A stretch of 64,000 nt of DNA, from assembly GCF_031583575.1 (NCBI RefSeq), contig NZ_CP134146.1, forward strand, positions 1,054,001 to 1,118,000, given 5' to 3'. Source of the DNA: Thalassotalea nanhaiensis. GTDB taxonomy: Bacteria > Pseudomonadota > Gammaproteobacteria > Enterobacterales > Alteromonadaceae. The translations under genes were made by a program, and so were the position numbers. Shown here in pieces: positions 1 through 64,000 of this stretch. How positions within the stretch are numbered: position 1 is the stretch's first letter; each line of letters begins with the position of its first letter. A model generated the notes under the pieces. That model was not told the origin of the DNA. It worked only from the letters and a program-made list of their open reading frames with translations, and ran no database searches.

Positions 1-525
1 GTCATGATTGATGATGCCAAATTAAATGTGCGTTATAACGAATTGGGTTTTATAGCAAATGACCTAAAAGAAGATGATATTAGGCAACCTGTTCGAGTTA
101 TAATTGACAGTCAAAATCGCCTGACACCATCTTTGGCTTTGTTCAATCAACAATCTCCGGTAATTTTAGTTCGTACAACGGTTGAAAATGAGCACCAATG
201 GCCGCATTTTGTAAAACAGATACAAGTTAACGAACGCTTAGGTAAAGCAGACTTAACTGATTTGATCACTAAACTTGCAGAGCTTGGACTAAATACTTTA
301 TGGCTAGAAAGCGGCGCACGTTTAGCCGGAGCTTTTATAAGGCAAAATTTGGTTGATGAACTGATACTCTATCAAGCACCTAAATTAATGGGTGAGAACA
401 CTCGTGGCTTGTTTGATATTGAGCAATTAACAAGTTTAAAAGACGCGATATCATTAGATATCAAAGATATACGTATGATAGGCGCTGATATTAAAATTAC
501 AGCGACTGTGAATAAACAAATTTAA
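1..525 (+). CDS. ribD: RibD C-terminal reductase domain (5' end cut by window)
   Basis: This is the C-terminal part of the bifunctional riboflavin enzyme RibD; the reading frame is open from the first base, so the deaminase domain and true start lie upstream. The visible 174 codons match the reductase domain, which reduces the ribosylamino-pyrimidine intermediate with NADPH. Supporting motifs are WLESGARLAGAF (cofactor loop), then LVDELILYQAPKLMG, typical of the end of RibD. The stop is 36 bp before ribE, and ribBA follows, so the gene heads a rib operon. A stand-alone reductase is the alternative, but the operon context favours RibD. Confidence 0.88.
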   Translation, partial: VMIDDAKLNVRYNELGFIANDLKEDDIRQPVRVIIDSQNRLTPSLALFNQQSPVILVRTTVENEHQWPHFVKQIQVNERLGKADLTDLITKLAELGLNTLWLESGARLAGAFIRQNLVDELILYQAPKLMGENTRGLFDIEQLTSLKDAISLDIKDIRMIGADIKITATVNKQI

Positions 526-561
526 CATATTAAGCAGCAATGCTTATTTGAAGGCACATTA

Positions 562-1230
562 ATGTTTACCGGAATTGTAGAAGCAATTGGTCAAGTAAAA
601 GCGATAAATTTAAACGCGAACGGTGCACGAGTTGTTATCGCCATTGGTAACTTAGATTTAGCCGATGTAAAGCTTGGCGATTCGATTGCCACCAACGGTA
701 TCTGTTTAACCGTTGTCGATTTTGATGGTGCAAGTTACAGCGCTGATGTTTCGAGTGAAACGTTAACCCGTACCGGTTTTGCCAATTATAGTACTGGCAC
801 GAAAGTTAACCTTGAAAAGGCTATGCTTCCTACCACTCGTTTTGGCGGTCATATGGTTAGTGGCCATGTTGATGGTATTGGCAAGTTACTGTCGATAAAG
901 CAGGTAGGTAATTCAATTGAATATTGGATTGAACTCAGCGACTCATTAAAGCAGTATGTGGCCGAAAAAGGCTCAATTACCGTCGATGGTGTAAGCTTAA
1001 CGGTTAACTCGGTTGAAGATAACCGCTTTCGGTTAACAATTGTTCCACATACCACAGAACAAACTATTATTAGTACATACCAAGTTGGGCAAAAGGTGAA
1101 TCTAGAAGTAGATTTAATTGCCCGCTATATTGAACGATTATTATTTTGCCAAGAGCAAGATAGTACAGCACAGATAAGCTCTGGCATAAGCAAAGAACTG
1201 CTATTGCGTAGCGGTTTTATAAAAGGTTAA
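562..1230 (+). CDS. ribE: Riboflavin synthase, alpha chain
   Basis: Catalyses the dismutation of two 6,7-dimethyl-8-ribityllumazine molecules to riboflavin. The start [12 protein letters not shown] is the family signature. Two lumazine-binding beta-barrel repeats are visible, about residues 1-97 and 98-195; the second opens with [11 protein letters not shown] and contains [14 protein letters not shown]. Length (222 aa) is near the usual 200-220. It lies between ribD and ribBA, with the next gene only 6 bp downstream, which indicates cotranscription and probably translational coupling. I see no FMN riboswitch in front of it. Confidence 0.95.
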
Positions 1231-1236
1231 TAAACA

Positions 1237-2346
1237 ATGAAATTAAATACACCACAAGAAATTATCAACGATATCGCGCTTGGTAAAATGGTTATCTTGA
1301 TGGATGATGAAGATCGTGAAAATGAAGGTGATTTCATCATGGCGGCTGAAAAAGTTACGCCTGATGCAATTAACTTTATGGCCACACATGGTCGTGGCTT
1401 AATTTGTATGCCGATGTCACGCGAAAAATGTGAAACGTTAAAATTACCTCTGATGGTGGATAAAAACGACGCACAATTTACGACTAACTTTACTGTATCT
1501 ATTGAAGCTGCTCGTGGTGTTACTACTGGTATTTCAGCAGCTGATCGTGCAACGACTGTATTAGCAGCGTGTGATAAAGATGCAGACCACCGCTCAATTG
1601 TACAACCAGGTCATATATTTCCATTAATTGCTAAAGATGGCGGAGTACTTAACCGTGCGGGTCATACTGAAGCTGGTGTTGATTTAGCTCGTATGGCAGG
1701 TTGTGAACCAGCTGCAGTTATTGTTGAAATTTTAAATGAAGACGGCACTATGGCGCGACGTCCTGATTTAGAGTTAATTGCTGAAAAACACGATGTTAAA
1801 ATGGGTACCATTGCCGATTTAATCGAATATCGAAATGCAACTGAAACTACCATTACTCGTGTAAGCGAGTGTAAATTGCCAACTCAATTTGGTGAATTTG
1901 ATCTAGTTTCATTTACCGATACCATCGATGGTCAAACGCACTTTGCTCTTACTAAAGGTGAGATAAAGCCTGATCAACCGACTTTGGTTCGTGTACATTT
2001 GGAAAATACCTTCCGTGATTTACTGTTTTCTACACGAGATAGCAAAAACAACTGGCCAATTGGTAATGCCTTAGAAAAAATTGGCAAAGAGGGTGGGGTG
2101 CTAGTCTTGCTTGGTAAGCATGAATCGCCGCAACACCTTATTCAACAAGTTGAAAAATATGCTAAGCAAGATCAAGGCATTGAAGTTGATGAAGTGACTA
2201 AACACGTTGGTTCTCGAAATGTTGGTGTCGGTTCACAAATTTTAGCGAATTTAGGTGTTCATAAAATGCGCCTCTTAAGCTCACAAACTAAATACCACTC
2301 ATTATCTGGTTTTGGTTTAGAGATTGTTGAATACATATCTGAGTAA
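1237..2346 (+). CDS. ribBA: 3,4-dihydroxy-2-butanone-4-phosphate synthase with degenerate GTP cyclohydrolase II-like domain
   Basis: Residues 1-200 are a complete DHBP synthase (RibB), which converts ribulose-5-phosphate to the four-carbon riboflavin precursor: [10 protein letters not shown] binds metal and substrate, and [13 protein letters not shown] is the second signature. Residues 205-369 have the fold and length of GTP cyclohydrolase II, but the zinc-binding cysteines of the usual HSEC...RCDCG region are absent; the corresponding stretch reads [20 protein letters not shown]. The second half is therefore probably not a cyclohydrolase and may be structural or regulatory, as in other gammaproteobacterial RibBX-type proteins. 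A separate ribA is expected elsewhere in the genome. Confidence 0.9.
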
Positions 2347-2422
2347 GTTTAAGAAACGAGAGACGAGAAACGAAGAGCAATAAACACTCCTTTTCCTTAA
2401 CTCGTTTCAGGAGCTACTATTG

Positions 2423-2464
2423 AAAAAGCCAGAATATGGGATGACCAATTCTGGCTTTTTACTT
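2423..2464 (+). terminator. Rho-independent terminator after the rib operon
   Basis: A 13-bp perfect stem (AAAAAGCCAGAAT / ATTCTGGCTTTTT) with a 12-nt loop ends in a T tract, 77 bp after the ribBA stop. The A-rich 5' arm could also let it act on the opposite strand for yedI, whose stop is at 2481. Confidence 0.85.
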
Positions 2465-2480
2465 CGTAGACTTTTAACTT

Positions 2481-3416
2481 TTAAGATTTTATCTTTTGAT
2501 ATGCACTATAGATTAGGTTAAATATCATTAGCGCAACAGCACCGGCAATTATGCCAACAACGCCATTGAAAACAGGAGCGCTAAACCAGACGACTATGTC
2601 AGAGGTGATACTTTGTTCTATCGTTTCTAATAAATGGTGTAAATATGGCAAGCCATGAACAATAATACCGCCACCCACTAGAAACATTGCCGCTGTACCT
2701 ACAATCGCTAACGTTTTCATTAGTTTTGGTGCAAAACTTAATAAGCCTCTACCGATCAGTTGCTTGCATTTACCCCAAGATGTTTGAACCGGTTGTTTTA
2801 GTAAATGCAGACCCAAATCATCAAGTTTAACGATACCTGCAACTAAGCCATAAACGCCTACGGTCATAAGTAGAGCAATTAAAGAAACAACACTTGTCTG
2901 TTCTAGGATGCTTTTGTTTTGCACTGTTCCCAAAGCAATAACGATTATCTCGGCTGACAAAATAAAGTCGGTTTTTATAGCCCCTTTAATTTTCTCTTTT
3001 TCAAACTCCAACATATCCACTTCTGGGTTTGATAACGCTTCTAGATCGCGCTGATGCTCAGCCTCTTTTTCTTCTTTACTGGTGAATAAAGAATGAGCTA
3101 TTTTTTCAACACCTTCAAAACAAAGGTACAAGCCGCCAATCATTAATAATGGTGTGATTAACCATGGAATAAATGCGCTGATCAATAGAGCAGAGGGAAC
3201 GAGGATCAATTTATTAATAAATGAGCCTTTCGCCACAGCCCATACCACAGGTATTTCTCTGTCTGCTTTTACCCCTTGCACTTGCTGCGCATTTAAAGCT
3301 AAGTCATCGCCTAATACCCCTGCAGTTTTTTTAGCGGCCACCTTTGTCATTAATGCAACGTCATCTAGAGCGACTGCAATTTTATCAATCAATGTTATTA
3401 AGCTGGTGCCTGCCAT
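2481..3416 (-). CDS. yedI: DUF808 inner-membrane protein (YedI family)
   Basis: A DUF808/YedI membrane protein of unknown biochemical role. The N-terminus MAGTSLITLIDKIAVALDDVA is followed by the conserved KTAGVLGDDLALNAQQV, and four or more hydrophobic segments follow (e.g. LILVPSALLISAFIPWLI and the C-terminal VVGIIAGAVALMIFNLIY). I place the start at the ATG at 3416, because AAGG sits just upstream of it; an upstream in-frame TTG at 3440 lacks such a site. The gene is preceded by a strong minus-strand hairpin with a T run about 80 bp upstream, which may matter for its expression. Confidence 0.88.
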   Translation of the reverse strand: MAGTSLITLIDKIAVALDDVALMTKVAAKKTAGVLGDDLALNAQQVQGVKADREIPVVWAVAKGSFINKLILVPSALLISAFIPWLITPLLMIGGLYLCFEGVEKIAHSLFTSKEEKEAEHQRDLEALSNPEVDMLEFEKEKIKGAIKTDFILSAEIIVIALGTVQNKSILEQTSVVSLIALLMTVGVYGLVAGIVKLDDLGLHLLKQPVQTSWGKCKQLIGRGLLSFAPKLMKTLAIVGTAAMFLVGGGIIVHGLPYLHHLLETIEQSITSDIVVWFSAPVFNGVVGIIAGAVALMIFNLIYSAYQKIKS

Positions 3417-3495
3417 GGTATTACCTTTATTATTATTCAAAACTCTACTAGCTAAAGTATTTTGTTAACTCTGCAGTGAATATAGCGCATTTACC

Positions 3496-3535
3496 AAAAA
3501 AAAAGCACATAACTAATGTTATGTGCTAAAAAAAA
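3496..3535 (-). terminator. Terminator-type hairpin in the leader of yedI
   Basis: A 10-bp perfect stem (AGCACATAAC / GTTATGTGCT) with a 4-nt loop, flanked by runs of nine and eight A on the + strand. Read on the minus strand it is a stem followed by a nine-T run, a textbook intrinsic terminator, yet it lies upstream of yedI and no minus-strand protein gene precedes it. It may end a small RNA or act as a leader attenuator. Confidence 0.6.
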
Positions 3536-3831
3536 CTAAGGAGAAATATAACTACATAATGTATGAGCATGTAAAAATAAAAAAGTTCATAAATGTCTAA
3601 AAAAAACTAAAAAAACTTTTATTTTCTGGCAGAATAGGGTTTGTGACCTTTACAGTTTTGTTTTGCAGTTGAGTCGTTGTTATTTGTACACAGCAATTCA
3701 TGTGATATGTAGTTATTCTACTCGAACATAAATTAACGCAGCTGAAATGATAAGTAATCACTGCACTTTGGGGTCATCTATACTTGAAAAAAACAAGACA
3801 CCCTATATAAAACAGCATCTTCTGAGTCGTT
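3536..3831. other. Intergenic stretch without recognisable gene
   Basis: About 300 AT-rich bases between the hairpin and the lipoprotein gene at 3832. I see homopolymer A/T runs near 3600-3620 and the presumed promoter area of the downstream gene, but no open frame with a ribosome binding site and no clear operator. Confidence 0.4.
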
Positions 3832-4467
3832 ATGAATAAAAAAAATGCGCTGACAATAATAAAACCGCTAATAGTTATAGTCACTATGTTACAACTTAGT
3901 GGTTGTACTACTCCTCCGCCGGAAAACCCTGAGAATATTTGCGAGATCTTTAGAGAGCATCATAGTTGGTATGAAGGCGCTAAAGACATGAACGAGCGTT
4001 GGGGTGTGCCTATCCATGTACCTATGAGCATGATGTATCAAGAAAGCTCATTTAGAGCCGATGCTTTGCCGCCAAGAGACTATCTGTTCGGTTTTATACC
4101 TTGGGGCCGAGTAAGTAGTGCCTATGGTTTCTCACAGGCTAAAACATTGACCTGGGATGATTACATTCGTGAATCAGATAATAGTGGCGCCGATCGTGAT
4201 GACTTTGACGATGCGATTGATTTTATGGGTTGGTTTATTTCAAAAACTCAAAAAATAAATGGTATTTCAAAGTGGGACACGTACAGCCAGTATTTAAATT
4301 ATCACGAAGGCTGGGGCGGTTTTAAACGCAAAACCTACAATCAAAAGGCTTGGTTAGTTAAAGTAGCGCGTAAAGTTGACTCAAGAGCTAAAACATACGG
4401 TGGTCAATTAAAAAGTTGTCAAGATGAGCTCGACAGCAGTTGGTTATGGCGATTAATGTTTTACTAA
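3832..4467 (+). CDS. Putative lysozyme/SLT-like lipoprotein
   Basis: A 211-aa exported protein. The N-terminus is a lipoprotein signal ending in the lipobox LSGC (Cys25). The body contains MSMMYQESSFRADALPPRD, where the Glu in YQESSF resembles the catalytic glutamate of soluble lytic transglycosylases (consensus A..ESSF), followed by SSAYGFSQAKTLTW, comparable to the GLMQ region. This points to a peptidoglycan-cleaving or peptidoglycan-binding role at the outer membrane. The gene stands alone, convergent with the serine hydrolase gene and separated from it by a hairpin. Enzymatic activity is inferred, not certain. Confidence 0.65.
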   Translation: MNKKNALTIIKPLIVIVTMLQLSGCTTPPPENPENICEIFREHHSWYEGAKDMNERWGVPIHVPMSMMYQESSFRADALPPRDYLFGFIPWGRVSSAYGFSQAKTLTWDDYIRESDNSGADRDDFDDAIDFMGWFISKTQKINGISKWDTYSQYLNYHEGWGGFKRKTYNQKAWLVKVARKVDSRAKTYGGQLKSCQDELDSSWLWRLMFY

Positions 4468-4486
4468 GTATTGGCAATAAATTATG

Positions 4487-4510
4487 AAAGGGTAGCGAAA
4501 GCTACCCTTT
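4487..4510. terminator. Bidirectional hairpin between convergent genes
   Basis: A 10-bp perfect stem (AAAGGGTAGC / GCTACCCTTT) closed by a GAAA tetraloop, between the stops at 4467 (+) and 4550 (-). The T tract is short, so strength is uncertain. Confidence 0.7.
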
Positions 4511-4549
4511 AACGTTGAGTCTGTACGTTACTTGTCTTAACAGCGTTTG

Positions 4550-5587
4550 TTACTGACGAAGTAAATTCAAAATTTGTTCGTATGATGTGCTCGCTATATC
4601 TTCAGAGTTATCACCGGTTGTATTGATAAATTGAATTACTACAGCGTCAATTTTATTATCGTACCTCGCTATGCTCTGATAGCCAGGTAACCAACCAGAG
4701 TGCCCAAACCAATAAACAGAAGAATAAATGTCTTTTTCAGCAGGCGTTAATAGCGTTCCTGTATTTAATGCTCGAATGAACGTGGCAATATCTTTAACTG
4801 TTGAGATCATAGAGCCTCCAGGAATAGCATAATCTTGCTCTGACCTATCTATATTTCCCCAATAGCCTTTTACCAAAAGAGATTGGTCTACGTCAGTAAG
4901 CTCTGCATAGGTATCATACATTTCCAATGGTACAAGAATTTGTTCACGTACATATTCCTGATGATGATAGCCAAGCAAACGGTCTAAGATTTTACCGAGT
5001 AATAAATAATTAGTATTAGAATATTCATATTTACTGTCAGGTGTGAAATCAGCCGGTTTATCGAATGCATATAATAATGTTTTATCAATATCTGTATGGG
5101 CATTTTGCCAATCGAACCCTGATTGACTATCAAAATCAGCAATACCACTGCGGTGCTGCAACATATGAGCAATAGTAATGGTATTTGAATTTGCGATTCT
5201 TCCTGCTATTTCAGGCAACCAATAGGCTAAGGTGTCATTTAACGATAATTGTCCTTCCGCTATTAATTTAGTTGTGCTTACCGCAATAAATAACTTACTA
5301 ATACTGGCAATTTTAAATAGAGAGTTTTCATTTGCTGGTAGCATGTTTACTTTATCTTGCAGGCCGGCGACATAACTTTGATTAAGCTTATCTGTTTGAT
5401 CAATATAAACAAATATACCATCAACACCTTTATCTACTGCATTTTCTAAAATTTCTTCGATGCTTGTTGGCAATATTGTACCGTCAGGGTCAGTATCGAT
5501 ATTTTTTGAACTACTGCTTCCACCACAACTAGTCAGTAATAACATCGATAAAGTGAATAGTACTTTTGCCGTGTTTTTAATCGTCAT
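4550..5587 (-). CDS. Serine hydrolase lipoprotein, beta-lactamase class C / DD-peptidase fold
   Basis: A 345-aa member of the beta-lactamase-related serine hydrolases. It begins with a lipoprotein signal (LLLTSC, Cys21) followed by a Gly/Ser linker. All three active-site motifs are present: SxxK as SISK (Ser95-Lys98), YxN as YSN (Tyr189-Asn191) and HSG (His296-Gly298) in place of KTG. This pattern fits esterase/D-aminopeptidase-like members better than true class C beta-lactamases. It is likely anchored facing the periplasm. The substrate cannot be told from the sequence. Confidence 0.85.
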   Translation of the reverse strand: MTIKNTAKVLFTLSMLLLTSCGGSSSSKNIDTDPDGTILPTSIEEILENAVDKGVDGIFVYIDQTDKLNQSYVAGLQDKVNMLPANENSLFKIASISKLFIAVSTTKLIAEGQLSLNDTLAYWLPEIAGRIANSNTITIAHMLQHRSGIADFDSQSGFDWQNAHTDIDKTLLYAFDKPADFTPDSKYEYSNTNYLLLGKILDRLLGYHHQEYVREQILVPLEMYDTYAELTDVDQSLLVKGYWGNIDRSEQDYAIPGGSMISTVKDIATFIRALNTGTLLTPAEKDIYSSVYWFGHSGWLPGYQSIARYDNKIDAVVIQFINTTGDNSEDIASTSYEQILNLLRQ

Positions 5588-5704
5588 GAAAGAATTTACT
5601 CATAGTTAGATTGGTACAATGTAGCACGAAATTATGCGCTTATATTAACTGTTTTGCAGCACTTATATATCCGAAAGACAACGGTGACGTCTTAACTCTT
5701 GATA

Positions 5705-7309
5705 TTAATTATCGCCCAAAATCATATCTGCGGCCTTTGCACCAATCATAATACACGGGGCATTGGTGTTAGCACTAACAATGGTCGGCATGATAGAGGC
5801 ATCTGCAACTCTTAACTTTGAAATTCCATGCACCTGTAAACGATTATTAACCACGGCCATGTCATCATTGCCCATTTTGCAGCTACCTACGGGATGATAG
5901 ATATTATTCGATTTTGCTTTTAAAAATTCAATAATCTGCGCATCGGTTTGCACAGCTTCGCCTGGAGATATCTCACCTTTATTATTAGCTGCAAGCGGTT
6001 GTGTTGTCATCAGCTCTCGGGTCAAGCGTACCGCTTTTACCATGTCATTTATATCGTCATCATGGCTGAGTAAATTGCCATTAATTAACGGTGAGCTGTT
6101 GATGTCATTATCTTTTAAGGATATGCAGCCTCTGCTTTTAGGACGAAGTAAACAAACATGCATTGACAACCCTTGCTCAAAAAACATTTTAATATTTCGG
6201 CCATGATCATCCATCGCACCAGCGATTAATTGCCACTGAATATCTGGTCTGGCATTTGGATCACCGTTTAATGCTGTAAAGCCACCAGTTTCAACCAAAC
6301 TTGAAGTTAGGGTACCTGTTTTGTGTTTATAAAACCGTAAGCACTGTTTAGCTAAATTAATAAAAGGCTTAGGTTGGAAACTGATCAAGTTTTCTCGTTT
6401 ATGACGATTAACGATAATTGCATCTACGTGATCTTGCAGGTTTTTTCCGACTCCTTTTAAGTCATGTTTTACTTGAACGTTTAAAGGTTCAAGTTCGTCT
6501 TTATTACCTATGCCACTTAACATTAGCAACTGCGGACTATGAATTGCCCCGGCAGATAAAATAACTTCTTTATTGGCTGTTAGGGTAAGTACGCTGTTTG
6601 GATGTTGGTATTGCACGCCATAGGCTACTTTATCTTTAATTAATACTTTAGATACTTTGCTATGGGTTAACACCGTTAAATTTTTACGAGTTTTTGCCGG
6701 TGTTAAAAATGCTTTTGCAGCGCTAAAACGCAGGCCGTCTTTTTGGGTAACTTGATAATAGCCAACGCCGCCTTGTTTGGCTCCATTAAAGTCAGGATTA
6801 AAGGAGTAGCCGGCGTTTATGCCTGCTTGAATGAAGTCAGCTCCTATTGGGTGTGAAGAGCGTGAGTCGGCCACATTCAAACCGCCTGTTTTACCGTGGT
6901 ATTTGTCTACTATACGTTCTTGCGATTCAGTATTAATAAAGTAGGGCAGTACATCATCATAACCCCAACCATGATTACCTAGCGCTTGCCATTCATCATA
7001 ATCTTCACGTTGGCCACGGGTATATAGCATTGCATTTATTGCACTACTACCACCTAATCCCTTACCTCTGGGATTATAAATGGTACGGTTATTTTGTTGC
7101 TCCTGTTTCGTCGATTCCAAACAGTAATTAAACTTCTTTAAACGCATCAAGGCTGCGGTGCCAATGGGAATGTTTACCAAAGGATTATTATTAGTGCCTC
7201 CCGGCTCTATCAAGCACACAGTATATTGGCCACATTCACTAAGTCGATTGGCTAAAACACAACCAGACGAGCCGCCACCTACGATAATAAAATCAAACGA
7301 ATCAGACAT
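5705..7309 (-). CDS. GMC-family FAD oxidoreductase (choline/alcohol dehydrogenase-like)
   Basis: A 534-aa flavoprotein of the glucose-methanol-choline family. The FAD-binding dinucleotide fold is at the N-terminus (FIIVGGGSSGCVLANRL), the GMC signature follows (PRGKGLGGSSAINAMLYTRG), and the C-terminus carries the catalytic histidine motif HPVGSCKMG and a second FAD contact (LRVADASIMPTIVSANTNAP). Such enzymes oxidise primary alcohols such as choline or alkanols and pass electrons to the respiratory chain or oxygen. There is no betB or betI next to it, so calling it BetA would be unsafe; an alkanol dehydrogenase is equally possible. It appears monocistronic. Confidence 0.88.
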   Translation of the reverse strand: MSDSFDFIIVGGGSSGCVLANRLSECGQYTVCLIEPGGTNNNPLVNIPIGTAALMRLKKFNYCLESTKQEQQNNRTIYNPRGKGLGGSSAINAMLYTRGQREDYDEWQALGNHGWGYDDVLPYFINTESQERIVDKYHGKTGGLNVADSRSSHPIGADFIQAGINAGYSFNPDFNGAKQGGVGYYQVTQKDGLRFSAAKAFLTPAKTRKNLTVLTHSKVSKVLIKDKVAYGVQYQHPNSVLTLTANKEVILSAGAIHSPQLLMLSGIGNKDELEPLNVQVKHDLKGVGKNLQDHVDAIIVNRHKRENLISFQPKPFINLAKQCLRFYKHKTGTLTSSLVETGGFTALNGDPNARPDIQWQLIAGAMDDHGRNIKMFFEQGLSMHVCLLRPKSRGCISLKDNDINSSPLINGNLLSHDDDINDMVKAVRLTRELMTTQPLAANNKGEISPGEAVQTDAQIIEFLKAKSNNIYHPVGSCKMGNDDMAVVNNRLQVHGISKLRVADASIMPTIVSANTNAPCIMIGAKAADMILGDN

Positions 7310-7420
7310 ATAAAAGTTAAATTATAAATTAGGTAATCCAATCTAATCTATACAGGTTAAATTTACAAGGGAAGGTCATACCAGTTTTGGTCAGCTAAAT
7401 AGGTGTTCTTTTTGAAGTAT

Positions 7421-7444
7421 AAAAAAAGCTGCATTTGCAGCTTT
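7421..7444 (-). terminator. Intrinsic terminator after the CorB-like gene
   Basis: On the minus strand, an AAAGCTGC / GCAGCTTT stem with a 4-nt loop is followed by a run of seven T, about 45 bp past the stop at 7488. Confidence 0.8.
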
Positions 7445-7487
7445 CTTGAATTAACTTAGAATTGCCACGGACGGCATTAATACAAAA

Positions 7488-8765
7488 TTATTCAAATCGA
7501 ACTTGATAATGAGCAGGCATGATTCTTACTGATTTGATCATGTTGTCATTTACATCAATTATTTCCATTGGATAACCAGCAATTCGCATACTGATGTTTG
7601 GCTCTGGAATTTCTTCAAAATATTCAAGTATTAAACCGTTCAATGTTTTCGGGCCATCAATTGGCAGAGTCCAATTCATCTCTTTGTTGATGTCTCTAAC
7701 GTTTGCAGTACCATCAACCAGGAAACTACCATCTGGCTGAGCGTTCACTTCATCACTTGGTGCTGGTTCCATTGTGGTGGTGAAGTCACCAACAATTTCT
7801 TCTAAAATATCCTCCAGCGTCACTAAGCCCTGAATATCGCCATACTCGTCAACAACTAGACCTAAACGTTCTTTTGCGTGCTGAAACTTCAACAGTTGCA
7901 CATTAAGTGGAGTACCCTCAGGAATAAAGTACATTTCTCTCACGGAACGCAACAAGGTTGCTTTGCTAAATTGGTTTTTAGATAGCATTTTAACCGCGTC
8001 ACGCATATGTACGTAACCGACAACATCATCGATACTGTCACGGTATAATATTACCCGCGTATGATTGGCATGAGTTAATTGCTTTTGGATATCTTTCCAA
8101 TGGTCATTGATATCAATGCCCTGAATCTCACTGCGCGGGATCATGATATCTTCAACCGTTACTTTTTCTAAATCGAGAATGCTTACCAACATATCTTGAT
8201 CGCGAGCTGGCAACAACGCACTTGATTCATTCACAACGGTCCGCAGTTCTTCAGAGCTTAAGCTGTGCTCTTCTCTCTGCTCTGGGCTAATACGAAGTAA
8301 CACTAATATGCCATTGGTGATCCAGTTAAGTGCCACCACAAATGGGAACATTACTTTTAGTAATAGTTTTAATATTATTGAACTAGGGAAGGCAACTTTT
8401 TCAGGGTACAAGGCCGCTAAGGTTTTAGGCGTAACTTCTGCAAAGATAAGGATCACTAACGTTAAAATAATGGTGGCATATAAAACCCCAACATCACCAA
8501 ACAAACGTATACCAATAATGGTCGCTATTGCCGATGCCGCGATATTTACTAAGTTGTTACCAATTAAAATTAAGCCGATTAATCTATCAGGTCTGGCTAA
8601 TAGTGTACTGACTCGTTTTGCACCTTTGTGTTTTTTTTGCTCTAAATGGCGCAGGCGATAGCGATTAATCGACATCATGCCTGTTTCTGAGCTAGAAAAA
8701 TAAGCGGAGAGTAAAACGAGTAAACCGAGTATGCTAAAAAGCATACTTGTAGATATGTTGTCCAA
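7488..8765 (-). CDS. CNNM/CorC-type membrane protein with CBS domains (YfjD/CorB family)
   Basis: A 425-aa protein of the HlyC/CorC family. An N-terminal DUF21 (CNNM) membrane domain of about 190 residues holds several transmembrane helices (MLFSILGLLVLLSAYFSSSE...). Two CBS domains follow (IMIPRSEIQGIDIND and HMRDAVKMLSKN to GDIQGLVTLEDILEEIVGDF), then a C-terminal CorC_HlyC domain. Family members influence Mg2+/Co2+ efflux and magnesium homeostasis. The gene is followed closely on the same strand by nothing in this unit; ypjD lies just upstream, an arrangement also seen in E. coli (ypjD-yfjD), which supports both assignments. Confidence 0.88.
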   Translation of the reverse strand: MDNISTSMLFSILGLLVLLSAYFSSSETGMMSINRYRLRHLEQKKHKGAKRVSTLLARPDRLIGLILIGNNLVNIAASAIATIIGIRLFGDVGVLYATIILTLVILIFAEVTPKTLAALYPEKVAFPSSIILKLLLKVMFPFVVALNWITNGILVLLRISPEQREEHSLSSEELRTVVNESSALLPARDQDMLVSILDLEKVTVEDIMIPRSEIQGIDINDHWKDIQKQLTHANHTRVILYRDSIDDVVGYVHMRDAVKMLSKNQFSKATLLRSVREMYFIPEGTPLNVQLLKFQHAKERLGLVVDEYGDIQGLVTLEDILEEIVGDFTTTMEPAPSDEVNAQPDGSFLVDGTANVRDINKEMNWTLPIDGPKTLNGLILEYFEEIPEPNISMRIAGYPMEIIDVNDNMIKSVRIMPAHYQVRFE

Positions 8766-8843
8766 AAATGGGGCCCTATGTTGCCAAAATGATGTGAAGT
8801 AATATTTTAAACATCACTTCACAATATACTTATACCTTAACTT

Positions 8844-9644
8844 CTAAGATAAGAGAAACTCTTTTACAAATCTGCTACCAAAGTACGATAACGTTAACAA
8901 TGATGTTGCCACTACAGACAGTACTAATACTTTATTGCCACGCCAGCCCATTTTGTAATGACCACGCATAATGATCAGATAAATTGCTAAAGCAAATAAC
9001 GACAAAAGTGTCTTATGTAATGATTCTGGCGCAAAAAAACTTTCGATAAATACCAGGCCAACGGCTTGTGACAGGATTAAGCAGATTATACCGGCAAACA
9101 TGATCGAGAATAATTGTCCTTCAACTTGCATTAAAGGTGGTAAGTGATTAACCGCGCTAATTTTTTTAGATTTTAATTTGTAGTTTATATAGCTTACCTG
9201 GAAAGCATATAACGTCGCGATTACTAAAATACCATAAGATAATAACGCTAACGTTATATGAATCACTAACGGGATTTTAGTTGGATCAATTACTAAGTGG
9301 TGATCTTCAGGAACAAAAAACAACACTGTATGTAAAATGGCTGAAAATGCATATACCACTGGCAAAATTAAATTCGCTTTAAAGCGAATCGAAATTAATG
9401 TAACTGAAAAAGAAATAATGAATGCGACTAAAGCAATGACATTAACTAAGCTGAAATCTACATCGTTATGAAAGAAAATATTTTTTGATAATAATAAGCT
9501 GTGACCAACAACAGCCATACAACCAAGCGTTAAGTATACTTTCGGGTTAGGGCCTGTCGTGTCAAATAATTTTGATGAAACAGCTAAAGCGGCAGCCACA
9601 TATAATGTGATAACGGCAATGGTGAGAAAACTGACTAAATCCAC
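8844..9644 (-). CDS. ypjD: CcsA-like inner-membrane protein YpjD
   Basis: A 266-aa polytopic membrane protein with about eight hydrophobic segments and the cytochrome c assembly (CcsA/CcmC-like) core, including LVIHITLALLSYGILVIATL and a late histidine-containing loop. YpjD has no proven role. The start is a GTG at 9644, chosen because AGGAG lies six bases upstream. The next gene on the strand is the CorB-like gene, 78 bp further; the pair ypjD-corB is conserved beside ffh, which is also found here (11035). Regulation is not apparent. Confidence 0.85.
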   Translation of the reverse strand: MDLVSFLTIAVITLYVAAALAVSSKLFDTTGPNPKVYLTLGCMAVVGHSLLLSKNIFFHNDVDFSLVNVIALVAFIISFSVTLISIRFKANLILPVVYAFSAILHTVLFFVPEDHHLVIDPTKIPLVIHITLALLSYGILVIATLYAFQVSYINYKLKSKKISAVNHLPPLMQVEGQLFSIMFAGIICLILSQAVGLVFIESFFAPESLHKTLLSLFALAIYLIIMRGHYKMGWRGNKVLVLSVVATSLLTLSYFGSRFVKEFLLS

Positions 9645-9695
9645 CGTTTACTCCTGTAAGAGGGTTATTATTTTATATTTAATATAAAAACTATA

Positions 9696-9720
9696 TTTAT
9701 TATCTAGTTGAGATAATAAA
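9696..9720. repeat. AT-rich inverted repeat between permease and ypjD genes
   Basis: A 10-bp perfect inverted repeat (TTTATTATCT / AGATAATAAA) with a 5-nt spacer, in the 100 bp between the two minus-strand genes. It may be an operator for ypjD or a weak hairpin after the permease gene; neither is certain. Confidence 0.4.
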
Positions 9721-9744
9721 CAATACCAATATCTATAGCTAATA

Positions 9745-10824
9745 TTATTTAATGAATAAGCGGCGAAATGGTTTAATTGCCATACTCACTAATAATATTG
9801 TACAGCTTAATGCAAACCAATTAGGTAACATTTCGTGACTATGGCTCATTTGCTCAATGATACTAACGTTAAAAGCACCTAATGCAATATCTAAACAATA
9901 GCCAAAGCTAATTGCTGAAATAGATATCCCCATTAAATAACGAACCAGTACACTGGAACCCATTTCTTTTTTGATCACGCCTAAGGTAGATATATTTGTT
10001 GCTGGGCCTGCCATCATAAATACCAATGCGGTTCCTGGAGAAATACCAGCCAAAATAAAGCCCGCAGCGATAGGGGTAGATGCTGTAGCACAAATATACA
10101 TTGGAATAGAAATGGCGATCATTATCAACATAGCAATTAAACCACTACCGTAGCTTAATAAAAACTCTGGTGGTAAAAAAGTACGAACTAAAGTTGCAAA
10201 CACCAAACCGATAAACAACCAGATAACTAAATCATCAATTAACTGGGTAAAACCATATTTAATCCCTTGCATCGATTTTGTCAGCATTGAATCAGATTTT
10301 GGGGCGGTTTTAGAGGCGCAACAACTTGTCGCTGCTTCCTCTTTGTGCTGGTGCTCTTCGGTATTGTTATCGCTTGCACAACAAGATTTAACCTCTCCAG
10401 TTGCCACAGTCTCTTGTTCTTTACTGGTATTTACCAGAAAGCCTGTAAATATAGCCGACAAAATCGCAGCAAATGGACGGTATATCGCCATTATTGGGCC
10501 AAGCAATGCATAGGAAACTGATACTGAATCAACCCCAGTTTCTGGCGTGGCGACTAAAAAGGCCGACGTAGCGGGAGATGATGCACCCGAGCGCTTAAGC
10601 TGTGTTGCTACAGGAATTACACCACATGAACAAAGGGGAAGAGGGGCACCAATAAATGCCGCTTTTACTATGGCAAGCTTGCCATGACCTAAATGCTTGC
10701 TCAAAATTTGCGTAGGAACAAAAGACTTCATTAAACCGGCAATGATTAAACCTAGCAATAACCATGGGCTAGCTTCGTTGGTTAAGTCTAATAAATTACT
10801 CGCTAATTGGCTGACAATATCCAT
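9745..10824 (-). CDS. SO_0444-family Cu/Zn efflux permease
   Basis: A 359-aa DUF318-type permease with two sets of transmembrane helices. Each half carries a family motif: APLPLCSCGVIPVATQLKRSG in the first, and ATASTPIAAGFILAGISPG in the second. The loop between the halves has two metal-binding-like CC motifs (KSCCASD and TSCCASK) and histidine-rich segments (EEHQHKEE), as expected for heavy-metal export. The family name comes from the Shewanella SO_0444 copper/zinc efflux protein. The gene is divergent from ffh. I see no obvious metal-responsive operator. Confidence 0.85.
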   Translation of the reverse strand: MDIVSQLASNLLDLTNEASPWLLLGLIIAGLMKSFVPTQILSKHLGHGKLAIVKAAFIGAPLPLCSCGVIPVATQLKRSGASSPATSAFLVATPETGVDSVSVSYALLGPIMAIYRPFAAILSAIFTGFLVNTSKEQETVATGEVKSCCASDNNTEEHQHKEEAATSCCASKTAPKSDSMLTKSMQGIKYGFTQLIDDLVIWLFIGLVFATLVRTFLPPEFLLSYGSGLIAMLIMIAISIPMYICATASTPIAAGFILAGISPGTALVFMMAGPATNISTLGVIKKEMGSSVLVRYLMGISISAISFGYCLDIALGAFNVSIIEQMSHSHEMLPNWFALSCTILLVSMAIKPFRRLFIK

Positions 10825-11034
10825 AAATTACTTCTGTATGGTTGAAAATGATATTTTTATTACTATTAATAGTTAAGAATTAATACTAAGTTGATTGTAC
10901 CCTAGTTTTTTGAAAAATTAACGCTTTTAACCGTACAACGCTAAGGTTTGTTGATTTTATGCTTTCGCTTATTATTCGTGCGGGTATAATAGCTAACATT
11001 ATATCGATATTTCACTATTTAAAGTAATTAGACT

Positions 11035-12438
11035 ATGTTTGAGAATCTCTCCGATCGTTTATCCAAAACCCTGAAGAATATCAGTGGTCGTGGTCGTCTT
11101 ACCGAAGACAACATTAAAGACACCTTGCGCGAAGTGCGTATGGCTCTATTAGAAGCCGACGTAGCTTTACCGGTTATTCGTGAATTTATCGCCAATGTAA
11201 AAGAAAGAGCTGTTGGCCAAGAAGTTTCGAAAAGTTTATCTCCAGGGCAAATTTTCGTAAAAATAGTTCGTACTGAACTTGAATCGGCAATGGGTCAAGC
11301 TAATGAAGCGCTAGACTTAAAAGCAACGCCTCCGGCAATTATCTTAATGGCGGGTTTACAAGGTGCGGGTAAAACGACCTCTGTTGCCAAATTAGCTAAA
11401 TTCTTAAAAGAACGCGAAAAGAAAAAAGTCTTAGTGGTGAGCGCCGATGTTTATCGTCCTGCCGCCATTAAACAGCTTGAAACATTAGCCGGCGAAGTTG
11501 ATGTTGAGTTTTTCCCAAGTGATATTTCTCAAAAACCTACGGCTATTGCTAATAGCGCAATAGATCATGCAAAGAAACAGTTTTGTGATGTGGTGATTGT
11601 TGATACTGCGGGTCGTTTACACGTAGACGGCGAGATGATGGATGAAATTAAACAATTACATTCCAACATCAACCCAGTAGAAACGTTATTTGTCGTTGAT
11701 GCCATGACTGGTCAAGATGCTGCCAACACGGCAAAAGCATTTAACGACGCTTTACCATTAACCGGTGTTATCTTAACCAAGACCGATGGTGATGCTCGTG
11801 GTGGTGCGGCGCTATCAATTCGTCACATTACTGGTAAGCCAATTAAGTTTATGGGGGTTGGTGAAAAAACTGACGCCTTAGAACCGTTTCACCCAGATCG
11901 TGTAGCGTCTCGAATTCTTGGAATGGGTGATGTGTTATCACTTATTGAAGAAGTTGAGCAAAAAGTTGATAAGAAAAAAGCGGAACAGTTAGCTAAAAAA
12001 GTTAAAAGTGGTAAAGGGTTCAGCTTAGAAGATTTTCGTGATCAACTTGTGCAAATGAAAAGCATGGGTGGCATGATGGGCATGATGGATAAATTACCGG
12101 GTATGGGTAATATGTCTGAGCAAGTTAAAGGTCAAATGGATGATAAAGTTACCATACGCATGGAAGCTATCATCAATTCGATGACACCAGGTGAACGTGA
12201 ACGCCCTGATATTATTAAAGGCTCACGTAAACGTAGAATTGCTGCCGGTTCAGGAACACAAATTCAAGATGTGAATAAGTTGCTTAAGCAATTTACCCAA
12301 ATGCAAAAAATGATGAAAAAAATGTCTGGCAAAGGCGGCATGAAAAAAATGATGCGCTCAATGCAAGGCATGATGCCACCAGGTGGAATGGGCGGCATGG
12401 GTGGTATGGGCGGCCCTGGCGGTATGTTCCGCAAGTAA
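11035..12438 (+). CDS. ffh: Signal recognition particle GTPase Ffh (SRP54)
   Basis: The protein subunit of the bacterial SRP, which binds 4.5S RNA and signal sequences and targets ribosomes to FtsY at the membrane. The order is N domain (1-90, FENLSDRLSKTLKNISGRG), G domain with G1 GLQGAGKTTSVAKLA, G3 DTAGRLHVD, and G4/G5 region TKTDGDARGGAALS, then a methionine-rich M domain ending in repeated GGM motifs (GGMGGMGGMGG). Length 467 aa is near the usual 450. A single-gene unit with its own promoter region between 10825 and 11034. Confidence 0.97.
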   Translation: MFENLSDRLSKTLKNISGRGRLTEDNIKDTLREVRMALLEADVALPVIREFIANVKERAVGQEVSKSLSPGQIFVKIVRTELESAMGQANEALDLKATPPAIILMAGLQGAGKTTSVAKLAKFLKEREKKKVLVVSADVYRPAAIKQLETLAGEVDVEFFPSDISQKPTAIANSAIDHAKKQFCDVVIVDTAGRLHVDGEMMDEIKQLHSNINPVETLFVVDAMTGQDAANTAKAFNDALPLTGVILTKTDGDARGGAALSIRHITGKPIKFMGVGEKTDALEPFHPDRVASRILGMGDVLSLIEEVEQKVDKKKAEQLAKKVKSGKGFSLEDFRDQLVQMKSMGGMMGMMDKLPGMGNMSEQVKGQMDDKVTIRMEAIINSMTPGERERPDIIKGSRKRRIAAGSGTQIQDVNKLLKQFTQMQKMMKKMSGKGGMKKMMRSMQGMMPPGGMGGMGGMGGPGGMFRK

Positions 12439-12459
12439 GGCTTGTTTCACTGAATTACA

Positions 12460-12540
12460 CACGAATAAATTCACCCAACCAAATGTAAGTAATGGTTGGT
12501 CCGAATTTATTCGGTCGTAATCCCCTAAGGGTGAATTCAT
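12460..12540. repeat. Dispersed repeat, copy 1 of the GAATTTATTCGG family
   Basis: Contains a near-palindrome TCCGAATTTATTCGG followed by CGTAATCC and a GAATTCATTC tail. The same order of blocks recurs at 17372-17425. It lies just after ffh and probably has hairpin potential; no coding capacity is visible. Confidence 0.6.
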
Positions 12541-12654
12541 TCTGACGTTATAACGCGATATAACAAGCTTAAAAATCTCAGTTTGAGCTATCCATTACTC
12601 TCATGTAGTATGTTTAAACGAGTTCAACTTCCAATTTCCAAAGGCATTCAGTAA

Positions 12655-13770
12655 GTGCAGTTAATAAAATCTCTTTTTTGTTTCAAAGGCTTAGATAATT
12701 CAGAGCGTTATTTTGCTATCAGCATCTGTTGCTTGGCCGTTTTCTTTTTATTTAACGGCGTTATTTTATCCTCTCTAACTGCAAAGTTAATTCTTTTAGT
12801 GCTCATCACCATTGTTTATTTTGCTGCAGGCATACGTCGTTGTAGAGATAGCCATAAACGTTCAATGACAGCATGGCTAACGAGCATTGTTACATTTTTG
12901 TCATTCTTAGTGATTATTTTAATCCCGTCGGCAACCAGTTATGTATTACTAATATTACCGGTAATGGCGAGTTTGTATTTATTTTCATTACCGTCTTTTG
13001 CTCCACAAGTATATGTTATGGGGTATTGTGGACCCGTCGATCTTAGTGAGTTATCAGAGCCGGTAAAGGTAGAGCGAAAACCATTATCAAATAGAATTGA
13101 ACCAAGTTTATTTGGCGTAACAAACCAACAGGATGATGAGTTAAGTTTTTATGCGCCATCAATCGAGCCAGAAAATGTAGAGCAACCTGCTACACAACCA
13201 CCTAGGCAAGCAAGTAATGATTTAGCTTTGTTTATACACAAGTGGTTAATAGCAAATCAAAAAATTGCGGTTGCCGCTGGAATATTCATTTTATTTATCA
13301 GTGCTGTTATTACCAGCTTACCTTTTATCAACAATGCAATGACTGCAGATAGTGAAGCGCAAACCGCTGAGCAACAAGCAGCTAAGCCAGAAACTGCAGT
13401 TACACAACGTCAACAGTTATTGGCAATGCCTGATGAGTTTTATTTATTGTTAGATCAAAACGAAGGTCTAATTGTGCATTGGCAAGCTGATTTAATTCGT
13501 GAAGGTGAAATTTGGTCACAAGCAAGTGCGACAGGTGACGATAGTTGTGAAGTTATTGAGTTTAATAATGGCGATAAAGTCAGAACCATTAATGTTGTGG
13601 TAGAAGACTCAGGCAGCTATTACGCAAACTTTTCACCATTAGATACGGCTTCAGTGGTGAGGTCGTTAGCAAGACGCGGTAATTTTGGCCTATGTGGATA
13701 TAACTTCTCACTTAAAGGCTCACAAAAAGCGTTAAACTCTAATCCAATCTACAGTGATTACGCTAATTAA
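12655..13770 (+). CDS. DUF805-like membrane protein with C-terminal periplasmic domain
   Basis: A 371-aa protein I cannot assign a function. The first 110 residues resemble DUF805: several hydrophobic helices and the segment AAGIRRCRDSHKRSMTAW, comparable with the family's iRRLhD(T/S)g(R/K)S motif. A soluble Pro/Gln-rich linker follows, then a transmembrane helix near residues 205-225 (IAVAAGIFILFISAVITSL), and a C-terminal domain with two cysteines (DDSCEVIEF and FGLCGYNF) that could form a disulfide. The start is a GTG with AAAGG about ten bases upstream. It is monocistronic and convergent with the DMT gene. Confidence 0.6.
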   Translation: MQLIKSLFCFKGLDNSERYFAISICCLAVFFLFNGVILSSLTAKLILLVLITIVYFAAGIRRCRDSHKRSMTAWLTSIVTFLSFLVIILIPSATSYVLLILPVMASLYLFSLPSFAPQVYVMGYCGPVDLSELSEPVKVERKPLSNRIEPSLFGVTNQQDDELSFYAPSIEPENVEQPATQPPRQASNDLALFIHKWLIANQKIAVAAGIFILFISAVITSLPFINNAMTADSEAQTAEQQAAKPETAVTQRQQLLAMPDEFYLLLDQNEGLIVHWQADLIREGEIWSQASATGDDSCEVIEFNNGDKVRTINVVVEDSGSYYANFSPLDTASVVRSLARRGNFGLCGYNFSLKGSQKALNSNPIYSDYAN

Positions 13771-13781
13771 TACTTTCAATT

Positions 13782-13813
13782 AAAGCCAAGTACTTAATCT
13801 TGTACTTGGCTTT
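13782..13813. terminator. Bidirectional intrinsic terminator
   Basis: A 12-bp perfect stem (AAAGCCAAGTAC / GTACTTGGCTTT) with an 8-nt loop between convergent stops at 13770 and 13824. Confidence 0.85.
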
Positions 13814-13823
13814 CATCCTAAAG

Positions 13824-14789
13824 TTATATTCTTACCAAACGCTTTAATGCTCTAAAATTGTCTTTAGTTAGAATTTTATTTCCTAATGCAGTAAGCATAG
13901 AGCCTAATACAACTAAGCAAGCACCAATATAGGCAAGGTTGTTTAATGACTGCGCACTGAACATTTCAGGCCAAATTTTCTCGGCAATAGTTGCAAACAG
14001 TACGGTTAATAATGGTGTGATCGCTAATACTGCACTTACTTTCGATGCTGGCCAATACTCTAGTGATTCGGCAAAAGTACCGTAAGCGATTAAAGTGTTT
14101 GCACAACAAAAAATTAATAATACTATTGCGATTAAGTTTAATGAACCAATCTCTGCAGGCGAGGCTACCGGTAAAAAGAACAAGCTGGAAAATAAATAAA
14201 TAAACCACATTATTTGGTTTGAGCTAAAGTGGTTCAGCATTTTCTTTTGCAAAATAGCATAAATTGCCCAGGTAGAAGATGCGCCAAGCATAATGATAAA
14301 CCCGGTGATGAAATTATCACTATCAAGCTCTCCTGCATTACTGAACTGTTGATTAAAGAACAACACCAAGCCTGATATAAGTACAACAGAGCCAACCATT
14401 TGACCTCGGCTAAACGATTCTTTTAAGAAAAACACGCTGCCGACAAGCATCATAAATGGTGCCATCTGGATCAGCATTTGTGCTGTTTCTGCAGGCACAT
14501 AATATAAGGCTGATAAATATAAGATGTAATTTAGCGATAAAAATATCGCAGCTAAAAACAAACGTTTAAACAAACTTTTGTTTTTAAAAATAGCAGTTGG
14601 GATCTTATTCTTCTTATAAAGCATAAAAGAAACAAAGATGGCAGCAAAAAAGAATCGGTACCAGGTGATGGTGTAGGAATCCATAAGCTGTAAAACACTG
14701 GTCAGGGCTAAAGGTAGTAAACCCCACATTACTGCTGTAGTTAAAGCTAAGCTTAAACCTTTTATATTGCTGCTTGCTGCTGTTGGCAT
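13824..14789 (-). CDS. EamA/DMT-superfamily transporter
   Basis: A 321-aa drug/metabolite transporter family protein with about ten hydrophobic helices forming two EamA repeats. The first opens with GLSLALTTAVMWGLLPLAL and includes TWYRFFFAA and ETAQMLIQMAPFMMLVGSVFFLKE; the second includes SSTWAIYAILQKKM and PLLTVLFATIAEKIWPE. Such carriers export amino acids or small metabolites, but the substrate cannot be deduced. Divergent from the rpsP operon. Confidence 0.82.
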   Translation of the reverse strand: MPTAASSNIKGLSLALTTAVMWGLLPLALTSVLQLMDSYTITWYRFFFAAIFVSFMLYKKNKIPTAIFKNKSLFKRLFLAAIFLSLNYILYLSALYYVPAETAQMLIQMAPFMMLVGSVFFLKESFSRGQMVGSVVLISGLVLFFNQQFSNAGELDSDNFITGFIIMLGASSTWAIYAILQKKMLNHFSSNQIMWFIYLFSSLFFLPVASPAEIGSLNLIAIVLLIFCCANTLIAYGTFAESLEYWPASKVSAVLAITPLLTVLFATIAEKIWPEMFSAQSLNNLAYIGACLVVLGSMLTALGNKILTKDNFRALKRLVRI

Positions 14790-15034
14790 AATAAGATTGT
14801 TTTAACCGGTTGCGATCTGCTGAAATTAGTAGTTAAACAGTACTAATTTGTAAATGAGGCCGGATTTTATCTTAGATTTTAGCGATTAGCTTGTTTTTTT
14901 CGATTATTTTACCGTTAAAGTCGCATTTAAGTTGCAATTTAGCTGTAAAAGCGTAAAATCTGCGAGCTTTTCTTTCCCTAGTGGTAAGAAAGTGTCTGGA
15001 AAATTCGTTTTATAACTTAAATATAGAGGACGGT

Positions 15035-15280
15035 ATGGTAACCATTCGTTTAGCTCGTGGCGGCGCGAAAAAGCGTCCATTTTTTACAGTGGTTGTTGCT
15101 GACAGCCGTAACTCTCGCGATGGTCGTTTCATCGAGAAAGTTGGTTTCTTCAACCCTACTGCACAAGGTCAAGCGGAAAAACTTCGTTTAGATCTTGACC
15201 GTATCAACCACTGGGTTGGTCAAGGTGCTACGGTTTCTGACCGTGTTGCAAAGTTAGTTAAAGACGCTTCTGCGGCTTAA
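15035..15280 (+). CDS. rpsP: 30S ribosomal protein S16
   Basis: An 82-aa small-subunit protein needed for assembly of the 30S body. The start is the ATG at 15035, giving [20 protein letters not shown], the family N-terminus, with AGAGGA four to five bases upstream; a longer frame from 14981 has no support. It begins the conserved rpsP-rimM-trmD-rplS operon, 38 bp before rimM. Confidence 0.97.
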
Positions 15281-15318
15281 TTAACTTATTGAAATTGAAT
15301 AAAGAGAATTAGTAAAAC

Positions 15319-15840
15319 ATGGAAAAAGAAGTCATCCTTGGAAAAATTGGTGCTGTTTACGGCATTAAAGGTTGGTTAAAAATTCATTCTTTTGCCGATT
15401 CTCCAGAAGCAATTTTCGATTATAGCCCTTGGGTGTTAAATCTTAATGGCAAAAAACTAACAGTAACAGTAAGTGAATGGCGTCGCCATTCAAATAGCTT
15501 AATTGCTAAATTTGCTGACATTAGTGACCGTAACGAAGCTCAGTTAAGAACTGGTGCTGAAATTACAGTAGCGAGTGATCTACTGCCAGAATTACCAGAA
15601 GGTGAGTTTTACTGGCGCGATCTAATCGGTATGGATGTGGTGAATACCTCTGGTTATAACCTGGGTAAAGTAACTGACATCATGGAAACCGGCTCAAACG
15701 ATGTACTGGTAGTTAAAGCTAATCGCACTGATGCGTTTGGCAAAAAGGAAAGGTTAATTCCTTACCTTGATGAGCAAGTGATCAAAACTGTTTCACTTGA
15801 CTCGAAACAAATTGACGTGGACTGGGACCCAGGTTTCTAA
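15319..15840 (+). CDS. rimM: Ribosome maturation factor RimM
   Basis: A 173-aa factor that binds S19 and assists maturation of the 30S head and 16S rRNA processing. The N-terminal RimM domain contains [21 protein letters not shown]; the C-terminal PRC barrel contains [16 protein letters not shown] and ends [17 protein letters not shown]. Second gene of the operon; trmD starts 4 bp after its stop. Confidence 0.96.
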
Positions 15841-15844
15841 CTCA

Positions 15845-16606
15845 ATGACTAATAGTAAAATGCGGATAGAGGTGATAAGCCTTTTTCCTGAAATGTTTAC
15901 TGCTATCACTGAGTCTGGGGTGACAGGAAGAGCGATTCGTAATGGCTTGATAGATTTCCAAACATGGAATCCTAGAGAGTTTACTAACGATAAGCATCGT
16001 ACCGTTGATGATCGTCCTTATGGCGGTGGTCCGGGAATGCTTATGATGGTACAACCATTACGAGATGCCATTAAAGCTGCCAAACAATCGGCAGGTGATG
16101 ATGCGCATGTGATCTACCTTTCGCCACAGGGACGAAAGCTTGACCAAGCGGGTGTACGTGAATTATCGACTCATAAGTCATTGGTATTAATTGCCGGGCG
16201 TTATGAGGGCATTGACGAAAGATTAATCGAGTCGGATATCGACGAAGAATGGTCTATCGGCGATTTTGTGTTAACTGGCGGTGAATTACCGGCAATGACC
16301 TTAATCGATGCAGTTGCACGATTTGTACCTGGTGTATTAGGGCATAATCAATCGGCTGAGCAGGATTCATTTTCTGACGGTTTATTAGATTGTCCACATT
16401 ACACAAGGCCAGAAGTTCTGGATAATAAATCTGTACCTAAAGTTTTGCTTAGTGGTAATCATGAACATATTCGCCAATGGCGTATGCAACAGTCTTTAGA
16501 AAGAACCTGGACTCGACGTCCAGAATTACTAACAAACCTAGCTCTGACTGCCGAGCAGGATAAAATGCTGAAGCTTATTAAGCAGAAGCCCAAATCCGGC
16601 AAATAG
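15845..16606 (+). CDS. trmD: tRNA (guanine37-N1)-methyltransferase
   Basis: Methylates G37 next to the anticodon, preventing +1 frameshifting. It is a trefoil-knot SPOUT enzyme: [13 protein letters not shown] at the N-terminus, [14 protein letters not shown], then [16 protein letters not shown] and the AdoMet-knot region [14 protein letters not shown] and [17 protein letters not shown] place the start at the ATG just after the rimM stop ([10 protein letters not shown]); an ATG five codons later is possible. A longer frame from 15797 overlapping rimM is unlikely. Confidence 0.96.
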
Positions 16607-16637
16607 TAGCAGTGTAACCTAGGAAGAAAGGTGTATT

Positions 16638-16988
16638 ATGAGTAATATCATTAATCAGCTCGAACAAGAGCAAATGAAAACTGACGTACCAGCGTTTGCC
16701 CCTGGTGATACTTTAGTTGTTAAAGTTAAAGTAAAAGAAGGTAACAAAGAACGTCTTCAAGCATTTGAAGGTGTTGTAATCGCTAAGAAAAACCGCGGAT
16801 TGCATTCTGCTTTTACTGTTCGTAAAATCTCGAACGGTGAAGGTGTAGAGCGTGTATTCCAGACACATAGCCCAATTGTTGCTGAAATTTCAGTTAAACG
16901 TCGTGGTGATGTACGTCAAGCCAAACTTTACTATCTACGTGAACTTTCTGGTAAGAAAGCACGTATTAAAGAGAAGTTGGGTAAGTAA
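16638..16988 (+). CDS. rplS: 50S ribosomal protein L19
   Basis: A 116-aa large-subunit protein at the 30S-50S interface. It has the canonical core [30 protein letters not shown] and the C-terminal [20 protein letters not shown] type sequence. AGGAAG lies upstream of the start. Last gene of the operon, followed within 15 bp by a strong terminator. Confidence 0.97.
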
Positions 16989-17002
16989 TTTATTACTTGT
17001 TC

Positions 17003-17036
17003 CAAAAAAAGGCTGCCTAAGGGCAGCCTTTTTTTT
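17003..17036 (+). terminator. Terminator of the rpsP-rplS operon
   Basis: Stem AAGGCTGCC / GGCAGCCTT with a short loop, preceded by an A run and followed by eight T. Lies directly after the rplS stop. Confidence 0.92.
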
Positions 17037-17082
17037 GGCCATGGATGGCCTATATGACAAAAATGCAGGAGCAATTTTTTGT

Positions 17083-17300
17083 TTTTACTTCAGGGATGAT
17101 GGAATGCAAATCGCCAAGGATGGCATTAGATTTGTAACTTCAGGGACAATTATTAAAGCGTCCATGCATAATTGCATATACAGCATCCTTGCTGAAAATG
17201 ATGGAATGCAAATCGCCAAGGACCGTTCATTCACATCCATGTGATCACGGTATTCATCACATCGTGTGAATCATGGTAATAGATTTGTAAAGGATGGCTA
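17083..17300. repeat. Dispersed ~50-bp repeat array (ACTTCAGGGA family), copy 1
   Basis: This gene-free stretch behind the rplS terminator holds a module beginning ACTTCAGGGATGATGG, continuing GAATGCAAATCGCCAAGG and ending TTTGTA, after which ACTTCAGGGA starts again: a period of about 50 bp. A partial module (GAATGCAAATCGCCAAGG) recurs at about 17204, followed by a TTCATTCACATCCATGTGATCA block that also occurs, diverged, near 50320. No ribosome binding site or plausible gene is present. Confidence 0.75.
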
Positions 17301-17371
17301 TTGATTCGGCGTCTTTTCGGTATAAGCTATTTTTAAAACCATAAATTTTAAGCTGCAAGTTTAAAATATAT

Positions 17372-17425
17372 CGTTGGTCCGAATTTATTCGGACGTAATC
17401 CTCGAAGAGCTAATTTATTCAAAGG
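17372..17425. repeat. Dispersed repeat, copy 2 of the GAATTTATTCGG family
   Basis: TTGGTCCGAATTTATTCGG followed by ACGTAATCC and a CTAATTTATTC tail, the same block order as at 12497-12535 after ffh. The core TCCGAAT-TT-ATTCGGA is palindromic. Confidence 0.6.
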
Positions 17426-17435
17426 TTATCCCTGC

Positions 17436-17828
17436 CTAAGTTAACATATTTAACGCTTCTTCAATTTCTTGCCAGCGCTTTTCGGTAAAATTACTGTTTG
17501 CCGTTTCATACGATTGCCCTTGCTCATCAACAAGCAACGTAACCTTGTCAATGCGTTTAATATGAGCATATTCAGCAACAGGAAAATGCCAATACACTGT
17601 ATGACTATTACGGCTAATTATCTCTGTGTCAGTAATGATTAATGAAGGGTGATGTCGCGCTGCCCAAACCATTGCAAATAAGATAAAACATAGCAGTTGT
17701 ACAATATTTATAAAGACTAAATAGCCTAAAACCAGGCTAACAATGGCCGTAATTAGGCTGATTAAAACTAAGGATAGATAGTGACCTTGTGGTGTAACAT
17801 AGGGTTTAGGTTTAAATTCTTGTAGCAT
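17436..17828 (-). CDS. Small membrane protein with PH-like C-terminal half, function unknown
   Basis: A 130-aa protein with two adjacent transmembrane helices near residues 18-55 (LVLISLITAIVSLVLGYLVF and VQLLCFILFAMVWAA) and a soluble C-terminal part of about 75 residues with alternating beta-strand-like segments (LIITDTEIISRNSHTVYWHFP, KVTLLVDEQGQSYE). The arrangement is that of DUF2244 or YcxB/PH-like membrane proteins, but I do not recognise it firmly. It lies between repeats and an OmpA-like gene on the same strand. Confidence 0.55.
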   Translation of the reverse strand: MLQEFKPKPYVTPQGHYLSLVLISLITAIVSLVLGYLVFINIVQLLCFILFAMVWAARHHPSLIITDTEIISRNSHTVYWHFPVAEYAHIKRIDKVTLLVDEQGQSYETANSNFTEKRWQEIEEALNMLT

Positions 17829-17908
17829 ACTTATAAAGTCAATAATTTAAAAAAGGAAAAGCCAGTTATAAACTGGCCTTTAAAGGATGTTATTTGTTAC
17901 AGAAGCTA

Positions 17909-18373
17909 TTAATAAATAATTTCCACATGGCGATCGGTTTTAGGGTTACTATTTTGACGTTTAGGATCGCCTTTGCCCATAGTTGTAGGCGTTAATCGTT
18001 CCTTCTCAACGCCAGCATTAACCAAATACACCCAAACTGATAATGCTCGCTCCTTACCTAGGTTATAGTTGAAGTCTTCTCCACCAACCAGGTCGGTATG
18101 CCCTTGTAATACAATTTGCCCATTTTTAAGCGATTTCATTGCCTCTAGGTGAGTATTAAGAACTTTCATGCTGTCTTCATTAAGTTCACTGGAGTTGAAA
18201 TCAAAATAAACAAATGGCTGAGCTGACACTGGTGCTGTTTCTGTTGGTGCCTCGGGCTCGTTGATAATTGCTGCATCAAGGTGAGGTTTGATCTGGTTTG
18301 CGCTTTTGAAATTTGCATTTGAATGACAAGCACTAATAAGTACAAGCAGGCTGAGTATTGATAACTTTTTCAT
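17909..18373 (-). CDS. OmpA-family lipoprotein (Pal-like peptidoglycan-binding)
   Basis: An outer-membrane-associated lipoprotein: signal peptide ending LISAC (lipobox), a short variable linker rich in Pro/Thr/Glu, then an OmpA C-terminal peptidoglycan-binding domain (VYFDFNSSELNEDSM, LQGHTDLVGGEDFNYNLGKERA, and KGDPKRQNSNPKTDRHVEI). The Asp and Arg of the GHTD and DRHVEI motifs bind meso-diaminopimelate in this fold. I prefer the ATG at 18373 (MKKLSILSLL) to an upstream TTG at 18385. The gene is a likely structural anchor rather than true Pal, since no tol genes are near. Confidence 0.85.
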   Translation of the reverse strand: MKKLSILSLLVLISACHSNANFKSANQIKPHLDAAIINEPEAPTETAPVSAQPFVYFDFNSSELNEDSMKVLNTHLEAMKSLKNGQIVLQGHTDLVGGEDFNYNLGKERALSVWVYLVNAGVEKERLTPTTMGKGDPKRQNSNPKTDRHVEIIY

Positions 18374-18505
18374 CTTAAATTTCAAAACCTAAAATTCTTT
18401 TAATAATATAAAGTTATAACATGATATCGTAATTTTGCGATGAAAAATGTAATAAATATGAAAAGGATTGGTAGCAATTTTATTTCAATAAAATGTAAAA
18501 TACAG

Positions 18506-18521
18506 ATGACAGCGCTGTCAT
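18506..18521. promoter_or_regulatory. 16-bp perfect palindrome upstream of acs
   Basis: ATGACAGC-GCTGTCAT, a perfect even-symmetry palindrome about 140 bp before the acs start. The central GC dyad and length resemble LacI-family operators. No LacI-type regulator is encoded in the window, so the cognate factor is unknown. Confidence 0.5.
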
Positions 18522-18662
18522 TTTGTGGTTTTATATATGCTATTACAAAAATGTAATATATAAAATGTTGAAAATATTCTATGTTTGTTAACTGTGAATA
18601 CCTCTTAAATTTTTATATTACAATTTATAATCAATAACATGAAACACCATCAGGCGAATTAA

Positions 18663-20603
18663 ATGAACGAATTAGAAAAGTTTTATCCGATAAAAGATGC
18701 TGCAAAATCACATAGTTATTTGGATGAACCAACATACAAAGCGATGTATCAACAATCGATTACTGATCCTGATAAATTCTGGAGCGAGCAAGCTAATGAA
18801 TTTTTAGATTGGTATAAACCGTTTGATCGGGTAAGCAACGTTGACTTTAATCGAGCTGATATTGAGTGGTTCAAAGGTGGCCAATTAAACGTTAGTTATA
18901 ATTGTATAGATCGCCACTTAAAAGAGCGCGGTGAGCAAACGGCGATTATATTCGAAGGTGATGAACCCAGCGATACCAGAAACATTTCTTATAATGAGCT
19001 GCATGAACAAGTATGTAAGTTTGCCAACGTATTAAAACAGCGAGGTGTTAAAAAGGGCGATACCGTGTGTATTTATATGCCAATGATCCCCGAAGTTGGT
19101 TATGCCATGTTAGCCTGTGCCCGCATTGGTGCAGTACATTCCGTTGTATTTGGTGGTTTTTCTACAGAGTCAATCAAAGCTCGAATTCAAGCCGCTGATT
19201 GTAAGGTTGTGATCACTGCTGATGAAAGTGTTCGTGGCGGCAAGGTTATCCCTTTAAAAGCCAATGTAGATACTGCAGTAAGCGACTGCCCTAATGTTCA
19301 TTCGGTAGTTGTTGTTGCTCGCACTGGTGCTGATGTCGCTTGGAATGATGAAATAGATGTAAATTATCAGCAAGCGATGAGTTCAGTTTCTGCAGTATGT
19401 GAACCAGAAGTTATGGACGCAGAAGATCCGTTATTTATCCTTTATACATCCGGCTCAACAGGTGCTCCTAAGGGCGTTGTCCATACTTGTGGTGGTTATC
19501 TGTTATATGCTGCCATGACACATAAATACGTATTTGATTACCGTGACGGCGATATTTACTGGTGTACTGCTGATGCTGGTTGGATCACCGGTCACAGTTA
19601 TATTTTTTATGGTCCGTTAGCTAATGGTGCAACAACGTTGGTATTTGAAGGTGTACCAACATACCCTGATGCAGGTCGTTGTTGGGATATGGTACAGCGT
19701 CATAAAATTAACGTGTTTTACACAGCTCCTACTGCCATCAGAGCATTAATGGGCATAGGTGATGAATATGTTTTAGATAAAGATTTATCATCTCTGCGTC
19801 TGTTAGGCACAGTGGGTGAGCCAATAAATCCAGAGGCTTGGCATTGGTATTATGAAATTGTTGGCAAAAGTAATTGCCCAATTGTTGATACCTGGTGGCA
19901 AACTGAAACCGGCGGTATTTTAATTACGTCACTACCTGGCTCTGCTGGTATGAAACCTGGGGCTGCTGGATTACCTTTCTTTGGTGTTCAACCAGTAATT
20001 ATCGATAAAGAAGGTAACGAGCAAAGTGGTGAAGCGCGAGGTGCATTAGTGATGAAGGGCAGTTGGCCTGGACAGATGCGCACCTTGTATGGCGATCATG
20101 ATCGTTTTCATCAAACTTATTTTAGCCAATGTGCTGGTTACTACTATACTGGCGATGGCGTGCAACGAGATAAGGATGGATATTATTGGATCTTAGGCCG
20201 CATTGATGATGTGTTAAATGTTTCGGGGCATCGTTTAGGTACCGCTGAAATTGAAAGTGCGTTAGTACTTCACCCTAAAATTTCTGAAGCTGCCGTTGTC
20301 GGTTACCCTCATGATATTAAAGGCCAGGGCGTTTATGCCTATGTCACCTTGATGCATGATGAAGTTGAAAGTGAAGAGCTTATCAGTGAACTTAAAGCAT
20401 TGGTTGCAAAGGAATTAGGCAGTTTTTCAAAGCCAGATCTAATTCAATGGGCACCAGGATTACCAAAAACTCGTTCAGGAAAGATAATGCGCCGTATTTT
20501 GCGTAAAATTGCTGAGAATGACTTAGGAACTTTAGGTGATACTTCTACACTGGCAGATCCCAGCGTCGTAGAAGACTTAATCGAACGTCGATTACTTCGT
20601 TAG
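18663..20603 (+). CDS. acs: Acetyl-CoA synthetase (AMP-forming)
   Basis: Activates acetate to acetyl-AMP and then acetyl-CoA in the cytoplasm. The 646-aa length is typical. Motifs: the N-terminal ACAS region ([20 protein letters not shown]), the P-loop [17 protein letters not shown], the acetate pocket region [11 protein letters not shown], the hinge [20 protein letters not shown], and the C-terminal TRSGKIMRR, whose lysine (Lys607) is the usual site of regulatory acetylation. Tryptophan in the WWQTE motif favours acetate over longer acids. Monocistronic, ended by a strong terminator. Confidence 0.95.
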
Positions 20604-20637
20604 ACTCTGTAGATCTTTTACGAGAGTTTATTGTTAC

Positions 20638-20662
20638 AACGGAGGTGTAAGCCTCCGTTTTT
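20638..20662 (+). terminator. Intrinsic terminator after acs
   Basis: Stem AACGGAGG / CCTCCGTT with a 6-nt loop and a T tract, 35 bp after the acs stop. Confidence 0.88.
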
Positions 20663-20824
20663 CGTTAAAAAACCTACTTTGATATATGTAATTACAATTT
20701 GTATAAAAATAAAACTTGCCAGCATAAACTAAAAACTGCTACAAATACCTATCAGCTCTGTTTTAGAGCATGCGAGTTTTGGCCAGACCTTATAATTTCT
20801 GGTTCGTATAATTAATAGAAAGAT

Positions 20825-20881
20825 ATGCAAATTCAAAATTTAAACCTCCGATATTATCGCTATACCTATCTTTATTACTAA
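20825..20881 (+). CDS. Tyrosine-rich leader peptide upstream of aroF-tyrA
   Basis: An 18-codon open frame that reads MQIQNLNLRYYRYTYLYY and stops with TAA, 79 bp before the aroF start. Six of its last nine codons are tyrosine (residues 10, 11, 13, 15, 17, 18), five TAT and one TAC. A weak purine-rich site (GAAAG) precedes the ATG. The composition and the position in front of the tyrosine-sensitive DAHP synthase and prephenate dehydrogenase genes are those of an amino acid attenuation leader. I see no GC-rich terminator between it and aroF, so control would probably act on translation (see the pairing feature). Confidence 0.75.
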   Translation: MQIQNLNLRYYRYTYLYY

Positions 20882-20954
20882 ATTTTATTTAGTACCCCCT
20901 GCTGTATCTTATTAATTTTAAAAATTTTCAATCAACAACAAAACTTATATCGGA
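20847..20954 (+). promoter_or_regulatory. Candidate tyrosine-responsive translational attenuator of aroF-tyrA
   Basis: Bases 20847-20854 (TCCGATAT), spanning codons 8-10 of the Tyr-rich leader peptide, are a perfect 8-nt complement of 20947-20954 (ATATCGGA), which contains the GGA that serves as the aroF ribosome binding site seven bases before the ATG. A ribosome stalled at the first Tyr codons would cover the upstream strand and leave the binding site free; without stalling the two strands could pair and block initiation. This is inference from complementarity and position. Confidence 0.5.
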
Positions 20955-20960
20955 AAAACT

Positions 20961-22031
20961 ATGCACACTAGCAAACTTAACGACGTTCATGTTAATTCAG
21001 AAGAAGTCTTAATTACTCCAAACCAGTTAAAAGAAAAATTACCATTGAGCCAATCTGACCGGGAATTTATTTTAAATTCACGTGAGGTGATTTCAAACAT
21101 TATTCACAAACAAGACTCTCGTCTGTTGGTGATTTCGGGCCCATGTTCGGTCCATGATGTCGAAGCGGCAAAAGAGTATGGTCGTAAACTCAAAGAGTTG
21201 CATGATAAGTATAAAGATACTTTATACATTGTTATGCGTGTTTACTTTGAGAAACCACGCACTACCGTTGGCTGGAAAGGGTTAATTAACGATCCTCACA
21301 TGGATGGTAGCTTTGATGTAGCTGCTGGCTTAGAAACCGCACGTGAACTGCTTATTTACTTAACAGAGCTGGGCTTACCATTAGCAACCGAAGCATTAGA
21401 CCCAATTTCGCCACAATACTTAGCTGAATTATTCAGTTGGTCTGCTATTGGTGCACGAACTACAGAATCACAAACACACCGTGAAATGGCAAGTGGTTTA
21501 TCAATGCCAATTGGTTTTAAAAATGGTACGAATGGTTCATTAGGTGTTGCAATTAATGCGATGCAATCGGCTGCTTCATCACACCGTTTTATGGGCATTA
21601 ATAAAGAAGGCCAAGTAGCCCTACTTAAAACCTCAGGAAACCCTGATGGGCACGTTATCTTACGTGGTGGTCAACAACCTAATTATGATTCTGTTAATGT
21701 TGCTATGTGTGAGCAAAGCCTAGATAAAGCAAAGTTGGAGCAGGCATTGGTTGTAGATTGTTCTCATGCAAATTCGAGCAAAGATCACAACCGTCAACCA
21801 TTGGTTGCTGAGAACGTTGTTAATCAAATTTGTGAAGGTAATAAATCAATCATAGGGCTTATGCTGGAAAGTAATTTAAATGCTGGTAACCAAAGTTCAG
21901 ATTTACCAAAATCAGAGCTTGCTTACGGTGTGTCAGTAACAGATGCATGTATCGATTGGGCTGCAACAGTGGATTTGTTTGAAAAAACTCATGCTAAGCT
22001 TAAAGATATTTTACCAACACGCATTGGCTAA
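20961..22031 (+). CDS. aroF: 3-deoxy-7-phosphoheptulonate synthase (AroF/G type)
   Basis: First enzyme of the shikimate pathway: condenses phosphoenolpyruvate and erythrose-4-phosphate to DAHP. The 356-aa type I sequence shows LLVISGPCSVHD, MRVYFEKPRTTVGWKGLINDP, WSAIGARTTESQTHREMASG, GFKNGTNGS, and VDCSHANSSKDH, the metal- and substrate-binding signatures. Its position directly ahead of tyrA, as in the aroF-tyrA operon of enterobacteria, and the Tyr-rich leader argue for the tyrosine-sensitive isozyme. The isozyme call is by context, not by sequence of the allosteric site. Confidence 0.93.
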   Translation: MHTSKLNDVHVNSEEVLITPNQLKEKLPLSQSDREFILNSREVISNIIHKQDSRLLVISGPCSVHDVEAAKEYGRKLKELHDKYKDTLYIVMRVYFEKPRTTVGWKGLINDPHMDGSFDVAAGLETARELLIYLTELGLPLATEALDPISPQYLAELFSWSAIGARTTESQTHREMASGLSMPIGFKNGTNGSLGVAINAMQSAASSHRFMGINKEGQVALLKTSGNPDGHVILRGGQQPNYDSVNVAMCEQSLDKAKLEQALVVDCSHANSSKDHNRQPLVAENVVNQICEGNKSIIGLMLESNLNAGNQSSDLPKSELAYGVSVTDACIDWAATVDLFEKTHAKLKDILPTRIG

Positions 22032-22051
22032 TAAGAGTAAAGTAAGTATTA

Positions 22052-23179
22052 ATGACAACCTTTGATAAAAAACTACAACAATGTAGAAATGACATCGACG
22101 AAATTGATCAGCAACTGGTTAACCTATTGGCAAAACGCCGAGAAGTAACCTGTCGGGTTGGTGAATTGAAAAGCCAAGTTGGTATGCCAATTTTTGCACC
22201 TGATCGTGAAAATCAATTACTGGCTAAGCTTGCCAAGCAAGCTCAGGCTGTTGGTTTGTCAGTGCCTTTAGTTGAGGATGTGTTTCGCCGCATAATGCGT
22301 GATTCATACTCTTCGCAAGATGAACAAGGCTATCAATGTATAAACCCTGATGCAGGTAAAGTTGTGGTTATTGGTGGCCAAGGCCAACTTGGCCAAGTGT
22401 TTGTCGATTTATTTACTCGAACCGGCTATCAAGTATCAATACTTGAAAAAGATGACTGGCAAAATGCTGACAGCATCTTTGCGAATGCAGGGTTAGTGAT
22501 TGTCGCTGTACCAATCAATTTAACTGAGCTTGTTATCAGCAAGTTATCAAACTTGCCGATTGATTGTATTTTAGCTGATATAACCAGTATTAAAGCTAAG
22601 CCATTGCGAGCAATGATGGCAGTCCACCGTGGACCTGTTGTTGGTTTGCACCCTATGTTTGGCCCAGATGTTACTGGTTTAATTAAACAAACCATTATTG
22701 TTTGCCATGGTGAACAGTTAGACAAGTACCAATGGTTGCTTGATCAGTTTACTGTGTGGGGCGCGTTAAACTATGTGGTAAGTGCTAAAGAGCATGATGA
22801 AGCTATGGCAATGGTCCAGGTTATGCGTCACTTTTCAACAGTGAGTTATGGTTATCATTTGATGCAAGAAGATGTAGAGCTAGAGCAGCTACTTGCGATG
22901 AGTTCACCTATTTATCGGCTTGAGTTGGCTATGGTTGGGCGTTTATTCGCTCAAGATCCCAACCTATATGCTGATATCATATTTTCAAATCCGGATAATG
23001 TGGTGATGATGAAACGTTTTGCCAATCGATTTGTGGAACTGTTATCATCAGTGGAGCAAGGCAATAAATCAGATTTTATTGCAAAGTTTAAGCAAGTAGC
23101 GGATTGGTTTGGCGATGATGCGCAAAACTTCTTACTAGAATCCACTTCATTATTGGAAAAAGCTCGTGAACATAAATAA
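22052..23179 (+). CDS. tyrA: Bifunctional chorismate mutase / prephenate dehydrogenase (T-protein)
   Basis: Converts chorismate to prephenate and oxidatively decarboxylates it to 4-hydroxyphenylpyruvate for tyrosine synthesis. Residues 1-90 are an AroQ chorismate mutase ([29 protein letters not shown], with the catalytic Arg and Lys pattern). From about residue 105 comes an NAD-binding fold ([17 protein letters not shown]) and then a prephenate dehydrogenase region with [10 protein letters not shown]. Starts 20 bp after aroF; its end overlaps the next gene by 14 bp. Confidence 0.95.
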
Positions 23180-23732
23180 CTCAAATGATAGCAACGCTGA
23201 AAGTAACAATAAAAAAATAACCTTTTTGCAAAAGTACAAAAAAACGATTATGTTTTTAGCATTTGCATTTTGGGTTGGTTTTGCTGTTTTGTATTCAATG
23301 CAATCCAATGCGAAAGAGCCTTATCCTGTAGGGGACATTAGTAAGCAACAATTATTGGAAAACCACCAAGAATTTGCCGATAACTATTATGATTACCAGC
23401 TTTCAGACAATGAATTAACCGCAATAGATGCGATAGCTGATAAGGTAAATATAAAAGTATTTTTTGGTACTTGGTGCCACGACAGCGAACGAGAAGTACC
23501 GCGTTTTTTACAAAGTTTTAAACACAGTCAGTCAAAGGTGTCATTAATTGCTTTGGATGGCAATAAATCTGATCCTGATGGTTTAGCAAAACAAAACAAG
23601 ATTAAATACACCCCTACGTTTGTTGTTTATGACGGAAATGTAGAAATAGGGCGTATTGTTGAACGTCCAAAACAGTCTTTGGCAGAAGATATTTGGATGA
23701 TTTGGTACAACTACTCATCAACAAAAACTTAA
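23166..23732 (+). CDS. Membrane-anchored thioredoxin-like protein
   Basis: A 188-aa protein with one N-terminal transmembrane helix (residues 29-45, [15 protein letters not shown]) and an extracytoplasmic thioredoxin-fold domain. The active-site region is [17 protein letters not shown]: a Cys-His-Asp-Ser motif, so the second redox cysteine is replaced by Ser. The cis-proline region is [14 protein letters not shown]. The lone cysteine suggests a monothiol, sensing or binding role rather than disulfide oxidation. The GTG start lies inside the tyrA end, with GGAA about eight bases upstream, so it is likely coupled to tyrA translation. Confidence 0.72.
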
Positions 23733-23736
23733 TTGC

Positions 23737-24183
23737 TTACTTCAGCTCTTGTAAAGTCATAAGCACTAGCTGACGGTTTTTCTCAATCGCGTAATTAATT
23801 TGTTTATTGCTAGTTTCTTGCTCTGCCATCAATTGCCAATGTTCTGACCATGTATTATGTAAGTCATCAGCATTGGCTTTAACTTCGATAGAAACGGTTG
23901 GTGATAAATCCTGAATGTATAGAATGTGACGCCAACCTTTAATTGGGTCGACGTTTTTTCCATTTTCATTATAAAAGGCAGTATCAACTAAAAGCTGAAG
24001 CTCTGCTAACGACATTAGTATTTGAAATGACGATGTGCGAACGTTACGGTTAAACTCTGTTTGTTCATTTCGCCAAGTATTATACGCGAGTGACGTTATA
24101 GCAATAACGATACTTACAATAGCAATAAGGTTGTTTTTTACTTGCTGTTTTATTGATACGTTTTTATCGTCATTCGTATTCAT
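23737..24183 (-). CDS. Hypothetical single-span membrane protein
   Basis: A 148-aa protein with a cytoplasmic N-terminus, one transmembrane helix (residues 18-34, NLIAIVSIVIAITSLAY) and a helical outer domain (RTSSFQILMSLAELQLLVD...). I do not recognise a family. It is convergent with the thioredoxin-like gene, only 4 bp between stops, with no terminator in that gap, so the two transcripts should overlap. Confidence 0.55.
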   Translation of the reverse strand: MNTNDDKNVSIKQQVKNNLIAIVSIVIAITSLAYNTWRNEQTEFNRNVRTSSFQILMSLAELQLLVDTAFYNENGKNVDPIKGWRHILYIQDLSPTVSIEVKANADDLHNTWSEHWQLMAEQETSNKQINYAIEKNRQLVLMTLQELK

Positions 24184-24251
24184 ATTGTCCTTATATCAAT
24201 TCAATAATATAAAGTGTTAAGGGTTATTTATAAACGCTTAAGGGCAAACTA

Positions 24252-24992
24252 TTAACCGTGCTTTTTCTTCAGTTTTTCAAGAAAGTCTTGTTTTTTCTTG
24301 TCTAGTTTTTCTTTCATAACTTGTTTGTATTGTTTTTTAGCAGCTGCAGAAATTTCCTTAAACAAACTATTACCTATTACTGCCCCTAATTCACTGGCTG
24401 GCAATCCTTCTTCGCCGCCAATAGCGCCAAGCTGCACACTTGGTATTTCTACATCATAAGTTTTACCATTTACTTGGCGAAGATCAACAGTCAAAGCAAC
24501 TCCGGCTAACTCTAAATTGTTAATAGAGATACGCGGTTCTGGTTTACTGTCTTTTTTCTTTTTAGTTTCTGGCTCTGATTCAGACTTTGGGATCTGATTA
24601 TTTATCGCCGTTAATAAGTCTTTCAAGTTGTTGTTGCCACTTTTGTCAAACTCAACAAATGCTTGTGGTTTTTTAAGCACAATAGATTCTAGAACGAAAG
24701 GAGATTGGCCGATAGATTTCATATCAATATCTAAAGAAACTTCACCTAAGTAAAATGCTTTAGGTTGTTGATATTTAACTGGATTCTCAATGCTTATACC
24801 ATAAATACCACCAAAGCCTTCGCTTAACTTTATGTCCACCTTATCAACGGTTACCGTTTCTCCAGTTAGTTTTGAACCATGAATTTCAATTTGAGAACGG
24901 ACAAAACCATTCCAATCTGCTGATGCCAAAAACCAGAGCATGGCACCAAAAAAAAGTAAAAGGCCAATCGCAATTGCTGAAAGTTTATTCAT
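24252..24992 (-). CDS. AsmA-like envelope protein
   Basis: A 246-aa exported, membrane-anchored protein. One N-terminal helix (AIAIGLLLFFGAMLWFL) is followed by AsmA/TamB-like beta sequence (VTVDKVDIKLSEGFGGIYGISIENP, LGEVSLDIDMKSIGQSPFVLESIVLKKP, NLKDLLTAIN), an acidic/lysine linker (SESEPETKKKKDSKPEP) and a lysine-rich helical C-terminus. AsmA-fold proteins are implicated in lipid transport to the outer membrane; at this size it would be a minimal member. Function is inference. Confidence 0.62.
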   Translation of the reverse strand: MNKLSAIAIGLLLFFGAMLWFLASADWNGFVRSQIEIHGSKLTGETVTVDKVDIKLSEGFGGIYGISIENPVKYQQPKAFYLGEVSLDIDMKSIGQSPFVLESIVLKKPQAFVEFDKSGNNNLKDLLTAINNQIPKSESEPETKKKKDSKPEPRISINNLELAGVALTVDLRQVNGKTYDVEIPSVQLGAIGGEEGLPASELGAVIGNSLFKEISAAAKKQYKQVMKEKLDKKKQDFLEKLKKKHG

Positions 24993-25164
24993 GTTTTTTC
25001 CAAAAGTTTGTTAAAGAAATATAAGCCTTTATAATTATAGCCTTAGAAAATAATTATTTAACCTATTAAATGTGTAATTCAACGTATTAACATCGTTTCA
25101 AAATGTAATGTACGTTATATTGCTTTTTTGTAATATCACATCTTATTTTGGATAGAACCGTCAT

Positions 25165-26232
25165 ATGGAATCAGAAAAAACGTCTCGTTTACCGTTAATA
25201 ATCCTTTCCGGATTACTTATCGCGTTATTAGGTTATCTTTATCTACCTGAAGAAAATGTTAGTCAATCTCAAAGTGCAAGAGTCGTGTCAGTAAAGACTA
25301 CCCCTGTTGTTTTGGCTGAGTTTAGTGATGAATTTGAAGCTTTAGGTACAACAAAAGCTAATGAAGACGTTATTATTGCAGCTCAATATTCAGATATTAT
25401 TGAATCGATCCATTTTGATGATGGCGACACTGTAAAAAAAGGCGACATCTTAGTTGAGCTTTTTAAAAAAGAAGAACAGGCAAAAATTAAAGAGTTACAA
25501 GCAAACTTAGATCAAGCTAGTGCCCAACTTCAACGCTATAAAGACCTACTCAAACAAAGCGCTGCTTCAATAGCTCAACGTGACGAACAAAAAGCTAAGG
25601 TGCAATCATTTCGCGCACAACTATTAAGTGCACAAGCGACGTTAAATAACTTAACCATAAGAGCTCCCTTTGATGGGCAACTTGGCTTTCGTCAGGTCAG
25701 TGTTGGCGCGTTAATTAATGACGGTTCAACTATCACAACCTTGGACGACATTTCTATAATTAAGCTCGATTTTGCTATTCCTGAACGTTTTATAACAACA
25801 GTAAATATTGGTCAGGCTATTGCAGCAACCAACGTTGCTTATCCTGGTGTAAAATTTATCGGTAAAGTTACCAGTATTTCGCCCCGCGTAGATGCTGTAA
25901 CTCGTACGATCCAAATTCGAGCCGAGATTGATAACAGCAATATGCAATTACGTCCAGGCATGTTAATGAGTATTATTCTAGAGCGTAATGTTGCACAAGT
26001 ATTGCAAATACCTGAAAGCGCTGTCATTCCTTTTGAAGATAAACACTTTGTTTTTGTTGTCCAAAACGACACTGCAAAGAGAGTTGATATCTCAGTAGGG
26101 CGTCGTAAACCTGGCATAGTTGAGGTTTCTTCAGGCATAAAAGAAGGCACAAAGGTTGTTATCGAAGGCGCACTAAAATTAAGAGATGGTGCCAAAGTTA
26201 AAGCAGAGTCATCTATATTGGAAACTAAGTAA
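25165..26232 (+). CDS. RND efflux periplasmic adaptor (membrane fusion protein)
   Basis: A 355-aa membrane fusion protein linking an inner-membrane RND pump to an outer-membrane channel. N-terminal membrane anchor (LPLIILSGLLIALLGYLYL), lipoyl half-motifs (IIESIHFDDGDTVKKGDILVEL and LTIRAPFDGQLGFRQVSVG) around a coiled-coil hairpin (about residues 105-160), then beta-barrel (AIPERFITTVNIGQ) and membrane-proximal domains. It overlaps the pump gene by one base (TAATG), which means tight translational coupling. No TolC-type gene is adjacent. Confidence 0.9.
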   Translation: MESEKTSRLPLIILSGLLIALLGYLYLPEENVSQSQSARVVSVKTTPVVLAEFSDEFEALGTTKANEDVIIAAQYSDIIESIHFDDGDTVKKGDILVELFKKEEQAKIKELQANLDQASAQLQRYKDLLKQSAASIAQRDEQKAKVQSFRAQLLSAQATLNNLTIRAPFDGQLGFRQVSVGALINDGSTITTLDDISIIKLDFAIPERFITTVNIGQAIAATNVAYPGVKFIGKVTSISPRVDAVTRTIQIRAEIDNSNMQLRPGMLMSIILERNVAQVLQIPESAVIPFEDKHFVFVVQNDTAKRVDISVGRRKPGIVEVSSGIKEGTKVVIEGALKLRDGAKVKAESSILETK

Positions 26233-29200
26233 TGATATTGTCAGATCTTTCGGTAAAAAGACCTGTTTTTGCAACGGTTTTGAATTTGCTTATTGTAACG
26301 TTTGGTATAGTTGCTTTCCTGTTATTACCATTGCGAGAATATCCTGATACAGATAAACCTGTGGTTTCTGTATCTACTTCATACCCAGGTGCTTCTGCAG
26401 CTATTGTTGAAACCAAAATAACTCAGGTTTTAGAAGACAAAATTAGTGGTATTGAAGGTGTTAAAAACATTAAATCAACTTCACGGGATGGCCGCTCTCG
26501 AATTTCGATAGAGTTTAATATTGAACGAGATGTAGATGGTGCTGCCAACGATGTGCGCGATAAAATCTCTTCTGAATTACGCCGACTACCTGATCAAGCC
26601 GATCCTCCAGAAGTAAAAAAAGCCAACGATGATGATGACGTTATTGCTTGGTTTACGTTGCAAAGTGAAGTATTTAATACTCTGGAGCTGACTGATTATG
26701 CTAATCGATACATCGTTGACCGATTTGCGGTAGTTAATGGTGTCGCCGAAGTAATGGTTGGCGGCGGTCGCAACTACGCGATGAAAATAACACTGAACCG
26801 ACAAGCAATGGCAGCGCGCGATATTACCGTTAGTGACATTGAATCAACGCTGAAGGCTGAGAATGTTGAACTGCCTGCTGGTGAAGTTAAATCAATAGAT
26901 AGAATTTTTAATGTGAGAGTTTCTCGCAGTTATAAAACCGATGTTGATTTTGCCAATATGGTTATTGGTCGAGGCGAAAATAATTCGTTAATACGATTAT
27001 CTGATGTAGCAAAAGTAGAAGTTACCGCCGAAGATGAAGAGACTATGTTTAGGGGCTATGGCCGAAACATGGTTGGTTTAGGCATTATTAAACAATCAAC
27101 AGCGAATACTATCGATGTAGTCAGTGCCGCTGAAAAAGAAATGGATTTGGTGAAGCTGAATTTACCGGCTGGCACGACCATTACGCCGAGCTATGACTCA
27201 TCTACCTTTATTAAAGAGTCTATCAAAGAAGTGTATAACACCTTAGGTGTCGCCATGTTAATGGTGGTGTTGGTTATTTTCTTATTTTTAGGCAATATTA
27301 GAGCTACATTTATCCCGGCAGTTACTGTACCTGTTGCCTTAATTGGCTCAATGATAGTACTCAGCTCACTTGGCTTTTCTATCAATTTATTAACACTGTT
27401 AGCCTTAGTGCTCGCCATAGGGTTAGTGGTTGATGACTCCATTGTGGTATTAGAAAATATTTATCGACGGATTGAAGAAGGTGAAAAACCGCTTGCTGCT
27501 GCGTTTAATGGTGGTCGAGAAGTTGCCTTCGCCGTTGTTGCCACTACATTAGTGTTAGTCGCGGTTTTCGTACCGTTAATATTTATGTCTGGTGATATTG
27601 GCCGGTTATTCACTGAGTTTGCCTTGGCAATCGCTGCCGCTGTTATTTTTTCAAGTATCACGGCATTATCACTAACGCCAATGATGTGTTCAAAGCTACT
27701 AAAACACCGCAAACGTAGTTCTTCGTTTGGCCAGTTTTTGGACAGAAATTTTGCCAAGCTTGAAGCCAAATATGCAAAGACCTTATCTTCAGTAATTAAA
27801 CAGCCGTTAATGATCGTATTGGTTATGCTGTTAGCCTTTGCCAGCTTATGGACTATTTTCAATAAGCTGCCAAGCGAGTACGCGCCAAAAGAAGATCGTG
27901 GAGGTGCATTCTTAATCATGAGTGGCGCTGAAGGCGCAAGCTTTAAAAGTAACGCCGGTAATATGCTGCAAATTGAAGAAAAGTTATTAAATCATTATGA
28001 AGATGGAACCTTAGAGCGTGTACTTGTGAGAGTACCTGGCTTTGGGGGAACGGGCGGAATTGCAATTATTGGTTTACCACCTTGGCAAGAACGCGACATT
28101 TCTACTCAAGATTTCATCAATGGCTTTAATGAGGAACTTGCGGATGTCACCGATGTGCGTGCATTTGTAATGACACGCGGTGGTTTAGGCGGCCGTGGTG
28201 GTGGTGGTCGTCCGATAGGTTTTGTTCTACAAGGGACTAACTACGATGAGTTGGCTCGTTGGCGCGATATCATTATGGAAAAAGCGCAAGAAAATCCAAA
28301 TATAGTTGGCCTAGACAGCGATTACAAAGAAACGTCACCGCAAATATTGGTTAATATTGATCGCACTCGAGCGTCTGATCTTGGTGTTACCGTTGGTGAT
28401 ATAGGTATGACTTTGGAAACCATGCTAGGTAAACGCCGAGTAACAACCTATATTGACCGTGGTGAAGAATATGATGTGCTGTTAGCTGGTAATGAAGATG
28501 AATATCGCTCTCCAGATAGTATTGATAATATTTATGTTCGTTCTGATTCAACCGATCAATTAGTGCCAATGTCTAATTTGATTAGCTTTGAAGAGAATGC
28601 CCGTTCAACAACATTGAACCGTTATAATCGTTTAAGAAGCATTACCTTGTCAGGCAATTTAGCAGAAGGCTATACACTTGGTGAGGCATTAGATTTTCTA
28701 AATAACGTCGTTAAAGATGAACTGCCAGCTGAAGCATCAGTTGATTACACCGGACAATCACAAAAGCTTAAAGATGGCAGTAGCTCTATGCTGATTATTT
28801 TTGGCTTGGCGCTATTAATTACCTACTTAGTATTAGCTGCTCAGTTTGAAAGCTTTATTCATCCATTTGTGATCATGCTTACTGTGCCTTTGGCCCTTGT
28901 TGGTGCCATGGCTGGTTTATATGTTATGGGCATGAGCTTAAATATCTACAGCCAAATAGGCATTGTTATGTTAATTGGTTTGGCGGCCAAAAATGGTATT
29001 TTAATTGTAGAATTTGCTAACCAACTACGTGATGCCGGTGAAGAGTTTACCGATGCAATTGTTAAAGGTGCTCAGCAACGATTACGTCCAATTATCATGA
29101 CCTCATTTACAACAGTAATGAGTGCAATTCCACTTGTTATCGCGGTTGGTCCTGGTGCTGAAAGCCGTATGGTTATTGGTGTGGTTATTTTTGCAGGGGT

Positions 29201-29315
29201 ATCGCTAGCGAGTATCTTTACCTTGTTTATTGTACCTGGTGCATATTACTGGTTGTGTCGTGGCACTAAATCACCGGAATATATTGCTAAGCAGTTAGCT
29301 GAGCAAAATAGCTAG
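26232..29315 (+). CDS. RND multidrug efflux pump, AcrB/HAE1-type permease
   Basis: A 1027-aa inner-membrane proton antiporter. Its architecture is the full RND one: N-terminal LSVKRPVFATVLNLLIV, periplasmic porter loops, TM4 with the proton-relay pair in LAIGLVVDDSIVVLENIYRR, and a second half with GLAAKNGILIVEFANQLRDAG (TM10). The central pore region has a glycine-rich stretch (GGLGGRGGGGRP). It belongs to the hydrophobe/amphiphile exporters rather than the heavy-metal type. Substrate is unknown; no regulator sits beside the pair. Confidence 0.92.
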   Translation: MILSDLSVKRPVFATVLNLLIVTFGIVAFLLLPLREYPDTDKPVVSVSTSYPGASAAIVETKITQVLEDKISGIEGVKNIKSTSRDGRSRISIEFNIERDVDGAANDVRDKISSELRRLPDQADPPEVKKANDDDDVIAWFTLQSEVFNTLELTDYANRYIVDRFAVVNGVAEVMVGGGRNYAMKITLNRQAMAARDITVSDIESTLKAENVELPAGEVKSIDRIFNVRVSRSYKTDVDFANMVIGRGENNSLIRLSDVAKVEVTAEDEETMFRGYGRNMVGLGIIKQSTANTIDVVSAAEKEMDLVKLNLPAGTTITPSYDSSTFIKESIKEVYNTLGVAMLMVVLVIFLFLGNIRATFIPAVTVPVALIGSMIVLSSLGFSINLLTLLALVLAIGLVVDDSIVVLENIYRRIEEGEKPLAAAFNGGREVAFAVVATTLVLVAVFVPLIFMSGDIGRLFTEFALAIAAAVIFSSITALSLTPMMCSKLLKHRKRSSSFGQFLDRNFAKLEAKYAKTLSSVIKQPLMIVLVMLLAFASLWTIFNKLPSEYAPKEDRGGAFLIMSGAEGASFKSNAGNMLQIEEKLLNHYEDGTLERVLVRVPGFGGTGGIAIIGLPPWQERDISTQDFINGFNEELADVTDVRAFVMTRGGLGGRGGGGRPIGFVLQGTNYDELARWRDIIMEKAQENPNIVGLDSDYKETSPQILVNIDRTRASDLGVTVGDIGMTLETMLGKRRVTTYIDRGEEYDVLLAGNEDEYRSPDSIDNIYVRSDSTDQLVPMSNLISFEENARSTTLNRYNRLRSITLSGNLAEGYTLGEALDFLNNVVKDELPAEASVDYTGQSQKLKDGSSSMLIIFGLALLITYLVLAAQFESFIHPFVIMLTVPLALVGAMAGLYVMGMSLNIYSQIGIVMLIGLAAKNGILIVEFANQLRDAGEEFTDAIVKGAQQRLRPIIMTSFTTVMSAIPLVIAVGPGAESRMVIGVVIFAGVSLASIFTLFIVPGAYYWLCRGTKSPEYIAKQLAEQNS

Positions 29316-29359
29316 TACTTCTAATTCCAACTGGATTTATATATTCCAGCCATGAACGA

Positions 29360-29388
29360 AAAAAGCCAATCGAATGATTGGCTTTTTT
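29360..29388. terminator. Bidirectional intrinsic terminator
   Basis: A 12-bp perfect stem (AAAAAGCCAATC / GATTGGCTTTTT) with a GAAT-type loop between the convergent stops at 29315 and 29409, with T runs on both sides. Confidence 0.9.
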
Positions 29389-29408
29389 ATGTTCCTTGCA
29401 AGTTGCTT

Positions 29409-30590
29409 TTATTCTTCTAACGCTTTCGCTGGTACGTTTGTTGGTTTTATTTGCTCAGTTGCGTAACAACCTAACACTTTAATAAAACGGGTTAGTTGTG
29501 TCAGTTTAGCTAAACAGTCTTGCATTGCTGAGGCGCGTAAATTCGCTTCTAAATCAATGTAAAACATTTCCTCCCATGGTCTACCCTGAATTGGACGAGA
29601 CTCAAGCTTGCTCATGTTTATGCCATATTCTTTTAATACCACTAAACAATCAACAAGCGCGCCTGGCTCTTGGCTGGTGGCTAGAATTAAGGTGGTTTTT
29701 GCTGGAATTTGTTCGGCAACTTCAACCGGCTTTCTGGCAACAAGAATAAAGCGACTGTGATTTTCAGCTTGATTGGCTATAGACTTGGTTAGTGCCATTA
29801 AGTCATATAACTTGCCGCCTTCTTCAGAGCCTATTACAGCAACGTTGGCAAGTTTGGATTCTGCTGCTTTTTGCATAGCTTGTGCGCTGGAGTCACAATA
29901 TTCAATGCGAATGTTATCTTGTTTATTTAAAAAGTTACTGCACTGCTGCACAGGTTGTGCATGAGCATAAATGGTATCAATTTGCTCTAAAGAGGTATTT
30001 ACCGCTGTTAATAAACAATGATCGATAGGCTGTGATAGTTCACCAACAATTGAAAGATTTGTATGCTGAAGTAGGTCGTACACTTCATTGATGCTGCCCG
30101 AACTAGTGTTCTCAATTGGTAGCATTCCGTAATCAACATTACCCGATTCTACTTGATGCAAAATATCATCAAAACTGGCGCATCCAAACTCGATTATTTC
30201 TTCGGCTCTGCGCGAAAAATAACGATAGCTGGCTAAATAGCTGTACGAACCTTTATCGCCTAGAAACGCTACGCTTACCGTTGGCGTTTTAATGTTCGGA
30301 TTTTTTAATTGCTGTAAATACGCTTGTTGATTTAATACCGAATCTTCAATGATGGTTTGAAAAATGTTGGTCACGTAATGAGCATCGAGTCCTTGCTCTT
30401 TACCTATTTGAATTAGTTTTACCAATAACTCTTGTTCACGTTGTTGATCTCGAACTGGACGAACTTGATGAGCTTTGCTTTTTGCAACATTTAACGTAAG
30501 AGAGCGGCGCTTGGCAAACAGGCTTAAAAGATCTTGATCTAATTGGGTGATCTCTTGACGAATAACATTTAAATCTAAACTATCTTTCAC
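29409..30590 (-). CDS. pheA: Bifunctional chorismate mutase / prephenate dehydratase (P-protein)
   Basis: Produces phenylpyruvate for phenylalanine synthesis. Domains in order: AroQ chorismate mutase (1-90, IRQEITQLDQDLLSLFAKRR), prephenate dehydratase (from VAFLGDKGSYSYLA, with the catalytic region YGMLPIENTSSGSINEVYDLL), and a C-terminal ACT domain (QEPGALVDCLVVLKEYGINMSKLESRPIQ) for Phe feedback inhibition. I place the start at a GTG at 30590, which has AAGG eight bases upstream. The longer frame beginning at 30629 would start inside the attenuator stem and is rejected. Expression should respond to Phe through the leader upstream. Confidence 0.94.
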   Translation of the reverse strand: MKDSLDLNVIRQEITQLDQDLLSLFAKRRSLTLNVAKSKAHQVRPVRDQQREQELLVKLIQIGKEQGLDAHYVTNIFQTIIEDSVLNQQAYLQQLKNPNIKTPTVSVAFLGDKGSYSYLASYRYFSRRAEEIIEFGCASFDDILHQVESGNVDYGMLPIENTSSGSINEVYDLLQHTNLSIVGELSQPIDHCLLTAVNTSLEQIDTIYAHAQPVQQCSNFLNKQDNIRIEYCDSSAQAMQKAAESKLANVAVIGSEEGGKLYDLMALTKSIANQAENHSRFILVARKPVEVAEQIPAKTTLILATSQEPGALVDCLVVLKEYGINMSKLESRPIQGRPWEEMFYIDLEANLRASAMQDCLAKLTQLTRFIKVLGCYATEQIKPTNVPAKALEE

Positions 30591-30614
30591 TTTTGACGCC
30601 TTAATTTTATTGAT

Positions 30615-30644
30615 AAAAAAAGCCTTCATGGTTATGAAGGCTTT
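30615..30644 (-). terminator. pheA attenuator (intrinsic terminator in the leader)
   Basis: Minus-strand hairpin with an 11-bp perfect stem (AAAGCCTTCAT / ATGAAGGCTTT), 4-nt loop and a seven-T run, between the Phe leader peptide and pheA. An upstream segment TTTCGT (in TTTTCGTATT) can pair with ACGAAA at the 5' foot of the terminator stem, giving a candidate antiterminator, and CCAGC/GCTGG just after the leader stop forms a pause-type hairpin. Confidence 0.85.
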
Positions 30645-30680
30645 CGTGGTTATTATTTGAAATACGAAAATCCTCCAGCA

Positions 30681-30719
30681 TTAGCTGGTAAAGAAGATAA
30701 ATTTAAACGCGATATTCAT
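30681..30719 (-). CDS. pheL: Phenylalanine leader peptide (pheL-like)
   Basis: A 12-residue open frame, MNIAFKFIFFTS and stop, with four phenylalanine codons among twelve. GAGG lies ten bases upstream; an in-frame ATG three codons earlier (30728) is an alternative start that sits too close to this site. The pheA attenuator follows 37 bp after the stop. Same logic as E. coli pheL-pheA: ribosome stalling at Phe codons would favour the antiterminator. Confidence 0.85.
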   Translation of the reverse strand: MNIAFKFIFFTS

Positions 30720-30831
30720 ATATTTCATTCCTCTAATGTATAAATGCAGCGAAAAAGAGTCAACTGATAAATGCTTTTCTGATAAAATAATCGGCCATAA
30801 CATAGAATTTTTCGATATTTGTAGGTTTTTG

Positions 30832-31383
30832 ATGTCATCATTACAAGATCAGTTACTAAAAGCGGGTTTAACTACCAAGCAAAAAACTCGCCAGGCGAAT
30901 AGTGACAAACGTAAAAAGAATAAACAAAAGCGCAGTGGTGTAGCTATTGAAGCCACATTACAAGAACAGGTAAAGCAAGATTTAGCTAAAGCACAAGCTG
31001 AAAAAGCAGCAAAAGATAATGAGCTAAACGCGCAGAAGAAACAGCAGTTAGCTGAAAAAGAATTACAGCAAAGAATACTACAAATTCTAGAACATCATAA
31101 TATAAAAGGCATTAACGGTGAGGTTGAATATAACTATACCGATAATGGCAAAGTGAAAAAGCTTTATATCAATGACACCACACAAAAAGCATTGGTAAAT
31201 GGTCGTTTAGCCATTTGTGCTCTAAGTGGTGTTACTTATTTAGTTACCAATGAAACCGCTGAAAAAATTGCTACATTAGATGAAAACGTCATCCTACTGA
31301 GTAATGAAAAAGTAGATGTTGATGACATCGATGAAGATGATCCGTATGCAGATTATCAGATCCCAGATGATTTAATGTGGTAA
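30832..31383 (+). CDS. DUF2058 protein (YaiL-like)
   Basis: A 183-aa soluble, highly charged protein. MSSLQDQLLKAGLTTKQKTRQANSDKRKK is the typical DUF2058 start, followed by a long basic/glutamine-rich helix (AKAQAEKAAKDNELNAQKKQQLAEKEL) and a C-terminal domain (EVEYNYTDNGKVKKLYIND, and GRLAICALSGVTYLV). The family is described as nucleoprotein/polynucleotide-associated, without a defined reaction. The ATG at 30832 has AGG seven bases upstream; the longer frame from 30736 would overlap the pheA leader promoter region. Confidence 0.85.
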   Translation: MSSLQDQLLKAGLTTKQKTRQANSDKRKKNKQKRSGVAIEATLQEQVKQDLAKAQAEKAAKDNELNAQKKQQLAEKELQQRILQILEHHNIKGINGEVEYNYTDNGKVKKLYINDTTQKALVNGRLAICALSGVTYLVTNETAEKIATLDENVILLSNEKVDVDDIDEDDPYADYQIPDDLMW

Positions 31384-31472
31384 CCCACTAATACTATCCT
31401 ATTTGACCCAAACTGAATTTGGTAAATAAATTGCCAGGTTCGTTTATGATTTAACTTTATTTAAGGAACACC

Positions 31473-31832
31473 ATGGCTTTATTACGATTTATTATTGGCC
31501 GTATCATTTTATTGATAAACTTTATATTTTCACCAAAAGCAATGAAACGCGAACCAATAGCACAGCAATCGGTTGATCAACAAACAGAAAACTTTAGTTT
31601 ATACCAATTAAATGCTTGCCCATTTTGTGTAAAAGTTCGTCGCAACATTAAACGCAATAGTTTAAACATTGAATTACGCGACATTAAAAAAGATAACCAT
31701 CTAGATGAGTTAGTTGCCAACGGTGGTAAACGCACTGTCCCTTGTTTACGTATTGATAAAGAAGATGGCAGTAGTGAGTGGATGTATGAGTCTAAAGTTA
31801 TTTCTTCATACCTTGATCAAGTCGCTGCATAA
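31473..31832 (+). CDS. Glutaredoxin-like protein with N-terminal hydrophobic segment
   Basis: A 119-aa protein: hydrophobic N-terminus (LLRFIIGRIILLINFIF, probable membrane anchor), then a glutaredoxin/GST-N fold with the dithiol motif CPFC (LYQLNACPFCVKVRRNI), the TVPCL cis-proline motif (GGKRTVPCLRID) and the C-terminal MYESKVISSYLDQ contact region. It probably reduces disulfides or glutathione adducts at the inner face of the membrane. Its close neighbours downstream are msrPQ, also redox repair genes, but a terminator separates them. Confidence 0.85.
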   Translation: MALLRFIIGRIILLINFIFSPKAMKREPIAQQSVDQQTENFSLYQLNACPFCVKVRRNIKRNSLNIELRDIKKDNHLDELVANGGKRTVPCLRIDKEDGSSEWMYESKVISSYLDQVAA

Positions 31833-31857
31833 TAAAATAGCGCTGTAATAATTGGAA

Positions 31858-31886
31858 AATGAGGCCGAGCACTGCTCGGCCTCATT
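31858..31886. terminator. Hairpin after the glutaredoxin-like gene
   Basis: A 13-bp perfect stem (AATGAGGCCGAGC / GCTCGGCCTCATT) with a 3-nt loop, 26 bp after the stop. It lacks a long T run but is GC-rich and very stable. Confidence 0.8.
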
Positions 31887-31963
31887 GTATCAGCGCTAAA
31901 TTCATTGAAAGTATTTATCTTTATTCTCTGTCTGTTAATCTAAGAGGATGATAAGGAGATGCT

Positions 31964-32965
31964 GTGTTAATAAAATCAAAAAAGAAAAGTGAATTAGTTG
32001 AAAGTCAGGTGACTGATGAAGCCATTTATTACAGTCGCCGTAAGGTGCTTAAGCAATTAGGATTTGTTGGCGCATCTGCGTTAATTGCAGGTAACAGTTT
32101 GCCTAAGTTGGCATGGGCTAACAGTAACTCTTCTTTTAAAACTACCGCATTAGATTTCAAAAAGTCTCAATACTCCGACATCCAAGATAAGCTAACCCCT
32201 GAGCAAAAAGTTATTTCTCATAATAACTTTTATGAATTTGGCGCTAAAAAAGATCAACCTGCAGAGCTGGCACAAAACTTCAAAGTTGACCCTTGGCAGT
32301 TAAAAATAACCGGTGAAGTAGATAAGCCATTTACTTTAGATTACAACGAGCTGTTTTCCAGCTTTACTATTGAAGAGCGTATTTATCGTTTGCGCTGTGT
32401 GGAAGCTTGGTCAATAGTGATCCCTTGGTTGGGTTTTCGGTTAGCTGATGTGCTCAAAAAAGCTCAGCCAAATTCAAAGGCAAAATATGTGGCCTTTAAA
32501 ACCTTGCATGATCCCAAGCAAATGCCCGGCCAATCTAACCGATATTTAGGTGGCGGTATAAAATACCCTTATGTAGAAGGACTGCGCATTGATGAGGCGA
32601 TGAATGATTTAAGCCTGCTATCTGTTGGTCTGTATGGAAAGACTTTACCCCCACAAAATGGTGCGCCAATACGCTTAGTCACGCCGTGGAAATACGGTTT
32701 CAAAAGTATAAAATCGATTGTTGAAATTAAATTGGTCGAGAGAAAACCAAAAACTACTTGGAATAAACTCGCGCCCAATGAATATGGCTTTTATGCCAAT
32801 GTAAACCCAGAGGTAGACCATCCTAGATGGTCACAAGCCAGTGAACGTAGGCTCACCGGTGGCGGGTTGTTTGCTCGAAACCGCATTGAAACGCAAATGT
32901 TCAACGGCTATGGTGAAGAAGTTGCTGATTTATATAAAGGCATGAACCTTCGAAAAAACTATTAA
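31964..32965 (+). CDS. msrP: Periplasmic methionine sulfoxide reductase catalytic subunit MsrP
   Basis: Molybdopterin enzyme (formerly YedY) that repairs oxidised methionines in periplasmic proteins. A Tat signal is visible: [11 protein letters not shown] (Arg25-Arg26) followed by a hydrophobic core ending LAWANS. The oxidoreductase Moco domain contains [16 protein letters not shown], with the Mo-ligand Cys145, and [16 protein letters not shown]. The start is GTG, with AAGGAG five bases upstream. It is followed 26 bp later by msrQ, its membrane electron donor. Confidence 0.95.
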
Positions 32966-32991
32966 TCAGGACCAATCTGAGCCGATATACA

Positions 32992-33588
32992 ATGCGCAAT
33001 TCAGTTAAAATATTTTTATTAAAAACAGTAATTCATTGCGCGGCATTTATACCTGCCGCAATAATGTATTACCTTGCGATTATGGATAAGCTCGGCAGTG
33101 ATCCTGTGGAAGAAATCATCCATTTCACCGGTATTAGTGCATTAAATATTCTGTTGCTTACCTTATTAATCTCGCCAATGGCTAAGTACTTAAAGCAAGG
33201 TTGGTTGGTAAATGTCAGACGTTTATTAGGTTTGTATGCATTCTTTTATGCCTGTTTACATATGCTCAGTTTTTTATTTTTTGAATTGCAGTTTGATTTC
33301 AGTTTGTTTATTGATGAAGTAATTGAGCGACCATATATCACTGTAGGTATGTGTGCTTATGCCATCATTTTAATGTTGGCATTTACTTCCTGGAGTAAAA
33401 TTCGCAGTAAGATGGGAAAAAAATGGCAAACCTTACACAATTATAACTATTTGTTGGTTACCTTGGTTTGTATACATTTTTATTGGTCGGTTAAGTCTGA
33501 AATTATTGAGCCCAGTATTTATTTTATCCTGTTATTTTTCTTACTTTATCAACGTAAAGATAAATTCAAGCGTTGGTTTAAGAGGTAA
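32992..33588 (+). CDS. msrQ: Heme-binding membrane subunit MsrQ
   Basis: A 198-aa ferric-reductase-like b-type cytochrome (formerly YedZ) that delivers quinol electrons to MsrP. About six transmembrane helices; conserved histidines in FYACLHMLSFLFF, KWQTLHNYNYLLVTLVCIHFYW are candidate heme ligands. Forms an operon with msrP. Confidence 0.93.
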   Translation: MRNSVKIFLLKTVIHCAAFIPAAIMYYLAIMDKLGSDPVEEIIHFTGISALNILLLTLLISPMAKYLKQGWLVNVRRLLGLYAFFYACLHMLSFLFFELQFDFSLFIDEVIERPYITVGMCAYAIILMLAFTSWSKIRSKMGKKWQTLHNYNYLLVTLVCIHFYWSVKSEIIEPSIYFILLFFLLYQRKDKFKRWFKR

Positions 33589-33635
33589 AATAGGCTAAAG
33601 TTCCAACATAATTACTTTGTTATTTGCATAGTTAA

Positions 33636-34496
33636 ATGACCGATAGTCCACAAGAGTTCCACCTTAATATCACTAACCCAGATGACTCTGTTGTAGAGTT
33701 GTTAGCAAATGCTGCCAAACTTTCAAAACAAGAAGTTAAACAGGCAATGCAAAAAGGCTGTGTATGGTTACAAAGAGGCTCAAGCACTAATCGCTTACGG
33801 CGAGCAAAAAAAGCGTTAAAAGCCGGCGATATTGTTCATATGTATTACAATCCACAAGTATTGGCGCAAGTGGTTGCAGATGCAATATTGATAGATGATC
33901 AACAATCATTCAGTGTTTGGTATAAGCCTTACGGTATGCTGTGCCAGGGCTCAAAATGGAGCGATCATACAACCATAAACCGTTTTGCTGAAACTCATTT
34001 GCAGCCACAACGACCGGCATTTATTGTTCATCGTTTAGACCGAGCGACATCGGGCTTAATCGTTGTTGCCCATACTAAAGCAGCCGTTCAACAGTTAACC
34101 AAGGCATTCGAACAACGAAGCACGAGTAAAACCTACCAAGCCATCGTCCATGGTAACCACTCATTGATGGCTCAACCGCAAACCATAAATATAGATATTG
34201 ATAGTAAAAGTGCCATAAGCCATGTTACTTGCTTAGCTTATGATGGAGATCGTGATCGTTCTTTGGTGCAAGTGAAAATAGAAACTGGTCGTAAACACCA
34301 GATACGAAAACACTTAGCAGGAATTGGACTGCCCATTGTTGGCGATAGGCTACATGGTGAGGAAGAGAGTCGCTGTACAGGAAAAGACTTGCAGCTGTGT
34401 GCGGTGTATTTAAAAATTCCTTGTCCCACTACTGCCAATAGCAGTAACCAGCACAAGGAATATTACCTACCAGATGCGAATAAACTTAAGCTTTAA
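33636..34496 (+). CDS. RluA-family RNA pseudouridine synthase
   Basis: A 286-aa pseudouridine synthase. The N-terminal S4-like segment (VVELLANAAKLSKQEVKQAMQKGCVWL) precedes the catalytic domain, whose motif II HRLDRATSGLIVVAHT carries the catalytic Asp. RKHQIRKHLAGIGLPIVGD is motif III. Which uridine in rRNA or tRNA is modified cannot be told. It ends in a 4-bp overlap with the convergent methionine gamma-lyase gene. Confidence 0.88.
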   Translation: MTDSPQEFHLNITNPDDSVVELLANAAKLSKQEVKQAMQKGCVWLQRGSSTNRLRRAKKALKAGDIVHMYYNPQVLAQVVADAILIDDQQSFSVWYKPYGMLCQGSKWSDHTTINRFAETHLQPQRPAFIVHRLDRATSGLIVVAHTKAAVQQLTKAFEQRSTSKTYQAIVHGNHSLMAQPQTINIDIDSKSAISHVTCLAYDGDRDRSLVQVKIETGRKHQIRKHLAGIGLPIVGDRLHGEEESRCTGKDLQLCAVYLKIPCPTTANSSNQHKEYYLPDANKLKL

Positions 34497-35710
34497 CTAA
34501 AGTTAATCACATTTTCATGTTTGCTATTTTTAAGCATGGTTAATGAGTTGTTTAAATCGTTAATAATATCTTCAGGGTTTTCCAAACCAACAGAAATACG
34601 GATCAAGCTGTCACTTATGCCTGCATCTAAACGTTCTTCCGGGCTATACGGTGAATGAGTCATTGAAGCAGGATGTTGAATCAATGACTCGGCATCACCT
34701 AAGCTTACTGCAATTGAAAAAAGTTGCATCTGGTTAATTAACTGAGCACCATCAGCTAGGTCTCCTTCAATTTCAAACGCAATTACACCACCGGCCGCGC
34801 TCATTTGTTTACCAATAAATTTATGACCACTATGGCTTTTTAAACCTGGGTAATAAACGCACTTTACCATAGGGTGCTGTTCTAAAAATTCAGCCACTTG
34901 TTGAGCACTTTTACAATGTCTTTCCATTCTAATTGGTAGTGTTTTTAAACCACGAAGAATTAACCATGCATCGTGTGGGCTTATGGTCGCGCCAATGTCT
35001 TTGAGCACCGTTAGCTTAATATGTTCTATCATTTCTCGGGTACCACAAACGATACCGGCAACAACATCACCGTGACCGTTTAAATATTTAGTAGCACTGT
35101 GAATTACAATATCAATGCCAAACTCTATTGGGCGCTGTAGTATTGGCGTTAAAAACGTATTATCAACAATAGAAAGTAAATTATGCTGTTTTGCCACCCG
35201 ACCGATCATTTCAATATCTAATACAACTAAATTAGGATTAATCGGTGTTTCTAAAAACAACACTTTAGTGTTCGGTTTAATTGCATTCACAATTTCAGCT
35301 TCATCACACATATCAACAAATGTTACTTCAATACCAAAGCGGGTTAATTGATGAGCCATTAGCGCATAACTACACCCGTAAACAGCTTTCGATGAAATTA
35401 GATGATCACCAGCGCTTAAATTTGCTAATAATGCGGCTGAAACCGCGCCCATACCAGTAGCAGTGGCTGCTGCATCTTCCATACCTTCTAAAGCGGCCAC
35501 GCGTTGTTCAAGTTGACGTGTGGTAGGGTTTCCTAGACGAGTGTAAATAAAACCGTCTTGCTCTCCAGCAAATCGTTGCGAGCCTTGCTCAGCATTATCG
35601 AAAATAAACGTAGAGGTTTGATAAAGCGGCGTCGCAAGAGAGCCAAATTGCTCATCATTAATACGGCCGGCGTGAATTGCTTGAGTGTCTATATGTGTTT
35701 GTTTTTTCAT
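34493..35710 (-). CDS. megL: Methionine gamma-lyase (PLP trans-sulfuration family)
   Basis: A 405-aa Cys/Met metabolism PLP enzyme that splits methionine into methanethiol, 2-oxobutyrate and ammonia. The PLP lysine is Lys208 in VIHSATKYLNGHGD. The active-site segment YGCSYALMAH has tyrosine at 111 and a cysteine at 113, the cysteine characteristic of methionine gamma-lyase as opposed to cystathionine gamma-lyase or MetB. ETPINPNL and ISVGLENPEDII are family signatures. Divergent from tyrR, with a TyrR-box-like palindrome 150 bp upstream of its start. Confidence 0.85.
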   Translation of the reverse strand: MKKQTHIDTQAIHAGRINDEQFGSLATPLYQTSTFIFDNAEQGSQRFAGEQDGFIYTRLGNPTTRQLEQRVAALEGMEDAAATATGMGAVSAALLANLSAGDHLISSKAVYGCSYALMAHQLTRFGIEVTFVDMCDEAEIVNAIKPNTKVLFLETPINPNLVVLDIEMIGRVAKQHNLLSIVDNTFLTPILQRPIEFGIDIVIHSATKYLNGHGDVVAGIVCGTREMIEHIKLTVLKDIGATISPHDAWLILRGLKTLPIRMERHCKSAQQVAEFLEQHPMVKCVYYPGLKSHSGHKFIGKQMSAAGGVIAFEIEGDLADGAQLINQMQLFSIAVSLGDAESLIQHPASMTHSPYSPEERLDAGISDSLIRISVGLENPEDIINDLNNSLTMLKNSKHENVINFS

Positions 35711-35856
35711 TAATTTTCTCTAGTTATGAGTGCTGTAAGCAACTAATTTCATTGTTTATAAGTCTTACTTACAACAGTGCAATTTCCTTGCCGAATTTAT
35801 TTACTGTAATGAAATCAGTAAGTTATTCAGGGTAAAGGTTTGTATAAATATAAATG

Positions 35857-35874
35857 TGTAATAATATTATTACG
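35857..35874. promoter_or_regulatory. TyrR-box-like palindrome 1
   Basis: TGTAATAATATTATTACG: the inner 16 bases are a perfect palindrome and the outer spacing equals the TyrR box (TGTAAA-N6-TTTACA, 18 bp). Lies between megL and tyrR. Confidence 0.5.
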
Positions 35875-35937
35875 GGTTGGTGGCGTAGAGATAAACCCTT
35901 TCACATACAGCTCTAATTAGCAGGGTGTTTTACAGTT

Positions 35938-35955
35938 TGTAATAATTAAGTTACA
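35938..35955. promoter_or_regulatory. TyrR-box-like palindrome 2
   Basis: TGTAATAATTAAGTTACA: TGTAA and TTACA arms in 18 bp, matching the TyrR box except for the innermost arm bases. Separated by one base from box 3. Confidence 0.6.
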
Positions 35956-35956
35956 G

Positions 35957-35974
35957 TGTAATAAGGTTGTTACA
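35957..35974. promoter_or_regulatory. TyrR-box-like palindrome 3, abutting the tyrR start
   Basis: TGTAATAAGGTTGTTACA: TGTAA and TTACA arms in 18 bp, ending one base before the TTG start of tyrR and containing its ribosome binding site (AAGG). Strong candidate for autoregulation. Confidence 0.6.
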
Positions 35975-37513
35975 TTGGTTTTGGTTGATATTTTGAGAAT
36001 AGAAATAGCGTCATTAGATAGAGTGGGTATCACCCAAGAGATTCTTGCCGTTTTTGCAATGAATAATTGGGACTTGCTAGCAATGGAAGTTAGCCAATAC
36101 CATATTTACGTGCAGTTAAAAGACACAAGTATACCGCTTGCCATCATTGAGCCTGAGTTGATTAAAATTTCTGGTTTAAAAGCTATTCGTCAAATTGAGC
36201 TACTACCTGGAGAACGGAAGTCTCAACAACTTGAAGTATTGCTCGCCAACATTCCTGAGCCAATTATCGATATAGATAAAAACGGTTTGATCTTAATGGT
36301 AAATAAAGCCGCAAGTGTTGCGCTTGGCATGAGTGCTGAGCAGCTAATTAATGAACCACTTACCAACCACATTAAAGAAAAGCTTCGTATTTATTTATCT
36401 GGACAATCAACCACACAAGAAGTGACGTTTGCTAATCAACAATATTTCGCAGATATTACTCCGGTTATGTCTGATGAATCGATTAATGGTGCGGTAATTG
36501 TGTTACGAAGTTTAGCGAATGTTGGCCGTCACCTTTCGCAATACCAGCAAGGGCAAGTAGGTGGTTTTGATTCGATCATCGGCAATAGTGAAACAATTAA
36601 ACAAATTAAAAGTCAAACCAAACGGTTTTCCAGCCTAGATTTACCAGTGTTAATTACCGGCGAAACAGGCACGGGTAAAGAATTACTAGCCAAGGCGCTG
36701 CATGACAATGGCAGTCGTTCTAGCAAGCCTTTTTTAGCAATAAACTGTGCGGCTTTACCTGAGCATTTACTTGAGTCGGAGTTGTTTGGTTATGCACCTG
36801 GCGCGTTTACTGGTGCACAAAGTGCAGGTAAGCCAGGTTTGTTTGAGCTTGCTAATGGCGGCAGCGTTTTTCTCGATGAAATCGCTGAGATGCCGGTGTA
36901 CTTACAAGCAAAATTGTTACGTTTTTTACAAGACTTTAAAATTCGTCGTGTTGGCGGGGTTAAGGATCGAAAAGTTGATGTCAGGATCATCAGTGCTACC
37001 CATCAAAATATTGCTGAGCAAGTACAACAAAAGCAATTTAGAGAAGACTTATACTATCGCTTGAACGTGCTGAATTTAGATTTACCGACACTAAATAAGC
37101 GCGCCGATGATATACCTTTATTGGTCGAGCACTTTATTAACAATGCTGCTAAACAAGTAAATCAGTCGAACATTAACCTGAGCCCTGCAGCATTAGAAAA
37201 AGTATGTGCCTATTCTTGGCCGGGTAATGTCAGACAATTACAAAATGTGTTGTTTCGGGTTGCAGCCTTAGCCGAGAAAAATATCATTGATGAGCACGAC
37301 ATTGTGTTTGATGAACAATTAGTGAGCCAAACTGATGAACTGGATTTCACCGGTAGAGATGTAGAAAGTTGGCATGCTGCACAACAAAAATTTGAGCAAG
37401 GGCTGCTTAACGCACTTTATCCTTTGTATCCATCAACTCGTAAACTAGCAGAGCGGCTAAAGGTGTCACATAACAAAGTGGCGATGAAGTTGAGACAATA
37501 CAAGATTAAATAA
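35975..37513 (+). CDS. tyrR: Aromatic amino acid regulator TyrR/PhhR
   Basis: A 512-aa regulator. Order: N-terminal ACT domain (1-75), PAS domain (about 85-180), sigma54-type AAA+ domain with Walker A GETGTGKE (229-236) and GAFTGA (276-281), and a C-terminal Fis-like helix-turn-helix (TRKLAERLKVSHNKVAMKLRQY). TyrR senses tyrosine, phenylalanine or tryptophan and controls their synthesis, transport or breakdown. Unlike E. coli TyrR, this protein keeps the GAFTGA loop that contacts sigma54. The start is TTG with AAGG eight bases upstream; nearby TTG codons are alternatives. Three TyrR-box-like sites precede it. Confidence 0.9.
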   Translation: MVLVDILRIEIASLDRVGITQEILAVFAMNNWDLLAMEVSQYHIYVQLKDTSIPLAIIEPELIKISGLKAIRQIELLPGERKSQQLEVLLANIPEPIIDIDKNGLILMVNKAASVALGMSAEQLINEPLTNHIKEKLRIYLSGQSTTQEVTFANQQYFADITPVMSDESINGAVIVLRSLANVGRHLSQYQQGQVGGFDSIIGNSETIKQIKSQTKRFSSLDLPVLITGETGTGKELLAKALHDNGSRSSKPFLAINCAALPEHLLESELFGYAPGAFTGAQSAGKPGLFELANGGSVFLDEIAEMPVYLQAKLLRFLQDFKIRRVGGVKDRKVDVRIISATHQNIAEQVQQKQFREDLYYRLNVLNLDLPTLNKRADDIPLLVEHFINNAAKQVNQSNINLSPAALEKVCAYSWPGNVRQLQNVLFRVAALAEKNIIDEHDIVFDEQLVSQTDELDFTGRDVESWHAAQQKFEQGLLNALYPLYPSTRKLAERLKVSHNKVAMKLRQYKIK

Positions 37514-37731
37514 TCAATATAAAATCAAACTAGATATATATATTTAATTATAGCTGGTCTAGTTATTGTTATTATCTTGTTATGTTTAACTTGCTTAGAA
37601 TCGATACAAGCTTAAAATTATCAATTCATGTACTGTTTAGATGAGTTACTCAATGAGAAGAACATTATACGGATTGGTATAAACACCACGATAAATAAAT
37701 GCATTTAGCCTTTATTTAACTGCGAGGAATT

Positions 37732-39504
37732 ATGACGAATAAAAATATCTCTGTTTTCAGCAAGTCTATCAAACCGCTATTGGTCTCAAGTATTGCAATA
37801 GCCCTTACTGTTACTAATGTTGCGTGTGCAGAGAAAACTAGCCCTAAAGACATTAACATTAAAGATAAATGGGTTGCTCAATCTGATAGTTTAAGTATTG
37901 ATAAAACGCCTGTTGACCCTGTTAAGGGCAGTTACGGTTTAAATACAAAAACCGGTGAGTTTACTCACCCAGTAGCCACACGAGATAGTCACGATAGAAA
38001 ACCGTTTGATGGCATCTTAGATTATTGGGACACCGAGCAATACATCAAAAATATGACCATTGAGGCATATTATCCCATTACCGTTGAACCATTTCACACT
38101 TGGCAAAATATTGTCGATTTTGATGGCCGCCGTTATCTTTACCAATATGTTCGTCGTGATCTAAAAATATTCGATATAACCAATCCGAAAGACGCAAAAT
38201 TGTTATTAACTCGAGGTCATACTTGGGGAGCTAACGGTGCAGATAAAGTTGATCAAAACCCTTATGATGAAACGGATATGTTCGGCGCTGCATCTATTCA
38301 GTTTAACGAAAAACTGGGTAAATATATCATGGTACAAGCTTTTGAAGTTCGCCGTTTTGGTTTACTGAAAAATAAACGTACCCAACCTGATAAAGTAGAA
38401 GCTATACGTAAATCGAACCATTTAAAAGGTTTTAAAGTTTATGAAATGAATGGCCCAATGCCTAAAGATTGGAAGTTATTATCAGAGCGTACAACCGATG
38501 TAGAACACCCTGATGCTCCTTATGGTCAGCAGCAAGGGTCGGGTGTAAGGGATCTTCCTGCTTATTTTGGTGGCGATACTATGTATGTTGCTGCAGCGCC
38601 AGATGCAAGTTACGCACTAACTGAATATCCAAATGATTTATATTCTGCCGGCTATCAGTCGTGGGATATGTCAGATCCTACTAACCCTAAGTTTTTGGAT
38701 CAGTTAACGGTTCCGGGCCAAATTGCATTTGATCCTGTTCATGAGGCTGCATTTAAAGAAAACCCACGCGCAGGTAATCGCACCTCCTGGATGGGAGCTC
38801 GCATGTCATTATTTATCCCTACACCTGTTGAAGATGGCGGAAAATATGGTTATGCAGCCATGGGCGGCTTAGGTTTTTATGTGGTTGATATTACTGACAG
38901 TAAAAATTTAAAAGTCGTTAGTCACCTGAATTTTGCGCCGAGTGTCGCAGGTACCGAAGGTGATTTTATTGATGTATCACAAGTTGAGAAAACAGGTATT
39001 GTTTATTTCAGTGGTTACCCATTAAATGAAGATTGTTGGGAACCGTACAAAGATGTTCACATGATCGATGTTAGTAACCCTGCTAAACCAGTTAAAGTAG
39101 GTGTTCTACCTCGACCTAAACCTCCAGCAGATGCTAAATTTGTCGATTTTTGTCAACGTCGTGGTAGCTTTGGCCCTAAGCGTACGGGTTATTACACCCA
39201 ACCTGGTACGCCGAAAGATAACATTTTACCGTTCAATTTCTATAATGCCGGTTTGCAAGTATTTGATGTAAGCAATATAGAAAAGCCTAAAATAACAGCG
39301 TATTTTGTACCACCATTTAATACCGAGCGTGTAGTTGAGTATGCTCGTGGTAATTTATCGCATAGTGTCTACGTTGAATACGATAGAAACTTATTTTGGT
39401 TATTTACCAATCACGGGATCTATGTGCTATCAAGCCCTGTGCTCGGTGAACCTAGTTTTGAAGCGCCAACGACACCTTGGCCAGCGAGACCCCTTAAGAA
39501 ATAA
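37732..39504 (+). CDS. Secreted LVIVD-repeat beta-propeller protein
   Basis: A 590-aa exported protein with a Sec signal peptide (hydrophobic core LLVSSIAIALTVTNVACA). The body contains several LVIVD-type repeats: LKIFDITNPKDAKLL, SWDMSDPTNPKFLDQL, FYVVDITDSKNLKVV, VHMIDVSNPAKPVKVG and LQVFDVSNIEKPKITA, spaced as blades of a beta-propeller. Function is not known. The position between tyrR and kynureninase suggests, but does not prove, a role in aromatic amino acid derived metabolism in the periplasm. Confidence 0.75.
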   Translation: MTNKNISVFSKSIKPLLVSSIAIALTVTNVACAEKTSPKDINIKDKWVAQSDSLSIDKTPVDPVKGSYGLNTKTGEFTHPVATRDSHDRKPFDGILDYWDTEQYIKNMTIEAYYPITVEPFHTWQNIVDFDGRRYLYQYVRRDLKIFDITNPKDAKLLLTRGHTWGANGADKVDQNPYDETDMFGAASIQFNEKLGKYIMVQAFEVRRFGLLKNKRTQPDKVEAIRKSNHLKGFKVYEMNGPMPKDWKLLSERTTDVEHPDAPYGQQQGSGVRDLPAYFGGDTMYVAAAPDASYALTEYPNDLYSAGYQSWDMSDPTNPKFLDQLTVPGQIAFDPVHEAAFKENPRAGNRTSWMGARMSLFIPTPVEDGGKYGYAAMGGLGFYVVDITDSKNLKVVSHLNFAPSVAGTEGDFIDVSQVEKTGIVYFSGYPLNEDCWEPYKDVHMIDVSNPAKPVKVGVLPRPKPPADAKFVDFCQRRGSFGPKRTGYYTQPGTPKDNILPFNFYNAGLQVFDVSNIEKPKITAYFVPPFNTERVVEYARGNLSHSVYVEYDRNLFWLFTNHGIYVLSSPVLGEPSFEAPTTPWPARPLKK

Positions 39505-39527
39505 CGTGCTATAAACACTTACCCAAT

Positions 39528-39553
39528 GAAGCCTTAGGTAACTCTAAGGCTTC
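39528..39553 (+). terminator. Terminator after the LVIVD gene
   Basis: A 10-bp perfect stem (GAAGCCTTAG / CTAAGGCTTC) with a 6-nt loop, followed by GCTAATTTT; 24 bp after the stop. Confidence 0.75.
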
Positions 39554-39755
39554 GCTAATTTTACGGAAACAAAATAGCCTAGTTATAACTATTTTATTAT
39601 AGGCTTAACGATTAATGTTATTTTTAAGTTATTACAAATGCCTATATGATGATTTTAATAACAATCATATTTAGGTATTCTGCCAATAACAAACGGCAGA
39701 TTAAGTAATTAGTACTATTACCAATACCACCGTATTTAAACGCTGTGAGACTAAC

Positions 39756-41000
39756 ATGCAAAAAATTACCAGAGAATATTGTATTCAACTAGATAGCCAA
39801 GACAGCATCGCTGATTTTCGCAATGAATTTAATTTACCAGAGCATGACATTTACATGTGTGGTAATTCATTAGGGGCCATGCCTAAAAAAGCTATGGCTA
39901 AAGTTGAGCAAGTAATGCTGGATCAATGGGGCACTAGTTTAATTAAAAGCTGGAATATTCATGGCTGGTTTACTTTAAGCCAAACTATTGGTGACCTATT
40001 GGCAACAACTATCGGTGCTGAAGCTGGCGAAGTTGTCGTTACTGATGCTACAGGAATAAACGTATTTAAAGTGCTCGCTGCTGCTTTAACCCTGAACCCT
40101 GAACGTAAAAAAATAGTCATGGAAGGCAGTAACTTTCCAACTGATAACTATACTGCGCAAGGGTTAGTAAAATTGCTCGGTAATAAACATGAAATTGTTT
40201 TTGCTGAAACTGAGCAAGGTATTTTAGATGCCATTGATGACAGCGTCGCTGTTGTTTGTTTAACGCAAGTGCACTATAAATCTGGTCGCTTGCTTGATAT
40301 GAAATCAATCACTGAAAAAACTCAGCAGTGCGGCGCTATTTCAGTATGGGATTTATGCCACAGTGGTGGTGCTTTACCTATTGATCTTAATGGCTGTAAT
40401 GTTGATTTTGCTCTAGGTTGTACTTACAAATATTACAATGGTGGTCCTGGCAGTCCGGCTTTTGTGTTCTGCGCCAAACGCCATCAAGGCAAAGCTTTAC
40501 AACCTTTAACTGGTTGGTACTCACATGCAGCGCCATTCGCCTTTGAACAAGATTATCGTCCGGCCGAAAACATCAACCAAATGCTCTCAGGTACGCAAGG
40601 GATATTAAGTTTGGCGGTATCTGAAATAGGCATCGATATTGCTTCTCGCGCCGATATGAATGAAGTTCGTAATAAATCGTTAAATTTATCTGACTTATTC
40701 ATGCAGCTAATCGAGCAGGAATGTGCTGAATTTAATTTTGAGTTAATCACTCCGAAAGAACGCGCCCGTCGAGGTAGTCAGGTCGCAATGAGCCATGAAA
40801 ATGGTTATGCCATTATGCAATGTTTAATTGCGCAAGGTGTAATGGGAGACTTTAGAGCCCCTGATACTTTAAGATTCGGTTTAACCCCCCTTTATCTGCG
40901 CTTTGTTGATATTTGGGATGCTGTAGCAACGTTAAAAGAAATAATGCAAAAAGGTACTTGGCAGGAAGCGGTATATAATCAAAAGCATGCAGTTACCTAA
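39756..41000 (+). CDS. kynU: Kynureninase
   Basis: PLP enzyme that hydrolyses kynurenine to anthranilate, or 3-hydroxykynurenine to 3-hydroxyanthranilate, releasing alanine. Motifs: MCGNSLGAMPKKA, DATGINVFKVLAAAL, VWDLCHSGGALPIDL, and the PLP lysine in GCTYKYYNGGPGSP (Lys225). The 414-aa length is typical. The transporter gene follows 43 bp later on the same strand, and a 3-hydroxyanthranilate dioxygenase lies 17 kb away. Tryptophan dioxygenase and formamidase genes are not in the window. Confidence 0.94.
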   Translation: MQKITREYCIQLDSQDSIADFRNEFNLPEHDIYMCGNSLGAMPKKAMAKVEQVMLDQWGTSLIKSWNIHGWFTLSQTIGDLLATTIGAEAGEVVVTDATGINVFKVLAAALTLNPERKKIVMEGSNFPTDNYTAQGLVKLLGNKHEIVFAETEQGILDAIDDSVAVVCLTQVHYKSGRLLDMKSITEKTQQCGAISVWDLCHSGGALPIDLNGCNVDFALGCTYKYYNGGPGSPAFVFCAKRHQGKALQPLTGWYSHAAPFAFEQDYRPAENINQMLSGTQGILSLAVSEIGIDIASRADMNEVRNKSLNLSDLFMQLIEQECAEFNFELITPKERARRGSQVAMSHENGYAIMQCLIAQGVMGDFRAPDTLRFGLTPLYLRFVDIWDAVATLKEIMQKGTWQEAVYNQKHAVT

Positions 41001-41043
41001 ACATAATTATCGCGATAAATATAAAACAACAAAGAGGTAATAA

Positions 41044-42414
41044 ATGAGTATTTCAGCCACAAAAGCGGTGACTTGGTCATCAAAATCCAGTTTTCTCTTT
41101 GCGACTATCGGTATTGCGGTAGGACTTGGGAATATCTGGCGTTTTCCTTATGTGGTTGGTACTAATGGCGGCGCAGCGTTTGTGTTAGTTTATATCTTAA
41201 CACTGTTGTGTTTTGCAGCCCCTATCATGATTGCTGAATTGATGATTGGCAGACAAGGTCAAAAAGACCCATTCTCTAGTATTAAAGAGTTAAGTGAGAA
41301 AAATTCTGCTAGTAAAAGCTGGCAGATAATAGGCTGGTTAAGTTTACTTATTCCTTTTATCGCTTTGTCTTATTACAGTGTTGTTGCCGGTTGGACTGTC
41401 GATTACACCTGGCAATCGTTATTAAACCGCTTTGATGGAATTGATAATGCCGGCTCTAAGCAATACTTCCAGTCACTTGCAGGTTCGCCAACTCACAGTG
41501 TTGCACTATTTATAGGCTTTATCGCATTTACAATGTTTATTATTTCGAAAGGCTTAAAAGATGGCCTGGAGAAAAGCGTAAAATTGCTCATGCCAATGCT
41601 GTTTATTATCTTAGTTTTCCTAGTTATTTATGCCGCTATTGCCGGAGATTTCGCTAAAGGGTTTGCTTATTTATTTTCCCCTGATTTATCTAAAATTAAT
41701 GCCGATGTTGTGTTAGCTGCAATGGGGCAGGCGTTTTTCTCATTAGGTGTTGGTGCCGGTAGTGTAATGGCTTATGGCGGTTATTTATCAAAAGATATTT
41801 CCATTCCTAAATCGGTGTTAACCGTCGCCTTTGCCGATACTTTGGTGGCTCTGTTAGCTGGTCTTGCAATATTTCCATTTGTGTTCGCCTTTGATTTAAC
41901 GCCATCAAGTGGGCCTGGGTTGATTTTTGAAACTCTGCCAATAGCGTTTGGGCAACTACCAGGTGGACAATGGGTTGGTTTATTATTTTTCTTTTTATTA
42001 GCTGGCGCCGCGCTTACAACAGCTTTGTCTATGCTTGAGTGTTTGGTACGTTTCCTATCGGATAGGTACCAATTCACCCGAGTTAAAGCTACATGCATTG
42101 CCGGCTCTGCCAGTGCTGTTTTAGGTTTAGGTGCTGCTTTATCATTTAACCTGTTAGCAGATTTCAAACCACTTGGCTTTATTGACTTTTTTAGTGGTAA
42201 AACATTGTTTGATTTAATGGATTATTCGGTAGCCAATATTATGATCCCGTTCAATGCATTATTAATTGTGTTGTTCTGTGGATGGGTAATGAAAAAAGAT
42301 GTTGTGCAAGTAGAGTTTGCAGAGCAATCATCTGTTTGGTTTAAGCCATGGCTAACACTAATTCGATTCATTGCCCCAGTAGGCGTAATTGCGGTGTTAA
42401 TTATTGGTTTGTAA
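41044..42414 (+). CDS. Sodium-dependent amino acid transporter (NSS/SNF family)
   Basis: A 456-aa sodium symporter with eleven to twelve helices. The family's first helix is clear: ATIGIAVGLGNIWRFPYVVGTNGGAAF, which holds the sodium and substrate sites. Bacterial relatives include tryptophan (TnaT) and tyrosine (TyrT) carriers. Placed directly after kynureninase, it most likely imports tryptophan or kynurenine; that substrate is inference. Confidence 0.88.
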   Translation: MSISATKAVTWSSKSSFLFATIGIAVGLGNIWRFPYVVGTNGGAAFVLVYILTLLCFAAPIMIAELMIGRQGQKDPFSSIKELSEKNSASKSWQIIGWLSLLIPFIALSYYSVVAGWTVDYTWQSLLNRFDGIDNAGSKQYFQSLAGSPTHSVALFIGFIAFTMFIISKGLKDGLEKSVKLLMPMLFIILVFLVIYAAIAGDFAKGFAYLFSPDLSKINADVVLAAMGQAFFSLGVGAGSVMAYGGYLSKDISIPKSVLTVAFADTLVALLAGLAIFPFVFAFDLTPSSGPGLIFETLPIAFGQLPGGQWVGLLFFFLLAGAALTTALSMLECLVRFLSDRYQFTRVKATCIAGSASAVLGLGAALSFNLLADFKPLGFIDFFSGKTLFDLMDYSVANIMIPFNALLIVLFCGWVMKKDVVQVEFAEQSSVWFKPWLTLIRFIAPVGVIAVLIIGL

Positions 42415-42435
42415 TACAACTTTATTATTCTGATC

Positions 42436-42458
42436 AGGCAGGTAAAACTGCCTTTTTT
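42436..42458 (+). terminator. Terminator after the NSS transporter gene
   Basis: Stem AGGCAG / CTGCCT with a 6-nt loop and a six-T run, 21 bp after the stop. The T run leads directly into an ACTTCAGGGA repeat. Confidence 0.8.
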
Positions 42459-42484
42459 ACTTCAGGGAAGAAGGAATGCCAAGC
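42458..42484. repeat. ACTTCAGGGA repeat, partial copy
   Basis: ACTTCAGGGAAGAAGGAATG directly behind the terminator T run, then sequence that diverges. Same junction as at the other copies. Confidence 0.65.
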
Positions 42485-42904
42485 TCACATGGATGTTATA
42501 GGGTTGGCTCATTTACTTTTCACTTCAACTATTGGCAAAATTTCCCCGTTAATTTAAATAAATTTGTTTCGAAACTAGGAACAAAATATTAACATGGGTT
42601 AATAATAATAAATTTTTACCAACTCCAAAATTTATATTTTTCACAACAATTGCAATTCTCATTTTTATGTCTTTATAACCTGTTGAATTTTAACTGTTAA
42701 AGTTTGAATTTTGGTTTTTATTGAATAAATTGGCTATATATAAAAGTGTATAGCAGACCCGTAATAAATTATTTTTATTATATGTTTGACTCCTTTAGTG
42801 TGGTTACAGATGAGTAAGAACATAATAACAACTCATTAATAAAATAAATTCATTCATAAAAATTATAAAAGATAATTCCCTAGCACTGGGGTGGAGAACA
42901 CAAG
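42485..42904. other. Long AT-rich leader of the TonB receptor gene
   Basis: About 420 very AT-rich bases with no gene. It should contain the promoter of the receptor gene; a run of ATAATAAATAA-type sequence near 42600 and 42840 is visible. The ribosome binding site is GGGGTGGAG just before 42905. I find no operator I would defend. Confidence 0.4.
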
Positions 42905-45250
42905 ATGAGTATGCAACATATTTCAAAGGTTAAAACCATGCGAAACCCAATAGCAATGAGTGTCGCTCTTGCCATAGGTTTAACTAACCTGTCAGCTTTT
43001 GCTGAAGAAGCAACTACAGAAAACGTTGAAGTAGATGAGTTAGCGATTGAGCATGTAACCGTTACTGCTCGTCATAAAGTTGAAAGTTTACAAACAACAC
43101 CGATTGCTGTTTCAGCATTTGGTGCAGATCAAATTAAAGAAGAACGTATAAACGGCTTAGAAGATATTTCAAGCAGAGTACCTGGTTTTCAGATGAATGC
43201 TTATAACTCGGCTGAGCCAGAATTATTTATGCGTGGTATTGGTAGTGATATAGAAAGTGCCGGTGCTGCAGCAGCAATTGGTATGTATATCGATGGCGTT
43301 TATATTTCACGTGGTACCAGTGCTGTTATGGATTTATACGACCTTCAAAGCGTTGAAGTGCTGCGTGGTCCACAAGGTACATTGTATGGTAAAAACGTTG
43401 TCGGCGGTGCAGTAAACTTTATCACTAAACGCCCTGTTGATGGTGATATGGAAGGTAGCGCAGAAGTTACCGCTGGTGATTATGGTCTAATGGAAGCGAA
43501 AGGCTATGTTACTGGTGCTGTCTCAGATAGCATGGCGGGTAAAATTTCTGTAGTGTCAAAAACACGCGATGGTTACGGTAAAAACACCTATACGGGTAAT
43601 GATGCCGATGTTGCTGAAAGTACCTCTGTACGTGGTCAATTATTATATACCGCCAGTGACGATTTAGAAGTATTGTTTACCGCGGCATCAAGCAGTGCTG
43701 AAGGGGTACCAAAAATTAAACATATTGGCTATAGCGCAGGTCGTAACGAAGCGTTTATTAGTGAAGACCCGCGTGAAGATTTAAGCAGCGTTGATAATGA
43801 TGAAGAATCAGACAGCACAACGTTTGCAGTGCAAGTTGATTGGACAACTGGTATTGGTCATTTAACCTCAATCACAGCGTATCGTGATAATGATTACAGC
43901 ATTTATGAAAATGCGGCTGCTGGACTTGTAGATTCAACTCAAAAGTTTGAATGGTGTGGCGATTGGAGCACTTTTGATATTTACCCTTGTGAAGATAACA
44001 CGGTGGAGAATCAAGAAGACTTAGCGTTAATCCAACCAGATGATGAATGGTTGTCATTAAAAGAAGAACAATCTGAGCAGTTTTCACAAGAATTTCGTTT
44101 AGCCGATGTAAGTGACGGACCATTAGGTTGGTTAGTTGGTGTGTTCTACATGACTGAAGACATTGACCGTCAAGAAGAAGTTGATTATTGGTTTGATACG
44201 CAATGGGGTACAACTACTGGCAATATATATAACACTACAGTAAATGACACCACAAGCTACGCTGTTTTTGGTCAAGCTAGTTATGAATTAACGGACAAGT
44301 TATCTGTTACTGGTGGTTTACGTTGGTCGCGAGATGAAAAAGACTTCTCCGGTACCGCTGGTGGTAAACGTTTTGATAACTGTTGTGGTCATCACATTGA
44401 CCTCGAAGGTAACTGGGTATTTGATGAATACGCATTCGAGACTGATGATTCATGGGAAGAGTGGACACCAAGTTTTAACTTAGATTATCAAGCAACAGAC
44501 GATATGTTCTTGTATGCATCAGTAGCGAAAGGCTATAAAGCGGGTGGCTTTAACGGTGAAGGCATGGAAAAAGCTGAAGAAGCAATTATTGCTTTTGATC
44601 CTGAAACAGCTTGGAACTATGAAGTTGGATTTAAAACGCGAAGCTTTTCTGACAGATTACAAGTAAATGGTGCGTTATTCTTTACTGAATATACCGATAT
44701 TCAAACCACAGTTTGGGTAGAAACCGGTGAAACCACGCCTGATAACTTACAAGTGTTTAACGGTACTGGTGAAGTATCTGGTTTAGAGTTGGAAGTTGTT
44801 GCCTTAGTGACTGAAGGTTTAACCCTAAAAGGTAGCTACGGATTTATTGATTCAGAATTTACTGAAGACTTTGAAGTGGATGGTGAAAACCTCAAAGGCA
44901 ATAAAATGCGCCGTACACCAGAAAACACGTTCAGCCTAAATGCTGTATATGAGTGGGGCATGGGTGACTTTGCTGAAGCAAGTGTAAGTGTTAGTTACCA
45001 ATATCAAGACGAATACTTCTTTGATAACTCAAATGATCCACTTACCCAAGTTGACTCAGAAACTAACGTAGATGCTGTATTTATGCTGCGTAGCTGGGAA
45101 GACACATGGTCAGTTCAAGTTTGGGCTAAAAACCTAACTGACGAGCTGAACGTTGCTTCTACTACTGTGTATGCTGCTATGGACGATACCGTGTATAACT
45201 CGTACAAAGCGCCTAAAACAGTTGGTGTTACCTTTGGCTATAACTTTTAA
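42905..45250 (+). CDS. TonB-dependent outer-membrane receptor
   Basis: A 781-aa receptor for TonB-driven uptake. Signal peptide (MRNPIAMSVALAIGLTNLSAFA), a TonB-box-like segment (IEHVTVTARH), a plug domain (PIAVSAFGADQIKEERINGLEDI ... LRGPQGTLYGKNVVGGAVNF) and a 22-strand barrel ending in GVTFGYNF with the terminal aromatic. It is of the FecA/iron-siderophore-like 'TonB-dependent receptor' class common in marine Alteromonadales for organic substrates. The position after kynU and an amino acid symporter hints at an aromatic or heterocyclic ligand; this is inference. Confidence 0.9.
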   Translation: MSMQHISKVKTMRNPIAMSVALAIGLTNLSAFAEEATTENVEVDELAIEHVTVTARHKVESLQTTPIAVSAFGADQIKEERINGLEDISSRVPGFQMNAYNSAEPELFMRGIGSDIESAGAAAAIGMYIDGVYISRGTSAVMDLYDLQSVEVLRGPQGTLYGKNVVGGAVNFITKRPVDGDMEGSAEVTAGDYGLMEAKGYVTGAVSDSMAGKISVVSKTRDGYGKNTYTGNDADVAESTSVRGQLLYTASDDLEVLFTAASSSAEGVPKIKHIGYSAGRNEAFISEDPREDLSSVDNDEESDSTTFAVQVDWTTGIGHLTSITAYRDNDYSIYENAAAGLVDSTQKFEWCGDWSTFDIYPCEDNTVENQEDLALIQPDDEWLSLKEEQSEQFSQEFRLADVSDGPLGWLVGVFYMTEDIDRQEEVDYWFDTQWGTTTGNIYNTTVNDTTSYAVFGQASYELTDKLSVTGGLRWSRDEKDFSGTAGGKRFDNCCGHHIDLEGNWVFDEYAFETDDSWEEWTPSFNLDYQATDDMFLYASVAKGYKAGGFNGEGMEKAEEAIIAFDPETAWNYEVGFKTRSFSDRLQVNGALFFTEYTDIQTTVWVETGETTPDNLQVFNGTGEVSGLELEVVALVTEGLTLKGSYGFIDSEFTEDFEVDGENLKGNKMRRTPENTFSLNAVYEWGMGDFAEASVSVSYQYQDEYFFDNSNDPLTQVDSETNVDAVFMLRSWEDTWSVQVWAKNLTDELNVASTTVYAAMDDTVYNSYKAPKTVGVTFGYNF

Positions 45251-45332
45251 TTCAGGGATGAATTAATGCAAAACAAACAGGGATGTTATCTGTTTTGCTA
45301 AGTTGAAGAGCTAATAAAATATGACAAACATG

Positions 45333-45365
45333 GCCCTGAAGACGAACATTTTCAGGGCTTTTTTA
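45333..45365 (+). terminator. Terminator after the TonB receptor gene
   Basis: Stem GCCCTGAA / TTCAGGGC with a 10-nt loop and a seven-T run. Between the receptor stop and the terminator lies TTCAGGGATGAATTAATGC (about 45251), which resembles the ACTTCAGGGA repeat. Confidence 0.85.
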
Positions 45366-45379
45366 TTTTTGAGGATCCT

Positions 45380-45802
45380 ATGAATTATATTAAATTATTC
45401 CTGCTTGCTGCACTTTTAACACTAACAATTATCGTTCCTAATAAAGCGCATAGCGTTGCCGATCAAAATGCAATTTATACAATTACCGTTTGGAAAATAC
45501 ACCCTGGTAAACATGTTGAATTTATAAAGTACATGACTGAATGGGAAGAGGTGTTCAAAGAAATTAATGAACCGCCAATGAAATGGTATCGAAAAATATC
45601 TGGTGACAGCTATGACTTTGTCAGCATTAGCCCGCCATTTAATTATGAAGCAGAAAAAGCCATGGAGGCTGCGGGTAAAAAACGCGGTTTACCAATTGGC
45701 TATAACTATACGTTAAAGCTTAATGAATTTGCTGATACGTACACCAGTACTATCGTGGAAGGACCGCAGTCTATGGCTGACTTATTGGCACAGATTGAAT
45801 AG
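45380..45802 (+). CDS. Small secreted protein, dimeric alpha/beta-barrel-like
   Basis: A 140-aa protein with a clear signal peptide (LFLLAALLTLTIIVPNKAHS, cleavage near residue 25). The mature part (IYTITVWKIHPGKHVEFIKYMTEWEEVFKE) has the beta-alpha pattern of ferredoxin-like NIPSNAP/ABM proteins. No catalytic residues can be named. It lies downstream of the TonB receptor and may be expressed with it by read-through. Confidence 0.6.
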   Translation: MNYIKLFLLAALLTLTIIVPNKAHSVADQNAIYTITVWKIHPGKHVEFIKYMTEWEEVFKEINEPPMKWYRKISGDSYDFVSISPPFNYEAEKAMEAAGKKRGLPIGYNYTLKLNEFADTYTSTIVEGPQSMADLLAQIE

Positions 45803-45822
45803 TCCAACGTATAAAATCACAT

Positions 45823-45864
45823 TGGGTCAGAGTGTATGAATTCATTTTATAACCTTCTGACCCA
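45823..45864. repeat. Inverted repeat TGGGTCAG / CTGACCCA
   Basis: Eight-base perfect arms 26 bases apart, with a second palindrome (ATGAATTCAT) in the loop, between convergent genes, then AATATTTTTT. It may work as a terminator. The arms also resemble the GGGTCAGA ends of REP-associated (Y1) transposase elements, so it could be a relic. Confidence 0.5.
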
Positions 45865-45873
45865 GAATATTTT

Positions 45874-46431
45874 TTAAATATTGCTTATATCAACTTCACA
45901 TTGGTAATTTGAGTCTGTTCTACCTGGGTAGTCAATTCGCATTTGGTTGTATTCTATATCATCAAAACTGGCTTCCATAGTATCGGTAAACTTATCAGCT
46001 GTTTTTCCTATTACCCTGCCTTGCTTGCCCAATGCATCAAATTCATGTTGATGCTCAGCCATTAATAAATCTAACTTTGCGACTACTGCCTCTTGTTGCT
46101 TTAAGTAATTTTTATCAATATATAAACTATCATCACTTTCTTGGATAGCTAATGCTGTTAACTCTTCAATCTGCTTTGTATAATCATTGAGCTCTTGCTC
46201 AATAGACTGAATTGGCAATTCTAATGAAGCCATCTTCTGTTCTTCAGCTCGCAATGCCTTATAAGCTTCTATTTGTTCTGAATTCATCGGGTATTGAGCA
46301 ACTAGGTTACAGTTGTTCAACAAGCTAATGGTGTAGCCTGTGTCATTTTCGTTTGACTGTGTAGCAAATGCAGTACTAATTAATAAGCATGATGAAATCG
46401 CGGTATAAGTGAATGTTTTGTGAAATGTCAT
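45874..46431 (-). CDS. Secreted coiled-coil protein, function unknown
   Basis: A 185-aa protein with a signal peptide (TYTAISSCLLISTAFA) and a helical, Glu/Gln-rich middle with heptad-like pattern (EQIEAYKALRAEEQKMASLELPI, NYLKQQEAVVAKLDLLMAEH). Two cysteines (LNNCNLV and YQCEVD) flank the helices and could pair. No family recognised. Confidence 0.55.
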   Translation of the reverse strand: MTFHKTFTYTAISSCLLISTAFATQSNENDTGYTISLLNNCNLVAQYPMNSEQIEAYKALRAEEQKMASLELPIQSIEQELNDYTKQIEELTALAIQESDDSLYIDKNYLKQQEAVVAKLDLLMAEHQHEFDALGKQGRVIGKTADKFTDTMEASFDDIEYNQMRIDYPGRTDSNYQCEVDISNI

Positions 46432-46619
46432 GGTAGCCCCTGATTATCGGTTTTATTTAAATTCAATAACTAGTAAGTCGAGGGGATTGCAAAAAAAGTT
46501 TAAATTAGTTTTTAATTTAATCTATAGATGACTAAAACTTTATGGCCTTTGTGTTAAGGGAGGCGCTATCTAGTGAGTTACGGTTTTTGATTTAGGTAAC
46601 TGAAGAAGGAGCTGTATAA

Positions 46620-46647
46620 AGTCTGGCCGAATGCTTTTGGCCAGACT
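46620..46647. terminator. Hairpin between the two secreted-protein genes
   Basis: A 9-bp perfect stem (AGTCTGGCC / GGCCAGACT) with a 10-nt loop, 17 bp past the stop at 46664 on the minus strand. T tract is poor. Confidence 0.6.
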
Positions 46648-46663
46648 ATAAAGGCATTGAAAG

Positions 46664-47194
46664 CTATTTAATTGTTATCGGTTTATATGAAAGACCCATA
46701 TAAGCTTGACCTTTCCATGAGTCTAATACAAAGCTGATATTGGCATTGTCGTTCTTCCACTCACTGTTTAACTTGTAATCACCTTTAGAGGTAAGTTGGC
46801 ACAGTTGCTCAACATTAACCGTGCTTAAATCCACTTTATTATCAGTAACTACCTTTGCTTTTCCGTATTGCTTTTCAACTTCAGCTTTTACTTCGTTGTA
46901 GGCACTAACACAATTAACGGCTGTTTCACTAAAGCCTTTGTAATACAAGACATTAACTAAATTTCCTGCATCATTAAATAAGTACTCTTTATGAAATTCA
47001 ATATTAAATAAATGGCTTTCATAAGTTATACGCGTTGGTATTTCGTCATCGGGGGCAGTCTTATGGTTTTTCTTTACATCACTGAAACTTTGGCTCCAGT
47101 CTATTTTTTCCAATGCCGTGTTATTGGTAGCACCAACATTGCCTACACATAAAAATGAAAGTAAAACGAAGGGGAATTTTTTGAATGGTTTCAT
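46664..47194 (-). CDS. Secreted protein, function unknown
   Basis: A 176-aa protein with a signal peptide (FPFVLLSFLCVGNVGA) and a mature domain in which WSQSFSDVKKNHKT, LFNIEFHKEYLFNDAGNLVNVLYY and AYNEVKAEVEKQYGKAKVV alternate strands and helices. Two cysteines are present (VNCVSA, QLCQLT). I do not recognise a family. Confidence 0.5.
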   Translation of the reverse strand: MKPFKKFPFVLLSFLCVGNVGATNNTALEKIDWSQSFSDVKKNHKTAPDDEIPTRITYESHLFNIEFHKEYLFNDAGNLVNVLYYKGFSETAVNCVSAYNEVKAEVEKQYGKAKVVTDNKVDLSTVNVEQLCQLTSKGDYKLNSEWKNDNANISFVLDSWKGQAYMGLSYKPITIK

Positions 47195-47251
47195 GGTAAT
47201 ACCTTTAATTAATCGCTTAGTTAAAGGTTGCCAGATATTATAGGTAAAGTC

Positions 47252-47275
47252 TTATAACAGATTGGCTTGTTATAA
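47252..47275. repeat. Inverted repeat TTATAACA / TGTTATAA
   Basis: Perfect 8-base arms with an 8-base spacer, 57 bases upstream of the start at 47194. It shares the ATAAC/GTTAT half-sites of the candidate LysR operator but with different spacing. Confidence 0.35.
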
Positions 47276-47361
47276 CTCCTTTATTGTTATAGCTGAAGCT
47301 AAAATTGAGTCAACTTTTATAACGTCCATGTTAAGTAAACATTCCTTTGTCCCTGAAGTAT

Positions 47362-47388
47362 AAAAAGCCAACAATAAATGTTGGCTTT
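47362..47388 (-). terminator. Terminator of the LysR gene, with ACTTCAGGGA repeat behind it
   Basis: Minus-strand stem AAAGCCAACA / TGTTGGCTTT with a 5-nt loop and T run, 19 bp past the LysR stop. On the same strand the T run continues into ATACTTCAGGGACAAAGG (47341-47362), another copy of the dispersed repeat. Confidence 0.8.
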
Positions 47389-47406
47389 CAGATAGGTTGA
47401 TAATGA

Positions 47407-48369
47407 TTAATAAATTTCTTTATAGCGCTTGGTAAGTTTTTCTGCCTCTTCGCGTAACGCTTCTAATAAGTAATGCGCTGCAGGTGGCAATTGGCGTTGA
47501 GCTCTTAACGTTACGCCAATAGGACCTGGTGCAATAATTAAAGGAATATCCAAACGTTTCATTAAGCCTATTTCTTCGTAGGTTAACACTACTTGCAATG
47601 GCAATGCGGTGATCATATCGGTATTCTTTAATAATGTACGGTTGGTTAATATAGATACGGATTCAACTGGGTTAACCGGAACATCTAAACCTTCCCGATG
47701 AAAAGCACCGTCAATTTCATCTCTTAACATGGTTTCTCTTGGCGGCAATATCCACTGTTGATCGACTAAATCATGCAGAGTAAGGTTTTTTCTACTCTGT
47801 AATGGATGATCTGCGCGGGCAACAATCACTACCGGTTCATGATAAAGCACTTCATTGGTTAAGCCGTCTTCGGTGGGAACCTCAGGAATACGACCAACCA
47901 TAATGTCTAAATCATCAATCTTTAATGATTTCGTTAATCGGTCTGCAGTACCTTCTTTTAACGATACTGAAACATTAGGTCTGTTTTTCTTCAATCTAGC
48001 AATAGCATTAGGTAATAACGTTGCACTGGCGGCTAATAAACTACCTACCGTTACTCGGCCGGTTAACCCGCCTTGTAATGACGATAATTCTTCACTGGCG
48101 TGTTTAACTTGTGAAAGTATTAATTTGGCATGCTTAATTAATACTTCACCATAAAGGGTTGGTGTTACGCCTCGTGATGAACGATCGAACAATTCAATAT
48201 TTAGTGCAGATTCAATGTCTCGAATAATTTTTGTAGCAGCAGGCTGGGCCATATTATGTATTTGTGCGGCTTTGAATATATTTCGTTGTTCGCCAACAGT
48301 GACCAACAATTGTAAATACTTAAACTTTAAACGCGACACTAAGTGGCGCTCTAACATATTAGGATTCAT
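47407..48369 (-). CDS. LysR-family regulator, GbpR/PcaQ-like
   Basis: A 320-aa LTTR. N-terminal winged HTH (residues about 10-70, KAAQIHNMAQPAATKIIRDIESAL, FDRSSRGVTPTLYGE), then a periplasmic-binding-like effector domain with EGTADRLTKSLKIDDLDIMVGR and a hinge at LAASATLLPNAIARLKK. RLKFKYLQLLVTVGEQRN is typical of the GbpR/PcaQ branch, which regulates aromatic or galactose genes. The PcaQ-like palindrome at 49209 and related sites in the island suggest its targets. It heads the catabolic island. Confidence 0.85.
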   Translation of the reverse strand: MNPNMLERHLVSRLKFKYLQLLVTVGEQRNIFKAAQIHNMAQPAATKIIRDIESALNIELFDRSSRGVTPTLYGEVLIKHAKLILSQVKHASEELSSLQGGLTGRVTVGSLLAASATLLPNAIARLKKNRPNVSVSLKEGTADRLTKSLKIDDLDIMVGRIPEVPTEDGLTNEVLYHEPVVIVARADHPLQSRKNLTLHDLVDQQWILPPRETMLRDEIDGAFHREGLDVPVNPVESVSILTNRTLLKNTDMITALPLQVVLTYEEIGLMKRLDIPLIIAPGPIGVTLRAQRQLPPAAHYLLEALREEAEKLTKRYKEIY

Positions 48370-48468
48370 TTAAATTCTCTTTGTTGGTTAAATTCATATC
48401 GTTAAAATGATTTATTACTTTAATATAACAAGGTTAACTTTTATAACAAAGTAATTATACCTGTTTGA

Positions 48469-49140
48469 TTATAACAAGGAGCACACTTCATCAAATTCAA
48501 ATCTTGGTAACCGCTGAAATATCTTTTTAGTATCGCCATAACCTAAGCTGCATAAAAAGTTACTTTTAATACTGGTGCCACTGAAAAATTCATCATCTGC
48601 AGCCTGGTTATTAAACCCAGACATTGGGCCAATATCCAAACCAAGAGCACGAGCCGCTATCATCAAATAGCCACCTTGTAAGGTGCCGTTGCGAAAAGCA
48701 GTACTTGAAACCATGTTAGGGTTATTCTCAAATAAGCTTTGAGCGCCAGGGTTGTGGGCAAAAAGTTTTGGCATGTGTTTAAAAAACTCCATATCATGGC
48801 CAATAATTACCGTAACCGGTGCACTTAGTACTTTATCTACATTCAGAGGAGCTAAACACTTTTTCAAACGTTGCTTGGCTTCATCGGTGCGAATAAATAC
48901 AAAACGGGCAGGGCAGGTATTCATACTCGTAGAGCCCATTTTTACAATGTCATAAAGTTGCTTGAGTAAGTCATCACTTACCGGCTTGTCCAACCAACCG
49001 TTGTGGCTTCGAGCTTCTCTTATTATTAAATCCAGGGCATTATCATCAAGGATAGGACTTTGTATTTTTAGTTCATCCGCCTTAAGTTGAGCGCTTTTAA
49101 TTGCATGCAGCTGTTGCTCGGTAAATTGTGGCTTATCCAT
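48469..49140 (-). CDS. RutE/HadB-like nitroreductase family protein
   Basis: A 223-aa FMN enzyme of the nitroreductase superfamily, close to RutE (malonic semialdehyde reductase): SHNGWLDKPVSDDLLKQLYDI, GSTSMNTCPARFVFIRTDEAK, STAFRNGTLQGGYLMIAARALGLDIGPMSGF and SNFLCSLGYGD. The ATG at 49140 (MDKPQFTEQQ) is preferred over an upstream ATG at 49179 without a binding site. In this context, without rut genes, it more likely reduces a ring-cleavage-derived aldehyde, quinone or nitro compound; that is inference. Divergent from a TauE-family exporter gene and sharing with it a PcaQ-like operator. Confidence 0.85.
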   Translation of the reverse strand: MDKPQFTEQQLHAIKSAQLKADELKIQSPILDDNALDLIIREARSHNGWLDKPVSDDLLKQLYDIVKMGSTSMNTCPARFVFIRTDEAKQRLKKCLAPLNVDKVLSAPVTVIIGHDMEFFKHMPKLFAHNPGAQSLFENNPNMVSSTAFRNGTLQGGYLMIAARALGLDIGPMSGFNNQAADDEFFSGTSIKSNFLCSLGYGDTKKIFQRLPRFEFDEVCSLL

Positions 49141-49208
49141 ATTTTCAATCTTCTTTCTATTAGTAGATAGAGCTATCATCGGCTTTTTATTGACATAGTT
49201 AAATTAAA

Positions 49209-49228
49209 ATATAACCCCTTGGTTATAT
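49209..49228. promoter_or_regulatory. PcaQ-like LysR operator between rutE-like and tauE-like genes
   Basis: ATATAACC-CCTT-GGTTATAT, a perfect 8-base inverted repeat with 4-base spacer. The inner part matches the published PcaQ site ATAACC-N4-GGTTAA type almost exactly. Sits between the divergent starts at 49140 (-) and 49334 (+). Confidence 0.65.
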
Positions 49229-49333
49229 CTATTTTGTTATATCAGAGTGAAGTATTATAGCGTTGTCTAGATAGTGTTGCTTGGGTATACTGGCTGCAAG
49301 ATTTTTAGAGCATTTGAATAAGGTACAAAACCA

Positions 49334-50158
49334 ATGGATATGTTGATTGATATATTACCCTTTGTGGCAATGATGCTGGTAACCGGTGTAGTTGGCGGGA
49401 TTTTAGCTGGTTTGTTAGGTGTTGGCGGCGGAATTGTGATCGTGCCAGTTCTTGATACTGCCCTTGGTTTTTATGGAGTCGACAGCGCTATTCGAATGCA
49501 TATCGCGGTAGCCACATCATTGGCGTGTATTATTTTAACGTCAATATCTTCATCAAAAGCTCATCATGCCAAAGGCGCCGTTGATTTTAATTTAATTAAA
49601 ATTTGGGGGCCTGCTGTTTTTATTGGCTCGTTAATTGGTTCTATGGCGGCAAGTTATGTAGATAGCCAAGTTCTGTCTGCAATTTTTGGCGTTGTTGCAC
49701 TAATTGTTGCGATTAAAATGGCTCTGCCATTAGATAATGTGATTATTAGACAAGATGTACCTCGTGGTATTACAGCTCCAGCAACACCTGTTGTTATCGG
49801 TGGCTTATCAAGCATGATGGGGATTGGTGGTGGTACGTTAAGTGTACCAGTATTAACGTTGATGAATCAGCCAATTCACCGAGCGGTTGGTAGCGCAGCA
49901 TTCATTGGTTTATTAATTAGCATTCCCGGCACCATTGGTTTCATTGTTTCTGGGTTCAACGATCCTCGACTACCTCCTGGCAGTTTTGGCTATGTAAACC
50001 TTATTGGTTTCGCGCTAATTTCACCGGTAACTGTATGGGCTGCACCAATAGGCGCTAAAATTGCGCATAGTTTAGATAAACGTCATTTAAGTACATTATT
50101 TGGTGGCTTCTTATTCATCGTTGCTTGTCGGATGATTTACCGCACCCTGGTTGCTTAA
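49334..50158 (+). CDS. TauE/SafE-family membrane exporter
   Basis: A 274-aa sulfite/organic anion exporter family protein with about eight helices in two repeats; each begins with a glycine-rich signature (LAGLLGVGGGIVIVPVL and SSMMGIGGGTLSVPVL). Family members export sulfite, sulfoacetate or other anions. A second TauE gene lies in the same island at 59429. Its stop codon is the first of a 12-bp tandem repeat. Confidence 0.85.
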   Translation: MDMLIDILPFVAMMLVTGVVGGILAGLLGVGGGIVIVPVLDTALGFYGVDSAIRMHIAVATSLACIILTSISSSKAHHAKGAVDFNLIKIWGPAVFIGSLIGSMAASYVDSQVLSAIFGVVALIVAIKMALPLDNVIIRQDVPRGITAPATPVVIGGLSSMMGIGGGTLSVPVLTLMNQPIHRAVGSAAFIGLLISIPGTIGFIVSGFNDPRLPPGSFGYVNLIGFALISPVTVWAAPIGAKIAHSLDKRHLSTLFGGFLFIVACRMIYRTLVA

Positions 50159-50210
50159 TCGGTTGCTTAATCGGTTGCTTAATCGGTTGCTTAATCGGTT
50201 GCATAATCCC
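50151..50210. repeat. 12-bp tandem repeat over the tauE-like stop codon
   Basis: TTGCTTAATCGG in four perfect copies (50151-50198) and a degenerate fifth. Each copy carries a TAA in the reading frame, so the repeat duplicates the gene's last codons and stop. Confidence 0.9.
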
Positions 50211-50240
50211 CTTTAAATCCTTTTGAACAAAATTTGTTTC

Positions 50241-50279
50241 AGGCAGCAGCATCTCCTCTCGTGATGCTGTTGCCTTTTT
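50241..50279 (+). terminator. Terminator after the tauE-like gene
   Basis: Imperfect stem GGCAGCAGCATC / GATGCTGTTGCC (one mismatch) with a 9-nt loop and a five-T run that leads into an ACTTCAGGGA repeat. Confidence 0.85.
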
Positions 50280-50410
50280 ACTTCAGGGACGAAGGAATAT
50301 CAATTTGCCATGGGCCATTCATTCATATCCCTGTGATCATGGCATACACAACTTCCATGTTGAAAACGGCATTAAGTTTGTAACTTCAGGGACGAAGGAA
50401 TGCAAAAATC
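50276..50410. repeat. Dispersed ACTTCAGGGA repeat, double copy
   Basis: ACTTCAGGGACGAAGGAATA starts at 50280 and a second ACTTCAGGGACGAAGGAATG near 50384, with TTCATTCATATCCCTGTGATCA between them, a block also found near 17228. Non-coding. Confidence 0.75.
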
Positions 50411-50482
50411 CATTTTCCTATTCAATAAATCTCCATGCAGATAACCCGCTATATCGCAAAAGATAAAGCTATTTAGCTAGTT

Positions 50483-50498
50483 ATAATAAAAGTGTTAT
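50483..50498. promoter_or_regulatory. ATAAY-N6-GTTAT site upstream of the FAH operon
   Basis: ATAAT-AAAAGT-GTTAT, within TTATAATAAAAGTGTTATAA, about 90 bases before 50588. Same geometry as the PcaQ-like site at 49211-49226, one base off. Confidence 0.4.
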
Positions 50499-50545
50499 AA
50501 GTAGCCGGTAAAAATTTAGTCGATTTTTATAGCGAAACATCGCAC

Positions 50546-50556
50546 ATTGTATACAT
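50546..50556. promoter_or_regulatory. TGTATACA site (candidate GntR operator) upstream of the FAH operon
   Basis: ATTGTATACAT, 32 bases before the start at 50588. The TGTATACA core recurs at 61559 and 62984 in the same island. Confidence 0.55.
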
Positions 50557-50587
50557 AACTTTTACAAACAATTAATGGAGTGTAGCA

Positions 50588-51520
50588 ATGACAAATTACG
50601 GTTTAGCTACTTATCAACAAGGCGACGTAACAAGTACCGCTATTGTATTTGAACAACAATACTTTGATCTAAAAACCGCCTATAGTGCGGTTTATCCAAA
50701 CAATAGCCAAATTCCAGCTTGGACTTGTGATGTAACGATAGCTTTATCACAGTGGCAAAAAATTAGCGCTGACGTTGATGCTTTTGCACAAGCTGCTGCT
50801 AAGCAGTTAGCAAGCCTTAAACCTATTAGTGGTGATTACCAAGTGTTAGCGCCATTCAGACCAACTACTATTTTTGGTACGGCATCGAATTACCATGAAC
50901 ACGCTGCAGAAATGAACACCATTTTAGCTGCTAAACCAGACAGCTCACCTTATGTATTTATGAAGGCAACTACCAGTGTTGTAGGTACTAATGAATACGT
51001 AATTTTACCACCAGAAACCAAAAAGCTTGATTGGGAAGTTGAGCTGGGTGTGGTTATTGGTAAAACGGCTCGCCGAGTTAAAGCAGAAGATGCGCTTGAT
51101 TATATTGCTGGCTACACCGTGGTTAATGATATTTCGGCAAGAGATTTAAATCACCGTACAGACTACCCGTTCAAGCATGACTGGTTTCGCGGAAAAAGCT
51201 GGGATACATTCTGCCCAATGGGGCCAGTATTTGTTCCTAAAAGTGCAATTGCAGACCCTCATAAAGTGAAATTGGCGTTATACCTAAACGACAAACAAAT
51301 GCAAGACGGCAACACCAGCGAGTTGATTTGGGATGCATTTGAGCAAATTCAATATTTATCAAGCATTTTAACGTTACAACCTGGCGATGTGATCATGACC
51401 GGAACTCCTGCAGGAGTTGGTAAAGGAATTGGCCTATTCTTAAAGCCTGGAGATGTACTGCGTGCATCTGCTGAAGGTGTTGGCGAAATAATTAATACTG
51501 TAAAAGCAGAGCAGTTGTAA
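50588..51520 (+). CDS. Fumarylacetoacetate hydrolase family protein
   Basis: A 310-aa FAH-fold hydrolase that would cleave a beta-diketone or acylpyruvate. The metal-binding acidic residues are present in LDWEVELGVVIGKTARRV (E-x-E) and YTVVNDISARDLNHR (D), and the oxyanion/loop segment in MTGTPAGVGKG. The N-terminal 100 residues are variable as usual. First gene of a five-gene operon (FAH, VOC, hydrolase, TPP enzyme, aldehyde dehydrogenase), 20 bp before the next gene. In aromatic degradation this class hydrolyses fumarylpyruvate or similar ring-cleavage products; exact substrate unknown. Confidence 0.85.
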   Translation: MTNYGLATYQQGDVTSTAIVFEQQYFDLKTAYSAVYPNNSQIPAWTCDVTIALSQWQKISADVDAFAQAAAKQLASLKPISGDYQVLAPFRPTTIFGTASNYHEHAAEMNTILAAKPDSSPYVFMKATTSVVGTNEYVILPPETKKLDWEVELGVVIGKTARRVKAEDALDYIAGYTVVNDISARDLNHRTDYPFKHDWFRGKSWDTFCPMGPVFVPKSAIADPHKVKLALYLNDKQMQDGNTSELIWDAFEQIQYLSSILTLQPGDVIMTGTPAGVGKGIGLFLKPGDVLRASAEGVGEIINTVKAEQL

Positions 51521-51540
51521 ACTCACTTAAGGATCAAATA

Positions 51541-52074
51541 ATGTATAAACCACAACCATTAAAGTTAGGTCATTTAGTCTTAAAAGTGAACGATATTCAA
51601 ACCTCGGTAAAATTTTATCAAGACGTTGTTGGTCTAGAGATCTCCGACTGGATTGATGATCGTATGGTATTTATGCGTTCAAGTAGTGATCATCATGATT
51701 TAGCCCTTTTACAACTGCCTGACAATCAAATTGGTAAGTTGGATCCGGAGCAAAACCGAGTGGAGCACTTTTCTTATCAAGTTGAATCACTTGTTGAAAT
51801 TAAACGTATTACGGCAATGCTGATTGAACGTGGTATCGAGATAGACCGTGGCGTAGGCCGTCACGGCCCAGGCGATAATACCTTCATCGTATTTAAAGAC
51901 CCAGATGGTAATAATGTTGAGTTTTACTCAGACATGTTACAGATCACTGACCAAGCGCCATATCAAGCATCAGTGTGGAAAAGTGCAGAATTAGAAACGT
52001 TTGATCAATGGCATCTAAAAGATTTCGTGGTTGAACCGCCAGCCAGAATTACTGCCATTTTGAAAAAAGATTAA
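51541..52074 (+). CDS. VOC-family metalloenzyme (extradiol dioxygenase-like)
   Basis: A 177-aa single vicinal-oxygen-chelate unit pair. The metal ligands of the family are visible: His in LGHLVLKV, His in VEHFSYQV and Glu in NVEFYSD (the 2-His-1-Glu set), plus HGPGDNTFIVFKDPDGNNVEFY, close to extradiol dioxygenases. At 177 aa it is shorter than a two-domain catechol dioxygenase. It may be a small ring-cleavage dioxygenase or an isomerase/hydrolase of the superfamily. In operon, 16 bp before the next gene. Confidence 0.8.
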   Translation: MYKPQPLKLGHLVLKVNDIQTSVKFYQDVVGLEISDWIDDRMVFMRSSSDHHDLALLQLPDNQIGKLDPEQNRVEHFSYQVESLVEIKRITAMLIERGIEIDRGVGRHGPGDNTFIVFKDPDGNNVEFYSDMLQITDQAPYQASVWKSAELETFDQWHLKDFVVEPPARITAILKKD

Positions 52075-52090
52075 GAAAGTAGGAATTATT

Positions 52091-52918
52091 ATGTCGATTT
52101 TAGAAATTAATTCGAATCAGTTTTATTATGAAGTACATGGCGAAGGCGAGCCGGTAGTATTAGCTCATGGTCTAGGCGGTAATCATGCAACTTGGTATCA
52201 GCAAGTCGCTGTATTAGCTAAAGCCTACCAAGTTATAACCTTTGATCACCGTGGGTTTGGCTCTTCAACAGACAATGACAAACTTGGTCGAGCTGGCTTT
52301 GTTAGTGATTTACTGGCATTGCTTGATCATTTAAACATTGATAAAGCGGCACTAGTCGGCCAGTCAATGGGTGGCGGCACAGTTATTCATTTTGCCAACC
52401 AATATCCTGAGCGAGTTGCAGGTTTAGTCATCGCTGATTCTTTACACGGTTTGGTCGAATCTGATGATGTAGAAAAATTAATGAATCAAGCTCGAATAGA
52501 TACCCAAAACTTAAGTCAGTTAGACAGAGTGTTAGGTCAAAGCTATAAAGCACAAAACCCACAAGGCGCTTTACTTTATCAACAAATCAATAGCTTCAAC
52601 GCAACTGACAAGTCTAATTTGGTTGGTGAATATGCAGCAACAAAAGTATCACCGCAAGCATTAGCAGACCTTGGTATAGCGATTATGTTTATTAGTGGTC
52701 AGGATGATATTTTATTTCCAATAGACGCGGTACGATTAGTGCAAGATCAGGTGGCAAACTCATTTATTGTTGAATTTGATAATTGTGGTCATTCAGCATT
52801 TTATGAACGCGCGCAAGAATTTAACGATAGTGTATTAAGCTTCTTACAAATGGCAGGATTAAATCCTAATAATAATTCTGCCCACAGTAATGCTTCTGGC
52901 TATGTAAAGGTGGGTTAA
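52091..52918 (+). CDS. Alpha/beta hydrolase (meta-cleavage-product hydrolase-like)
   Basis: A 275-aa alpha/beta hydrolase. Oxyanion loop VVLAHGLGGNHATWY, nucleophile serine in GQSMGGGTVI, acid in SGQDDILFP and catalytic histidine in NCGHSAFYERA. This is the triad order of C-C bond hydrolases such as those of meta-cleavage pathways, but esterases and lactonases share it. Operon context with an FAH enzyme and VOC enzyme favours a ring-cleavage product as substrate. Confidence 0.82.
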   Translation: MSILEINSNQFYYEVHGEGEPVVLAHGLGGNHATWYQQVAVLAKAYQVITFDHRGFGSSTDNDKLGRAGFVSDLLALLDHLNIDKAALVGQSMGGGTVIHFANQYPERVAGLVIADSLHGLVESDDVEKLMNQARIDTQNLSQLDRVLGQSYKAQNPQGALLYQQINSFNATDKSNLVGEYAATKVSPQALADLGIAIMFISGQDDILFPIDAVRLVQDQVANSFIVEFDNCGHSAFYERAQEFNDSVLSFLQMAGLNPNNNSAHSNASGYVKVG

Positions 52919-52996
52919 CAATCGCAGTTAATATAACGGCTTTAACCCTTAATAAACTGCCTTTGGTAGTTAACAAAAATATTTAATTTGGTGTTT

Positions 52997-54625
52997 ATGA
53001 TGAGTAATAAAACAGTAGCACAACAAGTGGTCGATGCATTAATTGACTTAGGTGTTAAGCATGTATTTGGTGTACCTAGTGGTGGTTGGGTCGATTATAT
53101 GGAAGCGATGCGCACCACTGACGGCATAGATTTTGTATTAGCAACCCATGAAGGTGGCGCTGGTTTTATGGCTGATGTTTATGGTCGTATTACCGGTGTA
53201 CCGGGTGTTTGTTTTGGTACATTTGGCCCTGGTGCGACTAATTTAGCAACAGGTGTTGGCAGTGCGTATTTAGATCGCTCACCAATGATCGCCCTAACCG
53301 ATGAAATGGCCAGTGATAAACGCAATCGTATTGTGCAAATGAATATTGATCATCAAGCACTATTTGCCCCAATTACTAAAAAGACCACTCGTTTAGAGGC
53401 TGATAAAGTCCGAGAGATTATTTTCGATGCAGCGCAAGTTGCACTCTCTGGTGTGCCAGGCCCTGTGCATGTCGGTTTACCTGCTGGCATGAGTAGCCAA
53501 GTGACGACTGAACAAGACATTTTGCCATATGCAATTAAGTCTCAGCCTAAAGCTGATAAAGAAATAATAACGCAAATGCAAACATTGTTTGCTGATGCGA
53601 AAAAGCCGGTGATTGCTTTGGGGATGCGTGCAGTCACCAGTGGTATTCAAGATCAAATACTTAAATTTGCTGAAAAGTGTAAAGTACCTGTCGTGCTTAA
53701 TCCTATGGCTAAAGGGATGATCCCTGAAGATCACCCATGTTATGCCGGCGTATTGTTTCATGCACTAAGTGACGTGGTTGGTCAAACTCATCAACAAGCC
53801 GATTTGGTATTAAGTATTGGTTATGATGAAATTGAATTTAACTATGAAGATTGGATCCCTAATGTACCAGTAGTCAGTATTGATATTGTTGCTACCGATT
53901 TAGATACAACAGAGTATACCTTAGCCTGCGATGTTATTGGCGATATTAAGCATTCTGTCGATCAGCTTACCAAAGGTGTTTTTGCAGAGAAGTCTTGGGA
54001 TTTACCTGCAATTGCTATTAGGAAAGCTGATATGTTCGCGCAAATGTCGTCACAAAATGGCGCTTTTGGCCCATGTGCTGCATTAGATATATTACGAGAA
54101 AAACTACCAAACGATGGCATTATGACCTGTGATGTTGGCGCTCATATCCATTTAATTGGGCAAAAATGGCCAACACCAAAACCAGGCTTACAAATAATGA
54201 CCAATGGCTGGTCAGCTATGGGGTTTGCTATTCCATCAGCGATCACGGCTAAACTAACCAACCCAGATACCAGTGTATGTGCAGTTGTCGGAGACGGCGG
54301 TTTCTTAATGACAGCAGGCGAGTTAGCCGTAGCGGTTAGAGAAAACCTTAAGATTGTATTTGTGCTGTTTACTGATAACGACTTAGCGCTTATTCGTATA
54401 AAACAAGAAAAGAAAAGCAATCCAATTTATGGAACTCCAATCCGTGAACGCGGCACTATTGGTGGCGATAACATTTTTGGTGTTCCGGTCATTAAAGCCT
54501 TTGAACCTGCTGAATTTGATACTGCTCTAACGCAAGCTTTTGCCGCAGATGGTCCGATAATTGTTGAAGCAATTCTAAACTCTCGTGAATACGACGACTT
54601 AGTACTTAGAAAGGATAAACCATAA
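52997..54625 (+). CDS. Thiamine diphosphate-dependent enzyme (acetolactate synthase/decarboxylase-like)
   Basis: About 542 residues with the three ThDP-enzyme domains: N-terminal PYR domain with the catalytic glutamate in ATHEGGAGFMADVYGR, a central domain (KPVIALGMRAVTS...), and a C-terminal PP domain with the diphosphate/Mg motif VVGDGGFLMTAGEL ... TDNDLALI. It would decarboxylate a 2-oxo acid or form an acyloin. There is no ilvN subunit, so a biosynthetic acetolactate synthase is unlikely. Start ATG at 52997, or the next ATG; a TTG further upstream is less likely. The aldehyde dehydrogenase gene follows immediately, suggesting decarboxylation to an aldehyde that is then oxidised. Confidence 0.82.
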   Translation: MMSNKTVAQQVVDALIDLGVKHVFGVPSGGWVDYMEAMRTTDGIDFVLATHEGGAGFMADVYGRITGVPGVCFGTFGPGATNLATGVGSAYLDRSPMIALTDEMASDKRNRIVQMNIDHQALFAPITKKTTRLEADKVREIIFDAAQVALSGVPGPVHVGLPAGMSSQVTTEQDILPYAIKSQPKADKEIITQMQTLFADAKKPVIALGMRAVTSGIQDQILKFAEKCKVPVVLNPMAKGMIPEDHPCYAGVLFHALSDVVGQTHQQADLVLSIGYDEIEFNYEDWIPNVPVVSIDIVATDLDTTEYTLACDVIGDIKHSVDQLTKGVFAEKSWDLPAIAIRKADMFAQMSSQNGAFGPCAALDILREKLPNDGIMTCDVGAHIHLIGQKWPTPKPGLQIMTNGWSAMGFAIPSAITAKLTNPDTSVCAVVGDGGFLMTAGELAVAVRENLKIVFVLFTDNDLALIRIKQEKKSNPIYGTPIRERGTIGGDNIFGVPVIKAFEPAEFDTALTQAFAADGPIIVEAILNSREYDDLVLRKDKP

Positions 54626-54626
54626 T

Positions 54627-56114
54627 ATGCCAGCATTAGCGACTAAATTCGATGATAATATGACAGCCTCTTGTACGGGTTTAAAAAGAGAGAGTAACAC
54701 TATTTTAATTAATGGTGATTGGATTGGTGCCAAGCAAACCATGACGATTATTAATTCATTTGATAACAGTGTTATAGGCGAAGTTTCTTGTGCCGACAAT
54801 GAGCATGTTGCCTTGGCAATTCAAAGTGCTAAGAACGCGTTTAAACTTAATCAGCATCAACCTAGCCATGAACGTGCTGCGATTTTAAAAACGGCAGCAC
54901 AAAAGGTGTTGGCCAGGCTTGAAGAGTTTGCCAAAACTATTGCACTTGAAACTGGTAAGCCTATTGTTGCTGCTCGTAAAGAGGTAAGCCGATGTGTTAA
55001 TACTCTTAACTTATCTGCCGAAGAAGCAACTCGCTTAACAGGTGAAACGGTTAAGTTTGACAGTTTTAGCGGCGGTGAAAATCGCTTGGGCTATTACGAA
55101 CATGTGCCGTTAGGCGTTATTGTGGCTATCACGCCATTTAATGACCCGCTAAATCTTGCCGCTCATAAAATAGGGCCTGCACTTGCGGCTGGCAATTCAG
55201 TTATTTTAAAACCCTCACAACAAGCACCTTTGTCAGCAATTAAACTGGTAGAAGTGCTAATTGAAAGTGGTTTGGCTAAAGGTCAAATAAACGTGTTAAC
55301 TGGCTATGCCAGAGATTTTGCCCAGCATTTAGTATCAAGTAAAGATGTGGCAATGGTGACATATACAGGCGGCGAGGCTTCTGGTGAAATTATTGCCAAA
55401 AATGCCGGTATTAAAAAGTTAGCGATGGAGCTTGGTGCAAACTCTCCAGTAATAGTGATGGATGACTGCAATATTGATAAAGCGGTAGAAGCCTGTGTTT
55501 CAGGCTCATACTGGGCTGTTGGCCAAAACTGTATTGGCGTACAACGTATTTATATTGAACGCGGCATTTATCAACAGTTTAAAGCTAAGTTTATAGAGCA
55601 CACTGCTCAGCTTTCGGTAGGCGATCAATTAATTGATGCCAACGATATTGGTCCTATGATCAACGAAACTGAAGCGAAACGTATCGAAAACTGGGTGAAC
55701 AGTGCGGTAAATAAGGGCGCCAACTTATTAGTCGGCGGTAAACGAGCGGGCGCTTGTTATTACCCTACAGCATTAGACAATGTTGCGGTAAACGAAAATT
55801 TAGTTTGCCAAGAAGCATTTGGTCCGGTGGTAAGTTTATTTCCTTTTACCGATTTAGATGAAACCATTGAACTTGCAAATAATGTTGAGTTCTCTATACA
55901 TGGCGCGGTGTTTACCTCAAATATAAATACCGCTATGAAGGTTTCTCGAGAGCTTGAGGTTGCCGGTGTAATGGTTAATGACTCTAGCGATTATCGCTTA
56001 GATGCTATGCCGTTTGGCGGGGCAAAGCGTGGCAGCATGGGTCGAGAAGGAGTCAAGTTTGCGGTAAAAGAAATGACTCACACTAAAGTTTTTTGCATGA
56101 ACTTAGATGCATAG
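54627..56114 (+). CDS. NAD(P)-dependent aldehyde dehydrogenase
   Basis: A 495-aa aldehyde dehydrogenase. The catalytic cysteine is Cys302 in GQNCIGVQR, the general base Glu268 in LAMELGANSP, and NAD-binding residues lie in VAITPFNDPLNLAAHKIGPALAAGNSVILKPS. The class resembles lactaldehyde/phosphonoacetaldehyde-type dehydrogenases. One base separates it from the TPP-enzyme stop, so translation is coupled; the pair suggests the sequence 2-oxo acid, aldehyde, carboxylic acid. Confidence 0.88.
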   Translation: MPALATKFDDNMTASCTGLKRESNTILINGDWIGAKQTMTIINSFDNSVIGEVSCADNEHVALAIQSAKNAFKLNQHQPSHERAAILKTAAQKVLARLEEFAKTIALETGKPIVAARKEVSRCVNTLNLSAEEATRLTGETVKFDSFSGGENRLGYYEHVPLGVIVAITPFNDPLNLAAHKIGPALAAGNSVILKPSQQAPLSAIKLVEVLIESGLAKGQINVLTGYARDFAQHLVSSKDVAMVTYTGGEASGEIIAKNAGIKKLAMELGANSPVIVMDDCNIDKAVEACVSGSYWAVGQNCIGVQRIYIERGIYQQFKAKFIEHTAQLSVGDQLIDANDIGPMINETEAKRIENWVNSAVNKGANLLVGGKRAGACYYPTALDNVAVNENLVCQEAFGPVVSLFPFTDLDETIELANNVEFSIHGAVFTSNINTAMKVSRELEVAGVMVNDSSDYRLDAMPFGGAKRGSMGREGVKFAVKEMTHTKVFCMNLDA

Positions 56115-56147
56115 CAACTAACTTATTGGTATCAACACTCCCTAGAC

Positions 56148-56183
56148 ACAAGCGTTGTACACAATGTGCAGCGCTTGTATTTT
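56148..56183 (+). terminator. Terminator after the FAH-VOC-hydrolase-TPP-ALDH operon
   Basis: Stem ACAAGCG / CGCTTGT with a 17-nt loop that itself contains TTGTACACAA, then ATTTTT and the ACTTCAGGGA repeat. Confidence 0.65.
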
Positions 56184-56240
56184 TACTTCAGGGATGAAGG
56201 AATGCAAATCGCCAAGGATGGCAATAGATTTGTAACTTTG
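56181..56240. repeat. Dispersed ACTTCAGGGA repeat, single copy
   Basis: ACTTCAGGGATGAAGGAATG, then CAAATCGCCAAGGATGGC and a TTTGTAACTTT end. Nearly identical to the first module at 17083-17135, so it shows the 50-bp unit most clearly. Confidence 0.8.
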
Positions 56241-56299
56241 CAAGTTAACTCTGTTGTCGTACTATATCGCTAAGTCTCTCTAATGATATAGTCGCTTTT

Positions 56300-56950
56300 A
56301 TGGCAAGTTTAACCATTTCCGATAAAATCTATAACCAACTTTCTAGCGCAATAATTTCAGGCCAAATAAAGCCCGGACAAAAGCTTGAAGAACAAGACAT
56401 TGCCAACAAGTATGGCGCCTCCCGTACACCAATTCGTGAAGCACTTAGGCTACTTCATACGAATGGTCTGGTTGAAAGTAGACCCCATAAAGGCGTTACG
56501 GTAATTGAGCTTGATATTGATCAGCTTGCCGATATGTATGAAGCTTTAGCTGAACTGGAAGCCCTGTGTGCAGGTCTTAGTAGCGAGCGTATGACCATGG
56601 TTGAACGTAAGCAGTTACTGCGCTTACATGAACAATCTAAACAAGCTGTAGAATCTGAAAATGTTGACGAATTTGCCGCTTTAAACAACCAAATTCACCG
56701 TGCTATTCATCAAGGATCACGTAATAAAACCTTACTCGAAACGATAAATAAACTACGTAAGCGTTTAAGCCTTTATCGCCAACCTTGGTTATTTGAAAAG
56801 CGTAATCGCCTTGATGCTTCATTTAATGAACATGATGAATTGGTGGAAGCGATAACTAAAAGTCAAAAAGACGCAGCATTTAATGCAATGAAAAATCATA
56901 TCTCTAATACCAGTATGGGAACATTAGATTACCTGATGAGACAAAAGTAG
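56300..56950 (+). CDS. GntR/FCD-family transcriptional regulator
   Basis: A 216-aa regulator. N-terminal winged HTH (SDKIYNQLSSAIISGQIKPGQKLEEQDIANKYGASRTPIREALRLLHTNGLVE) followed by the all-helical FCD effector domain with the acid/histidine ligand pattern (ALAELEALCAGLSSER, NQIHRAIHQGSRN, SFNEHDELVEAI). FCD members usually bind small carboxylic acids and repress catabolic operons. Its position in the middle of the island and the recurring TGTATACA sites make it the likely local regulator. Confidence 0.88.
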   Translation: MASLTISDKIYNQLSSAIISGQIKPGQKLEEQDIANKYGASRTPIREALRLLHTNGLVESRPHKGVTVIELDIDQLADMYEALAELEALCAGLSSERMTMVERKQLLRLHEQSKQAVESENVDEFAALNNQIHRAIHQGSRNKTLLETINKLRKRLSLYRQPWLFEKRNRLDASFNEHDELVEAITKSQKDAAFNAMKNHISNTSMGTLDYLMRQK

Positions 56951-57112
56951 CTGAAATTTCAATTTATCCTGACTTATATTCTATTTAGCTAATATGAAAA
57001 AGTCTGACGAATTTTAAAATCACTCACAGTTTATTAATAATACGTAAGATCAACCTATTATCAGCTGATAAGCTCATTCTCCAATAACAATAAAAATCAT
57101 TGGAGAACAAGA

Positions 57113-58171
57113 TTGTCTTACACAAAAGTTGCTGGACTACAGCTGTCAATGTCAAAGCTGGCATGGAAAATCGCACAATCCTTATTGTGGCTGATTGGGG
57201 TCATTATTGTTGGCTTTCTTATCTTTAAGCCAGACATTGGTATTTTACTTTTTTGGAATTTATTAATTCCAATAGCTCCGGCAATTGTGGTAATTATTCC
57301 GGGGGTATGGCGAAATATCTGCCCGATGTCTTCCACGTCTTTATTTTTGACAAAACTAGGGTCTTCCAAGCAGAAAAAACTGAGTACTAATAACAGTGGT
57401 AAATTGTTTGCCATAGGCGTTGCCGCGTTAATACTAATCGTTCCTCTTAGACACCTTCTGTTAAATACCAGCGGCCCGGCTACAGCGGCTATGCTACTCA
57501 TTGCTGCAGCCATTGCCATTGTAATGGGGTATAAATATGAATGGCGAAGTGGCTGGTGTGCCTCACTGTGTCCAATACATTCTGTTGAACGCTTATATGG
57601 TAGTACTCCGGCATTTACTACCGATAATGCCCATTGCACAACATGCGAAAAGTGTACGTCTGTTTGCCCCGATTCAACCAAGCAAATGTCAGCTGTAAAA
57701 ACTCGTAATATGACTGTGGAAAAACTATCTGGTTTAGTAATGACTGGTGGTTTTGTTGGTTATATTTGGGGCTGGTATCATGTTCCTGATTATCTCAATG
57801 TTGGCTTTTGGCAAGTGCTTAACGCATATGTATGGCCGTTAGGGGCAGGGTTGGTAACTCTTGCCATTTACCTGTTAATACGAAAACAGCTTGCTCCAAC
57901 TGCTATTCGAGAATTAAATAAGATTTTCGCCACTTCTGCCGTTATTTGCTATTACTGGTACCGTTTGCCATCGCTTGTTGGTATGGGACTGTTCCCTGAT
58001 GATGGTGTGCTAATCAACCTGTCTGATGTTTTGCCTTGGTGGTTCCCTGTTTTGCTAAAACTGGCAAGTGCATTGTTCTTTATTTGGTTTATGCTAATTC
58101 GTAACCAGAATAGACAAAAAAGAAGTTGGAGTATCCGCCCTGAGTATGCAATTAAAGTATCTAATGTGTAG
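57113..58171 (+). CDS. Membrane-bound 4Fe-4S protein (NapH/NosR-like)
   Basis: A 352-aa polytopic membrane protein with about seven hydrophobic helices and a [4Fe-4S] binding CxxCxxCxxxCP motif (HCTTCEKCTSVCPDS). Two further cysteine pairs, NICPM and GWCASLCPI, resemble the CxxxCP motifs of the NapH/NosR/MauN family that move electrons across or at the membrane. The start is TTG with GGAG eight bases before it. It lies in the catabolic island, so it may supply electrons to an oxygenase there; the partner is unknown. Confidence 0.7.
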   Translation: MSYTKVAGLQLSMSKLAWKIAQSLLWLIGVIIVGFLIFKPDIGILLFWNLLIPIAPAIVVIIPGVWRNICPMSSTSLFLTKLGSSKQKKLSTNNSGKLFAIGVAALILIVPLRHLLLNTSGPATAAMLLIAAAIAIVMGYKYEWRSGWCASLCPIHSVERLYGSTPAFTTDNAHCTTCEKCTSVCPDSTKQMSAVKTRNMTVEKLSGLVMTGGFVGYIWGWYHVPDYLNVGFWQVLNAYVWPLGAGLVTLAIYLLIRKQLAPTAIRELNKIFATSAVICYYWYRLPSLVGMGLFPDDGVLINLSDVLPWWFPVLLKLASALFFIWFMLIRNQNRQKRSWSIRPEYAIKVSNV

Positions 58172-58192
58172 CTTTCTTAATAACAAAATAAA

Positions 58193-58225
58193 CCTCATAT
58201 TTTCCGATAAACGTAAAATATGAGG
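58193..58225. terminator. Hairpin between convergent genes
   Basis: An 11-bp perfect stem (CCTCATATTTT / AAAATATGAGG) with an 11-nt loop, between the stops at 58171 and 58246. Confidence 0.65.
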
Positions 58226-58245
58226 AATGTTTGTTAGGGAAGTGA

Positions 58246-58782
58246 TCAGTTGCTTGGTTTGTCTTTACCCGGATGAATGGTGCCACAATTTTTACATGTT
58301 CTCGCGTCCATATTATTGTGGAATGCTTCATAGGCCTTTGGTAAATCTTCAACAATAGATAAAATTTTAGCTTCTATTTGGTAAACCATTTCATAGCAAT
58401 TTGAGCAGTGCCATTGCAGTTTATCTAATTGTCCTTCTGGCCTTGCCGGCTCAACAACTAAGCCTATGCTATCTGGCTCTGGACGTTGCGGTGAGTGCAA
58501 TACTCCTGCAGGTAATAATAGCATTTCACCTTCTTTAATATGAATTTCACAAGGCTCGCCGTTTTCATCAAACGAATTTAAGTAACAGTTACCTTTAAGT
58601 TGGTAAAATAACTCTTCAACTGGGTTGCAATGAAAATCTAATCGCTCATTCGGGCCACCTACCATCATCACCATCATGTTGGCATCTTTAAAAATTAATT
58701 CATTATTTACCGGCGGACGCTTTAATAAATGTTGATTGTCGTTAATCCATTTTTGTACGTTTAATGCTTTTGGCAAGGCCAT
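58246..58782 (-). CDS. nbaC: 3-hydroxyanthranilate 3,4-dioxygenase
   Basis: A 178-aa cupin that opens the ring of 3-hydroxyanthranilate to 2-amino-3-carboxymuconate semialdehyde. The catalytic iron ligands are His51, Glu57 and His96 (FHCNPVEELFYQ and AGVLHSPQRP), matching the characterised bacterial enzyme. The C-terminal rubredoxin-like iron site is present: HCSNC (Cys126, Cys129) and CKNC (Cys163, Cys166). A MITE-like element lies immediately upstream. Related cupins act on 4-amino-3-hydroxybenzoate, so the substrate is probable rather than proven. Confidence 0.9.
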   Translation of the reverse strand: MALPKALNVQKWINDNQHLLKRPPVNNELIFKDANMMVMMVGGPNERLDFHCNPVEELFYQLKGNCYLNSFDENGEPCEIHIKEGEMLLLPAGVLHSPQRPEPDSIGLVVEPARPEGQLDKLQWHCSNCYEMVYQIEAKILSIVEDLPKAYEAFHNNMDARTCKNCGTIHPGKDKPSN

Positions 58783-58815
58783 AATAGCTTCCTCTGTTTT
58801 TGCTTCAAGTATTGT

Positions 58816-58974
58816 ATACCAGTTTCATTAAATTATTGCCCACTTGTGCTGGTTAAAATACTCCATGGCGGCGTTGCTCTCAATCCCAATAGCCAGCTAT
58901 TGGTCAATCGAGCGCCTTACCCTGATTTATTTTACCTACGCACAACAAGATCACAAACTTAATGAAACTGGTAT
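58816..58974. mobile_element. MITE-like element with 16-bp terminal inverted repeats
   Basis: A 159-bp element bounded by perfect 16-base inverted ends, ATACCAGTTTCATTAA and its complement TTAATGAAACTGGTAT. The interior has no coding capacity (it includes GGCGGCGTTGCTCTCAATCC and CCAATAGCCAGCTATTGG). It sits 34 bp upstream of the dioxygenase start and might carry or disrupt its promoter. Confidence 0.7.
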
Positions 58975-59087
58975 TACTATATCCTGAGGAATTTTGAATA
59001 ATTTGATGCAAATCAATTGTATGAAGCACTGGTTATAGTGCTTTAAAGCCCTGTTATATGACTTAAATTATAGCAACTGAATATGTA

Positions 59088-59399
59088 CTAATTTCCTACT
59101 TTAATGATCATGCCATCAAGTTTATCACTGACGATTATTTGGCAAGCCAGTCGTGAATTAGCATTGCTATTTTTTAACTTACTAAGCACCTGTTCTTCGC
59201 CAACATATTTAGTGGATAATTTATCGATATAGGTTTCATCGACATGAACTAAACAGGTGCCACAACTACAACAGCCGTTACAAACAGCAGGAATGCCTGA
59301 AATTTCATTTTCCACGGCGGCAACCATAAGGCTTAAGTTATTTTCTGCAATTACGGTTTTCTCTAAGCCGTTATTTTGAATAAATGTAATTTTAGTCAT
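59088..59399 (-). CDS. [2Fe-2S] ferredoxin
   Basis: A 103-aa plant-type/adrenodoxin-like ferredoxin. Cluster ligands: Cys40, Cys46 and Cys49 in VCNGCCSCGTCLV (C-x5-C-x2-C) and the fourth Cys in SRLACQI. Beside a ring-cleavage dioxygenase it could reactivate oxidised iron, as XylT does for catechol 2,3-dioxygenase, or feed an oxygenase; this is inference. On the same strand as the dioxygenase, 305 bp upstream of it. Confidence 0.88.
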   Translation of the reverse strand: MTKITFIQNNGLEKTVIAENNLSLMVAAVENEISGIPAVCNGCCSCGTCLVHVDETYIDKLSTKYVGEEQVLSKLKNSNANSRLACQIIVSDKLDGMIIKVGN

Positions 59400-59428
59400 A
59401 GTTTGTCCTGAATTGTTGGAACAATATT

Positions 59429-60160
59429 TTATATGCTTATTTTTAAAATTGTGACAATGGTCGTATACGAAGCCAGGCCGGTTAAAATAAGTTTCAATAG
59501 ATTCATAAAATGCTGATTGGGAATTTTATCGCGTAAATAGGTGCCTAAAATGGAGCCAATTGTTGCACCAATAACAGCAGCTAAAATGAGCTGCCAGTAT
59601 TCAAAGAATTGAAAACCGATAACACTATACACCAAGACTTTATTTAAGTTGGTTATGCCCATTAATAAAGATGCAGTGGCAATTATTTGCTCTTTATCAG
59701 TAAGCTTTTTATACAATAAGGTAACCGTAATTGGCCCAGGGGCTCCCACTAATAAGCCTAGACCTGCTTGTATTGCGCCAACTATGTAAAAGCTTTCAAA
59801 CCGACTAAATGCTATCTCAATTGGTTTAAACCAAAGTGTTATCAGCAAATAAACTGAAATAAAAAGTGGTAAAAACTGGCTAGAAATATTGACTAAAAAC
59901 ACACTGAACAATAAGGTTCCAACTATCGCACCGACAATAAATTGACCGACAAAAGGCCAATGCACATGGCTAAAGCAAAGTGCCAATCTGGAACTGTTAC
60001 TGGCAAATTGGGTAATACCATGAATAGGAATAATTGCTGTAACCGGAACAAAAAAAGGTAATACCAGAACTAAGATCATTCCGCCACCCATAGCGCAAAT
60101 GCCGGCTAGGGTGGAGGTGAATGTTGCAATCAAAAAGAGGCTTAACTCATTTGAGAACAT
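59429..60160 (-). CDS. TauE/SafE-family membrane exporter (second copy)
   Basis: A 243-aa protein with about eight helices and the family start FTSTLAGICAMGGGMILVLVLPF, where the usual G-x-G-G-G is partly kept. Diverged from the copy at 49334, so it probably handles a different anion. It lies 29 bp upstream of the ferredoxin gene and 21 bp downstream of the VOC gene, in one minus-strand operon. Confidence 0.82.
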   Translation of the reverse strand: MFSNELSLFLIATFTSTLAGICAMGGGMILVLVLPFFVPVTAIIPIHGITQFASNSSRLALCFSHVHWPFVGQFIVGAIVGTLLFSVFLVNISSQFLPLFISVYLLITLWFKPIEIAFSRFESFYIVGAIQAGLGLLVGAPGPITVTLLYKKLTDKEQIIATASLLMGITNLNKVLVYSVIGFQFFEYWQLILAAVIGATIGSILGTYLRDKIPNQHFMNLLKLILTGLASYTTIVTILKISI

Positions 60161-60181
60161 TAGTGATATTAGCTTTTTTTA

Positions 60182-60625
60182 TTAGAGTGATTTATAGGTT
60201 TCTGTACCTACCCAACCACGCTCTGAAATATCAACCATGATGTTTTCTGGACCATTCATTTTGTATTCGGCATTGTCTTTAGCCGGGTTCTTACCAAGGC
60301 CTTGGGCTAGGTTTACATCGTGACGTGGCTGATAGCCGTTTTCTTGAAAGTCACCAACCATGGCTTCAATATCATCACATTGAAAACCAATATGATGTAA
60401 CCCAACATATCCCTGTGGAAATTCTTTACCGGCAGCTGGGCCATTTTTAAAGTTCAATATGGCTAAGTTTACATTGCCATCAGTTACGTAATAACCGTTA
60501 GCATTGCGACTGGCAACAACACCAGCAACAGACCAGCCCATCACGTTCACAAAGAAGTCTTTGCTTTTGTCAGGATCGCTTGACGCCATGGCTAGATGTT
60601 TTAATTTGATTATTTTTTTACTCAT
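60182..60625 (-). CDS. VOC-family metalloenzyme (second)
   Basis: A 147-aa protein with the vicinal-oxygen-chelate fold: His in LKHLAMASSD, His pair in VGLHHIGFQCDDI and an acidic residue near VDISERG are possible metal ligands. GMWSVAG/GYYVTDGNVNLAILNF is typical of the fold. Small VOC proteins act as dioxygenases, isomerases or binding proteins; none can be chosen. Operon with the aspartate-dehydrogenase-like and TauE genes. Confidence 0.75.
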   Translation of the reverse strand: MSKKIIKLKHLAMASSDPDKSKDFFVNVMGWSVAGVVASRNANGYYVTDGNVNLAILNFKNGPAAGKEFPQGYVGLHHIGFQCDDIEAMVGDFQENGYQPRHDVNLAQGLGKNPAKDNAEYKMNGPENIMVDISERGWVGTETYKSL

Positions 60626-60665
60626 AATTGTTCCTAAATTTTTAAATTGAATGTTCTATTAATGC

Positions 60666-61478
60666 TTAGCTGCCAACTCGTAGCGGGCTAGTAATGGACC
60701 TCAGGGCGGTTATTACGCTTAATGCGGTAATACGGCCGGTACCAGGGTTTTCAATGGTTGGTACATTTTCAATGGTTAAGGCAAAGCTTGCGCTGTCGGC
60801 ATCTACATTGATGTAATGGGTATTTCTGGTTTTTGTTGGGTCAGCCCAAATTTCAAGTTGGGTTTTATCTGCACCAACACCTGCTAAACCTAAAGCCGCT
60901 GCAACATTAACGTTTGATGGAAACTTTTCTGCTCCTTCACGTGCGCTGCCTTTAAATACTTGTAGAGGCTCAGTTAAATTAGAGATATCAATGTTATTTT
61001 CAACGATGTATTTCGCCTTAATCAGAGATGTAGGTGGCTTTCGGGTAACCATAGTTACTGAATGAATGGTGCTTTCAGCTGCAGCTCTAACTGCATCAAG
61101 GCCTAACAGGGCGCCAGTTGCCAAGATGATTTGACCGCTATTATTTTTAGCAACATCAACAATACTAGGGTTTTGTAGTATTGCTGCTCCGCTTACGGTA
61201 ACTAATATTTTACCTTGTTTTAAAATAGGCTTTGCCACATTCATAAACGCTGAGGTTGGTGCACATTCAACTATAACGTCAACAATATTAGCTAACTCAT
61301 CTGCGGCAACTACTGCAACGGGTTGCTTATAATCGCTTAGGTTCTGTTTAGCTTTATCTAAATTTCCTGACGTAATAGCGGTTAATTCTAAACCATCTAT
61401 ACCGTTATCTAATGCCTGGCCTACTACTTGGCCAATAGTGCCAAAACCTGCAATGCCTACTTTTAAATTTGTCTTCAT
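60666..61478 (-). CDS. Aspartate dehydrogenase-like NAD(P)-dependent enzyme
   Basis: A 270-aa protein of the L-aspartate dehydrogenase (NadX/AspDH, DUF108) family: N-terminal Rossmann fold VGIAGFGTIGQVVGQAL, VECAPTSAFMNVAKPIL, the GALLGLDAVRAA active-site region, and PSNVNVAAALGLAGVGADKTQLEIWADP, with NTHYINVDA near the C-terminus. AspDH makes iminoaspartate for NAD synthesis, but no nadA/nadC is near, and the gene lies in an aromatic ring-cleavage operon. A role on an imine or amino/keto ring-cleavage product is plausible and untested. Confidence 0.78.
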   Translation of the reverse strand: MKTNLKVGIAGFGTIGQVVGQALDNGIDGLELTAITSGNLDKAKQNLSDYKQPVAVVAADELANIVDVIVECAPTSAFMNVAKPILKQGKILVTVSGAAILQNPSIVDVAKNNSGQIILATGALLGLDAVRAAAESTIHSVTMVTRKPPTSLIKAKYIVENNIDISNLTEPLQVFKGSAREGAEKFPSNVNVAAALGLAGVGADKTQLEIWADPTKTRNTHYINVDADSASFALTIENVPTIENPGTGRITALSVITALRSITSPLRVGS

Positions 61479-61557
61479 AATTAAATCTTCAATCTTGGTT
61501 ATTAAAACCTTAGTTACTTATTAACTTGTTATTACCACTGTGTTCTTAGTGCTTAAA

Positions 61558-61567
61558 TTGTATACAC
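61558..61567. promoter_or_regulatory. TGTATACA site upstream of the AspDH-like operon
   Basis: TTGTATACAC, 80 bases upstream of the start at 61478, identical in its 8-base core to the sites at 50548 and 62984. Confidence 0.5.
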
Positions 61568-61635
61568 GATAGTTGGGCGGACCAGCAGCAATTAAAAATA
61601 TACTGCTAGTCCTAGGGAGTTACATTGTTGGATCA

Positions 61636-62943
61636 TTAGCTTTTAACTTTACGAACTGGCAACTCAGGGTACTTACCCATCATCAATATACAGACACAAC
61701 AGAGAACCATAATCGCTGACATTGCCCATAAAACTTCGGTATAACGCCCCACTGCATCGTATGTTAAGCCCATGATTAAAGGACCTATACTTGCACCAAG
61801 TTTAAAGCCTGAATAACTATAACCGTAGATTTCACCAAATGAGCGTTGACCAAAGTACTTACTAGTAAAGTACGCCATCACATCAAATTCAGCGCCAATG
61901 GCAATACCAATTAATGCGGTACAAATAGCGGCTTCAAAACCAGTCGCACCCATGGCAAATAAAGCAAGGCCGATGACAGGCCCGAACATAAATGCGATAA
62001 CCACATAAGGAGCAAAGAACTTATCCATTAAATAGCCAGCGAGTAATCGGCCACCGACAATCGACATGCCTAAATAAGCAAAAGTGCCAATCGCTTCTTT
62101 GATACTCATACCGCGGTCAGTCATCATCGGAATTAAATGTACTAAGACCGTTGAAGTACAAAGACCAGTAATTAAAAATGAAGTAAACATCAACCAGAAG
62201 GTTTTTTGCTTAATTGCTTCTTTCGTGGTGTAACCCATTAATTGTGAATTTGGTTTTGAGAAAGAAGTTTGTTGTGCACTAGGAGCATCAGTTGATCCGT
62301 CTGGACATAAACCTATATCACTGGGTTTATCTTTAAAAACAAACTTACAAATAGGCAAGGCAATAACTAAGATAAGTACACCAATAGCAAGGTAAGCTTC
62401 ACGCCAGGTATAGTGCTCCATAAAGTAAGAAGCAATTAATGGCACCATCGTAGTACCTAGCCCAACACCTGCTAAGCCAATACCTAAAGCAAGGCCTCGT
62501 TTTTTATTAAACCAACTTACTAATAATTTTGAATAGGTTAACGGAGCTGTACCTGCGCCTAGTAATGGGATAACAACACACATAGCGTATAAGTGCCAAA
62601 TTGACGGGGTAAGTAGTGACATTGACGCTATGGTGAGGGCAAATAAGAATGTTGAAGGCACCAATATTTTTTTAACGCCGTGTTTATCTATCATTCGACC
62701 GACATAAGGGAAAAACACGATAGCCGTGATACCAATAATCGTAGGACCAAATGATATTTGCCCTCGGGTCCAGCCGAAACTTGTTTCAAACGCTTTGATA
62801 AAGGTACCAAAAGACATCGCTATAACACTATAGCCAAGTGATAACCCAATAATGGTTCCGATCACTACCCACCAGCCATAAAATATTTTATTTGTTTGCA
62901 TTGCTTTATCCATTTCTGGTGATTTTACATATTCGCTCGTCAT
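61636..62943 (-). CDS. MFS transporter (oxalate/formate antiporter-like)
   Basis: A 435-aa twelve-helix major facilitator. FYGWWVVIGTIIGLSLGYSV at the first helix, GRMIDKHGVKKIL between helices 2 and 3, and WFNKKRGLALGIGLAGVGLGTT are typical of the OFA/monocarboxylate branch. It probably imports the aromatic or carboxylic substrate of the island. A TGTATACA site lies 41 bases upstream of its start. Confidence 0.88.
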   Translation of the reverse strand: MTSEYVKSPEMDKAMQTNKIFYGWWVVIGTIIGLSLGYSVIAMSFGTFIKAFETSFGWTRGQISFGPTIIGITAIVFFPYVGRMIDKHGVKKILVPSTFLFALTIASMSLLTPSIWHLYAMCVVIPLLGAGTAPLTYSKLLVSWFNKKRGLALGIGLAGVGLGTTMVPLIASYFMEHYTWREAYLAIGVLILVIALPICKFVFKDKPSDIGLCPDGSTDAPSAQQTSFSKPNSQLMGYTTKEAIKQKTFWLMFTSFLITGLCTSTVLVHLIPMMTDRGMSIKEAIGTFAYLGMSIVGGRLLAGYLMDKFFAPYVVIAFMFGPVIGLALFAMGATGFEAAICTALIGIAIGAEFDVMAYFTSKYFGQRSFGEIYGYSYSGFKLGASIGPLIMGLTYDAVGRYTEVLWAMSAIMVLCCVCILMMGKYPELPVRKVKS

Positions 62944-62982
62944 ATGAACCTCATCTGTTTTTATGTATGCAAATTAACGTAA

Positions 62983-62992
62983 TTGTATACAT
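62983..62992. promoter_or_regulatory. TGTATACA site upstream of the MFS gene
   Basis: TTGTATACAT, 41 bases upstream of the start at 62943, sharing the core of the sites at 50548 and 61559. Confidence 0.5.
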
Positions 62993-62999
62993 GGTGACT

Positions 63000-63375
63000 G
63001 TCAAGACTATATTTTTGACTAAAATTGAATCGCCTTAAATTGCTACTTTCTCTATCAAGGAATAAAAATCCTAAGAAAATGTGCAAATTTTTTACTTGAT
63101 CAAAGTGTTAATTACATCGATTGATCTAGTAATTAAATTCCTTTGCACTAGTAAAAACGCGCTATCCATTAAACCTCAAACGTTTGTTTTACGATTACGT
63201 TAATTGTCTTTCTGATTGTTATTCGAACATAGCTTTACTTGATTTTCAAAGAGAATAAACGCTCTCAGTAATAACTTTTTTGTTATAGCTGAGGTGGTAA
63301 ATATTATTTTTATATTATGTCTTGGTTTAATAAAGTGGGGGTATTGAAAAATACTGCCCATAAAGAGCACTAACT
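63000..63375. other. Divergent promoter region between MFS and semialdehyde dehydrogenase genes
   Basis: A gene-free AT-rich stretch. It carries an ATAAC-TTTTTT-GTTAT palindrome at 63271-63286, about 90 bases before the start at 63376. TTGTTATAGCTGA at 63280 also occurs at 47284, so this motif is repeated between the two ends of the island. A 10-base T/A rich tract follows. Confidence 0.5.
63271..63286. promoter_or_regulatory. ATAAC-N6-GTTAT site upstream of the semialdehyde dehydrogenase gene
   Basis: ATAAC-TTTTTT-GTTAT: same half-sites and spacing as the PcaQ-like site at 49211-49226. Lies 90 bases upstream of 63376. Confidence 0.45.
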
Positions 63376-64000
63376 ATGAACAACCCTATACCTCATGCAG
63401 GTTCAGTCTTAAAAAATTACATTGGCGGCGAATTTGTTAGTAGCGAACTGCTATTTGATAACGTGAACCCAGTTGACGGCACAGTTATTAATCAAGTTGC
63501 TGAAGCCAATCAAGTTATGGTTGACCAAGCTGTTAATGCTGCACAAGCAGCACTTCATGGTGAATGGGGTAAATTATCTTTGGAGCAGCGCTGTGCATTG
63601 TTGCATAAAGTTGCCGACGGCATTGAAGAGCGCTTTGATGATTTTGTTGCCGCTGAAATGGCTGATACCGGAAAATCTTTTTTTCAAGCCCGCACTATTG
63701 ATATTCCTCGCGGCGCTGCAAACTTTAGAATTTTTGCCGACATGGTGAAATCACAATCAACAGAATGTTTTCATACTGACACCCCTGATGGCAAAGGCGC
63801 ATTGAACTATGCGGTTAACAAACCACTTGGTGTGGTTGCTGTTATTGCTCCTTGGAACTTACCGCTTTTATTAATGACTTGGAAACTTGCCCCAGCAATG
63901 GCTGCCGGTAACGTAATTATAGCCAAGCCATCTGAAGAAACACCGGCAACTGCAACACTACTTGCAGAGGTAATGCACAACGCGGGTATCCCTCATGGTG
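63376..64000 (+). CDS. 2-hydroxymuconic / 2-aminomuconic semialdehyde dehydrogenase (cut by window end)
   Basis: The first 208 codons of an aldehyde dehydrogenase, still open at the last base. The sequence is that of the hydroxymuconic semialdehyde branch (DmpC/XylG-like): GGEFVSSELLFDNVNPVDG, RGAANFRIFADMVKSQSTECF, DTPDGKGALNYAVNKPLGVV, APWNLPLLLMTWKLAPAMAAGN and KPSEETPATATLLAEV. These enzymes oxidise the semialdehyde made by extradiol ring cleavage. In this island it probably handles 2-aminomuconic semialdehyde arising from 3-hydroxyanthranilate, but a decarboxylase for the preceding step is not in the window. The catalytic Cys lies beyond the end. Confidence 0.88.
   Translation, partial: MNNPIPHAGSVLKNYIGGEFVSSELLFDNVNPVDGTVINQVAEANQVMVDQAVNAAQAALHGEWGKLSLEQRCALLHKVADGIEERFDDFVAAEMADTGKSFFQARTIDIPRGAANFRIFADMVKSQSTECFHTDTPDGKGALNYAVNKPLGVVAVIAPWNLPLLLMTWKLAPAMAAGNVIIAKPSEETPATATLLAEVMHNAGIPHG

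Follow-up and report, generated by a model that had tools for sequence, protein, structure and literature searches.

A tyrosine-rich leader peptide with its stop codon in a conserved hairpin precedes aroF-tyrA in Thalassotalea and related genera and is a likely sensor of charged tRNA-Tyr

The aroF-tyrA genes of Thalassotalea nanhaiensis were found to be preceded by an 18-codon frame that starts with an ATG at 20825, ends with a TAA at 20879-20881 and carries six Tyr codons among its last nine; 79 nt separate its stop codon from the aroF ATG (20961). Positions refer to the window, i.e., the whole 64,000-nucleotide stretch of DNA that was analyzed, which comes from a genome assembled as a single contig of 4.3 Mb. 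Rereading of the sequence bore out the frame, the Tyr codons and the 79-bp distance to aroF-tyrA given in a preliminary description of this DNA. Judging from the sequences compared here, a leader peptide that senses charged tRNA-Tyr is likely to control aroF-tyrA. The sensing part of this proposal is the firmest: the leader is packed with Tyr codons, stands in front of tyrosine-making genes and is kept in relatives, and a ribosome translating it would therefore very probably gauge the tyrosine supply. The fuller picture is put forward tentatively: a Tyr leader, with its stop codon set in a conserved hairpin and no intrinsic terminator, would have replaced TyrR in Thalassotalea, relatives would run both systems, and the output would be the uncovering of the aroF Shine-Dalgarno sequence. 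The features of the locus are as follows.

20716..20745, + strand: possible promoter, TTGCCA-N18-TACAAA, with TG ahead of the second hexamer (by eye, weak)
20825..20881, + strand: leader peptide frame MQIQNLNLRYYRYTYLYY, including the stop codon (direct reading; kept in 13/15 Thalassotalea and, in varied form, 47/117 family loci)
20847..20854, + strand: TCCGATAT, located at the first Tyr codons and complementary to the Shine-Dalgarno region of aroF (inverted repeat I19)
20849..20878, + strand: putative control codons CGA TAT TAT CGC TAT ACC TAT CTT TAT TAC (RYYRYTYLYY; YY in 44/47 leaders)
20876..20894, + strand: hairpin H1, arms 20876-20883 and 20887-20894, burying the leader stop codon (inverted repeat I15, covariation)
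20882..20948, + strand: C-rich, G-poor spacer from the leader stop to the aroF start region, without intrinsic terminator (C 0.18, G 0.04)
20947..20954, + strand: ATATCGGA, aroF Shine-Dalgarno region, partner of 20847-20854 (inverted repeat and duplex search)
20961..22031, + strand: aroF, Tyr-sensitive-type DAHP synthase (NCBIfam NF009395/TIGR00034; structure comparison)
22052..23179, + strand: tyrA, bifunctional chorismate mutase/prephenate dehydrogenase (NCBIfam NF008400)

The nearest solved structure to AroF was a Tyr-sensitive DAHP synthase (514 bits, versus 379 for the next group). Upstream of the leader, the gene of an acetate-CoA ligase stops at 20603, and an intrinsic terminator of 9 bp lies at 20638-20659, between that gene and the leader, so that the leader and aroF likely form a transcript separate from the upstream gene. 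Inspection by eye showed a block resembling the candidate promoter in several Thalassotalea loci, and a weak Shine-Dalgarno sequence for the leader itself; a consensus promoter scan returned 0 in the region of 20716..20745 (shuffles, 2.2).

Among the 1071 ATG frames of 8-40 codons on both strands of the window, only the leader had six Tyr in its last nine codons; the runner-up, with five Tyr and two nested starts (3353/3392), is antisense to a 319-aa frame. When each aroF upstream region was compared with 100 dinucleotide shuffles, p ≤ 0.05 was reached in 12 of the 15 Thalassotalea loci, in 21 of 44 other loci of the same AroF clade and in 5 of 57 in the remaining family (all five being leaders of genera g34, g45, and g50), but in none of 40 loci from other families. 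A chance Tyr frame was thus ruled out by the uniqueness of the frame in the window and the shuffle tests. A known Rfam element was also rejected, as no family exceeded its threshold anywhere in the window; between 20600 and 21000, searched to E 5, only ARRPOF was matched, at 14.5 bits (threshold 127) and outside the leader. RYYR-like matches numbered 50 in the host genome, versus 84 for the reversed pattern.

The preliminary description had made its reading depend on the Tyr codons being conserved in relatives that keep aroF-tyrA. This check was run, and a Tyr-rich leader was kept at 13 of the 15 loci of the genus and at 47 of the 117 readable loci of the family. In the genus, where each of the 15 genomes has one close aroF ortholog (79-100% identical), the leaders end in (F/L/I)RYYRx(T/S)(Y/H)LY(Y/W) after a variable start and count 18 codons in 11 of the 13 and 20 in the other two; these rows are related and not independent. 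At one further locus (L007) the leader is cut short, MHYQLVHFRYYN, and at the last (L016) there is none; both also lack a TyrR box ahead of aroF.

For the family, 119 aroF loci were read (15 from Thalassotalea and 104 others), and L041 and L050, in which the contig begins inside aroF, were dropped; the count covers the family genomes in which aroF was matched at the threshold applied, 38 of 147 giving no match. Candidates were ATG, GTG, or TTG frames of 7-60 codons with at least 3 Tyr in the last 14 residues, from which leaders were chosen by eye for their place. L007 was left out as cut short, and so were nine other frames (L052, L054, L065, L068, L075, L088, L092, L097, and L100), on the grounds of a GTG/TTG start, a wrong place or an overlap with aroF, L068 being short and of unusual make-up. 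The 47 include L033 and L076, added by eye, and L069-L071, added later; L032, L033, L034, and L076 were retained for their place and make-up although their last 12 codons include just two Tyr. The tree, terminator, spacer, and TyrR counts use 44 leaders, L069-L071 being counted there as leaderless, and L075 is also absent from the TyrR count and the shuffle test.

The 47 leaders span 17 genera, 14 of them within one AroF clade, and the other 70 loci are leaderless by our count; a tyrA match followed aroF at 47/47 leader loci and 69/70 leaderless ones. Leader sequences are diverse across the family (RYYYYLPFFC, YRYYYLPYFS, RYYRLNSFFSK, RFYYYLSFYC, GYYRTYFYYYC, RYPPYYYHYYW, THYYYFYY), and named carriers are Thalassotalea, Colwellia species, and Alteromonas sp. 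a30. On the AroF tree, a single clade of 60 rows holds 39 of the 44 leaders. The tree as a whole requires at least 12 changes, which indicates that the leader is commonly lost or regained. Outside the main clade, unlike Tyr leaders were seen in L124 and L131 (g45), L127 and L129 (g34), and L118 (g50), and those of these three genera possibly had independent origins. In genus g14 (L044, L051, L052, and L054), CGATATTATC is kept before aroF alongside strong TyrR boxes, in a frame for which a canonical start is missing from three of the four genomes (TTG in L052); it is either a decayed leader or one with a non-standard start.

Beyond the family, 40 of 147 genomes with an aroF match were read at the level of the order, all from other families and spread by hand. 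Under a looser rule, 5 of these 40 loci (L143, L151, L154, L155, and L168) had a 3-Tyr frame, with GTG/TTG starts or in odd places, and these were taken as chance. Of the 79 named loci scanned (L195 was left out as too short), 7 had 3 Tyr and p ≤ 0.05, including L210 and L249, which look like chance. ATG frames with at least 3 Tyr near the end were absent from all Vibrio and enterobacterial loci of this set, and no clear leader was seen in Colwellia maritima and C. psychrerythraea GAB14E. A covariance model matched, at E ≤ 0.01, only the aroF site in the host genome and 15 of the 147 family genomes (12 at aroF and 3 weakly elsewhere); at E ≤ 0.001 it matched 1 of 274 class genomes, the host's own. 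Since this model misses many leaders found by reading, it says little about distant leaders. The three weak matches away from aroF (G048:C1:86050-86129, G047:C19:212155-212230, and G035:C1:2711472-2711548; E 0.001-0.009) could be other leaders or chance.

Tyr makes up 35% of the last 12 leader residues, versus 3.3% in 7 window proteins, a descriptive comparison given that the leaders had been picked for Tyr. The last 12 codons hold on average 4.2 Tyr, 1.4 Phe, and 0.2 Trp, and Phe (3.4-fold) and Arg (2.6-fold) are enriched as well. The first YY pair stands 8-10 codons before the stop in 34 of 44 leaders (overall range 3-12), so that H1 would be free under a ribosome stalled there. The Arg codon ahead of YY is CGA in 32/32 RYY leaders (20849-20851 in the window), whereas CGA accounts for 19 of 111 Arg codons in 7 window genes; this invariant codon may slow the ribosome, serve the RNA, or be inherited.

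Hairpin H1, which was absent from the preliminary description, takes the stop codon into its 5' arm, and all three letters of the stop are paired in 39 of 47 leaders. Its energies were below those of shuffles in 47/47 leaders (mean z -2.45). In an alignment of 15 loci, its covariation score was 0.434, versus 0.232 ± 0.031 for shuffled alignments (0/500) and 0.05-0.24 for slid versions; four of its eight pairs change on both sides, a count that by itself is not above shuffles (214/500). Compensation can be read directly, as a last codon TAC goes with GTA in the 3' arm, and TGG with CCA or similar. When the downstream side was swapped in from another genus, the mean stem dropped from 6.6 to 5.1 pairs (300 draws, maximum 6.0). 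In genus g26 (L063 and L064), the frame is closed immediately after RYYY, by TAG in one genome and by TAA in the other, with the hairpin located further downstream at what appears to be a former stop position. H1 resembles the 1:2 hairpin of the trp attenuator, which also takes in the leader stop codon.

The presence of TyrR boxes was analyzed with the TyrR consensus TGTAAA-N6-TTTACA. The best match was 8-9/12 in 15/15 Thalassotalea loci, the same as in shuffles. Matches of at least 10/12 were found in 0/15 Thalassotalea loci versus 86/101 other family loci, and beside the leader in 27 of 31 leader loci outside Thalassotalea, this threshold being soft, as the best of 50 shuffles often reached 10 or 11. 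With boxes at chance level in all 15 loci of the genus, a control mode other than the TyrR control of E. coli, as raised in the preliminary description, is plausible. A protein with the PF18024 HTH family, presumably of the TyrR type and not exclusive to TyrR, was present in 147/147 family genomes with one to eleven matches each, 5 genomes of Thalassotalea among them, and the best match of the host genome lies inside a 521-aa frame. The regulator has thus probably been kept in Thalassotalea and its aroF site lost. According to PMC5343134, aroF-tyrA is among the most conserved TyrR targets, and trp and pheA are named as attenuated; the target operon is the same as here, but TyrR is a protein that acts at the promoter and its boxes are missing in Thalassotalea.

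How a stalled ribosome may act on aroF is suggested, in Thalassotalea, by a complementarity between the first Tyr codons and the aroF Shine-Dalgarno region (core TCCGAT with ATCGGA). The best duplex of the leader start sits at the first-Tyr spot in 9 of 13 Thalassotalea leaders, and the duplex beats synonymous re-codings (p ≤ 0.05) in 9 of 13, versus 1 of 34 leaders of other genera; L008, L013, and L014 are without this pairing. From these sequences, we infer that the leader is translated, that ribosomes stall on it, and in which direction control runs. When Tyr-tRNA is short, a ribosome on the 18-codon leader would stall where the Tyr codons begin (RYY...) and cover TCCGATAT, which would otherwise be able to pair with ATATCGGA at the aroF Shine-Dalgarno sequence; when Tyr-tRNA is plentiful, it would reach the stop codon and depart. 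The loop that separates the two arms would be shortened by H1. aroF would be free for translation when the ribosome stalls, and its start could be hidden once the leader has been translated in full, a translational attenuation in place of TyrR repression. We regard this output as possible in Thalassotalea, at a confidence well below that given to the sensor. With a stalled ribosome imposed, the mean Shine-Dalgarno pairing of the 13 Thalassotalea leaders was predicted to change from 0.57 to 0.43 (hand average), with a smaller change in the window (0.44 to 0.36); the predicted direction is right (starvation turning aroF on) and the strength modest. Once folded, the 191-nt leader is no more stable than shuffled sequences (z -0.05), and the 8-bp helix is absent from the minimum-energy fold of the window leader. 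As the mechanism of all leaders, Shine-Dalgarno hiding was rejected, since pairing in 1 of 34 leaders elsewhere means that it cannot serve the other genera. The same logic is found in ermC-type translational attenuation, in which a ribosome stalled on the leader by a drug frees a hidden ribosome-binding site; at aroF, the stall signal would instead be tRNA shortage, and the helix is only 8 bp and was seen in Thalassotalea alone.

The idea of a Tyr attenuation leader raised in the preliminary description was supported, with one correction: the Tyr-rich leader is kept in relatives, but the lack of an intrinsic terminator behind it sets it apart from a classical attenuator. Any attenuation at aroF would have to be translational or Rho-dependent. 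A terminator scan gave no terminator-like site in the window spacer and none in 39 of 44 leader loci; the other five sites are weak, four of them being H1 itself with a poor tail. This absence also fits an output in which Rho loads on the C-rich, G-poor 3' half of the leader and the spacer once the ribosome leaves, and stops transcription before or in aroF, while a ribosome held up at the Tyr codons partly covers the site and prevents the stop. Such a route could work in every genus, unlike the Shine-Dalgarno pairing, and the spacer has more C than G in 44/44 leader loci, versus 55 of 73 counted leaderless (means of C 0.228 and G 0.084 versus 0.190 and 0.151; C/G ratio 2.7 versus 1.26). This bias is, however, a weak sign confounded with genus, and the hairpin at the stop codon is unexplained by Rho; we regard this output as unlikely, though more probable than the other alternatives.

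Classical transcription attenuation with a terminator missed by our scans would follow the logic of the trp and his leaders, which are present in Thalassotalea, and L014 does have one plausible terminator, 6 bp long, after H1. In PMC2659441, the 5' region of Shewanella aroF is moreover tabled as 'Attenuator sensing tyr-tRNA', a row that cites a 1980 E. coli study. Against this, terminator-like sites occur in only 5 of 44 leader loci, whereas under the same rules the scan was positive in 11/11 Thalassotalea trp/his leaders (8/8 with WWW and 3/3 with a His run; L270 weak), and a missed terminator appears improbable. For this control, 5/5 His-model and 15/29 Trp-model matches were read, all under the Rfam thresholds. 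Trp or His runs were lacking in 9 of these 20 loci, 6 of which also showed a terminator-like hairpin. Because the Trp and His models contain the terminator, the control measures scan sensitivity only. The host's own trp leader (L272, MIFQQAKQLAGLNIWWWHNLS, C1:1380870-1380960, - strand) is followed by a 12-bp terminator-like hairpin, and in three Thalassotalea genomes a His leader with an HHH run comes with a strong terminator-like hairpin (L257, L259, and L261), each of these below the Rfam threshold. From such leaders, the host genome does seem to use classical attenuation, though not at aroF-tyrA.

It is about equally improbable that free tyrosine triggers ribosome arrest by the nascent peptide itself, in the manner of TnaC and tryptophan. 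Residues between the Tyr are partly conserved in Thalassotalea, and the constant CGA and the usual YY position described above would suit an arrest peptide, but the distance from YY to the stop is inexact and the residues near the stop vary widely across genera. Least probable of all is a conserved DNA or RNA element that is open in frame by accident, to which the invariance of CGATATTA in the 15 aligned loci, third codon positions included, and the persistence of CGATATTATC in g14 would point, since outside Thalassotalea the letters change while the Tyr codons stay, leader sizes differ by whole codons, and the stop is set in H1 in 39/47.

Control by leader peptides is textbook knowledge for Trp, Phe, His, Leu, and Thr. 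The aroF leader shares with the ribosome-mediated attenuators of trp, his, and pheA (Trp_leader RF00513, His_leader RF00514) a short frame and a run of codons for the product of the operon, and differs from them in its Tyr codons and the lack of a recognisable terminator. The C. glutamicum aroR-aroF leader likewise precedes a DAHP synthase gene but has a Phe-Tyr-Phe run and responds to Phe, not Tyr (Neshat 2014, per PMC11802643), and the Acholeplasma uORFC-13-1 motif also has an upstream frame before aroF, but with Phe codons and an apparent intrinsic terminator, in another phylum (PMC8632094). Attenuation of aroF-tyrA has been proposed in E. coli (Camakaris 1980, as cited in PMC2659441 and PMC8632094), and attenuators have been predicted before Vibrio aroF-tyrA (Merino database, in PMC1173090). 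These proposals concern the same operon and the same idea, but no Tyr-rich ATG frame was found in the Vibrio and enterobacterial loci that we scanned. A description of a Tyr-specific leader was not found among the matches listed in the open-licence literature; an earlier mention is possible, for example in subscription surveys of proteobacterial attenuators.

If the proposed sensor is real, it would fill the Tyr gap among amino-acid leader peptides, and it would be an amino-acid leader whose output is other than an intrinsic terminator. It would also show that, inside one bacterial family, control passed from a repressor protein to sensing by the ribosome, with intermediates that carry both.
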